From Cubamyces lactineus (taxonomy: Eukaryota > Basidiomycota > Agaricomycetes > Polyporales > Polyporaceae), in the NCBI GenBank assembly GCA_022376465.1, contig JACDTU010000002.1, positions 372,001 through 436,000 of the forward strand: DNA of 64,000 nt, in the 5' to 3' direction. A program made the position numbers and the translations under genes. Under the pieces are notes generated by a model. That model worked only from the letters and a program-made list of their open reading frames with translations. It did no database searches and was not told the DNA's origin. Below, piece by piece: positions 1 to 64,000 of this stretch (the stretch's first letter is position 1; each line of letters opens with the position of its first letter).

Positions 1-288
1 TAACCCACCCGTAAGGGAAGGATACTACTCGGGCCGAGAGCCTTTGTAGGTCGAGGCCTGCTGGCGGGGGAGAGGGGAAAGGACACGAAGGAGAGGGGAG
101 GTTGGAGTCGGGTGCCCTGTGACTGGCGCGAACCGTAGCAAAGCCTAGGACCAAAGGGAGTGGGTAGAGAGGGTTGGCTGGCCTTTGCGAAGGACGCGAC
201 GCTGGCGAGAGCGCAGGGAAAGGGTTCGCGGATACATGGGGAAGGAGAAAGGGGGAAGGGGACAAGAGGAGAGGAGCGCGGGCTGTCG

Positions 289-505
289 ATTTCGCAAATG
301 TCGCGGAGTTTCGCAGGTTTTCGCAACACGCGGTTTCGCAAACTTTTCGCGGGGTCTGTCCTCGTGGCTTCACGCCGTTTCGCAGCTAAGTGGTTTCGCA
401 GATCTTCGCAAGGTCGTTGCAAGGGTTCGCAGTTCGCAAGGGTTCGCAGTTCGCAGTTCGCAGTTCGCAGTTTCGCAGTTCGCAAGTTCGCAGATTTCGC
501 AAGGT
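289..505. repeat. TTCGCAG-type microsatellite
   Basis: Short degenerate direct repeats of the type TTCGCAG/TTTCGCAA run through this stretch, most regular at 425-490. Bases 1-288 and 506-611 show no recognisable gene. The tract lies beyond the 3' end of the antisense gene at 612-1645 and has no counterpart in the related element at 16796-25058. Confidence 0.7.
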
Positions 506-611
506 CGTAAATATCACAAGTGAGAGACCCTGAGGGTATGGGGGAAGGGCATCTGTGTTGTCTGGCCCTGGGGGCGTGTACTTTACAGAAGGGATCCTGT
601 GCTACAGTCCA

Positions 612-1645
612 TCAGGTCTTGGCAAGACCGTGTGGCCTCGTCGCGAGGCCGGCTCGCCGTGCGGCCTCTCCGCGGCCTCCTATAGGCTCTGATCTACCTC
701 TCGCACCATATGGCGCCATTCCGCGTCGTTTCCGTCGGCCGATACGGTCCGTAGCCGGGCACAACACGGCCGCGAGGGCGAGGGGAGGGGAGGAGAGACC
801 CACAGGAGTCCAAGCGTGCAGGTGCGAGTGCTCCAGGTATGCGCGAAGGGTCCTGCGGACGTGCGAAGCATCGCGCGAGGTCGCGACTGGCAAAGGAATA
901 GATGGAACCACTGCAGAAAAGAGAGGGGGCACCGCAGCGATAGCCCCTTGCTCTGGGTCTGGACCAGCACCATGCGCATCAGCGGGGGTCTCGAACCCGT
1001 TGTCATCGTCGACGATGGCGGCGGACTTGACCTTCTTGCGCTGTGGGCTTGGGGCCTCCTCCTTGCGCGCGATTCGGGCTTGGATGTCCGCGGGAAGTCC
1101 GCAAGCCCCGACGCACGTGCGCGACCGGGCCTTCTGGCACTGGACGCAGCTCGACGTCCTCTTCCCCGCGCGGAACCGGCACGTGATCTGTTTCGCCGCA
1201 CACCGGTCGCACTTCGCCCTGTAAACCCCGTGTTAGCCGTACTCCGTACTCCGTCCTCCGGACGGACTTACCGAGGGACCAACAACTCCGCATCGTCCTC
1301 CTCCGACTCCGACTCCGGCTCGTCGTCCTCCGCGGGACGCTTGCTTCCCCGCGCGGAAGCCCCGGCCTTCGCGAGGGCAGCCTGGCGGATCAGCGCTGCT
1401 GCCTTCTGTGCGGCCTCGTACTCCGCGCGCTTCTTCTCCTCCCGCGCTCGCTCCTCCTCCCGCGCTCGCTCTTCCTCCGCCCTTCGCGCCCTGTAAACCA
1501 CCGGTTAGCCCGAACTCCGTACCCCGAACTCCGCCAACTCCGGTACTTACGCCTCCGCTGCCACGGCCTCCTCCGCCGCTGCCTTCATCCGGAGCTGCGC
1601 AAGGTGGGCCTCCAAGGCCTGGATGTTGTCGAGGGTGCTGGACAT
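612..1645 (-). CDS. Antisense Zn2Cys6-type zinc cluster protein in gypsy element A (copy 1)
   Basis: Three exons on the minus strand: 1551-1645, 1272-1490 and 612-1218, giving 306 residues. Introns are 60 and 53 bases with GTAAGT donors and CAG acceptors; without splicing, exon 1 runs into TAA. Residues about 33-104 are charged (Glu/Arg-rich, probably helical). A six-cysteine cluster follows, spaced C-X2-C-X6-C-X10-C-X2-C-X7-C, which fits the fungal Zn(II)2Cys6 DNA-binding fold. The gene is antisense to the retrotransposon that carries it, upstream of that element's 3' LTR at 1853. Exons 1 and 2 and the zinc cluster closely match the gene at 22796-24192, but the last roughly 120 residues (below base 964) are unrelated. 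DNA binding is inferred from the cysteine pattern only. Confidence 0.72.
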
Positions 1646-1707
1646 GGTGTTGCTGGTGGTGGTAGAGGACAGAGAGCGAGGAAGAACTGGCTAAGTCTCA
1701 TCCCCGT

Positions 1708-1715
1708 CTTATATA
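1708..1715 (-). promoter_or_regulatory. TATA box of antisense gene copy 1
   Basis: TATATAAG on the minus strand, about 63 bases upstream of the ATG at 1645. The same box at the same distance lies before the copy at 24192, so the antisense gene appears to carry its own promoter. Confidence 0.55.
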
Positions 1716-1839
1716 CACCTTTCTTCATCGATCCTGACCCTGCCCCGATTCTTGATCTCCGTTCCCTGGACTTATCGGATTACCTATTTTGGACAGACTT
1801 CCATTTCCCTTCACTATAGGCCCTCAAGGGTTCGGGCCT

Positions 1840-1849
1840 AGGGGGGAGG
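1840..1849 (+). other. Polypurine tract of element A
   Basis: AGGGGGGAGG followed by CAC, then the LTR at 1853. This is the expected plus-strand primer position and shows that the LTR at 1853 is a 3' LTR with the element body to its left. The same tract precedes the LTR at 24400. Confidence 0.7.
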
Positions 1850-1852
1850 CAC

Positions 1853-2544
1853 TGTTACGCTCTGTGCTGTAACCCCGAAGTCCGATCCCCGAACCCCCGT
1901 ACTCCGCTCTTTACCCCGCACTACGTACTCTGCTCCCCCGTACTCCGCTCTTCCGTACCCCGTACCCCCGACTCCGTTCTCCGTACTCCGCACTTCGGAC
2001 TTCCCCCGACCCCATGACTTACATGTCTCAGATAACCCCTCATGGCGCTACCTACATGAGGCTTTTGCTTACTGAGCTATCTACGTTATCTTACCCTTGG
2101 CAAGTTATTTCGTACTTTCGTTCTACTCCTTCCTATCACGTACATCTCTTATTATTTCTATCGGGTTTCTGACTTAGTATAAATACTGCCCCGGAATGTA
2201 GTAGCTACTCAGTTCGGAAATCTCGTTAACCTTGTACACTCGTCTTTTTGGACTTCTAGTCCGTACTCCGACACTCACCCCCGACCCCCTAGTCCGACCA
2301 ACCTTCGTTCCCTTCCTACCAAACCCCTTGACCCAACCCCGTTCTCAAGTCCGACCTCCGTCCCGTCAAGTCCGTACTCCGTAGTCCACAAATAGAGGAC
2401 ACCGAGTCGGAACCCGTGCGTTACTAATAGTTTTGCGAAAGTCCTCACCCCAGTGCTAGTCCGACCTCCGGTCGTACTCCGACCCCGAACTCCATCCAAG
2501 TCCTGACCACCGGAGTTGTACCCCCGGACGGCACGGTCCTAACA
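1853..2544 (+). mobile_element. LTR A, 3' LTR of a Ty3/gypsy element
   Basis: A 692-base LTR starting TGTTACGC and ending TCCTAACA. Near copies lie at 10479, 16796 and 24400. A TATAAATA box near 2179 lies 33 bases before AGTTCGGAAAT, the predicted transcript start. It is preceded by a polypurine tract. Its right flank is the 3' end of the minus-strand element X, so A inserted there or a rearrangement joined them. The 5' LTR is outside the window. Confidence 0.9.
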
Positions 2545-2560
2545 GGTGGGGAGAACACTA

Positions 2561-5224
2561 TTAGTTCTGCGCAGAAGGCGGCGTGGATAGCGGAGAGGGG
2601 TTCGGTGTTGATTTGATGCCGTCATCCTCAGGTACATCTACCGCAATCTGGTCCACCATCTCATGGTCCAGTTCGGCGATGGGGACCACAATATTCCCTT
2701 CAGGTACTGACGTACTACCACTGACTGTATTGTCAACGGTACCTTCGGTTGTGGTGTCAGCCGTTCGTACCGCAATGGGCTCCAAGTTAGACGTGGTACG
2801 GATTACCGTCTTGCCAGTGATGTAGTGCTCCATCCCGAGGTCATGAGACAACGGGATGAGCGGAAGTTCAGCTACTGAATTGTAGTCGCCATCGTTGAAT
2901 GGAGCGGGCTTGTCCAGCATCCGTCCAATGCGCTCGTTGCGTGCACGTACAGCTAAGGGCTGTAGTGCGTTGGCTTGCTGGACGGTAATGCCACAGTAGG
3001 CGTACCACCAGGCAAGTTGGAAAATGTTGACCTCGGCAACGGGGCCGGGGTAATGCACGGTTTCCACATGATTGCGTACTGGATAGCCACCATTAGTGAC
3101 TATATAGTTGTACATACCGGGCACCGAGAACAGGATGTGTGATAAGCGAATCCATGCTGCTCGGTCCTGGATGCTCACCCCTTGGCCAAGTGTGCGCCGA
3201 ACAAGAAGGTGGTATTCCATGCTGGTGTTGGACGGGCTATTTTCCCGATCCACCAGCATCCACCTAGGTGTATGTGCTGGATTGGCAACATACCATTGCC
3301 TCCAAATCTCGGGGGCGTCTGAGTGGTTAGGCATGCTCGGCCCTTTCGGCTTGCCTTTTGACTTTGACGTTTTGCCAGGGTGGTGTCCACGTCCCAAGGG
3401 ACGCGGTAGATGGTTGATGGAGGCATGCTCAAGATCAGGAGGCGTGTTGCCTCGCTGATCGTGGGTGCTGATGGCAGTAGAGGTGGGAGCGGCGCGATCC
3501 TTGTTGTGATTGCGCCAGCTCATCTGGCAAACATGCAGACCCTCTACTCCGTTCATCTCTGGCCGCTCCGTGAGTTGGCGTAGGAGGTCCGTCAAACGAT
3601 GACGGGCCTCACCATTTACCTCACAGGCCGCCTGCATGAGCGTATTGCCCTCCAACATGGTTATCAGGACGTATGACATCCAATTGCTTGCCAGTCTCAG
3701 GTCCGTGTCGATCAGGGGCGCCAGAAGGTTGTAAGGCCAACCAGGAATTGCTGGTCGGTCTTCGGACAGCATTGGCCCCACCTCAGGTGGTGGTCGACCA
3801 GTGCACGCCCGCCTCATACGAGATCGTATAAGGGCCTTCTGGATCTTGTCACGGTTGACAGGATTGCCTTCGCTGTCTGACGACCACTCCAACAAGTTGT
3901 CAAGGTCGTCACGGCCTGCAGGCTGCTTGCCTTTGGGCTAGGACATCGCAGTCTCGGGCTGACTGGATCTGTGGGACCCAGTAGCCGATGTTGTTCGTCC
4001 CGTATGCTGCGCCTCCACTCGTTGTGGAGGCAGTGACCTTCTTCTCGACGGTCCCGCCTCGTCTGGGGCTTGACTCGTTGACCCACCACTCGTTGTGGTG
4101 GTTCGAGGCTGAGTTGGTCGTCGTGGGCTGACCTCGCGAGGGTCTCGTTGACGATGGTCAGGGTTGAAGCTTGGTGCCTGATATGCACTGCGAGGCTGAT
4201 TGCGCTTGCGGTATAGATTCTGTAACGTCTCGCGGATGCGATTGCGCTCGCCGCGAAGCCATTCATTGTCCGAACGAACATCGCGTAGCTCCTCTTGGAG
4301 CCAATTCCGCTCTTCACGCAGCCTAGCATTCACTCGTTCTAATTCTTTATGATCACAAACTGCTCGTTGCAGCTCATGAATCCTTTCAGTGTCGTGCTCG
4401 CGTTCTCATTCAAGCTCTCGTTCCCGCTCCCCTCCCCCTGAGGATCGAGCGTGCTGCTCAAAATGCGTCCAGAAACGCCTCTGTAAGTCTGTTTGGACTC
4501 GCGTGAGGGCGTCCCTGAATGACATCTCGTTTGTCGTGGTGGCGTAGTGCTGCAGGAAGGCTGTGCAACAAGCACAACCTTCCCTGTGTGCGGCGAGCAG
4601 GGGAAAATCGGGCACTTCCTCCCACGTCAGCGTGGGGATGCCTGGTATGGGCATGAGCGGAGGCATGCCGGGGGGAAAGCTTGAACCCATTGGTGCAACC
4701 GGAGGTGGCTGATATTGGGTCATCTGCGTTGACGATCCCTGACTGAAGTAGTTTGCACTGGGCGGCGCCATGGCATGAGAACCATACCCAACCTGCCCCA
4801 GATACTGATTGTATCCAGTTGCAGCCGGTTGGTCGTACCTAGTTGGTACTGCTGAAGGTCCAGCCATGTAGCTGGGGCTGAAGGAGGCGACATCCGCTAG
4901 TTGTGGATGTCCTGGGTCTTGTTCCATGGGCTCTTCGCCCAATGGAGGGCCATATGGGAGTGGCGGCGGCAGTTGGGGCAACGGGTGTTGTCGCCCACTG
5001 GGAGGCCGAGGTGGCTGTTGTTGCGGTGGTTGTTGCTGGCCGGGCATCGCGGTGGTCGGGTGTGTAGAGCATGCTGGTGCCAAAGTTGGGGACTTAGCGA
5101 AACGCATGTCCTTCGCTTTGACGCCGGCAGCAGCTGAATCTCTAGATTCAGCGCTAACACGTAACACATTGCGTCTATTGGTCTCGTGACCGTGTTCGGT
5201 GCTTATCGCAATGGTGGACTTCAC
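2561..5224 (-). pseudogene. Accessory ORF downstream of pol in element X (broken)
   Basis: One reading frame of 888 codons interrupted by TGA at 4406-4408 and TAG at 3938-3940; both fit single C-to-T changes (CGA, CAG). From the ATG at 5224 the product is Pro/Gln-rich for about 200 residues, then has a charged coiled-coil stretch around residues 265-330 with repeated Glu-Arg, a Ser/Pro-rich linker, and a C-terminal block of about 440 residues with many Trp and Tyr. The C-terminal block resembles uncharacterised proteins I recall from Agaricomycete genomes next to gypsy elements; no function is known to me. The start overlaps in frame space but not in bases with the pol stop at 5262. The stop at 2561 is 16 bases from LTR A. 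Confidence 0.6.
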
Positions 5225-5261
5225 CGTTTCGATGATCCACCGTCTCTCGTCTGCGCTTCCA

Positions 5262-8200
5262 CTACTGTCTGTAGTGGTAAGACAACTGTCGCCAGGGCTT
5301 CACGCCCATAAGGGTACAATAGTTGTCCAGAGCAGCAAGCTCTTTACAATTATTGTAAGGCTCCCATGTATGGTCGCCCAGTGTCCACCGTACGTGGAAT
5401 TGGCATCGTTTGCCATCCCATTCGTGTCCTACTATTTCATCGACGAGCCACTCCTGATCGTCGCTCAAGCCTACATCATAGTAAGCTTGAGCATCCCGAC
5501 CTGGGAATAGCACGTCATCATTGGGTCCGTGTTGCCTTAACAGCGACACATGAAACTTAGGATGTATCCAACACTCCTTCAATTCATTCGGTAGATCCAA
5601 CACATAGTTGGATGATTTGGGGAAGGCCTCTACTATCGTGTAGGGGCCTATGTACTTAGGGATGAGCTTTCATGCTCGTCCCTTCGGCATTGACAAATTC
5701 TTGGTAGACAAGTATACCTTGTCTCCAGTCGTGAAGTCAGGCTCTTGCCGTCTTCGTTTGTTCGCCTGGAACGTCTGGGACACACGCGCGTTGATCAAGG
5801 CATCGTGTGCTTGTTCAAGGTAAGTACGTGCTCGTTGCGCGTACTCCTTTACCCCAGGATATGGATTATCAGTAGATATCCCGTTCATAGTCTTCGGCAA
5901 ATAGCCATAAGTAAGTTCAAAAGGCGCAAAGCCTGTCGATGCATTCGTAGTGGAGTTCAGAGCGAACTCGGCTAAGGGCAATTTTTTATACCAATCTTTT
6001 TGGTTGGGGGATACCATCGAGCGAAGTATCTGAGTGATTGAACGGATAGTTCATTCGCTTAGTCCGTCTGTTTGCGGATGAAAGGCGGTTGACATGAGCA
6101 ATTTAGCTCCCATCAACCGGTGCAGTTTGCTCCAGAATTTGGACGTGAACTTGCTGTCCCTGTCGGACACAATAGTCTCAGGTAGCCCATGCAGTCGTAC
6201 TACTTCTCGTAGATAGATCATGGCCAATTCGGCCGCAGTAGTAGTGGTATTAACAGGTACTAAGTGTACCAGCGAAGTTAATCGACATACGATCACCCAC
6301 ACATAATCGTGTCCGTGTGACGGCGGGAATGGTCCCACGAAGTCCATTGATATCGAATACCACGGCATTAGTGGAATGGGAAGACTATGTAACAGGCCTG
6401 AAGGGAGCTGATTGCTCGCTTTCACTGTTTGGCAAGTTCCGCAAGATATGCAGAACTTGTCTACGTCCTTTCGTAAACTAGGCCACCAGAACCATTGTCG
6501 AACGTAATCCGACATTCGTTGAGGTCCCAAGTGGCCGAGCGTGCTATGGGCACGGTCGATCACCAGCTCCGTAAGTAGTCGCTTATTCAGGAGTATACGA
6601 GGTACACATAGTACTTCGCTGCCACCATGGTTTTTGGTGTATAGTAGGCCTTCACGTAAGGTGAAAATGTTATGATGGGACAGTTCTACGATGATCTTCT
6701 TGAACGTCGTGTCCGCCGCATATCCCTTACGGATGGCGTTGAGAAATCCATCCTGAGATTCTATTTGAATCTTCAATAATGGTCCCAATGATAATAGATC
6801 GCTTATCGTCGGGTCGTCGGTTGACATGTTCTTCTCGCTCACTTGTTGTGGGCGGGATACAGAAAGACTTTGTGCTTCGTGCACACGGTCTTCTGCTACT
6901 TCAGATAGCTTATTCTGCACGGTGTTAGAAGCTAACTGCTTCTCCGCCAATCGGGCGGATCGTTGTAATATACGACTGGCCTTAAGCTCAATCATTCGTG
7001 AAAACGGAAGGAAATCCCCTTCCAGATCAAGGCGAATGTCTGCATTGACGTAGTCCCACTCGTTAACTACTTCGTCGTAGTTGTCATTCTCATAGTAGCG
7101 TGACAAACAGTCCACTACTTTGTTCAGTTTACCTGGGATGTACGTGATGTCATACTGGAAATGAGCCAAAAACTCGTACCACCGGATTTGACAGCTGTTG
7201 GGGTGAGGTAGCCCCTGCAGAAACTCCAGTGCCTTGTGATCGGTCACCACATGGACAAATCGTCCTAGTAGCTTATCTTCCCATTTCATCAGTCCTTCCA
7301 GGATTGCTAGAGCTTCTTGCTCATAAGTGGGATATGCTCGTTGCGCACTAGTGAATTTCTTGGATAGAAACCCAGCGGGACGACAAGTTCGCCAGTCGGG
7401 TCCTTGGCCGTATACGGCCCCCAGCCCATATACTGATGCATCGCAAATGAGCCAGATAGGCTCATTTACGTTGGGATCGATCGGTTTGAGTATAGGTACC
7501 TTACACGCAAGGGCCTTGATAGATTCAAAACACTTGTCGTGTAAGGCACACCAGACGAATGGTCTGTCATTCCGAATCATGCCTGATAACGGTGTGGTGT
7601 ACACAGTCACATCTGGCATGAAGTGAGCCAAATAGTTGACCAACCCCAGGAAGTGTTGCACTTCCTGGTAGTTACAGGGGGTCCGCCAGTTGCAGATCTG
7701 ACTCATCTTGTCCATGTCAGCATGAAGACCTCGGTCATCTATTTGATGTCCAAGACAATCTAAGTTCTTCGAGAATAAGTCGCATGTTTTGCGACTTAGG
7801 TACAACTTTGCTCTGCGAAGCTTCTCAAATACTATATCAAGATGTTTTTCATGCTCCTCTATGGAGTCCGAATACACGAAGATGTCGTCGAGATATACAT
7901 GGACAAATTGTCCTATGCAATCCCAGAACATGGAGGTCATCAGGCGTTGGAACGTCAATGGGGCGTTCGTATCACCTTGTTGCATGACCTCGCTCACAAA
8001 CGTACCACAAGGAGTGGCAAACGCCGTCTTCCACATGTCCTCAGCCACTATACGTATTTGTTCATACGCATCAGACAAGTCGATCTTTGAGCGATACTTA
8101 GCTCGAGCGACGTCCATCCGGATCAGGTCCTGGTCCGGAAATGGCGTGAGGTCATGTACCGTATTGTTGTTACGCTGCCTTGCATCTACAACAGTACGTA

Positions 8201-8919
8201 GTTTACCATCCTTCTTGGCTACGCACAGTAGGGGAGCTGCTTGCTCCACCGTAACTGGTTGCCACCAGCCTGCTTGTACATACCGCCTGATCTTTTGATC
8301 AGAGCGGGTTTGACGATGTCTGCACACCTAGGTAGGTGATATCGGTACTTCTTCTGCTCATCTATGAGTGGAATGCGGTGGTTGATCTCCCTAAATGGGG
8401 GCAATTCATCTGGCGGAGGACGCATAATGTCCTCTGTCTTCGCATACCACTTCTCTCTGAGCTTAATTAGCTCCTCCTCTTTCTCATCGATGACGAAGCC
8501 TACATGACTTCGTCTGATGATCTCGTCCTCCCATTGTTCTTTCGCTATTCAATCAAGCATCTTGTTGATGCCAAAAGGGTCTTCTTGACCCCATCGATCT
8601 CTTCTGGGTTCGGTTGATGAGTGCCTAGTGGGCACAAATCATTCAAAAATTTCTGGGGCCAAGTCTGTCTTGGCTCGGCCTTGATGTCACACAGGGATCT
8701 TAACGGCTACTTTGCCATCCCCTCCCCCTCCTGACAACATGAAGTCGCTTGTAGCGCGGTGCGTTCAGGAGGGCTCCACCTTCATGGATAGCACCACGCT
8801 CTGCTACCTTGCGGGTACTATGGGTGCAGAATACCATTTAGTATTCTTCCCCTGTTCCGCCGGAATACTGTCCCTCTTCGACTTCACGACGACCTTGTCA
8901 GTCATTGCTTTATGAACAT
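5262..8919 (-). pseudogene. pol of element X: protease end, RT, RNase H, integrase, chromodomain
   Basis: Order along the minus strand: a protease-side remnant (8919 to about 8430), RT with the VYLDDIFVYSD catalytic motif near 7890, RNase H, an integrase zinc region near 6430-6540, an integrase core, and a chromodomain at about 5300-5450 (WLVDEIVGHEW...TWEP). Broken by TAG at 8804 and TGA at 8765, 8687, 8639, 8549, 6051 and 5670, plus one frameshift near 8300. Apart from that shift the frame is continuous, so decay is almost entirely nonsense. Each stop fits CGA-to-TGA or CAG-to-TAG. The chromodomain places it among chromoviruses. Confidence 0.85.
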
Positions 8920-9389
8920 TGTTACGATGGTGCGTGACACGGCCACTGTTACGGTTACGGTCACGTCTTGGTCTTGTGACTTGTCCTATGCTTATGTATC
9001 GTGCTTACGTTCCGGAGGCCAAGCCTGCTGCGGCTTACTCATGTGTTGTATACTTAGCTTGCATCCTCCCATGCCACGTCAGCGACATGTCAGTTATTCT
9101 CATGATTCGTCACCCCTATTCCCATGTACAGTCAGCCCCAGCTATACTTAGCCGTACTGAACAGTCGCTTACCGATCTGGTCTATTATTAGTCTCGGCCA
9201 TGTATATATAAGCTGAGGATCTTCTTCGAAGAACCTCAGCTCGATCTGGTTATCTATTGCCTATTCATCGAACCCCGACTCGCCTCTTCTCAGAAGATCT
9301 TCAATCCCTGACTCGCCTCTTCGTTACCCTTCAAGGTGACGTGACCCCTAGCTCAGCCACCGCGTGACCGATCTAGGCTCGTCATAACA
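8920..9389 (+). mobile_element. 5' LTR of Ty3/gypsy element B
   Basis: A 470-base LTR starting TGTTACGATG and ending TCATAACA, followed by the primer-binding region and gag. It resembles the inverted LTR at 26785-27201. The five bases before it are AACAT. The partner 3' LTR is not present in this window. It sits inside the minus-strand pol of X, whose frame is readable up to 8919. Confidence 0.82.
9205..9247 (+). promoter_or_regulatory. TATA box and predicted transcript start of element B
   Basis: TATATAAG at 9205-9212. AGCTCGATCT at 9238-9247 begins 33 bases after the first T, the position expected for the transcript 5' end. This segment is complementary at 9 of 10 positions to the primer-binding region at 9392-9401. 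Confidence 0.6.
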
Positions 9390-9391
9390 TT

Positions 9392-9401
9392 AGATCAAGC
9401 T
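9392..9401 (+). other. Self-primer binding site of element B
   Basis: AGATCAAGCT lies two bases after the LTR end. It does not begin with TGG as most tRNA-primed elements do, and it pairs with AGCTCGATCT at 9238-9247. Self-priming is known in the Tf1/sushi group; its use here is inferred. Confidence 0.55.
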
Positions 9402-10478
9402 CACGAATCGCCATCAATCTACCCAGATTCAGATGACACCGATCGACGCGGCTCTGAAATAGAGTGCGCCTGAACCCGACGAAACGGAAGAACAGCCGAC
9501 AGTTCACTCGGCGAACAAGGAGACCAAGCTAGTATACTACGGAGAAGACCAAGTCTACTGGGAGGACAAATCGTGGCACTTTGCTCCTCACCCACTCACC
9601 TGGCAAGAGTGCCTTCGAATCTCCCCTGAATACCGTGTCAAGTACAACGAACTAGCCGAAGAAGAACTCCCGGAGGAACCAGCGGCACCTGCGGAGACAG
9701 AAACCTGAACAGAACTGAACTCGCTGCCGACATCCCCAGTCGACTTCACTACCCCACGAACTTCTCAAGTAGAAGTAGCAAGCAGCAGCAAATCAAAAGA
9801 CACCTCTCAGCAAGGCAAGAGCTCGACAGAAGAATTGGAAGAACCGATCGCCGCACCAGAAACTGAGGAAGACACCTCAGACGAATCAGAAGACATGGCT
9901 GAACAAGGACAGCAAGAACCCCAGGCAGTGGCCCCTGCACCACTCGTCAAACCGCGATACGAGTGGACCCCCGAGATGAAACTGAAGATGCCCCCGGAGT
10001 TTGAAGGGAAACGAGGAGAGGTCGTTGAATGGCTGCAGAAATGCATGCTGTACCTCTCTATCAACGAAGCAGCCTACAACACCGACCAGAAGAAGATCAT
10101 CTTCTGCCTCATGCTGATGAACGGAGGGACATCCAGAGCATGGGCGAGGTTGTTTATCGAAGACACACAAGCACAAGCAGCGAAGCAGGGACCAGGAACT
10201 CCTCTAAACTGGGGAACATGGCAAGACTTCTCCAAACAACTCACTGAAGCCTTCGACGACGTCGACGCTCAGGCCAGTGCAAGAGTACTGTTGCGAAGCG
10301 TCCGCCAAGGCAAACAACCAGTGGAGGAGTACATCACCGAGTTCAAATCCCTGATCTCGCGCTGTGGTATCACCGACTATCGCATCATCACCGACTTCTT
10401 CTACGAAGGATTGAATAGGCCGCTGCGCGAGAAGATCTTCGGGATGTACCCCATGCCTAACAACACGAACACCCTCTA

Positions 10479-11169
10479 TGTTACGCTCCGTGCTGTAACC
10501 CCGAAGTCCGATCCCTGAACCCCCGTACTCCGCTCCTTACTCTGCACTACATACTCCGCTTCCCCGTACTCCGTTCTTCCGTACCCCGTACCCCCGACTC
10601 CATTCTCCGTACTCCGCACTTCGGACTTCCCCCGGCCCCATGACTTACATGTCTCAGATAACCCCTCGTGGTGCTACCTACATGAGGCTTTTGCTTACAG
10701 AGCTATCTGCGTTATCTTACCCTTGGCAAGTTACTTCGTACTTTCGTTCTCCTCTTTCCTATCACGTACATCTCTTATTGTTTCCATCGGGTTTCTGACT
10801 TAGTATAAATACTGCCCCGGAATGTAGTAGCTACTCAGTTCGGAAATCTCGTTATTCCTCATTAACCTCATTATACTTGTTCCTCTCGTACTCCGACACT
10901 CAACCCCGACCTCCTAGTCCGACCACCCTTCGTTCCCTTCCTACCAACCCCTCCGACCAAACCCCGTTCCCAAGTCCGACCCCCGACCCATCAAGTCCGT
11001 ACTCCGTAGTCCGCAAATAGAGGACACCGAGTCGGAACCCGTGTGTTACTAATAGTTTCACGAAAGTCCTCACACAAGTGCTAGTCTGACCTCCGGTCAT
11101 ACTCCGACCCCGAACTCTGTCCAAGTCCCGACCACCGGAGTTGTACCCCTGGACGGCACGGTCCTAACA
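10479..11169 (+). mobile_element. Solo LTR B of the A / C-D family
   Basis: A 691-base LTR from TGTTACGC to TCCTAACA, flanked on both sides by CTCTA (10474-10478 and 11170-11174), a perfect 5-base target duplication. No internal sequence remains, so it is the product of LTR-LTR recombination after insertion into the gag of element B. It dates the A / C-D family as younger than B at this locus. Confidence 0.95.
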
Positions 11170-11618
11170 CTCTACACGAGAGCAGCGACACTGGAGCAGC
11201 AATGGTTGCTCAGCAAGATGTATGACGGAAAGGGAAAGACCACGTACAACCCTACCTACAAGCCACGTCAACACAGGACGCGCAAACGAGACCCCAACGC
11301 CATGGACGTCGACCGGATGCTCCCAGAAGAACGCGAGAAGCACTACAAAGAAGGACGATGCTTCAATTGCCATCAGGTGGGACACCTGGCACGCCAATGC
11401 CCCCTCAAGAAGGGGAAGAACAGAGACCGGAAGGGGAAGACGAAAGCCCAAATCACGGAGGTAGCCGAAGAAGAGGACAGCGACGATGACTCCAAGTCCA
11501 CCTCCACTCGAGCATCTAACTCCTCTAAGAAGCTCATCGCTGCACGTATCCGCCTCGCTCTCAAAGACCTTGATGACAAAGAAGACCGCAAGGACGTAGT
11601 ATCCGACCTCCTGGACGA

Positions 11619-11625
11619 GGGTTTT
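11619..11625 (+). promoter_or_regulatory. -1 frameshift slippery site, element B
   Basis: G_GGT_TTT directly before the gag TGA at 11626. Slipping back one base opens the pol frame (GGG TTT TTG). The heptamer fits the X_XXY_YYZ rule. The identical site occurs in element Y at 25254-25260. I see no strong hairpin just downstream. Confidence 0.6.
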
Positions 11626-14600
11626 TGATGAACCGGCGTGCATCGACATCACGACCGCGAACGACGATCCATAATGTAATAGTAGCGCAGACTTCGAAGC
11701 AGTCTATGAGAATACCGCTATTTATTCATACAGATTGAAGCGTCAAAGCGAAGGCCCTAATCGACACAGGAGCTGGAGAAACTTTCATGGACTACCGATT
11801 CGCGAAAGAGCAGAACTTGAAGCTCACGGAACTGAAGAAGCCTATTCGAGTCTTCAATGCGGACGGAACCCGAAACGAGGCAGGCGACATCAAGAAGTGC
11901 GCTTCGATCGAAGTCGAAGAAGGAGGACACCGACACATCATCCGATTCCTCATTACATCGCTAGGGAAGGAACCAATCATTCTAGGACTCCCCTGGCTTC
12001 AACGAGTCAATGCGAACATCGACTTCACAGCAGGGACACTGGATATCAACCCTGGCAAGGTAGTCAAGACAGTCGCCGAACACCTCAGAGAAATGTGGTT
12101 CCCAGATCAAGATCCATTCACAGGACAACCTAGGGAAATAGAAGAAGAAGACCCCGCGAACGAAACGGAATCAGAAGAAGACAAAGACGAAGAACCCCTA
12201 TATGAAGATATCGAACGAGTTACCACATCAGACATCAAGCCAGAGGAAGAACCAGATGACCAAGAACTTTTGATCGCATATCTACAAGACAAAATGGACA
12301 AAACGACCCACCCACACGTGGTTGAATGGCATGGAGACGCTCCCAGACCAGGAAACCCATTAACCAGTGAACATCAACACGACGACGACACACGTGTAGG
12401 ACCAGGACTCAGCATTGGACGAATTCGAAAGGCACCAGCAGGAATACGCTTTGCAATAGCCAACAATGTCTGGATACGAGCAAAAGTCAATCCCGCTATG
12501 GCAATGGCACAGCAGCAACAGGCGCAGGAGAAGCTGAAGACATTCGAAGACATGCTACCGGCGGCGTACCAGGAATTCGCCAGTGTCTTCGAGAAGAAAG
12601 CCTCAGAGCGATTTCCACCGGCCAGGCCATGGGATCTCGCTATCAAACTGAAGGAAGGCTTTGTACCAAAAGACTTCAAGCGGTACCAGTTAACGCCCAA
12701 AGAACTGGAAGCTGAAGAAGAATTTGTGTGAGAAAACCTACGAAAAGGATACATCAGAACCTCGAAGTCCCCCATGTCATCACCATTCTTCTTCGTAGGG
12801 AAGAAAGACGGGTCACTGCGACCCTGTCAAGACTATCGCTACCTGAACGAAGGGACCATCCCGAACAAGTATCCTCTACCGCTGATCCCGGAGCTAATCG
12901 ACAAACTCCGAGGAGCCAAGATATTTTCGAAGCTGGACCTACGATCGGGATACAACAACGTACAAATCAAGGATGGCGATCAATGGAAAGCCGCGTTCCA
13001 AACCAGTTCGGGCCTATATGAGCCCATGGTCATGTTCTTTGGCCTCCGCAACTCGCCAGCCGCCTTTCAAGCCATGATGAACTCCATATTCAAAGACATG
13101 ATCGATGAAGGATGGGTGGTAATCTATATGGACGACATCCTCATATTCTCAGGAGACGAAGAAACCCATTGATGACAAACACTTCGAGTACTGGAACACT
13201 TACGAGAACACGACCTTTACCTCAAACTCGAAAAGTGCACCTTCGACGCAGACGAAGTGGAATACCTGGGAATGATCATTTGGGAAAATAGCGTTGCGAT
13301 GGACCCGGTCAAACTAAAAGGAATTCTCGATTGGCCAGAACCAACGACCGTAAAGGACGTCCGATCATTCCTAGGTTTTGGGAACTTCTATCGACGATTC
13401 ATCGACCACTTCTCCAAGATCGCACAGCCGCTGAACGCACTCACCAAGAAGAATGCCAAATGGGAATGGTCCGCAGAATGCCAGAAAGCATTTGACCAAC
13501 TCAAGACCCGCTTCGCCACGGCCCCTGTGCTACAGATGCCGGACGTCACCAAACCGTTCCTAGTAGAATCGGACGCATCTCAATGGGCAACTGGAGTGGT
13601 CTTGCGACAGCGTGACATCAATGGCGACATGCAACCTTGCGCGTACCTATCGGAAGGATTCACCGAAGCGGAACGGAACTACAAAATCTATGACCGAGAA
13701 CTATTGGGGATCATTCGAGTGCTCAAAGCATGGAGACACTACCTAGAAGGATCAGGGCACCCAGTAACGATACTCTCCGACCACAAGAACTTGACCTACT
13801 GGCGAAATCCACAACAGTTGAACCGACGCCAAGCACGATGGGCGCTCTTCCTTTCCCAATTCGACATGACATTAGTACATACCCCTGGAACAGCCATGGT
13901 CCAATCTGACGCCCTATCACGACGACCGGACCATCGACAAGGAACCGACAATGATAATGTGGAACGTACAATGCTCCCAGATAACCTCTTCGCTCGAGTG
14001 GTCGACCTAGCCGTTGCACCGAGGTTTCAAGAACTAGCAAAACAAGACCACCTGTTTTGCAACGCACTGGCAGCTCTACGGAACCACGGACCTCCGCCAA
14101 TATGAAGCACTCTGACGGATTGGTCCGAAAGAGAAGGACTGGTCTTCTACAAGAATCGCTGTTATGTCCCTGCAAACGAAACACTCCGAACCGATCTCAT
14201 ACGACAGCATCATGACTTACCTGCCGCCGGACATCCAGGCAAATTCAAGACGTTAGAACTCTTGCGACGATCCTACTGGTGGCTGGGAATGTACACCATG
14301 GTATCCAAATACGTAGAAGGCTGTGCCATCTGTCAGCAAGCAAAACCAAACACACATCCCACGACACCGCCGCCGAAAGCAATTCCTGCCACAGGCGTCA
14401 CCCGACCATTCGAAAACGTCACCATGGACCTCATCACAGATCTCCCAATATCGCATGGCTATGACAGTATCTTGGTCGTGGTCGACCAAGGCCTTACGAA
14501 GGGGGTGATTTTTGCACCCTGCAAGAAGACGGTGGACGCAATCGGAATGGCAGAACTCTATCATCAACACGTTTATAGAAGATTTGGACTACCCAGCAAA

Positions 14601-15461
14601 ATCATCTCGGATCGAGGACCCCAGTTCGTATCCAACATCACCAAGGAACTAGGACGACTCCTCAGAATCACATTGTCGCCCTCCACAGCCTATCATCCAC
14701 AGACCAATGGACAGATGGAAAGAGTTAACCAGGAGCTTGAAGTCTATCTCCGAATATTCTGCGAAGGAAGACCCGACGAATGGGTAGAACATCTCACCGA
14801 TGCGGAAGTCGCGCATAATCAACGCCTACACTCGGCCCGAAACGCGTCGCCATTCTACCTCATGATGGGCTATGATCCTCCACTGATACCGCTGGCGTAC
14901 CCCCGAACCAATGTCCCAGCAGTGCAAGAATGACTTACGAACCTGCAGAAAGCAAGAGACGAAGCACTAGCAGCGCACGAACTGGCACGGAAAGTCATGA
15001 CCAACCGGTATCGAGGGAAGTTCACCCAATTCGCCAAAGGACAGAGGGTCTGGCTAGAAGGGAAGAACCTGCACCTTGCTTATGCCTCGAGGAAACTGGC
15101 ACCCAAACGAGAAGGGCCATTCCGCATCACCGAAGTCATCGGACCGGTCACATACCGTCTAGAACTGCCGAAGTCGTGGAAGATCCACCCCGTGTTTCAC
15201 GCGTGTTTCCTGACACCCTATAAGGAAAATGACACCCACGGACCCAATCACACGAGACCCCCACCTGACCTGGTTGATGGAGAAGAAGAGTACGAGGTCG
15301 AAGCTATTGTGGGACACAAGATGATCCGAGGAAAACCCCGATTTCAAATCAAGTGGCAGGGTTACTCATCAGCGGAAAACACATGGGAACCTGAGTCAGC
15401 ACTCCTGCCGAATGCTGCCGAGATCCTCGAGAGGTATAAAAAGGCGAAGAAACTCGCCTGA
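11626..15461 (+). pseudogene. pol of element B: protease, RT, RNase H, integrase, chromodomain
   Basis: A single frame runs to TGA 15459-15461 with no frameshift; it is broken only by TGA at 11736, 12729, 13170, 13173, 14103 and 14931. Domains: aspartic protease with DTGAGE near 11770; RT from about 12780 with IYMDDILIF near 13130; RNase H near 13550-13860; integrase zinc region with CAICQQAK near 14330; catalytic core with MDLITDLP near 14430 and ISDRGPQF near 14610; chromodomain at about 15290-15460 ([17 protein letters not shown]). All six stops could be former CGA arginine codons. The sequence is otherwise well preserved, so inactivation was probably by deamination. Confidence 0.88.
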
Positions 15462-15471
15462 ATCTCTCACC

Positions 15472-15705
15472 ATGCCCTCTCTCGAATCACTCCACATCCT
15501 CTACTGCGCCATCCTCGTTTCCGCCACACTCACCTTCCTCCACTTCACCCTCCGAGACCAACCATCCCCCACACTCATCTTCGCCCTCTACTGCACCCTT
15601 GTCCTTGCCTCCATCCTCACCTTCCTGCACTTCAATCTCTCCGATCTCCACACTCGCATCACAGAGCGAACACTCAAGAACCGCGACCCCTCCAGCACCT
15701 GGTAA
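15472..15705 (+). CDS. Small hydrophobic ORF 1 after pol, element B
   Basis: 77 codons with two predicted membrane segments, about residues 7-24 and 33-54. They are an internal duplication: LYCAILVSATLTFLHF and LYCTLVLASILTFLHF align. The ORF starts 10 bases after the pol stop. Its TAA directly abuts the ATG of the next ORF. I do not recognise a family. The position corresponds to env-like or accessory ORFs of other gypsy elements, but nothing else suggests an envelope. Confidence 0.45.
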   Translation: MPSLESLHILYCAILVSATLTFLHFTLRDQPSPTLIFALYCTLVLASILTFLHFNLSDLHTRITERTLKNRDPSSTW

Positions 15706-15921
15706 ATGCCCCATTTCATCAGACAATTTGCTTACATCATTGTCGCCGTTCCCGCAACCATCGTCGCCACCATCGCAGCTACCGTTTGCCTTCCAATCCT
15801 TTGCGTTGCATCGTGCCTCACCCACGACTCCCTTGAATGCGAGTTCCATCACACCAACAACCGATCACCCCCACTTCTGATCAGAATCCCCGCTCGCTCC
15901 CACGAGTCTGACGACGAATGA
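15706..15921 (+). CDS. Small hydrophobic ORF 2 after pol, element B
   Basis: 71 codons, starting at the ATG that directly follows the TAA of ORF 1 (TAAATG). The N-terminal half is a long hydrophobic Ala/Val/Ile stretch (about residues 9-37), the C-terminal half polar with clustered His, Arg and acidic residues. No family recognised. The abutting stop and start would allow reinitiation; that is inference. Confidence 0.4.
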   Translation: MPHFIRQFAYIIVAVPATIVATIAATVCLPILCVASCLTHDSLECEFHHTNNRSPPLLIRIPARSHESDDE

Positions 15922-15926
15922 ACCCT

Positions 15927-16073
15927 ATGATCATTCTCGTGTGCATGACCATCACTTTCCTACTCGCCAGTCGTGGTCACCACGGATTGTTAACAACTGC
16001 CCACGTAGGTGGGGAAATTCTCGTGGAAGACCTGCCAACTCGATATACAAATACAAATGGCCCACCTCATTGA
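15927..16073 (+). CDS. Small hydrophobic ORF 3 after pol, element B
   Basis: 48 codons from ATG 15927 to TGA 16071-16073, five bases after ORF 2. The first 15 residues (MIILVCMTITFLLAS) look like a signal anchor, followed by a polar tail. Third in a row of small hydrophobic ORFs. May be chance; no family recognised. Bases 16074-16168 show nothing identifiable, and no 3' LTR of B follows. Confidence 0.3.
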   Translation: MIILVCMTITFLLASRGHHGLLTTAHVGGEILVEDLPTRYTNTNGPPH

Positions 16074-16168
16074 GAATCAGTGACACTATGGATTTTCAAT
16101 GGGAGTGGGGCTTTTGTAGTAGTGTATTAACAATTGTGCCACATTTGTAAATGAGATGCATGAATAAT

Positions 16169-16795
16169 GCCCCCACGTATGATACACAATAGCTGGATCG
16201 TACATGGACGTGGGTGCTTTGTACATGCCTCTGATATACAATCTGCCCACGTCTGATGTACAATAGCTGGATCGTACATGGACGTGGGCGGTTTGTATAT
16301 CCCTGTGATACACAATCCACCCACGTCCAATGTACAATAGCTGAATTGTAGATGGACGTGGGTGCTTTGTACATGCCTCTGATATACAATCTGCCCACGT
16401 CTGATGTACAAAAGCTGGATTGTAGATGGACGTGGGCGGTTTGTGGATGTCAATGGCTGGATTGTAGATGGACGTGGGTGATTTGTACATGCCTCTGATA
16501 TACAATCTGCCCACGTTTAGCTTGATTGTAGATGGACGTGGCAGTTTTGTACATGCCTCTGATATACAATCAGCCCACGTCTGATATACAATAGCTGGAT
16601 TGTATATGAACGTGGCAGTATTGTATATGAATGTGGCAGTTTTGTATATGAACGTGGCTGGATTGTAGATGAACGTGGGTGATTTGTACATGCCTCTGAT
16701 ATACAATCTGCCCACGTTTAGCTTGATTGTAGATGGATGTGGCAGTTTTGTAAATGCCTCTGATATACAATCAGCCCACGTCTGATATACAATAG
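16169..16795. repeat. Minisatellite of imperfect palindromic units
   Basis: Degenerate tandem units, mostly about 64-75 bases apart (some merged to 116 and 137), each containing GATATACAATCTGCCCACG or a variant. Each unit holds an inverted repeat, CCCACGTC ... GACGTGGG, with inner TGTAC / GTACA arms, so single units could fold into hairpins. The array ends exactly at LTR C (16796), which inserted in it or was joined to it by rearrangement. Confidence 0.8.
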
Positions 16796-17487
16796 TGTTA
16801 CGCTCCATGCTGTAACCCCGAAGTCCGATCCCCGAACCCCCGTACTCCGCTCCTTACTCCGCGTTGCGTACTCCGTTCCTCCATACTCCGCTCGTCCGTA
16901 CCCCGTACCCCCGACTCCGTTCTCCGTACTCCGCACTTCGTACTCCGTACTTCGGACTTCCCCCGACCCCATGACTTACATGTCTCAGATAACCCCTCAT
17001 GGCGCTACCTACATGAGGCTTTTGCTTACAGCTATCTGCGTTATCTTACTCTTGGCAGATTACTTCGTACTTTCGTTCTCCTCTTTCCTATCACGTACAT
17101 CTCTTTTGTTTCTACCAGGTTTCTGACTTAGTATAAATACTGCCCCGGAATGTAGTAGCTACTCAGTTCGGAAATCTTGTTAACTCGTCATACTGGTTAC
17201 ATCTCGTAGTCCAACACTCAACCCCGACTCTCTAGTCCGACCAACCTTCGTTCCCTTGCTACCAACCCCTTCGACCCAACCCCGTCCCTAAGTCCGACCT
17301 TCATCCCGTCAAGTCCGTACTCCGTAGTCCGTAAATAGAGGACATCGAGTCGGAACCCGTGCGTTACTAATAGTTTCGCGAAAGTCCTCACCCCAGTGCT
17401 AGTCCGACCTCCGGTCGTACTCCGACCCCGAACTCCGTCCAAGTCCCGACCACCGGAGTTGTACCCCCGGACGGCACGGTCCTAACA
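16796..17487 (+). mobile_element. LTR C, 5' LTR of element C-D
   Basis: 692 bases, TGTTACGC to TCCTAACA. The first 160 bases are packed with CCG triplets. TATAAATA at 17132-17139, then AGTTCGGAAAT at 17165-17175, the predicted start of the transcript. Confidence 0.93.
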
Positions 17488-17489
17488 GT

Positions 17490-17500
17490 ATTTCCGAACT
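17490..17500 (+). other. Self-primer binding site of element C-D
   Basis: ATTTCCGAACT, two bases after the LTR end, is the exact reverse complement (11 of 11) of AGTTCGGAAAT at 17165-17175, which begins 33 bases after the first T of the TATA box. This matches the self-priming arrangement known from Tf1, where the first 11 transcript bases prime reverse transcription. Confidence 0.7.
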
Positions 17501-17518
17501 CACTGGGTTTCACTCAAT

Positions 17519-18988
17519 ATGTCCACTCGAACCGTAGTCCGCACTCAGACTCAATCTCGCGCCCTAGAGCAAGAAGACCCCGCCGAGAACTGGAGTGGCT
17601 GGACAGCTCGCCGAGGCGACTCAGCGACGCAAGAAGAAGCTACTCCGAGCCGCCGCGGGCAGTTCGCTCGAACGATCGTTGAAGCGTCCTCCGATGGGGA
17701 CGACAAAGGTGACCCGCCTCAGCCTCTGGTCATCTCTACCGCGACTGCCTCGCAGGTACCCCGAGAGCCATCTCCGGGGAACCCGTTCTCCGAGGGTCAG
17801 CCTTCAGGTCCGAGCCGCGGGCCTCCAGGTCCGCCTAGTCCTCCAGGTCCGCCGGGCCCCCCAGGACCGCCAGGTCCTCCGGACAATGACCCACAAGGGC
17901 CGGGAGACGATGACACCAGCTCAAGCTCGGACTCCTCCGACTCCGAAGACCGAGTACAGTCGCAACTAGCGACCGCGATCTCTCTCATCGCGCGTACCCT
18001 CGAACGTACTACCGCTCCAACTCCGGCGGTTACCCAACCTTCGAACAACGAGCGGCACAACGTCCGCGAGCCGGACCAGTTCGACGGGTCCGATCCCAAC
18101 AAACTCCGGTCTTTCTTCACGCAGTCGGAACTTGTCTTCAAGGCCCGACCCCGAACCTTCGACTCCGATGAGAAGAAGGTGACCTACGCCATCTCCTTCC
18201 TCAAGGGCACCGCGCTACAATGGTTCGAGCCCTACCTCCTCGAAGGCGACTCGGACAACCCCCCCATCTTCCTTACATCCTACGACCACTTCCAGGAGGA
18301 ACTCCGAGTGAACTTTGGTCCATACGATGCCTCCGGAGCTGCGGAGCATGAGCTGATGAACCTCCGGATGGGCGACAACCAGCGGATAGCTAAGTACATC
18401 ACCCAGTTCACCCGCCTCGCTACTCAAGTCCGCTGGGGTAATGCTCCGCTCTGGTACCGGTTCTACGACGGACTTCCGAATCGTCTCAAGGACCGCATCT
18501 CCGAGGTCGGCAAGCCCGAGACCCTGGTGGCCCTCCGCGACCTCGCGCAGTCAATCGACAACCGCTACTGGGAGCGCAAGGCCGAGGTCTCGCGCGAGTC
18601 CGGACCTTCGAAGTCCGGCAGCAAGTCGACCTCCGACTCCAAGTCCTCCAACTCCGGCAACAAGTCCGGAGGTAACAACTCCGGACAGGCCTCCTTGTCT
18701 ACCCCGTCCAAGTCCGGCAATTCCGGTACTTCGTCGAAGTCTCCTAAGACTCCGAAGACCCTGGCCAAGACGTACGCCGACAAGCTCGGTAAGGACGGAA
18801 AGCTCACCCCCGAGGAGCGTCAGCGCCGTTTCGCCAACAACCTCTGTCTCTTCTGCGGCGGAGCTGGTCATACCGCGAGTGCTTGTCCGAAGAAGACCTC
18901 GTCCGCGACCAAGGGTCGCGCCGCTCAGGCCAACCCCGCTCCTGCTGCGCCTGCTCCGGCTGCAGCCCCGAAGGAGACAAAAAATTAG
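17519..18988 (+). CDS. gag of element C-D
   Basis: 489 residues, uninterrupted. An acidic, Ser/Pro-rich N terminus includes a collagen-like Gly-Pro-Pro run (residues about 100-122). The Gag core follows at about 185-350 ([23 protein letters not shown]). A Ser/Gly/Lys-rich linker leads to a CCHC knuckle, [14 protein letters not shown], near residue 443. The ATG at 17519 lies 31 bases after the 5' LTR. The stop TAG at 18986 sits directly behind a slippery heptamer. Gag is intact whereas pol of the same element has several frameshifts. Confidence 0.92.
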
Positions 18989-19027
18989 TCCGCGGTCCTC
19001 CGAACTCCGTACCCCGTGAGGACCGCG
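18979..19027 (+). promoter_or_regulatory. -1 ribosomal frameshift signal between gag and pol
   Basis: Slippery heptamer A_AAA_AAT (18979-18985) directly before the gag TAG, a 5-base spacer, then a perfect 10-bp stem CGCGGTCCTC (18991-19000) with GAGGACCGCG (19018-19027) and a 17-base loop. Slipping back one base joins gag to the pol frame without a stop. Heptamer, spacer and stem all match known -1 signals. Confidence 0.82.
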
Positions 19028-22000
19028 TTGACTCCTCCGGTACGGAGATCCTCAGGCTCAACGCGTCCGCTCTTTCCGACCCCCATGCACTCTTCCTCGA
19101 CTTGTACTCCGATTCTATCTCAACTCCGTTCCGCGCCCTTATCGACTCCGGTTCCTCCCATTGTTTCATCGACTCCGATTTCGCGACTACGTATCAACTC
19201 CCAACTACCGCCGTAACCCCGCTCCGTCTTCAGCTTTTTGACGGTACTTCTAACCACCTGATTACTTCGTTTACCTCATTGCCCGTACATTTTCCGTCTG
19301 GAGAAGTCCTCAATATAGATTTCTATGTTACTCCGCTCGACAAGTCCGTGTCTGCCGTTCTGGGATACAGCTGGCTCTCCGCCTACAATCCGTTGATTGA
19401 CTGGAAGAAGCGCAGCATCCAATTCCGTTCCGCACCCCCGCCGCGTCCTGTTTCTGACACCATGGTACCCCCGCCAGCTCCGGCTGAGCGTACTCCGTCT
19501 ACTCCGACTACTTCGGAACTACCGACTTCTCCTCCTCCGAACTCCGTACCCCGGATCTCCCTTGTGAACGCTGCTGCTTTCGCTCGAGCTTGCAAACTCC
19601 CGGGGTCCGCGAGTTATACCCTGAATCTGTCTACCCCGGACTTGGCTACTGCGCGAAGTTCGTCCCTCTCCGACTCTCCCCCGGACCTCACCGGAGTTCC
19701 GGAAGAGTACCACGAGTTTGCGGACGTCTTCAGCAAGACCAAGGCCGACATCCTACCGGAGCATCGCCCCTACGACCTAAAGATCGACCTGGAAGAAGGG
19801 GCTACTCCACCACTCGGACCTATCTACTCCCTCTCAAAACTCGAGCTCGACACGCTTCGGGAGTACATCGACGAGAACCTCCGATCGGGGTTCATACGTC
19901 CGTCCAACTCCCCCTGCGGAGCTCCCGTTCTCTTCGTCAAGAAGAAGGACGGATCTCTTCGCCTTTGCGTGGACTACCGGGGTTTGAATAAGATCACCCG
20001 GAAGGACCGCTATCCCCTTCCTCTCGTCTCGGACTTGCTGGACGCACCTCGGAAGGCCCGGATCTATACCAAAATCGACCTCCGTCACGCCTACAATCTA
20101 GTCCGCATAGCTCCCGGAGATGAGTGGAAGACCGCATTTCGGACTCGCTATGGGTCCTTCGAATGGTTAGTCATGCCGTTCGGACTTTCTAACGCGCCCG
20201 CTGCCTTTCAGCGGTTCGTCAATGACATCTTCGCGGACATGCTCGATGTGTGCGTCATCGTCTACCTGGACGACATCCTCATCTACTCCGACAACCCCGG
20301 CAACACCGCAAGCACGTCAAAGAGGTACTCCGGCGACTCCGCAAGCACCGGCTTTATGCCCGCGCTGACAAGTGCGAGTTCCACACCGACTCCGTCGAGT
20401 ACCTCGGGTACATCCTCTCTCCCACCGGACTTACCATGGCGGAGTCGAAGGTTAAGGCGATCTTGGATTGGCCCGAACCCCGGAAGGTCCGCGACATACA
20501 GTCGTTCCTGGGGTTCACAAACTTCTATCGACGGTTTATTCCAAACTACTCCGAGATCGTACTACCGCTGACCCGCTTAACCCGCAAGTCCGTGCCTTGG
20601 CACTTCTCCGAGGAATGTCGGAGTTCATTCAACGCTCTCAAGAAGGCGTTCACGACAGCTCCGGTACTACACCACTGGATGCCTGACCGACCCCTCACCG
20701 TCGAGACCGACGCCTCGGACTACGCCATCGCCGGCATTCTCTCCCTTACCACTGAGTCCGGTGAACTCCACCCCATTGCTTTCCACTCCCGCACCTTGAC
20801 CGGCGCGGAGTTGAACTACGACACTCACGACAAGGAACTCCTCGCGATCTTCGAATGTTTCAAGACCTGGCGGCACTACCTCGAGGGTTCGGCAACTCCG
20901 ATCGACGTTGTCACGGACCACAAGAACTTGGTATACTTCGCGACTACAAAGTTACTGACCCGCCGCCAAGCCCGATGGTCGGAGTTCCTCTCGCAGTTCA
21001 ACCTTGTAGTCCGGTTCCGACCAGGTAAGCTTGGAGCGAAGCCCGACGCACTGACACGCCGTTGGGACGTCTACCCAAAAGAGGGGGGCAGTGACTACTC
21101 CGTCGTCAACCCACACAACTACCGACCAGTTTTCACCCAGGAGCAGCTCGCCGCGTCCCTCCGGGCTACCTACCTCCGACCCCCCGTACTCCGAGCTTCC
21201 TTCATCCTCGACTCCGAACAACTCCTCTCGGACATCAAGTCCGCTCAAGCAACCCCGACTCCTGACCCCGAACTATCTGCCGCACTCAAGCTCGCCTCCG
21301 AAGGCAACTCCCGATGGTCCCGCGATGAAGACGGGCTACTCCGACTCTCAGGTCGAGTCTATGTCCCGAACTCCGGCGACCTCCGCCTTCGTGTACTCCG
21401 AGCTTGTCACGACCATCCTACTGCCGGACACTGGGGACAGAACAAGACGCAAGCCCTGGTCCTGCGGGACTACGCCTGGCCCGGACTTCGACTCTTCGTC
21501 CGGGACTACTGTAAGTCCTGTACTACCTGTGCGCGAGCTAAAGTCCCCCGGCATCTTCCCTAGGTACTTTGAAGCAACTCCCGATCCCCGAGCGACCCTG
21601 GAACTCCATCTCCATGGACCTCATCGAGCAACTCCCGAACTCCGCTGGCTACACCGCGATCTTGGTGGTAGTCGACAGGCTCACTAAGCAAGGTATATTC
21701 ATCCCTACCCACGACACGCTTACAGCCTCGGGTTAGCGGACTTGTTCGTACTCCATGTGTTCTCCAAGCACGGAGTTCCCTCGCACGTTACCTCCGACCG
21801 GGGCTCGGAGTTCGTCTCTCACTTCTTCCGCTCCCTCGGTAAGGCCCTCGACATGCGCCTTCACTTCACCTCCGGTTACCACCCGGAAGGCGATGGTCAA
21901 ACCGAGCGGGTTAACCAGACCCTCGAGCAGTACCTCCGGATCTATTCGAACTACCAGCAGGACAACTGGTCCCAACTCCTTCCCTTGGCGGAGTTCGCGT

Positions 22001-22693
22001 ACAACAATGCCCCGTCCGCAACCACCGGTATATCCCCATTCTTCGCGAACAAGGGCTACAACCCCGCCATCTCCGTCTACCCCGAGCGGGACCTCACCTC
22101 CGCTCGAGCTCGGACTACGCTGTCGATCTCGACGAACTCACACCCAACTCCGACAGCAGATCTCCGAAGCCCAGGCCCGATACCAAGTACAGGCGGACAA
22201 ACACCGTCTACCGGCGCCGGACTTCAAGGTCGGAGATCAGGTCTATGTCCGAGCTCAGCACATCCGGACTAACGTCCTCCAAAAAGTTGTCCGAGAAGTT
22301 CTTAGGTCCGTTCACTATCATCGCGCAGGTCAGAACTCACTCCTTCACCCTCCGACTACCGGACTCTATGCGCGCGGTCACCCCGTTTTCCATGTCTCAC
22401 AACTCGAGCCTGCAACTCCGAACACCATCCCCGGCCGCGTCCAAACTCCGCCACCTCCGATCCTGGTGGACGGAGAACCGGAGTACGAGATTTCGGAGAT
22501 CCTCGACTCCAAGATTGACCGCCGGCGTCGGAGTTGTCAACTCCTGTACCTAGTTCGATGGGCAGGCTACGAAGGTACGGACGAAGAAACTTCGTGGATC
22601 TTAGCCACGGAGCTCGGACATGCCCAGGAGCTAGTTTCGGACTTCCACGCAGCTTACCCGGACAAGCCAGGACCTCTTGCTAAGTTGTCTTGA
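18986..22693 (+). pseudogene. pol of element C-D: protease, RT, RNase H, integrase, chromodomain (frameshifted)
   Basis: Entered by -1 frameshifting. Aspartic protease with [10 protein letters not shown] near 19140; RT with [11 protein letters not shown] near 20260; RNase H near 20690-20990; integrase zinc region with [11 protein letters not shown] near 21515; integrase core with SDRGSEFVSHFF near 21800; C-terminal chromodomain near 22480-22680 (YLVRWAGYEG). The frame breaks near 20298, 21560, 21735, 22113, 22138, 22275 and 22380. Each break is explained by loss of one base, mostly in a short C or G run, so either the copy is dead or the assembly has homopolymer errors here. It ends at TGA 22693, 103 bases from the convergent stop of the antisense gene. 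Confidence 0.88.
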
Positions 22694-22795
22694 GGTTCAC
22701 ACCGGAGTTCTCACCCCGAATTTTACTATTCTACTCCGCACCCGGACTACAATTGTCTACCTACGAAGCCCGTAGTCCGAAGTCCCTAGTCCGCC

Positions 22796-24192
22796 CTACT
22801 CCGCCATGTCCATGTCCGCCGGGTCCTCCGGCCCCTTCCCCTCCTTAGCGCCCTTGCCCTGCTCCTCCTCCTCACCGGACTTGCCCCGTGCGGACTTGTC
22901 CAACCCCGACCCATTCTCCTCCTCCTCCCAGTCCGACCCCGCAACCCCCGCCCGCTCCAGCGCGTCCGCGATCGCGTCCTCCTTGTCCTGCGAGGTGATC
23001 TCAAGGATCTCCCGCAGCATAGTCCCGAACTCCGTCGCGAGTTCGGACTTCACCGCCTCGCGGACGGCCTCGCCGATCACGGCCTTCAACTCCTTCCGCA
23101 CGATCTTGGCGATGGCGTCGCCAAGACCCCGGACTTCCTCCCGCATCATCTCCTCCCGCTGCTCCTCCTCGTCGACCAGGAGGTCGATGACCCGCCCCGC
23201 GGTGCGCCGGTTGCGCTGCACCGCGACGAGCAGGTGCTCGAGGAGCTCGCGGTCGGAGAGCTTCTCCGGGTCATCGGACCACCGGAGGTCGGACTTCCCA
23301 ACCTCCGGAAGTCCGGAGCTGGCGGACATGCGGGGGCCCGTCGACGAGCCCGCGATGCTTGGACCTCGGGCTACTACCGTCCGCGCTGGTGGGTTAACTC
23401 CAGGCGGTGCTACGAATGTCCACCGGACCTCACCTGGTTGGAGCGGCTTCTCCGCCGCCTTCTCCGCCGGCTTCTCCTTCTCCTTCTCCTTCCCCTTGCC
23501 CTTCTCCGCCCGCACCTTCTCCGAACTCCGAACTCCGGTGGGCGCAGGGGTCTCGAATCCGTCGTCGTCGTCGACGATGGCGGCGGACTTGACCTTCTTG
23601 CGCTGCGGGCTGGGGGCCTCCTCCTTGCGCATGATCCGGGCCTGGATGTCCGCGGGCAACCCGCGAGCCCCAACGCACGCGCGCGACCGGGCCTTCTGGC
23701 ATTGGACGCAACTTGACGTCCGTTTGCCCGCGCGGAACCGGCACGCGATCTGCTTTGCGGCGCACCGGTCGCACTTCGTCCTGTGGAACTCCGTTAGTCC
23801 GAACCCCGTACTCCGTACCCCGACCGGACTTACCGCGGGACGAGCAACTCCGCGTCGTCCTCCTCCTCCTCCTCCGACTCCGGCTCTTCATCCTCCGCGG
23901 GACGCTTGCTTCCCCGCGCGGAAGTCCCGGCCTTCGCGAGGGCAGCCTGGCGAATCAACGCCGCTGCCTTCTGCGTGGCCTCGTACTCCGCGCGCTCCTT
24001 CTCCTCCCGCGCTCGCTCCTCCTCCGCCTTTCGCGCCCTGTAAACCACCGTTAGCCCGAACTCCGCACCCCGAAACCCCAGCAACCCCGGTACTTACGCC
24101 TCCGCTGCCGCGGCCTCCTCCGCCGCCGCCTTCATTCGGAGTTGCGCGAGGTGGGCCTCCAAGGCCTGGATGTTGTCGAGGGTTGTAGACAT
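22796..24192 (-). CDS. Antisense Zn2Cys6-type zinc cluster protein in element C-D (copy 2)
   Basis: Exons 24098-24192, 23834-24037 and 22796-23780 give 427 residues. Introns of 60 and 53 bases have GTAAGT donors, CTAAC branch-like sites and CAG acceptors. Domains: short N-terminal helix (1-32); charged Glu/Arg stretch and an acidic patch (33-99); zinc cluster C-X2-C-X6-C-X10-C-X2-C-X7-C at about 102-134, matching the fungal Zn(II)2Cys6 pattern; a basic KKVKSA segment; low-complexity Lys/Glu; and a long predicted helical region at about 270-385. It lies between pol and the 3' LTR, opposite to the element. The open frame and introns are intact while pol of the same element is frameshifted. A nuclear DNA-binding role is inferred; I know no described fungal counterpart in this position. 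Confidence 0.78.
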
Positions 24193-24254
24193 GCTGGTGG
24201 TGGTGGTGGTGGGAGACAGAGAGCGAGGACGAACTGGCTAAGTCTCACCCCCGT

Positions 24255-24262
24255 CTTATATA
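24255..24262 (-). promoter_or_regulatory. TATA box of antisense gene copy 2
   Basis: TATATAAG on the minus strand, about 63 bases upstream of the ATG at 24192, with a purine/GT-rich leader between. Identical in position to the box at 1708-1715. Confidence 0.6.
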
Positions 24263-24386
24263 CACCTTTCTTCATCGATTCTGACCCTGCCCCGATTCTT
24301 GATCTCCGTTCCCTGGACTTATCGGATTACCTTTTTTGGACAGACTTCCATTTCTCTTCACTATAGGCCCTCAAGGGTTCGGGCCT

Positions 24387-24396
24387 AGGGGGGAGG
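24387..24396 (+). other. Polypurine tract of element C-D
   Basis: AGGGGGGAGG then CAC, immediately before LTR D at 24400. The same sequence precedes LTR A. Confidence 0.75.
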
Positions 24397-24399
24397 CAC

Positions 24400-25058
24400 T
24401 GTTACGCCCCGTGCTGTAACCCCGAAGTCCGATCCCCGAACCCCCGTACTCCGCTCCTTACTCCGTGTTACGTACTCCGCTCCTCCGTACTCCGCTCCTC
24501 CATACCCCGTACCCCCGACTCCGTTCTCCGTACTCCGCACTTCGTACTCCGTACTTCGGACTTCCCCCGACCCCATGACTTACATGTCTCAGATAACCCC
24601 TCATGGCACTGCCTACATGAGGCTTTTGCTTACTGAGCTATCTACGTTATCTTACCCTTGGCAAGTTACTTCGTACTTTCGTTCTACTCCTTCCTATCAC
24701 GTACATCTCTTATTGTTTTTATCGGGTTTCTGACTTAGTATAAATACTGCCCCGGAATGTAGTAGCTACGCAGTTTGGAAATCTCGTTATACTCATTACT
24801 GGTTCAACTCGTACTCCGACACTCAACCCCGACCCTCTAGTCCGACCAACCTTCGTTTCCAAGTCCGACCTCCGACCCGTCAAGTCCGTACTCCGCAGTC
24901 CGCAAATAGAGGACACCGAGTCGGAACCCGTGCGTTACTAATAGTTTCGCGAAAGTCCTCACTACAGTGCCAGTCCGACCTCCGGTCGTACTCCGTCCCC
25001 GAACTCCGTCCAAGTCCCGACCACCGGAGTTGTACCCCCGGACGGCACGGTCCTAACA
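24400..25058 (+). mobile_element. LTR D, 3' LTR of element C-D
   Basis: 659 bases, TGTTACGC to TCCTAACA. Shorter than LTR C through a deletion of about 33 bases downstream of the start site, with scattered substitutions, so the insertion is not recent or the pair has been remodelled. Its right edge abuts the protease region of element Y. Confidence 0.92.
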
Positions 25059-25253
25059 GGAAGTTGTGCTCTTTCGCAAACCTGTGGTCCATGAATACTT
25101 CTCCTGCTCCCGTGTCGATGAGGGCTTTCGTTTCGACGTTTAGGTCCGCGTGGATAGATAACGGAATTCTCATAGACTGTCGAGAAGTCTGCGCTGCTAT
25201 TACACGGCGGACCTTAGTACGCGGTCGTGACGTCGAGACACGCCGGTTCTTCA
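25059..25253 (-). pseudogene. Start of pol (protease) of element Y, truncated
   Basis: Minus-strand pol frame entered by -1 shifting from gag. It contains the protease active site region ALIDTGAGEVFMDHRFAKEHN near 25070-25130 and is cut by LTR D at 25058. The sequence parallels element B at 11629-11820. The rest of this pol is not found on the other side of C-D, where the minisatellite lies instead. Confidence 0.8.
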
Positions 25254-26696
25254 AAAACCCTCGTTGGAGAAGCTTGCGAGGATTTCCTTCGCGTCTTGGT
25301 CTTCTTCTAGCCCCTTCAGAGCGGTACGGATCCTTGCTGCGATAAGCTGCTTCTTGTCAGCCGCTTGGCCGTCGATGGATTTGATGTCTTCATCATCGTC
25401 GCTCTCGTCTTCTTCGACCTCGGTGATGCGGGCCTTGGCGGTAGGCTTCGTCTTCTTACGGTCGTTGGTTCTTCTGTTGGGGCACTGCCGCGCTAGATGC
25501 CCTATCTGGTGGCAATTGAAGCATCGTCCTTCTCGGTAGTGCTTCTCACGTTCTTCGGTCGTCATCTTGTCGACATCCATGGCGTCAGGGTCGCGTTCTT
25601 GCGGTCGGGGTCTGTACGGCTTGTACGTAGGTCGGAAGGTCGAGGTCTTCCCGTCGTATGCTCTTCCCAGGTGATACTGCTGTTCGAGAGTGGAGGCTCG
25701 GAGGTAGAGTTCGCTGGCATCCTTCGGTAGGGGGTACATCCCGAAGATCTTCTCTCGAAGGGGACGGTTGAGTCCAGCGTAGAAGAAGTCGGCAATGACT
25801 TCGAACTCTGTGATTCCGCATCGCGAGATGATCGACTTGAACTCGGCGATGTAGTCTTCGACTTTCTTGCTTCCTTGCTTCAGGTTTCGCAGCAGTACAC
25901 GGGCGCTGGCCTTCTGGTCGATGTCGTCGAATGCTTCCAGTAGTTGCTTCTTGAAGTCGTCCCATGTTCCGTAGTTGGGTTCGATGCGTTCTTCGCCTGG
26001 TCTTCGGTTCCTGTTCTGGTCGGCTGCCTGCCGTTCTACGTCTTCAATGAAGGTGCGGGCCCAGGTTCCGGCGGTGCCCCCGTTCATCAGCATAAGGCAG
26101 AAGACGATCTTCATTTCGTCGGTGGCGTAGGTCTTCTTGTTCATCGTGAGGTAGAGGGAGCATTTCTGCAACCACTCCACTACTTCGCCCCGCTTCCCTG
26201 AGAACTCTGGGGGCATCTTGAGCTTGATCTCGTTCGTCTTTTCTTCAGCCATCGTGGCTTCGGTTCGGCCTTCGGGTTCGTTCGTGGTTCGGTTCGATTC
26301 TTCTTGAGGGGTCTTCCCTACGGGTTCTGGTGCGGCTTCGCTTCCCTCCGGGTCGTGGTCGTCGTTCGAAGTTCTTGTAGCGTTCTCGCTTTCTGGTTCA
26401 CTCTCCTCGAGTATCTCTGTCTGAGCTGGTCTGGGAGTAGTGAAGTCTACCGGGGAAGGTTGTTCTGGTTCTGTTCTCGGTTCCGGGGTGGCCGCTGGTT
26501 CCTCCGGAAGTTCGTCTCCAAGTGATATTTCGCGGTAGCGTCTTCGGTAGTCGGGGTCGATGTCAAGGCAGTTCCGCCAGGTGAGAGGGACTTCGGTGAA
26601 GTGCCAGGACTTGTTCTTCCAGAAGACTTGTTGCCCTTCGTAGTAGACTAGCTTGGCTTCCTTGTCAACCGCAAATTCTTTCGGTATCGACGCCAT
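25251..26696 (-). CDS. gag of element Y
   Basis: 481 residues, uninterrupted. N-terminal Trp/Tyr-rich segment (WKNKSWHF), an acidic Pro/Thr/Glu-rich linker, a Gag core at about residues 155-345 (IKLKMPPEFSGKRGEVVEWLQ), and a CCHC knuckle (CFNCHQIGHLARQC) near residue 397, followed by an acidic tail. Same family as the gag of element B but clearly diverged. The frame ends in G_GGT_TTT_TGA. Intact gag in a truncated element suggests a later insertion than X or B. Confidence 0.9.
   Translation of the reverse strand: MASIPKEFAVDKEAKLVYYEGQQVFWKNKSWHFTEVPLTWRNCLDIDPDYRRRYREISLGDELPEEPAATPEPRTEPEQPSPVDFTTPRPAQTEILEESEPESENATRTSNDDHDPEGSEAAPEPVGKTPQEESNRTTNEPEGRTEATMAEEKTNEIKLKMPPEFSGKRGEVVEWLQKCSLYLTMNKKTYATDEMKIVFCLMLMNGGTAGTWARTFIEDVERQAADQNRNRRPGEERIEPNYGTWDDFKKQLLEAFDDIDQKASARVLLRNLKQGSKKVEDYIAEFKSIISRCGITEFEVIADFFYAGLNRPLREKIFGMYPLPKDASELYLRASTLEQQYHLGRAYDGKTSTFRPTYKPYRPRPQERDPDAMDVDKMTTEEREKHYREGRCFNCHQIGHLARQCPNRRTNDRKKTKPTAKARITEVEEDESDDDEDIKSIDGQAADKKQLIAARIRTALKGLEEDQDAKEILASFSNEGF
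25254..25260 (-). promoter_or_regulatory. -1 frameshift slippery site, element Y
   Basis: G_GGT_TTT on the minus strand directly before the gag TGA (25251-25253). A one-base backward slip enters the protease frame. Same heptamer and placement as element B. Confidence 0.6.
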
Positions 26697-26772
26697 GTTG
26701 TTCGGTTCGGGGCCGCTCTGTCTTGAGCGGGTGTCGTGTGTCGAGATCTGGGTAGATCGACGGGTTCTGGTG

Positions 26773-26782
26773 AGCTCGACCT
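26773..26782 (-). other. Self-primer binding site of element Y
   Basis: AGGTCGAGCT on the minus strand, two bases inside the LTR edge, exactly complementary to AGCTCGACCT at 26896-26905, which begins 33 bases after the first T of a TATTTAAG box. Confidence 0.6.
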
Positions 26783-26784
26783 AA

Positions 26785-27201
26785 TGTTACGACGAGCCTA
26801 GATCGGTCACAGCGAGCGACGTCCTAGGGATCGGACCAGAGGTCTCCAGTAGTTCGAGTCGAGTAGAGGTTCAGAGGAATAGGCAATGGATAACCAGGTC
26901 GAGCTGAGGATCCCGAGTGGATCCTCTGGTCTTAAATACAGGAAGAGAGACATGGACACGTCAGCGCCACGTAGGCGCCACGTACCGTGAGAGTCCAGTA
27001 TAACTACGTAGAGTCAGGGCTGGGAGTACAGATGATGTGGCGATGACGTGGCGGAAGGTGATAGGGTAGTAATACAACAGCCGTGTGAACCGGTGGGAAA
27101 GGGTGACGTGGCATGGGAAAGGATGACGTGGCATAACGGAGGCACGAGGGAGAGAGAGGAAAAGGAAACTGGGTGACCGTGACACAGTGAGCGTCGTAAC
27201 A
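26785..27201 (-). mobile_element. 5' LTR of element Y (inverted)
   Basis: 417 bases, reading TGTTACGACG to GTAACA on the minus strand, similar to the LTR at 8920-9389. Its outer edge meets a MYND-finger gene remnant at 27202 (flank CACTG). The partner LTR is not in the window. Confidence 0.8.
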
Positions 27202-27875
27202 CACTGATTTTGATGCCGCGCTCCAGCACGCACGGAAGAAGCTCGAGATTGCTACAGAGTTTGCGAACTACCTACGCCGGCAGTTCCCCGCGGAAGGCAC
27301 CAAGACCGTCTCGACATATCTCTTGAGCACATACATGGATGGTACAAAGGAGTGGGGAGCATTCGCCAAGCGGTGGGATGAGCAGGAGCTAGACGCCGAG
27401 GCTCAGGCAGAACACATCGATACACATCCTGATGCGGCGGAGTGCCGAACAGTCGAACTCGCTGACCTTGATTTTGGAGAAGATGAAGAGGACGAACGCG
27501 GCAACGAAGGGCATGCAGGGACACTTCAAGAACGAGGGACCATCCCCGTGTTCCAAGCGAAGCCCATGCCTGAGGCTGCAGTGGCACCGAGCTCTATCGG
27601 TGCGCGTGGTGCGGGAAGCCCTCGGCTATGCTACGGAAGTGTGCAGGGTGCGGGAATGTGAGGTCGGTAACATGTTCCGTACTCTCCCTCATCAGTCTGA
27701 TTCGTACTGAGCCACACGCTGTAGATATTGCAACTCTCGCTGCGAAAGATCGCATTGGCCGGCGCACAAGCTCGGCTGCAAGGGGCGGTCTGCAGGACTG
27801 GGCTGTACATTGTTGTACGATAGTGTACGCGTGACGAGTGGATATATGTATATATACCATCGCTCGAGCTCGTAA
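27202..27875 (+). pseudogene. MYND zinc-finger gene copy 1, 5'-truncated
   Basis: Only the 3' part remains, starting at the edge of element Y. The frame includes a conserved block (STYMDGTKEWGAFAKRWDE) then an acidic linker. The MYND finger begins with YRCAWCGKPSAMLRKCAGCG near 27595-27655, is split by an intron at 27663-27724, and continues YCNSRCERSHWPAHKLGC; stop TAA 27873-27875. One frame break separates the linker from the finger (about 27585). Bases 27876-28256 hold no other gene. Confidence 0.75.
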
Positions 27876-28256
27876 GAGAGCATCGAGCTCTGTAGAAGCC
27901 CTGAGGAGGTGGTAGTATTTGACGGTATTTGCCACTATATGAGCCGCCCGTGCGTGCACCGTCACGTTCGAATTAATATTCCTTTCCGATCGACTATCAC
28001 TAATGGCTCAGCCTGGGCCCTGAACGAGTCGAACTGTGACCTCTGCCTCTCCAAATCTGTGCGATACAGCGAGCTCAGGGCTGCCAAAGCGCTACAACAA
28101 TCACTGCGCACTGAAGCTACGAGGTCCATGATCGGCGACTAATCGATTTCACTGGCTCAGCTCGTGAGAATCCCGCTCTCGTGACCGGAACCGTCTGGTT
28201 GCACACAGATCTCAGCCTCTTACACTTCTTTGGCTCTGGCCATCATCAAACCCGCT

Positions 28257-30579
28257 ATGTCTGCCTCGACCTCCAGAGCGCGCGGTCGATCCCTCCCAAT
28301 TGACTCCCTATGTGATACTAGGGGCCGTCTTTGATCCTGATCTCGATAGAGGCATGCCATGGAAGACCGTTGTCACGGAGCTCTGTCGAGAGTTCAGGGT
28401 CCCAAGTACGTCCCAAGCACTCTGCACAGGAGCCTTGTTTTCCCTCTGGCTGACGGTCACCTCACCAGATCTTACGACGCGGCAAGGGCTGAAACGAGTT
28501 CATGCTCACTTCGATGCAATATGGAGGCGTTTGGATGCCGAGTACGCCAAGGCCAAAAATGAAGAGGTGGATATAATCTCGGAGGTATCGTCAGAGTCAT
28601 GACGATGATGTCTATTGACGCAGGCCTGAGAGACAGGTTGTTGGAAAGAGGTACGAATATGGGAGAGCACGGTCTTGGAAGCGCCGGTGCTCACAGACTG
28701 ATTGAATGCAGGTATGCTAGAAAAGATCATACCCCTTTTCGAGAAGGAGGTCACCCGTCTTACTGCGCTCTGCGCGCTGAGGATCATTGCCGAACGCAGC
28801 ACCATCCACACACTGCGGACGATCGCTCGCTATAACCCTATCCTGGTGAAAGTATCAAGACTATCCGGATGATCCCAAGATCGCCGAACGTGCCATCGTT
28901 ACTATGTCTCTCGCTACGACAGCGATCTTCGACACCAGTAATGCGGGATTAGATGCTCTTCTAGCCGAAGAGGCGTGCGTACCCCTGGTCCTCGAGGCGA
29001 ACACCAACGCCCTGCGCAGGCCAATCCACTCCCACGACGTACATATACACGTTCTCCGTCTCTTCCGTGATCCTGTCCACGAGTACGCCCACGAATGCAA
29101 GGCTTATCCCTCTTTGTTGAAGCTCTTTTCTGCACTCACTCAGAGCGAGGACATCACTACGCGCGTAGTTGGGATGTGGGCGCTCCTCTTACTCTATGAC
29201 CCCGACTGCGAGTCCGCAGAAACCAATGCCGGTTCTCAGCACCCTCCACGCGACGACCCCATGCCCAGGCATCTTGCGATTCCCCTTGAAGACTATGGAG
29301 TAGAGAGGACCGAGACGTGGATCGCACGAAGAGCACATCAGGACTTTCTGGCAGCGCTCTCGCAAGCCAGAGAAGGTCGTGACATGTATGCACTTGGCAA
29401 GAAAATCGTAAACCTGATTCAGTGCGCCGAACTAGCGAACGTAGGAGACTTCCGCGAGGAAGAGGAACAAGACGGTTGGCGGCTTCCTGAAGACCCGAAC
29501 GCGCCATTCACACGCATCATCGATGCCCTGTCCCTTAGCGCGTAAGCCCTACGTATGAGCGGAGCCACGGAGGATCTCGACGCAGCGCCCATCATCGAGA
29601 TGAAACTCTGTGAAATCCGCGAGAAGCATGTGGAGGCCGTAGCGATTGCCGCCAGGGCGTTCCTGCGCAATGAACACCATGCATACGCGTACCTCACACT
29701 GAGCAAGACCATCGCGGACGCTCGCGAAGCTTACCCTATCGCTAAGAGGGTCCTACGATGCAGTAGCGTCTCCACGTATATGCGTGACAGAGCGCTGTGG
29801 CAGGCAGTGAACCTCGCCGCACGGGAGGTGCTTGTCAAACTCTTAGGATCGAGGAAAACTAGAGACTTACATACGGCAAAGGAAGGCACGGCGTACCTCG
29901 GGGCCGCCTGGGATGACTCGGCGACGTATATAAATGAGGCATCGTCGGATGCGCAGGAGATGCTGACTGTCTGGGATTTGAATGTGATATTGACGTTTCT
30001 TCTCATTGGACCCAGGATTGAAGAAGACTTGCGGATACTAGATGTACGTGATATTCTACTGGAATAGGCAACTTCCCGTTGACAAAAGCGCTGTGATGTA
30101 GGAGTTGCGTGAAAAGATCGAATTCACCACGGAGTTGATGAAATTCCTAGGGCGTCCGATCGCGTGGAAACAGAATGCTGCCACTCGGGAACTCATCCTG
30201 AGTATATACACGGATGGCGCGCAGGAATGGGGAGCATTCGTCAGGCGATACGATGAGCTGAACACCGGCTTTCGACTCCTTGACTACCCCCACTCAGTTG
30301 CGGAACACGAGCTCGGAGGGGGAGAATCCCACCGCGTCGACCAAGCCGAGCTCAAGACTGTAGCTGCTCGCTTCAAGCTCTATCGATGTGCATCGTGCGG
30401 GAATGCCACCGCAGTGCTACGAAACTGCGGGGGATGCGGGGAGGTGAGGTGCAAATCAAACTTCTCTGCGCTTTCTCTTGCCATTGGATTTGCACTAAAC
30501 GTACTACAGGTACTGTGGCTCTGGTTGTCAAAGGTCTCATTGGTCGGAACACAAAGTCAATTGTAGAGGGCGCACTTGA
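28257..30579 (+). pseudogene. MYND zinc-finger gene copy 2, disrupted
   Basis: Collinear with the copy at 30956-33352. Long blocks are readable (28904-29545, 29555-30067, 30105-30450) but separated by stops (29543, 30065) and frame changes near 28320, 28580 and 28855. The C-terminal MYND finger is complete: YRCASCGNATAVLRNCGGCG, an intron at 30449-30509, then YCGSGCQRSHWSEHKVNC and TGA 30577-30579. The body is a helical repeat-like domain of unknown role. MYND fingers usually bind proline-rich partners. Bases 30580-30955 show nothing else. Confidence 0.75.
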
Positions 30580-30955
30580 ACGGCTCAGTGGAGCGCCAAG
30601 GTACTGACCCATGAATTGTTGTATGATAGGTGTACGCGCAGCGGATGGTTATTTGTATATCATTGCTTTGAGCTCACAGCGGTGCGACTCTCTGGCATGG
30701 TGGCGCTGTGATATGTCGCGTTTGACGATTGCCACCATATGAACGAGACAGGCTCCCTAGCGAGTAATAAAACGCGCGTCGTTGCCGTGACCTGGCTAAC
30801 AATTCTAGGATATCGATATCTGGTATATATCGAGGTGAACAAAGCTCTGCTTCCATAATTCTCCACCACATGGCCATGGCTTCGCGAGATCCTAGGCTTA
30901 CGCACGCGAACTCCGATATCCCACACTCCTTCCGCACTGACCATCACTACCCCCA

Positions 30956-33352
30956 ATGCCCGAAACAAGGACCAAAGCTCCAGGCGTAGTTCTCTCTCAA
31001 GGCCCCTGTGCTATTCGTGAAGCTCCCTTCTGCGAGGATAGGGACGCGCCTCCTTGGAACACAGTTGTTGCAAACATGTGTAATACACTCAAGATGCCAG
31101 GTACGCCTCCGAGTCCTTCGCAATAATAAACCTGCTTTCCCGAGTCACCGGCCTGATTGTTGACCCTACAGATCTCACGACACGAAAAGGGCTGAGACGA
31201 GTCCATACGCACTTCAACGAGGTCTATAAACGATTGGATCACGCGTACTCTGATGCACAAAGGAAAGGCGATGAGAGAACTATGGGAGGAATTGTCGGGA
31301 TATTGGCGAAGCTCTGTGCCGACGCCATCTTGAGAGACAAACTCTTCGATCGAGGTGAATTTACATGGAACTCTGGCGGGACTCGGTGAGAACTTAGGAC
31401 TGATGGACTATTCGTAGGTCTCCTGAAGAAGGTCATGCCTCTTCTCGAGCTAGACTCCACGCGGAAAGTCGCGCTCGAGGTGTTAAGAGTCGTCACCCAT
31501 CACGGTGGAGCCTCCGCGAAGCAGGAGATAGCTCGTCATAACCGTGCGCTGGTCAAGCTCATGGAGGACCATCCGGACGATCCTAAGATCGCGGAACTTG
31601 TCATTGTAGCAACATCACATGCGTCAGCGGCGGTTATCGCATGCGAGCAGCCTCCAGACCCTCGTCTCGTGAAAGATGCATGCATACCCCTTGTCCTCGA
31701 AGCGACCGTCAATGTCCTGCGCAGGCCGACAGATTCGCACGAACTGCATACGCACGCTCTCCTCATTCTTGCTGCCTCCACTCAACACTGCTCTCGGGAA
31801 TGCAAGGCTAATCCATCCATGTTGAGGTTGCTCGCTGCGTTCACACGGAGTAACAACATCAACTACCGCGCGATCGCGTTCAGCGCCCTCCTTCGCCTTG
31901 CCGGTGCTGAGTGCGAATTCGAAGGGCCGCACAACCCTGGTCCCCTCCTCGCGTCATTCCAGCATGACATGCCCACGCACCTCTCCGACATCCTTGTAGA
32001 CTATGGACCAGAGAAGGCGGAGATATCGATCAAGCTGCGAGCTGTAGCTGATTTCCAGAAAGCTATCGCACAAGCCATGCAAGACCACGACATGTACAAG
32101 CCCGGAAAGAAGCTTGTTGGCCTCATCCAGCGGACTGAATCGGCGATTGTAGACGGTGTTTGCCCGAGCGGTCATCAGCTCACTGGGAACTTGAACCCAC
32201 CGATCACTCGTTTGTCGGACGTCCTCCCTGTCAGTGCGCAGGCGCTGCGCGCGAAAGGTAGTCCCGTAGACCTCGACGGCGCAGACATCCTCGATATGAA
32301 GTTCTACATGAGCCGCAGTCGGCACCCAGAAGCGATTGCGCTTGGCAATAAGGCGATTGAGCGCAATCGCGGCCTCGCGTACGCGTACTATATAATCAGT
32401 ATGGGTGCGGACACCAAGAACGGCCTCCGCGCAGTGAAGAAGGGTCTGAAGTGCAAGGATATCACCCCGTTCTTGCGCAACCAGATGCTTCGCCGCGCAG
32501 TCAGCCACGCAGCTCTGCAAGGCCTCGATATTCTACGCGATGCGATAGAGGGCGACATGGAGGCGCGCGCGGAGGGTACCGCGTACTTGATGTCAGCCTG
32601 GGAGGACGCGAAGACGTACACAGCGGAGGCACCACCGGACGGGAGACACATGCTAGATGTCCTGACCTGGTACACGATGTTGACGATCATCATCCGTGGA
32701 CCAGAGCTCAGCGAGGACCTGCGAGAACTGGACGTGAGTGCATCTGTACTAACCGCGATAGTACAGGGTACTGACTGCATTCCGGGTACAAAGCCTGCTA
32801 GAAGGAAGATCAAGACTTCAGTAGAGTTCATGAACCACATAGGCTATCCAATCGTGAAGACACAGCTGAATCTCGCCCGCGAGCTCATCCTCAGCCTGTA
32901 CACAGAGGGCGCGAGGGAGTGGGGTGCGTTCGTAAAACACTTCGACGAGTTGGATACGAAATCCCACCAAGACCGTACCGGTATTCCTCCCGATACTGAA
33001 GATGGTCTAACTGCATCATGGGTTAGAGAAGCTTGACTTGGACAGCTCAGACGACGAGCCTAAGGGCGGATGCCACGGCCACGGGCGAGGACGCCCTGTC
33101 CCCAAAGCCAAAGCCAAAGCCAAAGCCAAAGCGACCAGCTACCAGCTCTATCGATGTTCGTGGTGCGGAAACCCGAGTGCAATGCTACGGAAATGTGGAG
33201 GCTGTGGGAAGACAATGTACGTACAGAAACATGCGCCTTGTCAATCAGATTGAACCGCACTCACCATAATTATGCACGCCAGGTATTGCGACCCTGGTTG
33301 CCAAAAGTCACACTGGTCGGAGCATAAGCGTGATTGCAAAGGGCGCCCCTGA
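30956..33352 (+). CDS. MYND zinc-finger protein, copy 3 (largely intact)
   Basis: Exons 30956-31100, 31172-31354 and 31418 to about 33216, then 33283-33352. Introns of 71, 63 and 66 bases. The third exon keeps one frame for more than 500 codons: a helical body (CADAILRDKLFDRG, ATSHASAAVIACEQPPDPRL) with tetratricopeptide-like spacing near residues 400-560. A Lys/Ala-Lys repeat precedes a C-terminal MYND finger: YRCSWCGNPSAMLRKCGGCG, intron, YCDPGCQKSHWSEHKRDC. The frame changes between 33000 and 33040 (the long frame ends TGA 33036 while the finger frame starts with LEKLDLDSSDDEP), so there is one indel, an unrecognised short intron, or an assembly error. Likely a protein-protein adaptor; the role is unknown. 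Confidence 0.75.
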
Positions 33353-33630
33353 GCAGCTTGCGAAACCGTACGTAGTGCGTTCCCAGGACTATTTGCTCAA
33401 TCGGTGCTCGAGATTGTTAGGAGAAAAATACATCTGTAACAGAAGTCATGAATCATATATCACTCGGAACTACAGAATCAACTCACCCTCGCCCATGATA
33501 CCGGCGGTGCGACAGAATGGCCAAGCGATTCGGCAAGTTGAGTGTCAAACTGCAAGAAGACGCCTGCAAGTTCTATTGCCTGGCCAGATGCTTAGGAATG
33601 ATCGGTGGATCTCGTCGGATGACGGATCCT

Positions 33631-33679
33631 CGGTCAGAGCATAAGGTCGACTGCAGAGGGCGCTCTCCAGGCACTTGAT
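33631..33679 (+). pseudogene. MYND finger tail relic
   Basis: Reads RSEHKVDCRGRSPGT then stop, matching the last exon of copies 2 and 3 with Arg in place of the usual Trp. No upstream exon is recognisable, so this is a fragment of a fourth family member. Confidence 0.5.
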
Positions 33680-36600
33680 TCCTCGAAGTGGTGAGATAGC
33701 AAAGCCTTGCATGCGCATGTGAACATCGACCAGTACTAGGCAGGTATTGAACACTGAACATCGACTCGTACATTTTTCCCATACAGATGTAGCCTGGAAA
33801 GGTCACTCAGTATCGAAACACGGCAACAGGCAGTGGCACTCACGGCCCAATGAGACACGATGGAGTGTTGAACGCGTGTATATCCTCCACTCCACGGCGG
33901 CAGATTGTGCTCCCTGTCCTAGGGCTATTACGCGTTATCCCAACACACCAGCTTTGCGACGACCAATGAGTTTGAGTGTTTGGGGCGCATAGGGCCGCTA
34001 CTAGGCAGAACTTCGCCTTGAATGTGGGATTACGTGCACGCGTCGGGACATCAAGCCAGTTAGTTGTCAGTTGCACCAGTGACCAGAAGGAAATACTGCA
34101 TGTGTATGTTCGTATCATGCCATCCGTCTTTTTGTCGGGTGCTACAGGTCGAACAGTGCAGCGGAGGTGACAAACCAGGACTCTCGCTGTCAGCGCTCGC
34201 GCCAAGCCAAGAGACGCGTCCCACGTGACCTGCGTTTCACCTTGAAAATGGGCGCTTGTTCACGCACGTTCCAACCCCTCGCGATCTCCTGAGCCCTCTT
34301 CGAAACATATTCTGACCCCCTATGTCTCTTCCGACTATCTGGATTTGCGTTCAGTTATGTCTTTCGACGCATCGTGGCAAGAACCGCTAGCGTTTTAGCA
34401 GCCCAAACATCCACAGAACGCGCCGCATACTGACAAAACATGGAGATTACACGTCCGGTAAGGATTGTCAATGCCCGGCCGGACGCAGCGCTGGTCGTAA
34501 TAAGCTGACCAACCTTTCAACGATCCTTGCGCGTTCATACGCTCGAAGCTTTGGACATATGTGTTATTCATCAGTACTAGTCCATTTGCGTGTCAACACT
34601 TACATGAGATCCTTCATCTGGACGAACTCGCCGATCAGACACGTTGCTGACTTTCGTCGCCAAGCGCAGGACTAGTAACGACCGCTTCAGGAAAAGCGCG
34701 TCTTCAGGCCATGCTGTGTACACAGACCAGGATCCGGAAGTACTGGCAAATAAGTGCTGCGCTCGTCATTCGCCGATGCAGGGAACTGCTGCGGGTATAG
34801 GCACTCCGGAATATCGGCGGCTTGGCCCGCAGGAAACCCAACGACGCACAGTAAGTCGCGTTGACAACGCCATACTCAACGCTCGATCCATACGCATCAA
34901 CACCACTACAGCACGCAGGACCCGGACCGGCCCAGGTCTTCTCAACCATGCGGGGCCCCAGATCCACACTACATTGAACACCGAGGTCTTGCGCCTCGAT
35001 GCGCGGGGTCCAGGCACAAGCCTAGAACTTCATCTACCGTTCGCCATACGTGGCTCGATAACGTAGAAGGTGCCGCATAATCAATGCAACGTGTTGCTCG
35101 AATGCCCAATTGTCAAAATCAGAATCGGCCGGTCGCAGCAGCACCCGCATGCTGATGTTCGTAACCTACAGTGCAGTACCTCCGACCGGGGCGGAGGCTC
35201 GGAAAGCCTCTTGCCTCGACTCGCGAGCGTCGCGCCACAGGCAAGTTAATCACCCCGCTGTGTGTCGGTGTGCCTTGGTTGGGGGCTCGGCCGGGGGCAG
35301 CTCCAGCCCTTCCCAGTTGCAACTTGACGATCATCAATGGCACGACAACAGAGAGCTCGTGAGAGCGTCCCGGTATACAGCTCGCCGTGGCCGGATGCGG
35401 TGATGTGTTCCGCGGGCTCAGGCCGCACAGCTCGACAGGTAAGCGAGAGATGCATTATGGGCTGTATGAGCTGACTGGCAGCTGGTACTGATGGTAGGCC
35501 CGGTGAGACTGCAGAGCGGACGTGCTGCGCCGTAAGCGGCGTCCGCACCGGGCCTCAAGAACTCGTCAGCGCCAGGCGGCCGTGCGTCCCTCTCAGACAG
35601 CGCGCATTCTCCAGCCAAGGATGCCAGGAGTACCGTATGCCTGCGTCAGGAGAGGCGCGCAGGTGCCGAACGCCCAAGTAAGCCATCGCGCGCGCTTGTA
35701 GCAGACGTCGGAACTCCTACAAGGCCACCTGGACATGATGGCTGTGTCGCAGTGGGGAGTTGTGTATAGATGCTATACCGGTAAGTGATACGCGTCATAG
35801 GTTTCGCTCAAACCAAATTGCATATGTCTGCATAACTTCACGTAGCCTTCGCTTGGCAGGTGTCATCCCATTAATGCATAACTCGCATCCGTCTGTCGTA
35901 CGACAAGCTGCATCGAATAGCGCCGAGTAAACTGACATGAGCTCGCGAATGTCGGAACCATATGGTGCACACAAACACCTCCGTGCTGGCAGGACCCTTT
36001 GGAGCAGTGATACCCCATAGGTGTCTTTGGACACGGCTTCCAAGCAACGCTCCGGTCGGATACTCGTATTGGGCGGTGGGCGCGGTGGTTGCACGAAGGA
36101 AGACTGCTAAATGAGACTGCCAGTAAGGCGCCGCGCATATGATGGTGAGTGGATCACGCAGCGCCTGGTAAGTGTTCTATGCATGCCTGTTGATGCCGTA
36201 TCCCGGCGCGGGACACACTTGCACCGTGTTCGATCCATCGTATGGTGGTTGCCAGCGCAGAGTTCGGCGTGAGCAAACGATGACAATATCGGACTTGGGT
36301 GTTGGACGCCCAACTGATTTATGACGTGAACTTTAGGAGTCTCAGGGTGCTTCTATTCAAGATAGGGCTGCATATACGCCTCTCCGGATACGCCACAGCG
36401 GCTTGCGCGCGCCTCGGGTCTATTGCGGGCGTACTAGACGCTACGAGACGATACGCCATGCTAACTACAGTTCCACTCTACTCCATAGTGGTGCACCCAT
36501 CACCCTAACGCGTTGCGCAGACCGGCCACACGCCAACGAACCTTCCGTACACCAATATCACGCTACAATACCCGTGGCACTGGGCGTGTGCGATCGCGAT

Positions 36601-39600
36601 CGCAGCCCAACCATGGAGACCTCAAGAGCAAGCAATCAATATCAGCCCAATGAAATCCTCGCCCACGCCGAACGGCTTTCTAGATTCGCGTCCAGACCAC
36701 CCCGTACGCGTTAATGATCGCGAGGGCCTCGGGCGGGCCGCGCTCCCACACTATCTATACTCGCCTATTACTGCGCTACAGGTTCAGGTGCGTGGTCGCG
36801 TTCGAATTCGTTGCATCAACGCGTACTGACCGCATGCATGATGTCATGCAGCCCGTCTCCGCTCTGGACGCGCGTCGGGGCCTGTACGCCTCGGCACGGG
36901 TAGGTACTGTACTTACTACTGACTTTCTGCGCAAACGCGAGCGTCGGAGCGTGTGTGCCGCGAGAGTGCCTCCCGAGCCTCGCGGCGCGTGCATGCGAGC
37001 ATCGGTGCATCGAGGCATCGGCACATTGTATGCTTTGGAAGCCATATCGCGCTCATGAAAACATGCACCCAGGCATCCAAGCGGAGGGCCGAACATCCGA
37101 TCTAGGACGGCCACGGCTACTGGTGTGTGTGAGTAGCGCTGCGGTATCAGAGCTAACGATCGCAAGCAAAGCTCACCCAGTATCGCCTTCGGCAGGCCTG
37201 CAAAAGGCCGCAACGTACAGCCAATGCTCCCGAATGTCAACTGCAAAGACCTGCGACGACATCAATGTCGAGTCTTGATCCCAATCAGACGCGGCGTACA
37301 GTATACCGCACGCGTACCCGCCGGGCCGTGGGTAAGTTGCCGTGTCCGAGAGCTGATGCGGCAATCGTGGCCTACAGGCTGTGTTTCTCCACACCTTTGT
37401 GCCACACCAAGTTATGCGAGGCGGCACGTATTCTCTTTGTGAGTACGCACAGACTTCCCCGATATGGTGAAATGGAAATATGGAATTGTTGAGTGAGACC
37501 TCGCATGCCAGATACACAGATACAACGGGGGCGATAGACCGATCTATGCCCGCGTCCACTTAGTTGTGGTGTAATGATTGAGTGATATGGTGAGTGGTAC
37601 ACGTCCATTGCTACCTTGAAGCCCGACGTCAGCGTGGGTATCACAGTACATGTCTTTATCGACGATTATGCGCGAAAATGACGTCTTCACCAGTAACACA
37701 GCAAGAATCGTATCTATCTCCAAAAAACTGACTGGCAGAATCCGGAGATAGCTCTTCTGCATCCTCAACATCACACTCGCAACTTCCATAAAATCAACGC
37801 ATTCTATCCACCTCGAGATTTCTATCCATCGACGTTGCTTCGACGCTTCGACGTTTCCCCTGGACCATGGTTCTACGACGCTGACACGAACATTCTTGAT
37901 TCTATCCACCATCAGAACACCGACCGCGACTGACTCACCGCTTCTCGCGATGGCATCTCCGGACGCAACTTACTGTAACTCGCGACGCGACAGTCGCGAC
38001 ACGAAAAGCCAGCCATTAGCCAAGCTTAAGATGAATGATGAATGGTGCGGGCGCCACCAGGGCCCGGCGCCACCACAGCCATCATCGTCGACATCCACTT
38101 AGTACTTAGTATTAGCATCAGGTTAATGAGAACGTCCGGAGTCCAGTTGAATGAACTTCACGATGCATGATACATGTTACCGTACCGCTCACTGCACAAT
38201 ACGTCCGTGAGCTCGATTGAGATGACTACTTTGACATGCTAGCGAATGTAAGCACCGTCCGGTACGAGCGAACTTCTCCGATCCGGACATGCACCCACGC
38301 GCGGCTCCGGACGAGTTTCCTCTGATCAGCTCAGCCTAGCGGTACTCTATAGGCCTCCTCTCACTCGCCCAACCCCGATCCCGAATACACGCGTCCACGG
38401 TCCCCCATCCGCCCCCACTCCATATCCGAAATCCGAGTCGACGTCCAAGTTGAACGGTATGCGCAAAGCACCCGGCCGGCACTCGCGCACACACACGCGG
38501 ATATCCCAAGGGCCAAGCGTAAGCACGCGCGATAAAACGCGATACTAAATCCGATAAATGCATTTGATTCTGCGTCCGCATCCGCACAGCGCACTGGAAG
38601 TCACGACTCACGCACACGTCTCCTCTCCTCTCGGTGGCGCTTACGCAACCTTGTATGACTGTTCGCGCTCGGCCACGCCGGGCCCGGCACAGCATTCAAT
38701 ATTCAGCATTGGCCCGCGCACTTTCAGCAGAGGCGTCAACGCGTCGGCGCGTAGTCAGCGTCAGCTTGAGTGTCAGAGTGAGCCCCACCGTGACTGACGC
38801 GGACGCGCCGGCATCGTCGCGCGCGGGCCCTCTCGGCAGCCTTCCCCGAAGATCCAGCACGAGCAGGCTGTAGACGCGAGGTGCATGACAGTCCGAGCGA
38901 TCCGCTCGCGCACCAGTCGCCCGTCGGGTGCTCGAGGTGGGTCACAGGGGGCACTCACCGGCGCCGGCAGAACACTCATTAGCCAACAAAGATCATTCAT
39001 TCACTCAGTGGGGGTTTCGGGTTTCAATGTTTCTGGTGGTCATTGCGCGGGCCGCTAGTGCTAGTGCCAGCGGCGGCGTGTACAGTCGTCTACTTTAAGC
39101 TAATGGTACAGTATGCGTATAGAGCGACGAGCGATGATAAGACGGAAATGATGATGGTGATGATGTAGTGGGGAGGCCAAATGTATGCAGGGGCGGGAGA
39201 TAGAGTGACAATGGCACGACGTTGAATGGACAGGGCGGCCGATGGATTGATTAATGCAGGGGCTGCGGAGTAAGAAATATTGTGCGGGCGAGCTCAGGAA
39301 GACTCGGAGCGATAGGTGAGAGGAGAGGGAGGCGAGGCGAAGAGAGCAGAAGACGCTTGGAGTGGAATGGAACGGAATGCTAGTGAACATCGGACAAACA
39401 ACAGAGACTGCAGGATGAGGAGGGGGAGCAGGGAGGTCGAGGAATGGAAACTGAAGCACGAAGAGGGAGTGTGGCGAGTACGGGCGCGCTGGCGATGGAG
39501 GCTGAGCGGGCGGGCGCAGCTGGTAGATCTACAGCGCAGAAGAGGTGTAATGAAGAATAACTTAGGCTCGAGCGCGGGCGCGTGTGCGACTGCGAGGGAC

Positions 39601-39712
39601 GCGGGGGCAACGAGGCGAGCCGAAAAGTTTTATACAGCGAAGACGAAGGCGGGGGCGCGGGACCCGAACTGCAACCGTTGAAGGACACGTCGAGTGGCAA
39701 TGATGGCCAGGC
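33680..39712. other. Gene-poor tract
   Basis: About 6 kb with no reading frame I can support on either strand: open frames are short, overlap each other, lack splice-consistent continuations and resemble no family. No tRNA box B or LTR edge was seen. It may hold decayed repeats or unrecognised non-coding RNA. Confidence 0.5.
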
Positions 39713-40919
39713 CTATGCGCGTACGGGCAGCGCGGGCGCAGCTGGCGGTGCATGTGAGTGATACGGCTGCGGTATCGCAGACATGCTGTGCTGCGCAGAC
39801 GTGGGCTTGTGTTGCTGCGCGTGCGAATGCGAGTGGAAGTGGGGAAGAGGAAGAGGGAAGGAGCGGAGGATCGACAGCGCAGAGGCGCGTGCGCGATGGA
39901 CAGGTGGTGAATGATGCTGGTGTTCGTGGTGTTCGTGTTCATGGAGATGCGCTCGCGTCGAGGGCGCAAAATCCACATGCTGGGGCTTCTCCGCGACAGC
40001 TGCCGCGGGGAACGGGACGGAGGAGACAGGGGCGTGAGGCTCGGGGGTGCGGGGGAGGGAAACACTCTCGAAAGAGGACTCGGAGTCGACGTCCATGTCG
40101 CTGGAGTCTGTACTCCAGCGCGAGCCGAGTGGGGAGCTGCGCCGGCGAGCGTGGTGCTGGTGCGCGGGGCGAGCGGGGAGACGGGGTGCGTGTTCGAGCG
40201 CGAGGAGCGCATCGTGGTGGGCAAGGAGGTCTGCTTCTGTGACGCCGAGTTCGAAATCGAGGACGTCGAGGAATTCACGCTCGATGCGTCCAATGTCGCG
40301 CTTGCCGAAGACTCCTGTGCACAACGCCCAGTGGACGTTCTTGAGCGTGGAGTCGTTCAAGTACTGCGGGGATGGGGTAAGCGAGGTGAGCCTTATGGTG
40401 GATGACGTAGGAAGCGTGAGAGGACGAACCTTGTTAGCGAGGATGAGTGCGCCAAGGAAGACGCGCTCGTTAGCCCATTGTTCGAGGGCGATCTGGATGT
40501 GTGGCTTTGCGCGGTTGATGTAGACAAGGGTGACGAGGAGTGCGGGGACTTTGACCTCGGCCTTGTAGATGACGTCTGAGACGAACTTGAGGAACTTGGA
40601 GTGTTCCGTATGGCGCGATAATGAGCGTCCGCGTGCGGACGAGGAGGGGCGGCCCAAGGCGTAGTCGACCGTTTCGGTTACGGTATCGACGATGTGTTCT
40701 GCAGAAGGGTAAGCTTCTTGGATTAGGTGTGGTAAAATGAAAGAACACACCAATGAGGTTGCGACCCAAGCTGATCTCAATGAGCTCCAGGAGTGCGGGT
40801 GAATGCGATGCAGGATCGACGAGGCTAGCGGGGTGTATAGGCGAAGAGGCCATTGCTGCAGATGCTATGGATGGGGAAGCAGCTGTGGCGGTGGAGGGCT
40901 GGATGCAGGAGGAGGGCAA
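39713..40919 (-). CDS. PCL-type (Pho85-like) cyclin
   Basis: Exons 40751-40919, 40430-40698 and 39713-40363 give 362 residues; introns of 52 and 66 bases. After a Ser/Ala-rich start comes HPASLVDPASHSPALLELIEISLGR, then the cyclin box (FLKFVSDVIYKAEV, VYINRAK, ALILANKYLND, WALCTGVFGKRDIGRIEREFL) at about residues 90-195, and a long low-complexity tail with His-rich repeats (HEHEHHEHQHH). The tail is absent from yeast Pcl1/Pcl2. PCL cyclins activate the CDK Pho85 in G1 and nutrient control; this role is transferred from the family. Met at 40853 is an alternative start with a better fit to the family's N terminus. Confidence 0.85.
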
Positions 40920-40964
40920 GCGAAGGGGCGATGGGAAGGGGAGGAGGAGGGGGCCATAGGGATG

Positions 40965-40970
40965 TTTATA
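40965..40970 (-). promoter_or_regulatory. TATA box of the cyclin gene
   Basis: TATAAA on the minus strand, about 46 bases upstream of the first ATG (40919) and 112 before the second (40853). The short distance makes the second ATG somewhat more likely as the real start. Confidence 0.4.
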
Positions 40971-43900
40971 TGTAAGGGCGAGGATGAGAGGAGGCGGTAG
41001 AGTCGGACACGGACACGGACTCGGACTCGGACGCTGCGCCAGACAGAAACGGAACGCGCGAGGAGTGAGATCTCAGATCTCAGATTGGAATGAATGCCCG
41101 AGTCAACAGGCGCCGGCGATGCGCACGCCCAAGCTGACACCGTCGGCCCTCCCCCCATTCGTCCGGCATCCTCGGCTTGACTCACTCCGACTCCCCCTCC
41201 GTAAGCATCCGTAAGCGATTTATTATCCATCCAGATCTCCCGTCTCAGATCCCTCCATTTCCCCATTTTATTATTCCTTTCCTCGCCATATTCCTCAAAC
41301 CATAACCCCACATTGTCCTCCCCCCGCCGAGACCTCAGCCGTCGCATTCTTCCTCTCCTCTCACCAATCGCCCTCTCTTCCATCTGAAGCTCGCCAATCC
41401 CCCCATCTATACTCACCCTCTTTGCCACCCATCATTCACAGTGCATCCAGCCTTCGCGTCTCGGCCGTTCCTACCCAGACCGTCTCATCCTCGAGCGACT
41501 GTCAAGTGCCGCGCCGCCGCCCCTGTCTAGGCTCTCTCAGCTTTCGAACGTGTCTACTCGTCCTATCTTGGCCGCCCCCTCGTCCTCGCGCTCTCCCATA
41601 CGCCAGCTCTGTCCTCGCATCCGTCCTGCTTCCCTCCTCGTTTCCGCCACCCCGCCCCTAATTTACTCTCCCCACTCCTCCGTGCTTCCCGCTCGGTTTT
41701 TCGGCGTTCGTCTTTCCGTAGCGCCTCGCTCCGGTCCCCGGTCCTCTTTTGGCCATCTCTTCTTCCCCATTCGTCTCCTAATTGCACCGTCTCGCACTCT
41801 ATCACTACAGCCCGACCTTCTCTGCACCGAGCTACCAACTATACTAGCACTCTTCACTGTACCGTTCGGTGCCATCTCGTCCGATGCGCACTTCCCCCTC
41901 AGGCCGTATACATGCATTTACAGAAGTGAATTCGACAGTTCTTCGTCGATCCCCCGTGGCGCTCGCACATGCGCAGCCCTAGCCGCCCACCCCGACGTCC
42001 ATTGCACAAGATCAGTCAAGCGCACCTTCCAGCGATGCCCAGGCGCTATTGCCCTGTCAGCGCTGCCAGGTCTGCCAAGCTCCTGCCACTCCTCGCAGCT
42101 AGCGACCTTCCCGCCACTCGCCAGGGGCATGAAGCGCTGCTAGTGCACCCGGCGTTCTCACCGCCTGAGATTAATACTGCCATCCACTTGGCATCTGCAT
42201 CCGCGTACATGAACTGCAGCCTGCAGCCGTTGCTACTGTTCACTTGCCCTCGAGTCGCCTCCGATCTTAGTGGATTTGCCCTGTTCGCAGCGCGTACGCG
42301 TGATACATCGCCATCGCCATGCACATTGATGGCTCGCTCGTCACTTCTGCAAGTGATGCTCGAGCTCCCCGCACCCTTCGTCCGACCATCACATATATCG
42401 AGGCCGAGACTAGGGAGCTTGACGTGCCGCCGACAGCTGGCCCAGTGAGCTGCCTAGGTGAGTGAGTGCCTACCGTATGTTCCTGCACCACCCGTGACAC
42501 GCGCTGCTTCTTGCAATCGCGACGTCTGCGTCCGAGAGCGGGAGCCAATCTGACGCGCACGCCAGGCACGCAGCTGCGATTCGCAGACGGCTACGGCGAC
42601 GGCGACGCACTCGGCGGTGCGCGTCCACTCTGGCTGCGCAGGTGGGCGGCAGATATACATTGCGCAGCCCGCTGTCCCACTGGCCTGACCCACATCTTGC
42701 GACCGCGGCACAGTAAGTCAGTCTTGCCATCGCGATATTGCGGCCGAACGTGGTCGTATGATCGCGCTGCAGTGTACCCGGGTGCCGCCGCTCGGTCCTC
42801 GGGTGCCGTGCTCCGTGCGCAACGCAAGACGTGTAAGTCCCGGCGACACGAGCAGCACAGTGCTTGGGGAAGATGCTAGCACTTGCTGACGGTGCTACGT
42901 GCGTTCGCCGCAGCTCCTCCACAGCTCCTCCACCGTGGCGTACGACTGCGATATTGTATAGCTATAGGCTCAGGGTCCAGAGTCACTCCTACAACTGCGT
43001 CCGCGCGCCAGGAACGAGCTTCGCGCGCCCTCCGCTTCTTTGTGGCTCGGTATGTACCCATCATATATCACGAAACACGACTATGCACATAACGCGGAGG
43101 TATGGATGCATACATCCGGCTTGGCACCCCCGCAGGCGCCCGCGCTGGCGATACATACGTCCACTAACGGTACTAGTGCTGCTAACGTGCGTAAATTGCG
43201 CGCTTCGCGCGTGGTGGTATGGAACTCGCGTTAATTGGAGCGTGCTACGTGCTACTATGCAGCGCGGGTTATGAATGCGAGCCGTTTGGAGCCTAAATGC
43301 CAGTGTGCGTGCATACATGCGTGGGCCCCTCCATATTGGTGGGCGCTGGCGTGGTGGCGCTACGAGACGGTCGGTGCCTTCCTCGCTGCATCGAGTTCTT
43401 TCAGCGTTTATGCGCCCCGCGATGGATTGAGAGTATGTTGATCGTATGCGTCCGCAGATCGTACAAAACGCATGCGTTATTACCGCGGCAACCACGATAC
43501 ACGAACCTCTTCTCTCTTTCAAGTTCTACGCCTTTCTGCGCATTCCAACTCACGCAGCCGTCCGTTCGCCCGACCGTCCGCACGCGCATCCGACGGCACC
43601 TGCGCTGTCCCCCAAGCTCTAGGTTCGCCGTGTATACGCCCGCAGGTGCCATCCGACTGCGACTTCTCCTCTGTTCCGATTCCTCGCGAGCGGCGGATAT
43701 GCGACGTACCTGCGCGCCTCCCGACGGCAGCTCTGGCGCTCCTCCGAAGCTCCCCCCAGGCGCGCATGCACACACGCCTCGCGCGGCTCGCCGCTCTCGC
43801 CAGGGAAGCTCGCTCTCTCTCGAAGCCGAAGCTGCAGCTGCAGCTGCAGACGCGGGTATACATCATCTTCCCCACACGTACGTACGTATCGTACGTCCGC

Positions 43901-46900
43901 ATCGACTCGCCTCTCGTTCTGGTACTCTGATACCTCGCCTGTAGGAGCCGAGCCGGGACGAGCATCGTGACGACGCCGCTCGCGGCCGGTCGACCAGTTA
44001 AATTCGGAATTAGCGAGATGGAAGTGCGTCATATGGCCGTCCGTGGCCCCTGCCTGTGAAGCCTTCGAGCTCTCTGATATTCTCCACGATTCGCACTGCG
44101 CGCCGGCGGGTGGTGGTCGGTCCTTTGTTGTCCTATATTCGGAGTTCGGAGTGGCCCATTCGGAATTCGGGACAACACGTCGCGCGGCCTCCCTGCTACA
44201 TGCAGTCCGCAGGTGGCACCAGCCCAGCTGTGAGGTCCGTTTCTAGTTTGTACGCCGTATATGCCGGTGTGTGTGTTTGCGATCGTGGAGGCCCGCGGCC
44301 CCAGGCACATGCCTGGCTTCTTGTTCGATTTTGACATGGGCGGTTGTGCATCGCTAGAACTCGGAAAGGCGAAAATGGCGCATCGCGCAGGTGCGCTGGC
44401 CACATGTGCGTGATGACCGCTGCCGCGAGCTGCACTTCCGTACCAATGCTTGTAAGGAGTGTCCACTACATCATCGCGCGGCAGCTAGACGTGCCGGAAC
44501 AAAGACTCGGAGGTTGGTATTCGGAATGCGTCTCGTCGCTTGGTGCTCACGTCCTATGCATATGATCATCGTAGCCGGACATTGTACACGCTCCATGCCA
44601 CGGCAGCGTCGTTCGGCATCTATGCGATCGTACCTTCGAACCTGCGAACACTGGCATGGCATGACCAGGGCCACATGCATAGCAGGTTCATACAAAGTAC
44701 CCACAACGACCAAAGCTCCTTCCGTTCCCGGCCGTCCGGGCCACATCCCCGAATTGGCACCTTTGTGCACCGTCCGTATATGGTCGGTAGCGCCACCGCC
44801 CGAATGTGGCTATTTGCCCTTGCACCTTCCCAACAAAGGAGCGTGGGACAATATTCATTGTCCGGATATCCAGATTTCAATGGCGAGCCCCAGGGGCCAC
44901 ACCGCCGGCTCGAAGCCAATCATTGCAGTCTTCGTCAGCAAGTCGTCGTCGGTCACTCAGTATGCCTGCGGAGGGGCCAATGGACCACGTACGTCCGACG
45001 GTTCAGAAGCCCAGTCATCACTAAGCCCCTGCTGACTACAGCCACTTGGCGACTCGCGGACTGACGAGAACTGAACCCATCCACATCGCAGCTGTCTCAG
45101 AAGGTTGTCTGGCTGTCTATAGGAAGGTTAGCGTCGAGCTCGCGATATCCGGGCGTGCGCGTCTCGAGTCTCGAGCGGCAAGCCGCGCACCGAGGCCCAA
45201 TGCATCTCGCCCGCGGGCGTCGGATGTGATTACGAAGGCAGAGGGGGCGATCGTCCCGCCCGGGGATAGCGATGACTCCTCCCTCTCGGCAAACCATCTG
45301 TGTAATATGACAACGTCTGTGCGTGATCTATAGCACCCATGTCCACATATGCATGCATCTATAGCACGCATGCTTATGGTCCGGAAGCGCATGATTCACT
45401 ATTGCCCGAGGCTACGCTCAGTTTGGGGAAAGTCTCGATAAGATGACTTTGCTGCTACTGGTATGTGCGAGAGAGATGCCGCCGGCGGGTCTTAGCGACG
45501 CAACGGGCGGGCAGGTGATCGAGCATGACCAGTGTCCCAGTGGGAATCCCGAGGATGAGTTGATGGTGGTCGTGTCTGCAGTGGGGTACATACACGCGAT
45601 TTCAATTCAGACGCGTACGTACATCCTTTCCCGCTGCTGCGATGCGATCGCGCCTGCTACGGCCGTGCGGAGGCCGATCGGACACTGGCGTCCATAGCAT
45701 ATACCGTCATTGTCCTGCCTTCAATTTCATGCTCGTCGGCGTACATTCTCTTCAACTCGAGAACGATGGCAGTTACGGTGTAATATGCATTCTTACCAGC
45801 GTTCGGAGGTGGTAGGATTTCCTTGATCTCCACATTCCACAGCGGATCGGACGACCATGTTTTACTCCTTGATCGTACCATGGGGCCTACCTCCGCGTTC
45901 CTGGAGCGCGAGCCCCCACCGGGCAAGTCGAAGAGACTGAGGCGGCACTTCGTGCTCGCGAAGGCGGAGGCGCGAGCACCGCCGGCAGAGCACGGAGCTC
46001 CTGCTATCTGCACCCACCAAACGCGGAACGCAAACGCCCCATGTATCGACCAGGCTCGGGACGAGGGGAGCGCATGCGCAAAGGCCGTCGCACAGGATCG
46101 GCCGAGTCGACGCGCGCGAAGAGACCTGCGAGAATGCCGGATCGGGGAAGCACAGGAAGGAGAGCGCGAGTCAGACTGAGCTGTGGGAACGCGTTGTCGA
46201 CCGGCGCGTGGCGCGATGGGCGCCTTTACCGAGATCGCCCCGCCCAGTCGAGCCGCCGGATAGACGCGGTGCGCCGGATGTGGGCAGCTGGGGCCCGACG
46301 GAGCGGGATCTCAGATCGGGAGCATTTATTTCGGTATTTTTGTGTCTTTCTCCCGCCCGATCCCTGCCCGCCGTCGTACTCGAGCCCCGAGGTTTCCAGG
46401 AACGCCTCGGGAGGGCCGCTTGCTGCTTTTGGACCTTGAGCCTTGCAAGTGCAACCGGCCACTTCAAATTCAGCCGTGTCCTGTCCGCAGACAGTCCGAT
46501 ACACATCACGGCTAATGGCAAAGCATTGGTGAATGAATGTGTGCAAGTGCGCTATGTTCAACGCCGAATGGACTGCAGTAGGTTTTACCAACACCCCAAT
46601 CGCCCAGTTCATGCTAAATGAACCCCGGGGGTACACATACAGCGGGTCGCGATACATACCCTGTCTCGCTGAACCGTCGGGATCTCCGAAAAAGGGAGCA
46701 TGTCCCGTTCATGTTTCGGGCCTGGGCACCCTGACACAAGGTACCACAGACCAACAAAGTTGGCGCCTGAACAGCTTCCGCCCCAACCACTCGCATCAAC
46801 GGCAACAGAACACATACCGGAGGATTGCAGGTATTCTACAGGGGCAGGAAGGACGCCGCCCCTAGCGCCACGCGCCCTGTCTTGAGAAGTCGCGACAGAC

Positions 46901-47926
46901 ATAGTTGCAGTTACTTGCCCTGCCACGATGGCTATCGCGTCGCCGAGGGCTGCGGGCCTCTGCGGGCGTGGTCAAACATTGATGCCCACGGCGCTGCGGA
47001 GCGTGGCGCCGCCGCCATGACCGTCGTGCATCCGGCGCGCACCAGCTCCGGAGATGGCGATGGACGGGGTCAGGGAGTCAGTTAATCATCAGGGACGAAG
47101 GCGGGGGACGATCTCGACGACAGTATATCGATGCGCGTCGACATGCCACATATTGCCACGTCCCGACTCGAACGGCCGAACAAATGAGCGGATGTGGACC
47201 CTGCGATCCAGAGATGCGCCGTCGTCGAGAGCGTGCATCCAGCAACATATGTCACGGTGCAATTGCAGCGGACGTGTTCTTCGGCTGCGGGCTTGATTTG
47301 CATGGTACGCGCGACATTGCTTACCTGGGGATGAGAGGCTGGACGCTGGGAGCACATGCTTTGGCCGCCTAATGCCAATATTCACCAGAGCAGATGGGCG
47401 AGCGGCAGCCAATCAGCAACTAGTGTGGTTGCTGGTCTCGGCGCGAGCTTGTCTGCGAGGACGCCGTGGAGGACGTGCAGACATCGCTAAGCAAAGTGCC
47501 AATATGCAGTGCTGCATAGCTCGGCGCGTCGCCGCGTGCTCCTGGAGAGGCGCGCTGTAGCCTTAGCGAGTCGTTTCGCCGGAGCCCGCCCCCGACGTCA
47601 AGCTCCGCGGCGCAGACGGACAGGAAGTAAAACGTCTACAGTGGCCGCCCAATGCAATCCTGAGTTGACAGGATCAACACCGTCGACCCGTCCGCGTTGA
47701 CCCTAGTAGTTCCCCATTTGCAAGCCGTCGCCTGTACGACCAGCCTAACTTCTGAAAGCTTGCAAACTTGATCGGGAGTGACAGGAACAGATTAGGAAGA
47801 GCGATCCAATCGTACAATGCATCATCAAGTGGGAGGACAGACATAGCGTACAAATTGCACACGAGAGCAAGAAAGCGGAGAATCGCAAGGCAGCGCGGCC
47901 CGTTCGTTCGACAGCTGCCAGCGCCA
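40971..47926. other. Gene-poor tract
   Basis: Nearly 7 kb between the cyclin and the AT-hook gene without a supportable gene. 41220-41420 is pyrimidine-rich on the plus strand and may be part of the cyclin 5' region. Short open frames are GC-driven and mutually overlapping. The minus-strand frame at 45657-46013 is the least random-looking but has no recognisable domain or exon partners. Confidence 0.5.
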
Positions 47927-49155
47927 TCAAGCAGAGGGCGCGCCGCCAGTAGATGGGCCTGGTGTAGACGCGGGTTTCGACTTCGGTTTGGAGTTCTTGC
48001 TGCCCTTTGGTCGCCCACGCGGCCGCTTGACAGGTTGGCCGTCGCCGGCAAGTTCTTCGCCTGCTCGTTTTGCCCCTGTAGGAGTATTCGAAGTCTCTGC
48101 CTGTAACCGGAGTGCCTTGAGATATCTATTAGGTCAAGCGGTCATGGCGGCAAGGGCAGGGCAAGGCGCGCGCGGTGGAGTGAATGGAAGAAGGCGGCGG
48201 CGTGAGTGAGATGAGACATAGCGCGTGGCGAAGGGAGTAGACATGTGAACGTACTCCGCGGACTTTTCCTCGAGCGTGGTTTGGAGGCTGGGGAGCGGAG
48301 GCTGGCCAAGCTCCTGTCGTAGCCTGTCCACATCTTGCTTTGCGACGGCGTATTCGCCTTCTGATATGGTCTTGATCTTATGTTGCAAGTCGTTGACCCT
48401 GTGCGGCATGAGCTACATTGATGTCCGTGATGCCGAGATAACTCACTCTTTGTTTAGAGTGGCCTCCTGGATATCCGCCTGGCGCCATTGTTAGCGGGCC
48501 GCATGCACGAGAGACAGGCATGTATAATAAGAACCTTGTCCCTGTCTTCATTTACCTATGCGGCGTCGCATATAGGCGGAGGTAAGCGGAGGTAAACACA
48601 TGTGAGGAAGGTCACTCACCTCTCGCAGACAGTTCAATAATCTTTGCCGTTCGCTCTCGAGTCTGTGCGACGGAAACCGCTCTGTATAGGCGGGAATCAT
48701 TGTATGGTATGGAAACAGACGCACTTGTTCTTCTGTTCTTTCAGGTCCTGAATAGCCTTGTTCTTCTGCTCGAGGGCGGCATGCGCGGAGAGAATATGTG
48801 CGGTATGGAGCTGTAATGTCAAGGCATGCTTCCTTCATTGATCAGACGCAGCATTTCCATGCGGTCCAGGAGTGAAAGGGGGTTCCGTGTGCACGCCGCC
48901 GAGCCCACCGTGTGATGGACAGAAATGGAGTGGGGCGGCGGAGAAGTCAAGGAAAAGAGACGCGTTCACACAACCGTCAGCACGCCTGTGAGATCTGGGG
49001 CGACAGGGGTGGACGCACTTGAGCTCTGCGGTCTTTGCGAGCTGGATGAGGCTCTTTGTCCAGTCACCTGTTGCGAGGAGGGGTGTGTTGCCGGCGGGAG
49101 AGGAGGACGAGGGCTGGGCGGAGGAGGAACTCGCGGCAGCAGAGGTGGACGCCAT
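47927..49155 (-). CDS. Coiled-coil protein with C-terminal AT-hook
   Basis: Six exons: 49019-49155, 48725-48832, 48620-48662, 48447-48478, 48243-48398 and 47927-48125; total 675 bases, 224 residues. Introns of 186, 62, 141, 48 and 117 bases; phases agree at every junction. Start chosen at MASTSAAASSS. Residues 1-30 are Ser/Ala-rich; TGDWTKSLIQLAKTAELKKHA follows; residues about 45-155 form a heptad-rich coiled coil (AALEQKNKAIQDLKEQKNK, LESERQRLLNCLRE, KQDVDRLRQELGQPPLPSLQ). Near the C terminus KRPRGRPKGSK is an AT-hook, so the protein probably contacts AT-rich DNA in the nucleus. I recall similar proteins in other Agaricomycetes but no named function. The last intron uses a weaker GTCTAC donor. 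Confidence 0.75.
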
Positions 49156-51755
49156 CGACCTGCTATTCGATTTGTCGAAATCGCAGCGGATGGGGGTTTC
49201 TGGGGGAGAGGCGTTCGCCACGCGTGTCCTCCGGGAACTGTCGTCCGTATTTTCCCCCCTTTCCCACGCTTTGTCGCGCCCCTCCTCGCTCGCGTGGCAA
49301 CTCAACTGCACCTCTCCTGCCTCTTCGCTTTCACGACAATATCACCGCGATGGCTCTCAGCCCATATCGTGTGGTTTCGGGGCTAGTAATGCCAGCCCTT
49401 CCATTGACTGAATGCTCATTTCCGACTCCCGGGCTGCTCTCGGGCCAAGGTCGTTGACATTCGCCGCGAATACACGGCGTGATTACATGCATAGGGCAAG
49501 TGAACTGGCGTCTGACAACTTCTGCAGCTCAGGTACGCGTATAGACGTAGAGTCTCCATACGCATGGTGAGTCCCCCGAATGATAGCTTCACGGCATACT
49601 AACACGTATTCTTGCACACAAGTCTCCACGATGGTCGCTATCTCATTTCTTGCCGGCTTACGGCTGAGGTGATATCCGGTCGAGTTCGAAGAGGGCTCTA
49701 GATTCGTGGGTATCATGCGGATGTCGAAGAACGCTGTAAGGTTCATTGCTATTCCTGCGACATCAAATCAGCAAGCTGACCTACTTGGACGCAGTGCGTG
49801 TATTTCAAGGCCGAAGCAGAGTGCTCGAAGTAGATCGGCACTCATGAATGCGGGCCGCCGGATACGCTAGTGGCGGCTCGAGGTTTCCCTGGGCCATAGA
49901 CTGCCATAGATCGCCGGTGGCCCTGGGCTCTGATCCCGCTCTGAGGCCTGGGTGCGTATTGATGCCTGGGCTACCAGGAGGGAGCGCTTGATTCCTCTCA
50001 TGACGTAGCACTATACGCAACGCGCGATATTTGCTCGCTGCCCTGGGTCAATGGCTATTTCTGCACGATTGCACTCGTTCCTGCTTTGCGCTCGCTATTG
50101 CTTTGAGCTAACTATCGACCGGTCGCGAACGGCCTGGGAGCCCGCGGGACGACAAGGCAAAATCTACAGCGTACGGCTCCTCGGACGAGGCGGCCGGAAT
50201 CAGGGACTTCTCCAGTAGTCCCATTTGCCTTCCGAGAATCTCGGGACCACCGTGCAAGACCGCGTCGCGTCCGTAACCTCACGTCCCTGGGAGCACTAAC
50301 GCGTACCGCGTTGTCCCGATAGCCTCTACAGGCCGCCTCGAAAGCAAGACTGGCACCGTACTCCCGGGAGCTATGGCCGACACAAAGCCGCGGGTGAGCG
50401 TGTCTTACAATCGTGCATTTCCGGGCACAAGTCATGAATCACATATCAGTACATTCGTAGCGCATATCGGAACGTAACCGTCCCGAGACATGATCGTGTC
50501 GCGCCATGGCTACCGTCCCGGTAGCCGTATCCCCGTCCTTGGGTCACGCAACATCCATCTAGGTGGTATGCGATGAGCGTCGCGTCGACCAAATGGATTC
50601 AACAATCTATCAGCAAACGTGATATGTTGGCGAGGCGACTCCGACTTACCGCAGGTCGGAACAAGGTAACGTGAAGCTCGTAATAGCCATGAACCGTGTT
50701 CGAACTGATATGCACAGGGTATATGCGTGGCGCGTCGTGGCATGGTCTTGGAGGTCATTCAGGGAGTACGGCGTAGAGATGCATAGGTGAGTTCTGCTTC
50801 TCTGAGGTCGTTATGTGTGTAGGATCCTCATTACTTCGACGCTACGTCTTATGTGTCCTTGGAGACAGTGGCGCACGCCCAGCGTTCGATATCTGTCCGT
50901 GCCTGTGGTGCTTTAGTGGGCGCGGGCGCAGGCGTACACGTTTCGCCGCCCGCGTCGATATGTGGGACGCTGGTCGCCGTCCGCACATACGCCGCCACAT
51001 GAGGCAACTATCGCTGCGGCTGTTCCAGGAGATAGCTAGCCCATACATGCACAATAAGCCTGTATGAAGGCCGTCTATGTAAGTCATCCTGTCATCCTGA
51101 TATGCCACCGTTGCCATGCTACGCGGTGCAATCTCATTTTAACAGAATTGATTCTATTCCAATACGATATCCTGACATCGAAGACTCTGCTTCGATTAAG
51201 TGGTGCTGTTGCTATAGATGTCGGTGAGTCAGTCACACAATGTATTGCGGAGAGGGTTCTCGTATGCGATCCTGTTGAATGGCCACGCCTCAACGACCCG
51301 CAGATATACTTCGACGCGACCGCCGTTGATACCAAGGTCTTCAATGATGACGCTCGCGATGCAAGTCGCGTGAGTGATGGTTGAGCTCATCATCACTTTC
51401 GTCGGTGACATGTTGACGAGAGCGATATCAGAGAGCTACCCTCAACGAGGGCCTGGTTGCACTAATCGGATAACAGGCAAGTCTGTAAGTCAACAGACAA
51501 CGAATTCTCGAGACGGGTTCCGGTTCGATGCTGTTCATTATCCGGAAAGGAGTCGCCTGAATTTAAGACTCTACCTGGCTACTCCTATTCATCAACGCGT
51601 CGTGCGGGCATGTGCCTGCAAACAGTTCGGTGACCACTATCTAGCAAGATTGAGTAGGATCTGATGCCAACCCTAGCTACATCATGACTCTCGTCTGCGA
51701 CCATACCAGCTGGTCAATCGAAGATTAACCGGACACGATACGAAGCCCTTCACAC
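49156..51755. other. Gene-poor tract
   Basis: 2.6 kb with no supportable gene. It lies between the AT-hook gene and the first secreted-protein gene; both point left, so the right part is downstream of the latter. Confidence 0.5.
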
Positions 51756-52693
51756 TCAACGAGCGTTTGCAGGCTTCCTCAAAATTGTAAATGCTCTGCC
51801 CGAGAACTCGAAGAACGTCACCGTGTCTTGGCTTGCATACACTGATGGTATGTCAGTGGATCTATTCATCGTCATACCCCACATGGGTACTGACAAGTCA
51901 CGTAGAAGTCACGGGTAGAATTGTAGTCGGGATTGGGCAAGAACGGCGGTACGGTCACATCAACACGTCCGGTGTTGAGGTCGAAGTTCTCTGCGAGAAT
52001 AGCTGTGTTTACAGTGAGCGGATGAGATCGAGGTAATGATGATGGCTCTACATACCGATGCCGTCGCCACTCATTTCGCGTATGACGACTCTACTGCAGA
52101 TTGCAAGGTTCGACTGGTTGAATGCAGCGTAGGTTGGCATGCCATTGACACAGAGCTGAGGAGCGGTCGTCCCCCGAGCTGCGAGGGCTCCGGAAACGGT
52201 CGACGTGGCACTGGCCACACCCGTACTCGCTGTGCTGGATATGTTCGAAGATAGCCCTCCCGAGCTTGCCGTACTAGTAGCGCTTCCAGCATTAGTAGCA
52301 CCAGTCACAGAAGTGCTGTTCATGCTGGTCGCGTTGGGCGAGGCTGTGCTGCTCCCCAGTCTGCTGCTATTCGTGTCCGTACTGTTGGCTATGCTACTGG
52401 GGCTGCTTGTTCCCGTACTGTTTCCGCTGGAGGTCACAGTCGCGAACAATGTGGTGCTTGCGCTGTTATTCATCCCATGTACGGCGTCTAGAACAGGTTG
52501 GACGTTCCTTGTCGAAAAGAGAGGGGATCAGCCTGACGGTGAGGGGCATAACCAGAAGTACTCACCACGTCACATTGTGTCGCTCCTCCCAAAACCACTG
52601 TTCTCCACCACTGGGATACCAGATCACATCCGCCGCAGCTACGGAAATGGTGCAAGCTCCCAGGAGAGCGGGAAGGAAATGGTTACAGCGCAT
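51756..52693 (-). CDS. Secreted Kre9/Knh1-like protein with Ser/Thr-rich insertion (cluster gene 1)
   Basis: Exons 52566-52693, 52056-52507, 51913-52002 and 51756-51841 give 251 residues; introns of 58, 53 and 71 bases. A signal peptide (MRCNHFLPALLGACTISVAAA) is followed by the first strands of the domain ending RHNVTW. Exon 2 then brings about 130 Ser/Thr-rich residues and a two-cysteine motif (QLCVNGMPTY ... LAICS). The 90-base exon 3 resumes the domain (ILAENFDLNTGRVDVTVP) and exon 4 closes it (LYASQDTVTFFEFSGRAFTI). No C-terminal hydrophobic GPI signal is seen. The related Kre9/Knh1 family acts in cell-wall beta-1,6-glucan; that role is not shown here. Shares its architecture with the gene at 62522-63434. 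Confidence 0.78.
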
Positions 52694-52813
52694 ATTAACC
52701 TGAAGTTTGACTAGGGTGGATTGATCGGTGTGTGTTGAGGTGCGTTACTTGAAACTGTCCTCGGCTGTCGCGTTCTACGTTGAGTACTCAGTTCTTGCCG
52801 CATAACTGGCCCC

Positions 52814-52819
52814 TTTATA
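52814..52819 (-). promoter_or_regulatory. TATA box of cluster gene 1
   Basis: TATAAA on the minus strand, about 120 bases before the ATG at 52693. Bases 52820-53350 hold nothing else recognisable apart from a T run at 52886-52894. Confidence 0.4.
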
Positions 52820-53350
52820 GTGCGCAACTTTAGGGCGCCTAGTGCTTGCCAAGTCTGGGAGACAATCGTACACCATGGACGAGTTTTTTTTTTTCAGAGG
52901 CGTTGCCGGATACTTGCAATATAGTCAAGGACAGCCTCGTACTACTTAACGACCGCATTCAGCGCAGGGCCGGGTTTAACAATGCGATGCAAACATCGTC
53001 ATCTGTTAACGATACTCAATGGTTCACTCGCCGTGGTGGAGCGTTGTTGGTACCAGGGCAGAGAAGTCATTCACATGCATATAATATAGTGCTGATTCAT
53101 GGGTAATTCACAGATCGACATACATCCCGATGGTTACGCAGCTAGAAGGTGGGCAATTGTTCATACAGCATTACAAACATTCGACGGTGCAACAATACGA
53201 GCTGAATAGAGTCATGAGTATTTGATACACAAAAGTCCAATGGGCGGCTCGACTAGGCGGGGAGATGCAGATCAGCGTAACGGGTTGCATGTCGACGCTA
53301 TCTGGAGTAGCGCACTCCTGCCCTTGCCGAGCTTGTCGCCGATGTGGCGC

Positions 53351-53898
53351 TCACTCCAAAATGGTGAACTGAGCGCTGAAATCGCCCGAGTCACCAAATA
53401 CTACGGAGAACACTTCAGTGCTTGCTCTGCGACTTCTGACAAGGCGTACTCACGGACGAGGCTATAGTCGTCGCCCGGCTCGACCCACGGCACATGCACT
53501 TCGATGCGACCAAGGAGAATGTCAAAGCCGGCCTGAAGGATCACTATGGCACTGGTAAGCAGGTAATCCCTCGTGCGATGATAAGGAGTCACTAACATGG
53601 TGTTGTGATTACGCCCTTCCTGAGCTGAATTCTGCCAATCTTGTTGGTGATATTCACCGGGTGCCAAGAGACATCCCTGCGCATCGGGTGCGTGAGATCG
53701 AGATCAGTTGAAAAACAGTGAGCAGACCTACCAGGTAACATTATGTGTCTGTCCCTTGTACCAGACGGTACCTGCATGTGGGTAGAGCACGGGAGGGGTA
53801 AAGACATCTCGCTTCTCGTTCGCAGTAGGAAGGGCCGCGGCGGACTGGAAGAACAAGCCGAAAAAGGTGAAGACGAAGAGAAGGATCTTGGAATACAT
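53351..53898 (-). CDS. Small secreted Kre9/Knh1-like protein (cluster gene 2)
   Basis: Exons 53732-53898, 53597-53676, 53454-53543 and 53351-53400 give 128 residues. Signal peptide (MYSKILLFVFTFFGLFFQSAAA), then a short propeptide ending in Lys-Arg (ANEKRD), a likely Kex2 site. The domain runs VLYPHAGTVWYKGQTHNVTW, VNITNKIGRIQLRKG, FDILLGRIEVHVPWV, DDYSLV, FGDSGDFSAQFTILE. Exon 3 is 90 bases, as in every cluster member. In place of the usual DTSDAP/DVSDPP after the first exon it has DVSWHP. No Ser/Thr tail or GPI signal, so probably a soluble extracellular or wall-associated protein. Confidence 0.82.
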
Positions 53899-54002
53899 CG
53901 GAGAAGTCGTCAGAGCGGAGGGCGTGTGTAGGCGTACAAGGTGAGCGTAGATGAGCTTGCTTCGAGAGCTCGTGTGCTGAGGTGTCGTTTTGCATGCGAG
54001 CA

Positions 54003-54008
54003 CTTATA
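54003..54008 (-). promoter_or_regulatory. TATA box of cluster gene 2
   Basis: TATAAG on the minus strand, about 105 bases before the ATG at 53898. Bases 54009-55284 show no supportable gene; the minus-strand frame at 54708-55034 is hydrophobic in part but has no exon partners I can place. Confidence 0.4.
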
Positions 54009-55284
54009 TGTTATACTTGACGGTGCAAGGCGATCCGTGTCCGAAGTGCAGCTCGTTCGGATGACTTGTGTACCTTACTGGGTTGCCTCTCCTGAGATGC
54101 TACAGTGCCACCAGAACGGAAGTCCGACGCTTCCAAAGGCTAGCCCTGACATGGGCGGTGGACGCTCTCGCTGATCCCGACCGTTCGACGGACGAGAGAG
54201 TGTCGCCGGGAACGTCGCGTATGAGCGAACAGCCACGACGGCCATCCACTCCCATCGGCCTCCGGCCCTAACCCGGTGCTACAGGTTGGTGGCACGTCCA
54301 CGTGGTCGCGTCATCGTCTCGTTCTTGGCGTCTCGCTGCTCTCGTTCTCTCACTCACTACTCTTTGTGCCTTGCCGTCGTCTGTTAGGGCGACTGTCCTA
54401 CACGCAATGGGAATATGCCATGTCATCCAATGACATGGTCCGAACGTCGGTCAACGACATGCCGCTCCTCATGCCGTCCGACTAGTCTTTGGTCTTCCAG
54501 AACACCCTCAGATACCTGAGGCATGCGTATCAGTCTTACTGGACTGCTCCATTTGTGCAAACGCTCAGCGAAAGCGAGAGGTACGGTGGCTACGGCATGT
54601 CTCCCAGAATGTCGCCTAATATGGCGTACGTCATGTTGTGTTCTAGTGCGCGATGATGGCCCAGCAGGTAAGTCCTAGAGTGGGTTCCGCCCTTCGCAGT
54701 CTGACTATCATGAACTCGCAGCACGGTATCTGCAGTAAACACCACGTCTCAGACTGTACAAGAGGACCAAGAAGGATGGTACCATACGGCAGCATCTAGG
54801 AGTTCCGAAACACGTCAGGATCAGCGGGCTTGGTCCTACAAACAACAACAGAGTTGCGAAGGTCAGAGTCCAGCACGAGGTCACATAGGGACGGCGAATT
54901 CTCATGAATTCAAGGAATGCCGGGAGACGAACGAGTGGACTGGAAACAATCCCGCCCTCGATATCCTGCATGCGACGTTCCTCGTTCTCCTGGAGACACT
55001 CCAGATACGGCCTGGAGGCGACACGAAACAGCACAATTGACTGTATCCGCTGTACTTGCAGGAAGGTCCGTGCAGTAACAGTTGTGCATTCTCTGGACAG
55101 GACTCATACAACAATCTAAAGCTCGCAGCGATACAGTGGCACTAATCTCGAGTCCGCCAAAAACAAGATCATCAAAGCACTCCAGCATAGGAAGGTCGAA
55201 TAGAGTCCAAGATTCGTAGTCGTCATTTGATGCCGCGCTGCAAGGATGAGACGTGCCCTCATCAGGTGATCGTAGACGTGACAT

Positions 55285-55860
55285 CTACTCGTTGATGGTA
55301 AACTCGGCGCTGAAGTCGCCAGAATCACCGAAGACTGCGGAATGGTCAGTTCAGTCCACACACCCGAGTGCATAATGCAGATAGTTGCACTTACAGACAA
55401 GACTGTAGTCGTCTCCGGGAAGAACCCATGGGACAACGACCTCAATGCGTCCAAGCAGAACATCAAAGCCGTCCGCGAGGATAACTACGGAATATGTGAG
55501 CAGGCTGTTACCAACATGTTCGCCCGAGCACACGTACTGGGGAAGATGGTGCCGGCCTCGCGGAGCTGGATCCTGCCCCCGAACCTGTCCGTAATGTTCG
55601 CCGGAGCGTCCGCAGTGTCCCTGTGCATTGCATCTGTCAGTATACACTTCTTACGCTTGTTTGAGCAGCTGGTTTGCGTACCAAGTGACGTTGTGGGTCT
55701 GACCCACATACCAAACGGTGCCCGCGTGGGGGTAGGTGATCGGCGGGGTGAAGACCGCACGTTTCTCTACCTCAGCAGCAGGAAGGGCAGCTGCGAACAT
55801 GCCGAGGGAGGCGACGGCGAGGACAAAGGCCTTGGCGAACGAAGACGTCTGGGCGAACAT
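55285..55860 (-). CDS. Small secreted Kre9/Knh1-like protein (cluster gene 3)
   Basis: Exons 55682-55860, 55538-55620, 55395-55484 and 55285-55334 give 133 residues; introns of 61, 53 and 60 bases. Signal peptide (MFAQTSSFAKAFVLAVASLGMFAAALPAA in part) and Lys-Arg site (EVEKRA). Domain: ITYPHAGTVWYVGQTHNVTW, DTADAPANITDRFGGRIQL, FDVLLGRIEVVVPWV, FFGDSGDFSAEFTINE. Closest in the cluster to the gene at 57049-57636. Exon 2 is three bases longer than in genes 2, 5 and 6 (GG pair in DRFGGRI). Confidence 0.83.
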
Positions 55861-55913
55861 GGCGGAGGAGGACCGTTGTCGTGAGATGGCTTGAAGGCTC
55901 GTGAGGTGCGAAA

Positions 55914-55962
55914 GACAATGCTTTGCTGGATCACTCGGGGCGTTTTCTAGCTCACATTTATA
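55914..55962 (-). promoter_or_regulatory. Core promoter of cluster gene 3
   Basis: TATAAA at 55957-55962 and, 34 bases downstream, the motif CAGCAAAGCATTGTC (55914-55928). The motif recurs with one change or none before genes 4, 5 and 6. Bases 55963-57048 hold no other recognisable gene. Confidence 0.6.
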
Positions 55963-57048
55963 CTTCTCGGATAGTTCAAAGCGCGCAACTGCCTGGAAGA
56001 GAGGTACACTAGTATTGGCCTCATCGGAAGTGGCTTTGCAGTCCAACGGGAGTTGCACTGAAGACGCCGGACGTTTGCACTGATACCGGTCGAATTACGA
56101 GGATGGCGTCAGGGTATAGCCACGGCGGGCATCCACCTCCATCGGCCTCGGTGTTACACCCGTCAACACACACCGGTGACACGCCCACATGGTCGCGTCG
56201 TTCTGCCTTTCCGGGTCTCACGCCGATCCATCCGTTCTCACTCTGAACTCTCGTGTGCCTCGCTATTCATCGCTATGGCCGCTCGCCTCCATTCGCGGAT
56301 TCCTCCATGACGTGCGCAGTGCTCAGGCGAAACGCGCGTGACATCGTTCGGATCGGCCAACGGCGTGCCGCTGTCAATGGTGGACGAAATCCGGATCCTC
56401 AAGGGCCTTCGAGGCACTCGCCGGTACGTAGTGAACGTTATATGCCACGTTCATTCGGGATTTCGCCTAGCAGACGTGCTTCACTATATTATTATGCATA
56501 TGCACACGGGCTTCAGTCCGTCGGCAAGAACGGTAGTCATCACATGTTGGGTCTATGGTCCGGTTGCGACTATATTGAGGCTCGGTGTGGAAAGGTCAGA
56601 ATTCCTTTTGTTAGTTCGCCCGCAACACTGGTGTCTAGTTCTAATATTACCGCTGCAACTGGAGGAAGCTTTGATGTAGGGTCACCAAAGCTTTTTGACA
56701 AGGTGGAACGGTGGGTTTGGCCATGCGATTCTGGCGAAATCTCTAGTGGAGGGATTGGAAGATCATGAAGTCGATATGGCTATCGACTTATTCATATGCG
56801 ATCACGACTTCTAGCGTATCTAATGGTTTACTTCGCAAGACATGATCACAGTGTAAGCATGCGTTAACTTGGTGCTTGCCTGGTTGAGTACTGACTATCC
56901 GTACCCGTTTCCTGATAGGTGTGTATTGCACTACAGAGTACAGAACGTGCATGTAGGTCAAACATTCCTTCGTTCGAGGCAATCCATCTATTATACACTG
57001 TTCGCTACACGGAAGGAAGAACCGTTCCAAGGCCAGTATTTTTCGCGC

Positions 57049-57636
57049 TCAACCCCTCGTTGCCAAGATGGTGAACTGGTCACTGTAGTCCCCGGAATCG
57101 CCGAAAACTGCAGAGCACGGTCAACACTTGGTCAGAAGCACATGGATGTATAAGCTATACTCACAGACGAGGCTGTAGTCCGAGCCGGGCTCGACGAAGG
57201 GGACGACGACCTCGATGCGGCCGAGCAGTACGTCGAAATTGTTAGCAAGGATCACTGCGAGCCCGGTAAGTAGGCTGTCATTCCTGATTCTATGTGGGAG
57301 TACTAGTGCTCACGGGGAGTGATGAGCTCGCCCTTCCTGACTTGGATCCTGCCGCCGTACCTGTTGGTCACGTTCACCGGAGCATCTGAGGTGTCCCTGT
57401 ACATCGCAAACGTTAGCGTGCATCCTCTCAGGGAAGACGAGCAGCAATTGTAGGTACCAGGTCACATTGTGGGTATCGCCCTTGTACCAGACGGTACCCA
57501 CGTGCGGGTAGGTCACCCGTGGGGTGAAGATGGCACGCTTCTCAATCTCGGCCGCAGGAAGAGCAGCTGCGAATACGCCGAATGAGGCGACAGCGAGGAC
57601 AAATGCTTTGGCGAGCGAGGATGTCTGGGCGATCAT
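57049..57636 (-). CDS. Small secreted Kre9/Knh1-like protein (cluster gene 4)
   Basis: Exons 57458-57636, 57314-57396, 57165-57254 and 57049-57107 give 136 residues; introns of 61, 59 and 57 bases. Signal peptide (MIAQTSSLAKAFVLAVASFG) and Lys-Arg site (EIEKRA). Domain: VTYPHVGTVWYKGDTHNVTW, DTSDAPVNVTNRYGGRIQV, FDVLLGRIEVVVPFV, FFGDSGDYSDQFTI. The C-terminal tail is three residues longer (ATRG) than its neighbours. A recent duplicate of gene 3 by signal peptide and exon 2 length. Confidence 0.83.
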
Positions 57637-57669
57637 GGTGGTGTGAGAGACAGGTCGTAAGGTGCGAAA

Positions 57670-57718
57670 GACGATGCTTTGCTGTGGACTATGAACCGAG
57701 CTCGACCTCTCTTTTATA
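57670..57718 (-). promoter_or_regulatory. Core promoter of cluster gene 4
   Basis: TATAAAAG at 57711-57718 and CAGCAAAGCATCGTC (57670-57684) 34 bases downstream of the first T. Bases 57719-58618 contain no other supportable gene. Confidence 0.6.
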
Positions 57719-58618
57719 TTGTGCATTTTAGGGCTGCCTCGGGCGGACTGCGTACGACATGAAACATGTGGGTGAGGCCACTCGCACTGCTTGCAGTAGA
57801 GCACTGGAGCTGCCGGTATGGCAGGGGCTGAACGTTTGAGACGCTGTCAGGCCTGTTACCGGCCTCAAAGATGACATGCATGTCAAGGTATAGCCATGAC
57901 GGTCCTTCTTCCACCCCCGTCGGCTTCAAGGCAAAAGCCGGTGTCGAAGGTTTTGCAGGCCGGTGACGCGCTCACGTGCCAGTAACTATAGAGCGTCACT
58001 CGTTCAAGCTGATTTCCTAGGTCTGTCTTCGCTTCTACTTCTGCTATCGTCTTCTGAACGAACTTAATCCTGGTGCCTGATAGGCCTGTGCCGTAAACTC
58101 GCAACTACGGGCCTTCCCTCCGGTTTCCAACGAGCGGAAAAGTGGCATGCCTCCGGTCGGCAAACAGTACCGAACTGTCCACCATATACAATGGCCGACG
58201 CCACTTCGGTAATCGACTCGTTGTGAGTCCTCCCTATACATGCATGTAGCCTGGAGACCTCACGATGAAGCGAGTGAACCTTTCAGGTCGTGTAAACAGG
58301 ACACACTTCATCGACTCACTCCTTCCATAGCTGCGAGCACCGGTTCAGCAGACGATCCCTCAAAAAGTGAAGGTAGTACACACAGCGGTTCAATGGTAAC
58401 AAAAGCCACGAAATAGCAAATGTATTACTACATTAGTGCTACGAGGTACGTGAACCAAGTCCAACAAGTTATAAGCTCAAGTCCGATTCAGGAGTCATGA
58501 CAGTCGTGAGGAGGGGTCCGTGATACAGTGCCGCGATAACAAGTCCGCTTCGATGCCTGAGAGATGCGCGTCGCTTTATGCTACGCGCTCCCTGAATAGG
58601 CAGCACTACGCGTTAAGT

Positions 58619-59216
58619 TCACTGGTTGATGGTGAACTGCTGGCCAAAGTTTCCGGAGTCGCCATACACTGAGGCGCGCAATCAGCATCGTGCCGGAAGT
58701 CGGAGAGAGGTCAGATACTCACAGACAATGCTGTAGTCGTCCCCGGTGAGCACCCACGGGACGGTGACCTCGATGCGGCCGAGCAAGATGTCAAAGCCGT
58801 CCGCAAGGATGACTGAACGTGCGAGTAAGTACCATGTCACTCCGTGCTCAACAGGAAGTTCATCATGTGTACTCACGAGGAGTAGGGATCAAGCCCTTCC
58901 TGAGCATGATCTTGCCGATCTTGTTGGTGATGTTGACCGGGGGGTCAGAGACGTCCCTGTCAGCGTGGTCATATCAGCATTCGCCTTCTCACCATCGTCA
59001 TCGAAAGAAAAGCACTTACCAAGTGACGTTGTGCGTCTGGCCCCGGTACCAGACAGTACCCGCGTGCGGGTAGAGGACGGTCGGGTCGAAGATGTCGCGC
59101 TTCTCCATCTCAGCGACCGGAATCGCGGCCGCGAGCTGGAAGAACACGCCGACGAGGGCGAAGAGGACGACGAGGAACTTGGCGAGCACGCCAGAGGAAT
59201 AGGTTTGCGAGCTCAT
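58619..59216 (-). CDS. Small secreted Kre9/Knh1-like protein (cluster gene 5)
   Basis: Exons 59020-59216, 58877-58956, 58723-58812 and 58619-58668 give 138 residues; introns of 63, 64 and 54 bases with GTAAGT/GTGAGT donors. Signal peptide (LAKFLVVLFALVGVFFQLAAA) and Lys-Arg site (EMEKRD). Domain: VLYPHAGTVWYRGQTHNVTW, DVSDPPVNITNKIGKIML, FDILLGRIEVTVPWVL, LYGDSGNFGQQFTINQ. Nearest relative in the window is the gene at 60806-61410. The region 58230-58618 downstream shows nothing recognisable. Confidence 0.85.
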
Positions 59217-59284
59217 TGTTATGAGGAAGGCGTAGAGTGTCGTTAAAAGTGGTCGTGAGCTTGGGGTGTTCGTGAGTAGCAGAA

Positions 59285-59333
59285 GACGATGCTTTGCTGG
59301 AGACTCTCCGTCGTCCCTCTGCGTACTTATATA
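59285..59333 (-). promoter_or_regulatory. Core promoter of cluster gene 5
   Basis: TATATAAG at 59326-59333 and CAGCAAAGCATCGTC (59285-59299) 34 bases downstream of the first T. Bases 59334-60805 hold no supportable gene. Confidence 0.6.
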
Positions 59334-60805
59334 CTTCAAAGGCCACAGAGAGGAAGGCGAACGATGACCGACGCGCAGCGACGTCGGCCCCGGAACGTCT
59401 ACGGACGGTGATTCGGGCCTAACCCCAGCCTACTCTCGAACAAGGTTTGTTCGCACATCCTGTCATGGTCCTAGCTGAGCGCAGGAGGGAGAGTGCGCGT
59501 GGGGCCGTGGGCCAGTGCTTGACCGACTCACTTGGCGGAACGAAAGGCCGCGACGGCCACACGGTGGGGATCAGCGCCTCGGAATCGCGCTCACGTGTTC
59601 GCGTCCTCTGCTCAGTTCTCGCTCCTTGCATCGTCCGCTCTCAGGCCGCTGATCAAGAATATTCTCAGCATTGCCTCTGCTATGTCCCGACTTACTGTCT
59701 TCGTGGAATGGCTGGAATGCACCGCCGCGATCTACAGCTGCAATGAGTGTCCAAAGCCAGCGTCCGCTACTACTTGATCGGCATTTAGACTACGCAGCTG
59801 CGACTGCGTTTCTACCGCGGTGAGCTACGCTTAACTGCATCGTGCCATACAGACAATTGTACGCGTCTAGGCGCGTCTACCGGAGACCTGGACGTCATCT
59901 ATCCACTGCGGCCACCGTGAGTACAAAGTCGTTTCAACTAGCGTTGCCGCTCTACTAATACCACACCGAAGCGACTTCCTATGGGCAACGAAAGCGGCCG
60001 CACGGCGATCTCTAGTGCCATGAACGAACGTGTGCCCGACGTGTGCCCCTCCGACTGTACGCGTCAGCGAATGACTCGCCATCATCAAGAGATCCCCTCG
60101 GATGGGCTCTGGGGCTCACATCCCGGAGCAAGGTACCCGTATTTCACTTCCTGTAGCCGCTATGCAATGTAATACCGTAACGAATCATTACAACTTAGGC
60201 ACAAGACTTGGGAAGATGCACAACTTGGCAGAGGTTTCCGTTGAGGGTAACCTTGAATTCAAGCCCTTCCGTTCCCCGTCTTGTATCCTCTGCGGCCGCG
60301 ATCCTTCGCTTCCTACCGTTGGCTCAGAGACGCCAACGCTAATACGATTCTCTTTGCTCACAGTGCACAGCATTAAGCATGATGGTACACTAGTGGCCGA
60401 GAACATCGAGTTCAAACTTCCTCTTAGAGGCTTATGAACGATGAACGCTCAAGGCGTCGGCCATGAGCGAGAGCGCGGCCTGCCCGTCTCACAAGTCGGT
60501 GTGCGTCAAGCGCAGTGGTCAGTACTATGTAATATATGCCACAAACGTGAAGATGATGATACACAATGCAAAACGAACACTGTTATACTATTGCTACGAC
60601 ATCAGGGGGGATGCTTGTGCTACAACTGTCCAATGGTCCGTGAGTCCGAGTCCGTGTGCAGAATGTCATGACGGTCGTAAACGAAAAAGTCCAAAATTGG
60701 AAGTCCAAGACGAAGAAGATGGTCCGTATCAATCACAGTTCATTCGCTGCCTCGAAGAGGTCTGCATTGCCTGACGCGACGCGGTCCTCCGCTCGGCGGT
60801 GGTGT

Positions 60806-61410
60806 TCACTGGAGGATCGAGAACTGAGGGCTGAAGTTGCCAGAGTCGCCAAATACTGATGAGTGTTCGTGGTCAGCGTTCGATTTCTCTACCCAACAGA
60901 TGCAGAAGCGAAGGCTACGTACAGACAAGGCTATAGTCGCTGCCCTCGACGACCCATGGGACGGTAACCTCGATGCGGCCGAGCAAAATGTCAAAGCCGT
61001 CGGCGAGGATCACTACATTACGTGTCAGTATCGCGTACTGAACGTACCACAGTATGCATGGACACTTACGAGGTGAAGTGAGGTCGCCCTTCCTGAGCAT
61101 TATCCTGCCAACCTTGTTAGTGATGTTGACAGGCGGGTCAGAGACGTCCCTGTGAAATGTGTATGTTGTAGTCAGTACAGTTTCCTACATAATCATCTTC
61201 GCGCGCGTGTACATACCAAGTGACGTTGTGCCTCTGGTCCTTGTACCAGACGGTACCGGCATGAGGGTAGAGAATGGGAGGGACGTAGACGTCGCGCTTC
61301 TCCATCTCAGCGACTGGCATTGCAGCGGCGAGCTGGAAAAACACGCCAAAGAGCGCGAAGAGGACGACGAGGAACTTGGCGAGAACACCGGAGGAGGTTT
61401 GCGAACTCAT
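60806..61410 (-). CDS. Small secreted Kre9/Knh1-like protein (cluster gene 6)
   Basis: Exons 61217-61410, 61070-61149, 60923-61012 and 60806-60855 give 137 residues; introns of 67, 57 and 67 bases. Signal peptide (LAKFLVVLFALFGVFFQLAAA) and Lys-Arg site (EMEKRD). Domain: ILYPHAGTVWYKDQRHNVTW, DVSDPPVNITNKVGRIML, FDILLGRIEVTVPWVV, LFGDSGNFSPQFSILQ. Exon 3 is 90 bases. Differs from gene 5 mainly at the exon 2/3 junction and the C terminus. Confidence 0.85.
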
Positions 61411-61500
61411 GACTGTGAAGAATGTACGGGTTCGTAAGGGGTCGTAAGAAGAGGCCGTGAGGCGGATGCCTGGAGTTGCTTGGAGTGTGTGTTAGCAGAA

Positions 61501-61549
61501 GACGATGCTTTGCTGAGGACGATGGACTGTGTTCAGACGTGCTCTTATA
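61501..61549 (-). promoter_or_regulatory. Core promoter of cluster gene 6
   Basis: TATAAG at 61544-61549 and CAGCAAAGCATCGTC (61501-61515) 34 bases downstream of the first T. Bases 61550-62521 hold no other recognisable gene. Confidence 0.6.
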
Positions 61550-62521
61550 GGAGGACGAGGAGGCGAGCGATGGCCGAGGCAGCGGAAATCGGACGACAGG
61601 GCTCCAAGGACGGTCATTTCGCCTTACACCAGACAATTCTCGAACTGGACTCTTCCGTGGACGAACGAAAGAGCTGCGGAACGAGAACAGCCACCGCGGC
61701 CATCGCATCGATCTCCGGCCAGTCTCGCCCATGACGCGCCCACGTGCTCGCGTCTCTCCCAGCGCCTCTCGCAAAAGACTCGTTTTTTTGCTCTCCTCCT
61801 CCAACCTCGTTGCCAGATATTGCCCTATTCCCATCTTCATCTCTAGTGACGTCTTATGCTCACAGCTGGGACCTGCTGTGACCCGTACCTGTTCATCTAT
61901 ACACTGCAATACTCGGACCTTCAAGTTTAGGCGCATGCTCATGAGCATTGTCAACCACGACGGCCTTGTTCACCTGGACTGCATCTAAAAATTGACCGCA
62001 CGAGCTATGCGCCTAGACGCCGTATACTCTGCTATCTATACGCCTTTTTGGCACAGGCAGCCTCAGGTATAGAATCCAGGTGTTCTCCGTGCCGAAGACG
62101 TGTTCTATCGGCCGCCACTGAGGTGCATGCTGTCCGCGTGAGCGATGCCACGCTCAGTCCTCAGCATCTCAATCCAGTCATCTCAGCTGTTCTGCCATAA
62201 GCTGCTATCGCCGGTCAAGCGAGGTCAGCTCTGCCTCGTCGTCGAATGTACTCGACCACAGCGTCCTCGTGCACATATCGTCGCTATCGATGTCTCTTGC
62301 GCTGTGTTGATTCTAGGGCTTTATGTTGGCTTCTCGCCTCTGATTTTGGTAAGCCGTACCCATCCCTGACTTATCACACTGCGTTAACACCCTGGGTCTC
62401 CCAGAGTCGCACCAACAGTGCCGGATGAAGTGCGGAGGAACTATCCATCGTCGTCGAACCCGCGACAACATAACAACCTGCCTCTCTCAACCTTCTCCCA
62501 TCCTCGCACCCTGCGCGCCTT

Positions 62522-63434
62522 TCATGATCCTACGTATGCGATCACGAGGAAGGCGCTGCAGCCACGATAGAGAACGGCGGACTCACGAAGTCCGATTCGG
62601 AGGCTCCGTCTTGGAATATCACTAGCAGGGGACGTCAATCAAATCACTCCAAGCCGTAACCACATTCGGAAGATCACGTACGTTCGATAGCGTACTCATC
62701 GGCAGTCGATGCGTATGGGACGAGCAAGGTGAACCAGCCCGTCGTAACGTCCAGGTTTATCGTACTGAACACTGTGCGATTGAACGCCAGTACACGTCAG
62801 CGCCATCTTCTTGTGAGTGAGTATTCGATCGACGTACGAGCGGGGGTACAGTGCTTTCCTACGTGGGCAACCTGCAGTATGCTGCAAATAGGCACGGAGC
62901 CGTTCATGACCGCCGGGATCCCGCGGATGCACTGCGCAAATGTTCCGTTACGGTTCATGCCGAGCGTAGGTGTAGCTCCAGCACCGGTCTCTGTTCCAGT
63001 TGCGCTGCTCGTCGTCCCGTTGGCCGATCCACCGCTGCCGCCCATCCCACTCGGCGTAGCGTTCGCGGTGCCCGATGTACCTGTGTCGCTGGCGCTGGTG
63101 CTGTTCGTGTCTTGGCGGCGGCTGACCTTGATCCAACGTCTCATGTCAGCGATGGTGGTAGGTTGGGCACCATTGGTCCCTGAGCTTGTCACATTCGTGG
63201 CGTTCGCACCAGAAAACAACGCATTCACCACATCTAGGTCCCTGTAGGCGACGTCAATATTGCCTTCCGTGAATGACTCTGCCCTGAAGATGACACTTGC
63301 CAGGTGATGTTGAAGTAGGAGCCTGCCACGACCTGGGTGCCGTTGGTCGGCGCGTTGAAAAACTCGGCGTTGACGAAGAGCGTGGCGACCCCTGCCAGGA
63401 TAGCGAGCAAGGAACACTTCATGAAGAACCGCAT
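62522..63434 (-). CDS. Secreted Kre9/Knh1-like protein with Ser/Thr-rich insertion (cluster gene 7)
   Basis: Exons 63301-63434, 62838-63241, 62682-62771 and 62522-62622 give 242 residues as read. Signal peptide (MKCSLLAILAGVATLFVNA; start 63434 or 63422), then NAPTNGTQVVAGSYFNITW. Intron 1 (63242-63300) has a GCAAGT donor, a GC-AG intron. Exon 2 brings a Ser/Thr/Gly-rich block and a two-cysteine motif (FAQCIRGIPAVMNGSVPICS). The 90-base exon 3 resumes the domain (FSTINLDVTTGWFTLLVP). In exon 4 the expected ending (FSI near the C terminus) appears only if one C of a CCC run near 62581 is absent, giving a stop at 62542; as read, the frame runs to 62522. Otherwise parallel to cluster gene 1 at 51756-52693. 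Confidence 0.72.
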
Positions 63435-63525
63435 TCCTGCTTCTCTGCTGAGGCTATTGGGTATGTGGAGAAGATCCAGGATGTCGATGCGATGAATTCC
63501 AACTTCGCATGCCCTACGCTCCACA

Positions 63526-63531
63526 CTTATA
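63526..63531 (-). promoter_or_regulatory. TATA box of cluster gene 7
   Basis: TATAAG on the minus strand, about 95 bases before the ATG at 63434. It lacks the CAGCAAAGCATCGTC start motif of genes 3-6. Bases 63532-64000 show no recognisable gene. Confidence 0.4.
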
Positions 63532-64000
63532 CACGCCCAGGCTATTGTCCACATTCTGGCATGGGACGTCGCCATTCAGCTACCCTGATGAGTGGTTGTG
63601 GGCGCACACATAGAAGCGCTCGGTTGGAACTATCCTGCTGTTGTATAAGGACTCGCACATTCAGAAGCTCGGCCATGAGTGGCACGGGGGTTGTCGAGTG
63701 GACGAGGTGTCATAGCAGGGGTAGCACCAACGTTGTCTCGGTTTGTCAACTTGAATAGCGATTCCTCACGTTCGTAGCCATGGTCGCTACATCTCATTCA
63801 GAGAGTGCATCGAGAATGAGAATGACTGCGTTGCGCAGTGGCGCAAGAAAGTAATTCAATTGTTCATGTACGTGCAGGTGAGGTTGAACTACTACTCAGC
63901 GAGTCCGAAGCTCAATCAAGTGACAAACTACCGCCACAACTACTAGTCCGTGCACATGCGTTTTCAGTCCGTAACGAGTTCGTGAGCGTCATGAAAAGGT

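What the first reader, a model, noticed from the sequence alone, without database searches (positions are those of the whole stretch)
22796..24192. A gypsy retrotransposon carries an intact, spliced, antisense zinc-cluster gene with its own promoter
Seen: between the chromodomain end of pol (22693) and the polypurine tract (24387), the opposite strand encodes a 427-residue protein in three exons with consensus introns, a TATA box 63 bases upstream, and a six-cysteine motif matching Zn(II)2Cys6. Its frame is clean while pol of the same element is frameshifted. Known: antisense extra ORFs between pol and the 3' LTR occur in some plant LTR elements. Inference: this is a retrotransposon-encoded regulator, transcribed against the element, perhaps controlling the element or host genes. 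I know of no described fungal case. This is my best candidate for an undescribed system.
Basis: partly seen in the sequence, partly recalled or inferred. Interest (0 to 1): 0.85.

Follow-up and report, generated by a model that had tools for sequence, protein, structure and literature searches.

The report
Jumping gene's backwards DNA-binding gene
A family of jumping genes in a fungus carries, on its opposite strand, a well-preserved spliced gene for a probable DNA-binding protein, and the element in this window is peppered with a short DNA word of the kind such proteins grip, so it may recognise and control its own copies.

Summary
Between pol and the 3' LTR of a Ty3/gypsy chromovirus lies an antisense three-exon gene (427 aa, introns of 60 and 53 nt). 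It belongs to the family: 46 of 50 pol rows of the family have it within 4.5 kb downstream on the opposite strand, against 0 of 53 pol rows of other families. ATG and TATATAAG are kept in 34 of 35 loci. dN/dS between sublineages is 0.06-0.16 in 20 of 21 pairs, and the wobble position shifts between exons as the spliced antisense frame predicts. Trametes and Cubamyces have homologous predicted proteins. A fungal precedent is in print (Boty brtn). Six cysteines have Zn2Cys6 spacing and the models resemble Zn2Cys6 domains weakly, but Pfam Zn_clus is not met. New: the word CGG[AG][CG]T saturates the element (180 sites, 22/kb against 1.6/kb in the rest of the window) beyond codon constraint, with a phased array upstream of the sense TATA and none in the antisense promoter. 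Best explanation: an antisense-encoded DNA-binding protein that recognises its own element. Transcription and binding are inferred; single sites are not clearly more conserved than their surroundings.

The parts
16796..17487 (+). 5' LTR of the host gypsy element (TG...CA); contains the sense TATA box (TATAAATA at 17132) and the U3 array of CGG words. Scripts used 16797-17497
   Evidence: direct repeat with 24400-25058; U3 array
16815..16958 (.). array of 11 A[CG][CT]CCG / CGG[AG][CG]T words starting 179-317 nt upstream of the sense TATA, six of ten spacings 14-15 nt
   Evidence: same 11 sites and spacing in 6 of 16 LTRs listed
17519..18988 (+). gag (Retrotrans_gag, Ty3_capsid domains), open in this copy
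18989..22693 (+). pol (protease, RT, RNase H, integrase, chromodomain), broken into several frames in this copy
22796..23780 (-). antisense gene exon 3: six-cysteine cluster, basic stretch, long C-terminal helix, acidic tail, stop codon
23661..23780 (-). six-cysteine Zn2Cys6-like cluster and the start of the linker that follows it
23781..23833 (-). intron 2 (53 nt), GTAAGT...CTAAC...CAG; holds 6 CGG words
23834..24037 (-). antisense gene exon 2 (charged part before the cluster)
24038..24097 (-). intron 1 (60 nt), GTAAGT...CTAAC...CAG; holds 4 CGG words
24098..24192 (-). antisense gene exon 1, ATG at 24192
24193..24253 (-). stretch between TATA and ATG (leader; transcription start not known)
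24254..24399 (-). antisense promoter stretch (TATATAAG) up to the purine tract; most conserved non-coding stretch compared, free of CGG words
24400..25058 (+). 3' LTR (TG...CA). Scripts used 24401-25066

Best explanation
This is an accessory gene of a Ty3/gypsy chromovirus family, encoded antisense between pol and the 3' LTR and most likely transcribed from integrated copies by its own TATA promoter. Because its introns lie antisense, the sense genomic RNA cannot splice them out, so they survive each round of transposition. The product has a charged, probably coiled-coil N-terminal part (by eye), a Zn2Cys6-like cluster, a basic stretch, a helix of about 100 residues and an acidic tail. Most likely mechanism: it is a nuclear protein that binds the word CGG[AG][CG]T, with which its own element is saturated. 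An array upstream of the sense TATA, and a dense coat over the body of the element, would let it mark its own copies and set their sense transcription or chromatin state. Its own promoter is free of the word, so it would not regulate itself. Shown by sequence: gene, presence in the family, purifying selection, splice signals, word enrichment and array.
For: Family: searches (133 rows; 35 of them >=89% identical over about residues 98-427, the window copy included; 30 of 30 loci, window copy included, in the order pol end - gene antisense - 3' LTR, with losses listed in the report; 46 of 50 family pol rows paired) against (0 of 53 pol rows of other families). Gene signals: (ATG 34 of 35, TATA 34 of 35, intron 2 GTAAGY..CAG 35 of 35, intron 1 GTAAGT 33 of 35). 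Selection: dN/dS 0.06-0.15 in 16 of 17 comparisons with the window copy; wobble variability moves from coordinate class 1 in exons 1-2 to class 2 in exon 3. The promoter stretch differs by 0-2.7% in the nine copies compared, against 2-25.5% in the pol-gene gap. Homologues in Trametes/Cubamyces. Fold: 5 of 5 and 10 of 10 Foldseek rows at E<=10 are Zn2Cys6 domains. Word: ACTCCG 66 against 6.6 expected; 104 against 38.5 under codon-preserving shuffles, maximum 54 in 1000; hexamer scan z 9.7-8.0 for the top three against a control maximum of 4.8; U3 array; none in 208 nt of antisense leader and promoter, 4.5 expected; LTR word number mostly held up between close-family copies but not in the diverged copy L041. 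Known Zn2Cys6 proteins typically read CGG triplets, and Pho7 reads TCG(G/C)(A/T)xxTTxAA (PMC5559640, passages).
Confidence: 0.5

Rival explanations
1. The gene makes an accessory protein with another job (nuclear import, integration or RNA handling, as suggested for the nuclear protein of maize Grande), and the CGG word is unrelated: a site for a host Zn2Cys6 factor that the element exploits, or the trace of an old heptamer expansion.
For: Same position and orientation as plant antisense ORFs of unknown function (PMC7264820, passages and section 7). Same-strand spacings of 7 and 14 nt are the commonest between words. Site-by-site conservation is not clearly above background.
Against: The word is enriched in coding pieces beyond codon constraint, and ACTCCG occurs in all three frames of gag, which a simple expansion does not explain. 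The four sampled loci of other gypsy families lack the excess, and no pol row of other families has the gene (0 of 53).
Confidence: 0.3
2. The antisense RNA, not the protein, matters: it pairs with the sense RNA and feeds or dampens RNA silencing.
For: It would overlap the 3' part of the sense transcript; non-coding antisense RNAs are known in other elements (PMC7264820, passage).
Against: dN/dS of 0.06-0.16 in 20 of 21 pairs, exon 2 lengths in threes in intact copies, six cysteines kept, and exact phase of the wobble signal across exons point to a protein.
Confidence: 0.08
3. The word acts in the sense RNA (packaging, Gag or a host RNA-binding protein) rather than in DNA.
For: Strong one-sidedness: ACTCCG 66 against CGGAGT 14 on the sense strand, 10 against 1 in the 5' LTR.
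Against: In coding pieces the excess over codon shuffles is about equal on both strands, 70 against 26.8 and 34 against 11.7. Part of the dense sites lie in U3 upstream of the sense TATA, which on the usual layout is not at the start of the RNA.
Confidence: 0.1
4. The true gene is the sense-strand open frame 22806-24188 (460 aa), an env-like ORF, and the antisense reading is its shadow.
For: The frame is open in the window, and a similar long frame is open in many copies.
Against: Wobble variability follows the antisense spliced frame: exon 1 14/31 against 2/32 and exon 2 20/68 against 7/68 at the sense wobble. Splice signals are kept, and the homologues match the antisense protein.
Confidence: 0.02

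Closest known systems
Antisense additional ORFs between pol and 3' LTR (aORF-3R): maize Grande gene23, rice RIRE2, Silene Retand, bean PvRetro13
   Same: Same place and orientation, present in most copies of a family, own promoter reported for Grande, nuclear or DNA-binding role suggested (PMC7264820 passages and section 7; PMC11963269 passages)
   Different: Fungal; three exons with conserved introns; Zn2Cys6-like cluster; a self-word saturating the element is not mentioned in the passages seen. Sequence relation was not tested
Boty elements of Botrytis with antisense gene brtn (Zhao et al. 2011)
   Same: Fungal Ty3/gypsy element with chromodomain and an additional antisense gene (passages of PMC7264820, PMC8365987, PMC4227169)
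   Different: Ascomycete; the 2011 paper was not held or read, so protein type, introns and homology to this gene could not be compared
HTLV-1 HBZ and the APH proteins
   Same: Antisense, spliced, nuclear regulator that acts on its own element's sense promoter (PMC10186651, passages)
   Different: HBZ is a bZIP protein made from a TATA-less promoter in the 3' LTR; here a TATA promoter inside the element and a zinc-cluster-like protein
VANDAL / VANC sequence-specific anti-silencing (Arabidopsis)
   Same: Element-encoded protein reading a short word accumulated at high density in its own family (PMC5735166, passages)
   Different: [quoted passage not shown] here an LTR element with words in coding sequence too; no binding or methylation data here
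Fungal Zn2Cys6 transcription factors (Gal4, PPR1, Pho7)
   Same: Six-cysteine spacing, a short helix at each CxxC pair, a following helix, CGG word nearby
   Different: Not recognised by Pfam PF00172; no other Pfam domain found in the protein

Membership tests
Ty3/gypsy chromovirus (host element) | gag, protease, RT, RNase H, integrase, chromodomain in that order between LTRs | tested here: met
   Pfam hits piece by piece (the integrase core rve only at 21.9 bits, under its cut-off of 32.6, on a broken piece); LTRs
Ty3/gypsy chromovirus (host element) | target-site duplication | tested here: inconclusive
   none visible at the ends of the window copy, whose LTRs also differ; perhaps a recombined copy. 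Not tested in other copies
Antisense additional ORF of LTR elements (aORF-3R) | antisense, between pol and 3' LTR | tested here: met
Antisense additional ORF of LTR elements (aORF-3R) | present in most copies of the family and conserved | tested here: met
   46 of 50 pol rows; dN/dS 0.06-0.16 in 20 of 21 pairs
Antisense additional ORF of LTR elements (aORF-3R) | transcribed from its own promoter | not testable with these tools
   TATA box kept in 34 of 35 loci but no RNA data
Zn2Cys6 binuclear cluster proteins | six cysteines with CX2CX6CX5-12CX2CX6-8C spacing (range recalled) | tested here: met
   CX2CX6CX10CX2CX7C; six Cys invariant in the 9 rows of A3; all six in 10 of 17 rows of A2, read by eye
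Zn2Cys6 binuclear cluster proteins | match to Pfam PF00172 above its cut-off | tested here: not met
   no hit at E<=1 for the window protein; 1 of 17 members at E 0.11. Therefore not filed as a member
Zn2Cys6 binuclear cluster proteins | fold of the domain | tested here: inconclusive
   [not shown]
Zn2Cys6 binuclear cluster proteins | zinc and CGG-site DNA binding | not testable with these tools
   needs protein
VANC-like self-recognition | element-specific dense short word | tested here: met
   specificity seen against the rest of the window and 4 loci of other gypsy families only
VANC-like self-recognition | word bound by the encoded protein; loss of methylation | not testable with these tools
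   needs DAP-seq/EMSA and methylation data
HBZ-like antisense regulator | bZIP domain, antisense promoter in the 3' LTR | tested here: not met
   no Pfam family; the TATA box lies inside the element, not in the LTR

The most novel reading that the evidence does not exclude
A retrotransposon self-recognition system: an antisense, spliced, zinc-cluster-like protein reads a CGG[AG][CG]T word that its own element has accumulated about 180 times, including inside both strands of its coding sequence, so that every copy is marked end to end for the element's own regulator while the regulator's promoter is kept free of the word. It would be a fungal counterpart of HBZ in layout and of VANC in logic.
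Probability: 0.4. Interest if true: 0.88.

Novelty: new variant of a known kind. Interest (0 to 1): 0.74.

Why it matters
Antisense extra genes of LTR elements are known in plants and at least one fungus, and a 2020 review still calls their role undetermined (PMC7264820). Here the gene comes with strong selection, conserved introns that suggest use from integrated copies, and a candidate target written all over the element. One binding assay could decide whether such a gene is a self-recognition device. If so, it would be a compact, sequence-specific control system in a fungus, and a clear test of how a short word can be built into coding sequence without changing the protein.

Tried and rejected
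Sense-strand ORF 22806-24188 as the real gene: rejected by the wobble test. Host gene captured in one copy only: rejected. Spliced retrocopies as proof of splicing: only the exon 2-exon 3 junction of the window copy was searched, with up to 3 mismatches; none found, which says nothing either way. Pfam and PDB-sequence searches for a named domain: nothing convincing. Other gypsy families: 4 loci were read; long antisense frames exist there, none compared by me as a homologue beyond the fact that no pol row of other families pairs with a row of this gene; I did not locate their 3' LTRs. They show no word excess. Conservation of single CGG words: not above background in the LTR, weak in the gene, opposite in the pol end; the pol-end class partly rests on copies that align poorly there. 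The degenerate word was chosen after seeing the top hexamers of the element, so its P-values are optimistic; ACTCCG alone is also the commonest hexamer of the non-coding 5' LTR and is in excess in coding by itself (36 against 13.5, maximum 24 in 1000). Literature: 10 searches of open-licence PMC papers; in the listed rows (2 to 20 per search, often of many more) I saw no fungal zinc-cluster antisense gene in a gypsy element. Subscription papers, Zhao 2011 included, were not held.

Full report
OBSERVATION. The antisense gene is as described: exons 24192-24098, 24037-23834 and 23780-22796 on the minus strand, 427 aa, introns of 60 and 53 nt, each with GTAAGT, a CTAAC branch-like site 17 nt before the 3' end, and CAG. 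TATATAAG begins 70 nt before the ATG. The element is a Ty3/gypsy chromovirus: LTRs 16796-17487 and 24400-25058 (scripts used slices one base shorter at the start and up to 10 nt longer at the end), gag 17519-18988, and Pfam hits for protease, RT, RNase H, integrase and chromodomain in separate pieces of pol (the integrase core scores under its cut-off). pol of this copy is broken into several frames.

FAMILY. A protein search of the window's own 36.3-Mb genome gives 133 rows; 35 of them are >=89% identical over about residues 98-427. The thirty best-ranked loci (L009, the window copy itself, to L038) were compared piece by piece: 30 of 30 have pol end, exon 3 and 3' LTR in the same order with the gene antisense. 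Losses: the pol-end match covers under 40% of the query in L013 and L035; L038 lacks exon 1, intron 1 and the upstream stretch; intron 1 gave no blastn hit in L036-L038; L011 has about 0.7 kb extra in exon 2. With a pol piece as query (103 rows), 50 rows are of this family (78-100% identity) and 53 are 41-46% identical. Of the 50, 46 have the gene within 4.5 kb downstream on the opposite strand (three elements are split over two rows each); of the 53 none has. For this pairing 61 of the 133 gene rows were used, mostly short exon 1-2 or overlapping rows being left out; 18 of the 61 found no pol partner. Fourteen pol rows are open over 1262-1268 codons with no stop, so the family as a whole is not dead.

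GENE MODEL. Over 35 loci (30 best plus 5 chosen because they are diverged) the ATG is kept in 34, TATATAAG at 70-74 nt in 34, GTAAGT of intron 1 in 33 and of intron 2 in 34 (GTAAGC in one), and CAG at the end of intron 2 in 35. In the copies with an intact frame exon 2 is 201, 204, 216, 219 or 237 nt, always a multiple of three, while intron 1 varies from 51 to 61 nt. The frame is intact (>400 aa) in 22 of 35: 22 of the 30 best-ranked and 0 of the 5 diverged. Ranking by protein match favours intact copies.

SELECTION. Nei-Gojobori dN/dS against the window copy is 0.06-0.15 in 16 of 17 distinct proteins and 0.37 in L010 (13 changes only); among seven sublineage representatives it is 0.06-0.16 in 20 of 21 pairs and 0.44 in one close pair. 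Variable columns over these seven fall on the antisense wobble: exon 1 14/31 against 2/32 and 2/32, exon 2 20/68 against 8/68 and 7/68, exon 3 91/329 against 18/328 and 22/328, and the coordinate class switches between exon 2 and exon 3 as the splice requires. The open sense frame is therefore a shadow. The stretch from TATA to the purine tract differs by 0-2.7% from the window copy in nine copies, against 2-25.5% in the pol-gene gap.

HOMOLOGUES. Three protein searches list 22 distinct ids (P0001-P0022; P0018 has no source and is 100% identical over its match, probably the window's own). Named ones: Trametes cinnabarina (8), T. sanguinea (5), Cubamyces sp. (2), T. coccinea (1), T. cubensis (1). 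Their genomic context could not be fetched, so element linkage outside this genome is inferred from their number, not shown.

THE WORD. Because Zn2Cys6 proteins typically read CGG triplets (PMC5559640, passages), I counted such words. ACTCCG occurs 66 times on the sense strand of the element against 6.6 in dinucleotide shuffles, and CGGAGT 14 against 2.8; window 26000-64000 has 6 and 10 against 11 and 12 expected. The pooled word A[CG][CT]CCG / CGG[AG][CG]T occurs 180 times, 21.8 per kb, against 1.64 per kb in the rest of the window without family copies. In coding pieces it occurs 104 times against a mean of 38.5 and a maximum of 54 in 1000 codon-preserving shuffles, in excess on both strands (70 against 26.8; 34 against 11.7); taken alone, exons 1 and 2 of the antisense gene show no clear excess. 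A scan of all hexamers in the coding pieces ranks AACTCC (z 9.7), ACTCCG (9.0), AGTCCG (8.0), CTCCGA and AAGTCC first; control ORFs of 11.6 kb (other gypsy families and window ORFs) reach at most z 4.8, and ACTCCG there is -1.7. Oriented, the word is followed by T or A in 148 of 180 sites and preceded by T in 67 of 180, a weak likeness to the Pho7 site TCG(G/C)(A/T)xxTTxAA.

LAYOUT OF THE WORD. Density is highest in introns (67-113 per kb), the pol-gene gap (69) and the LTR (32-34), 10-19 per kb in exons, gag and pol, and zero in the 208 nt of antisense leader and promoter (4.5 expected). In U3, 11 words start 179-317 nt upstream of the sense TATA. The same 11 with the same spacing are in 6 of 16 LTRs listed (both LTRs of this element, L014, L032, L033, L040); the others have 4-10, lowest in the diverged copies L041 (4), L039 (6) and L042 (7). 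L040, whose gene is broken, keeps 11, and the intact L012, L013 and L035 have 8, 9 and 10, so array and gene integrity do not go strictly together. Between LTRs of close-family copies (some with broken genes: L034, L036, L040) the observed number, 19-25, exceeds in each of 18 comparisons the mean expected if the same substitutions fell at random (14.6-19.9), with 0.000 to 0.49 of simulations reaching it. For the diverged copy L041 as descendant the observed 11-13 is no more than the expected 13-14, and with L041 as start the observed 21-26 far exceeds 8.5-10.2. The pairs are not independent and the starting sequence is not a true ancestor. Site-by-site conservation is not clearly above background.

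MECHANISM. Shown: the gene, its selection, its signals and the word. Inferred: that integrated copies express it, that it binds DNA, and that it reads this word. The simplest reading is an element-encoded regulator that recognises its own copies through the U3 array and the internal sites. HBZ of HTLV-1 is the closest in layout (PMC10186651, passages) and VANC of VANDAL elements the closest in logic (PMC5735166, passages). I cannot tell activation or anti-silencing from repression.

KNOWN AND NEW. New here, as far as the rows listed by the 10 literature searches show, are the Zn2Cys6-like protein, the antisense intron and selection evidence in a fungal family, and above all the self-word saturation.

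After one return for checking I corrected the LTR ends, the word consensus, the array and LTR comparisons and the target-site row, and added the 0-of-53 control.

Noticed in passing
window 16796-17487 and 24400-25058: The two LTRs of this copy differ (91-97% in ungapped blocks, 88.6% with gaps, a 34-nt indel) and show no target-site duplication, while its RNase H-integrase piece is 99-100% identical in protein to many other copies: probably a recombined, mosaic copy.
   Followed up: partly
window 978-2546 and 10480-11169: A second, truncated copy of the same family (gene pieces 982-1645, LTR 1854-2546) and a further LTR (10480-11169) lie in the same window.
   Followed up: partly
L042 and G000:C4:811249-824736: Two diverged copies of the family in opposite orientation with identical gene match scores: an inverted duplication or an assembly artefact.
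   Followed up: no
window 22694-22795 and antisense exons: Synonymous divergence in the antisense gene (dS about 0.2) and divergence of the pol-gene gap are several times those of the neighbouring pol end (dS 0.06 against L014) and the LTR: the family looks mosaic, perhaps through template switching.
   Followed up: partly
P0009 and P0016 (Trametes cinnabarina): These predicted homologues end in tails unlike the rest of the family, probably gene models fused across neighbouring sequence.
   Followed up: no
window 16135-16795: An array of direct and inverted repeats (spacings of 74 to about 200 nt) abuts the 5' LTR.
   Followed up: no
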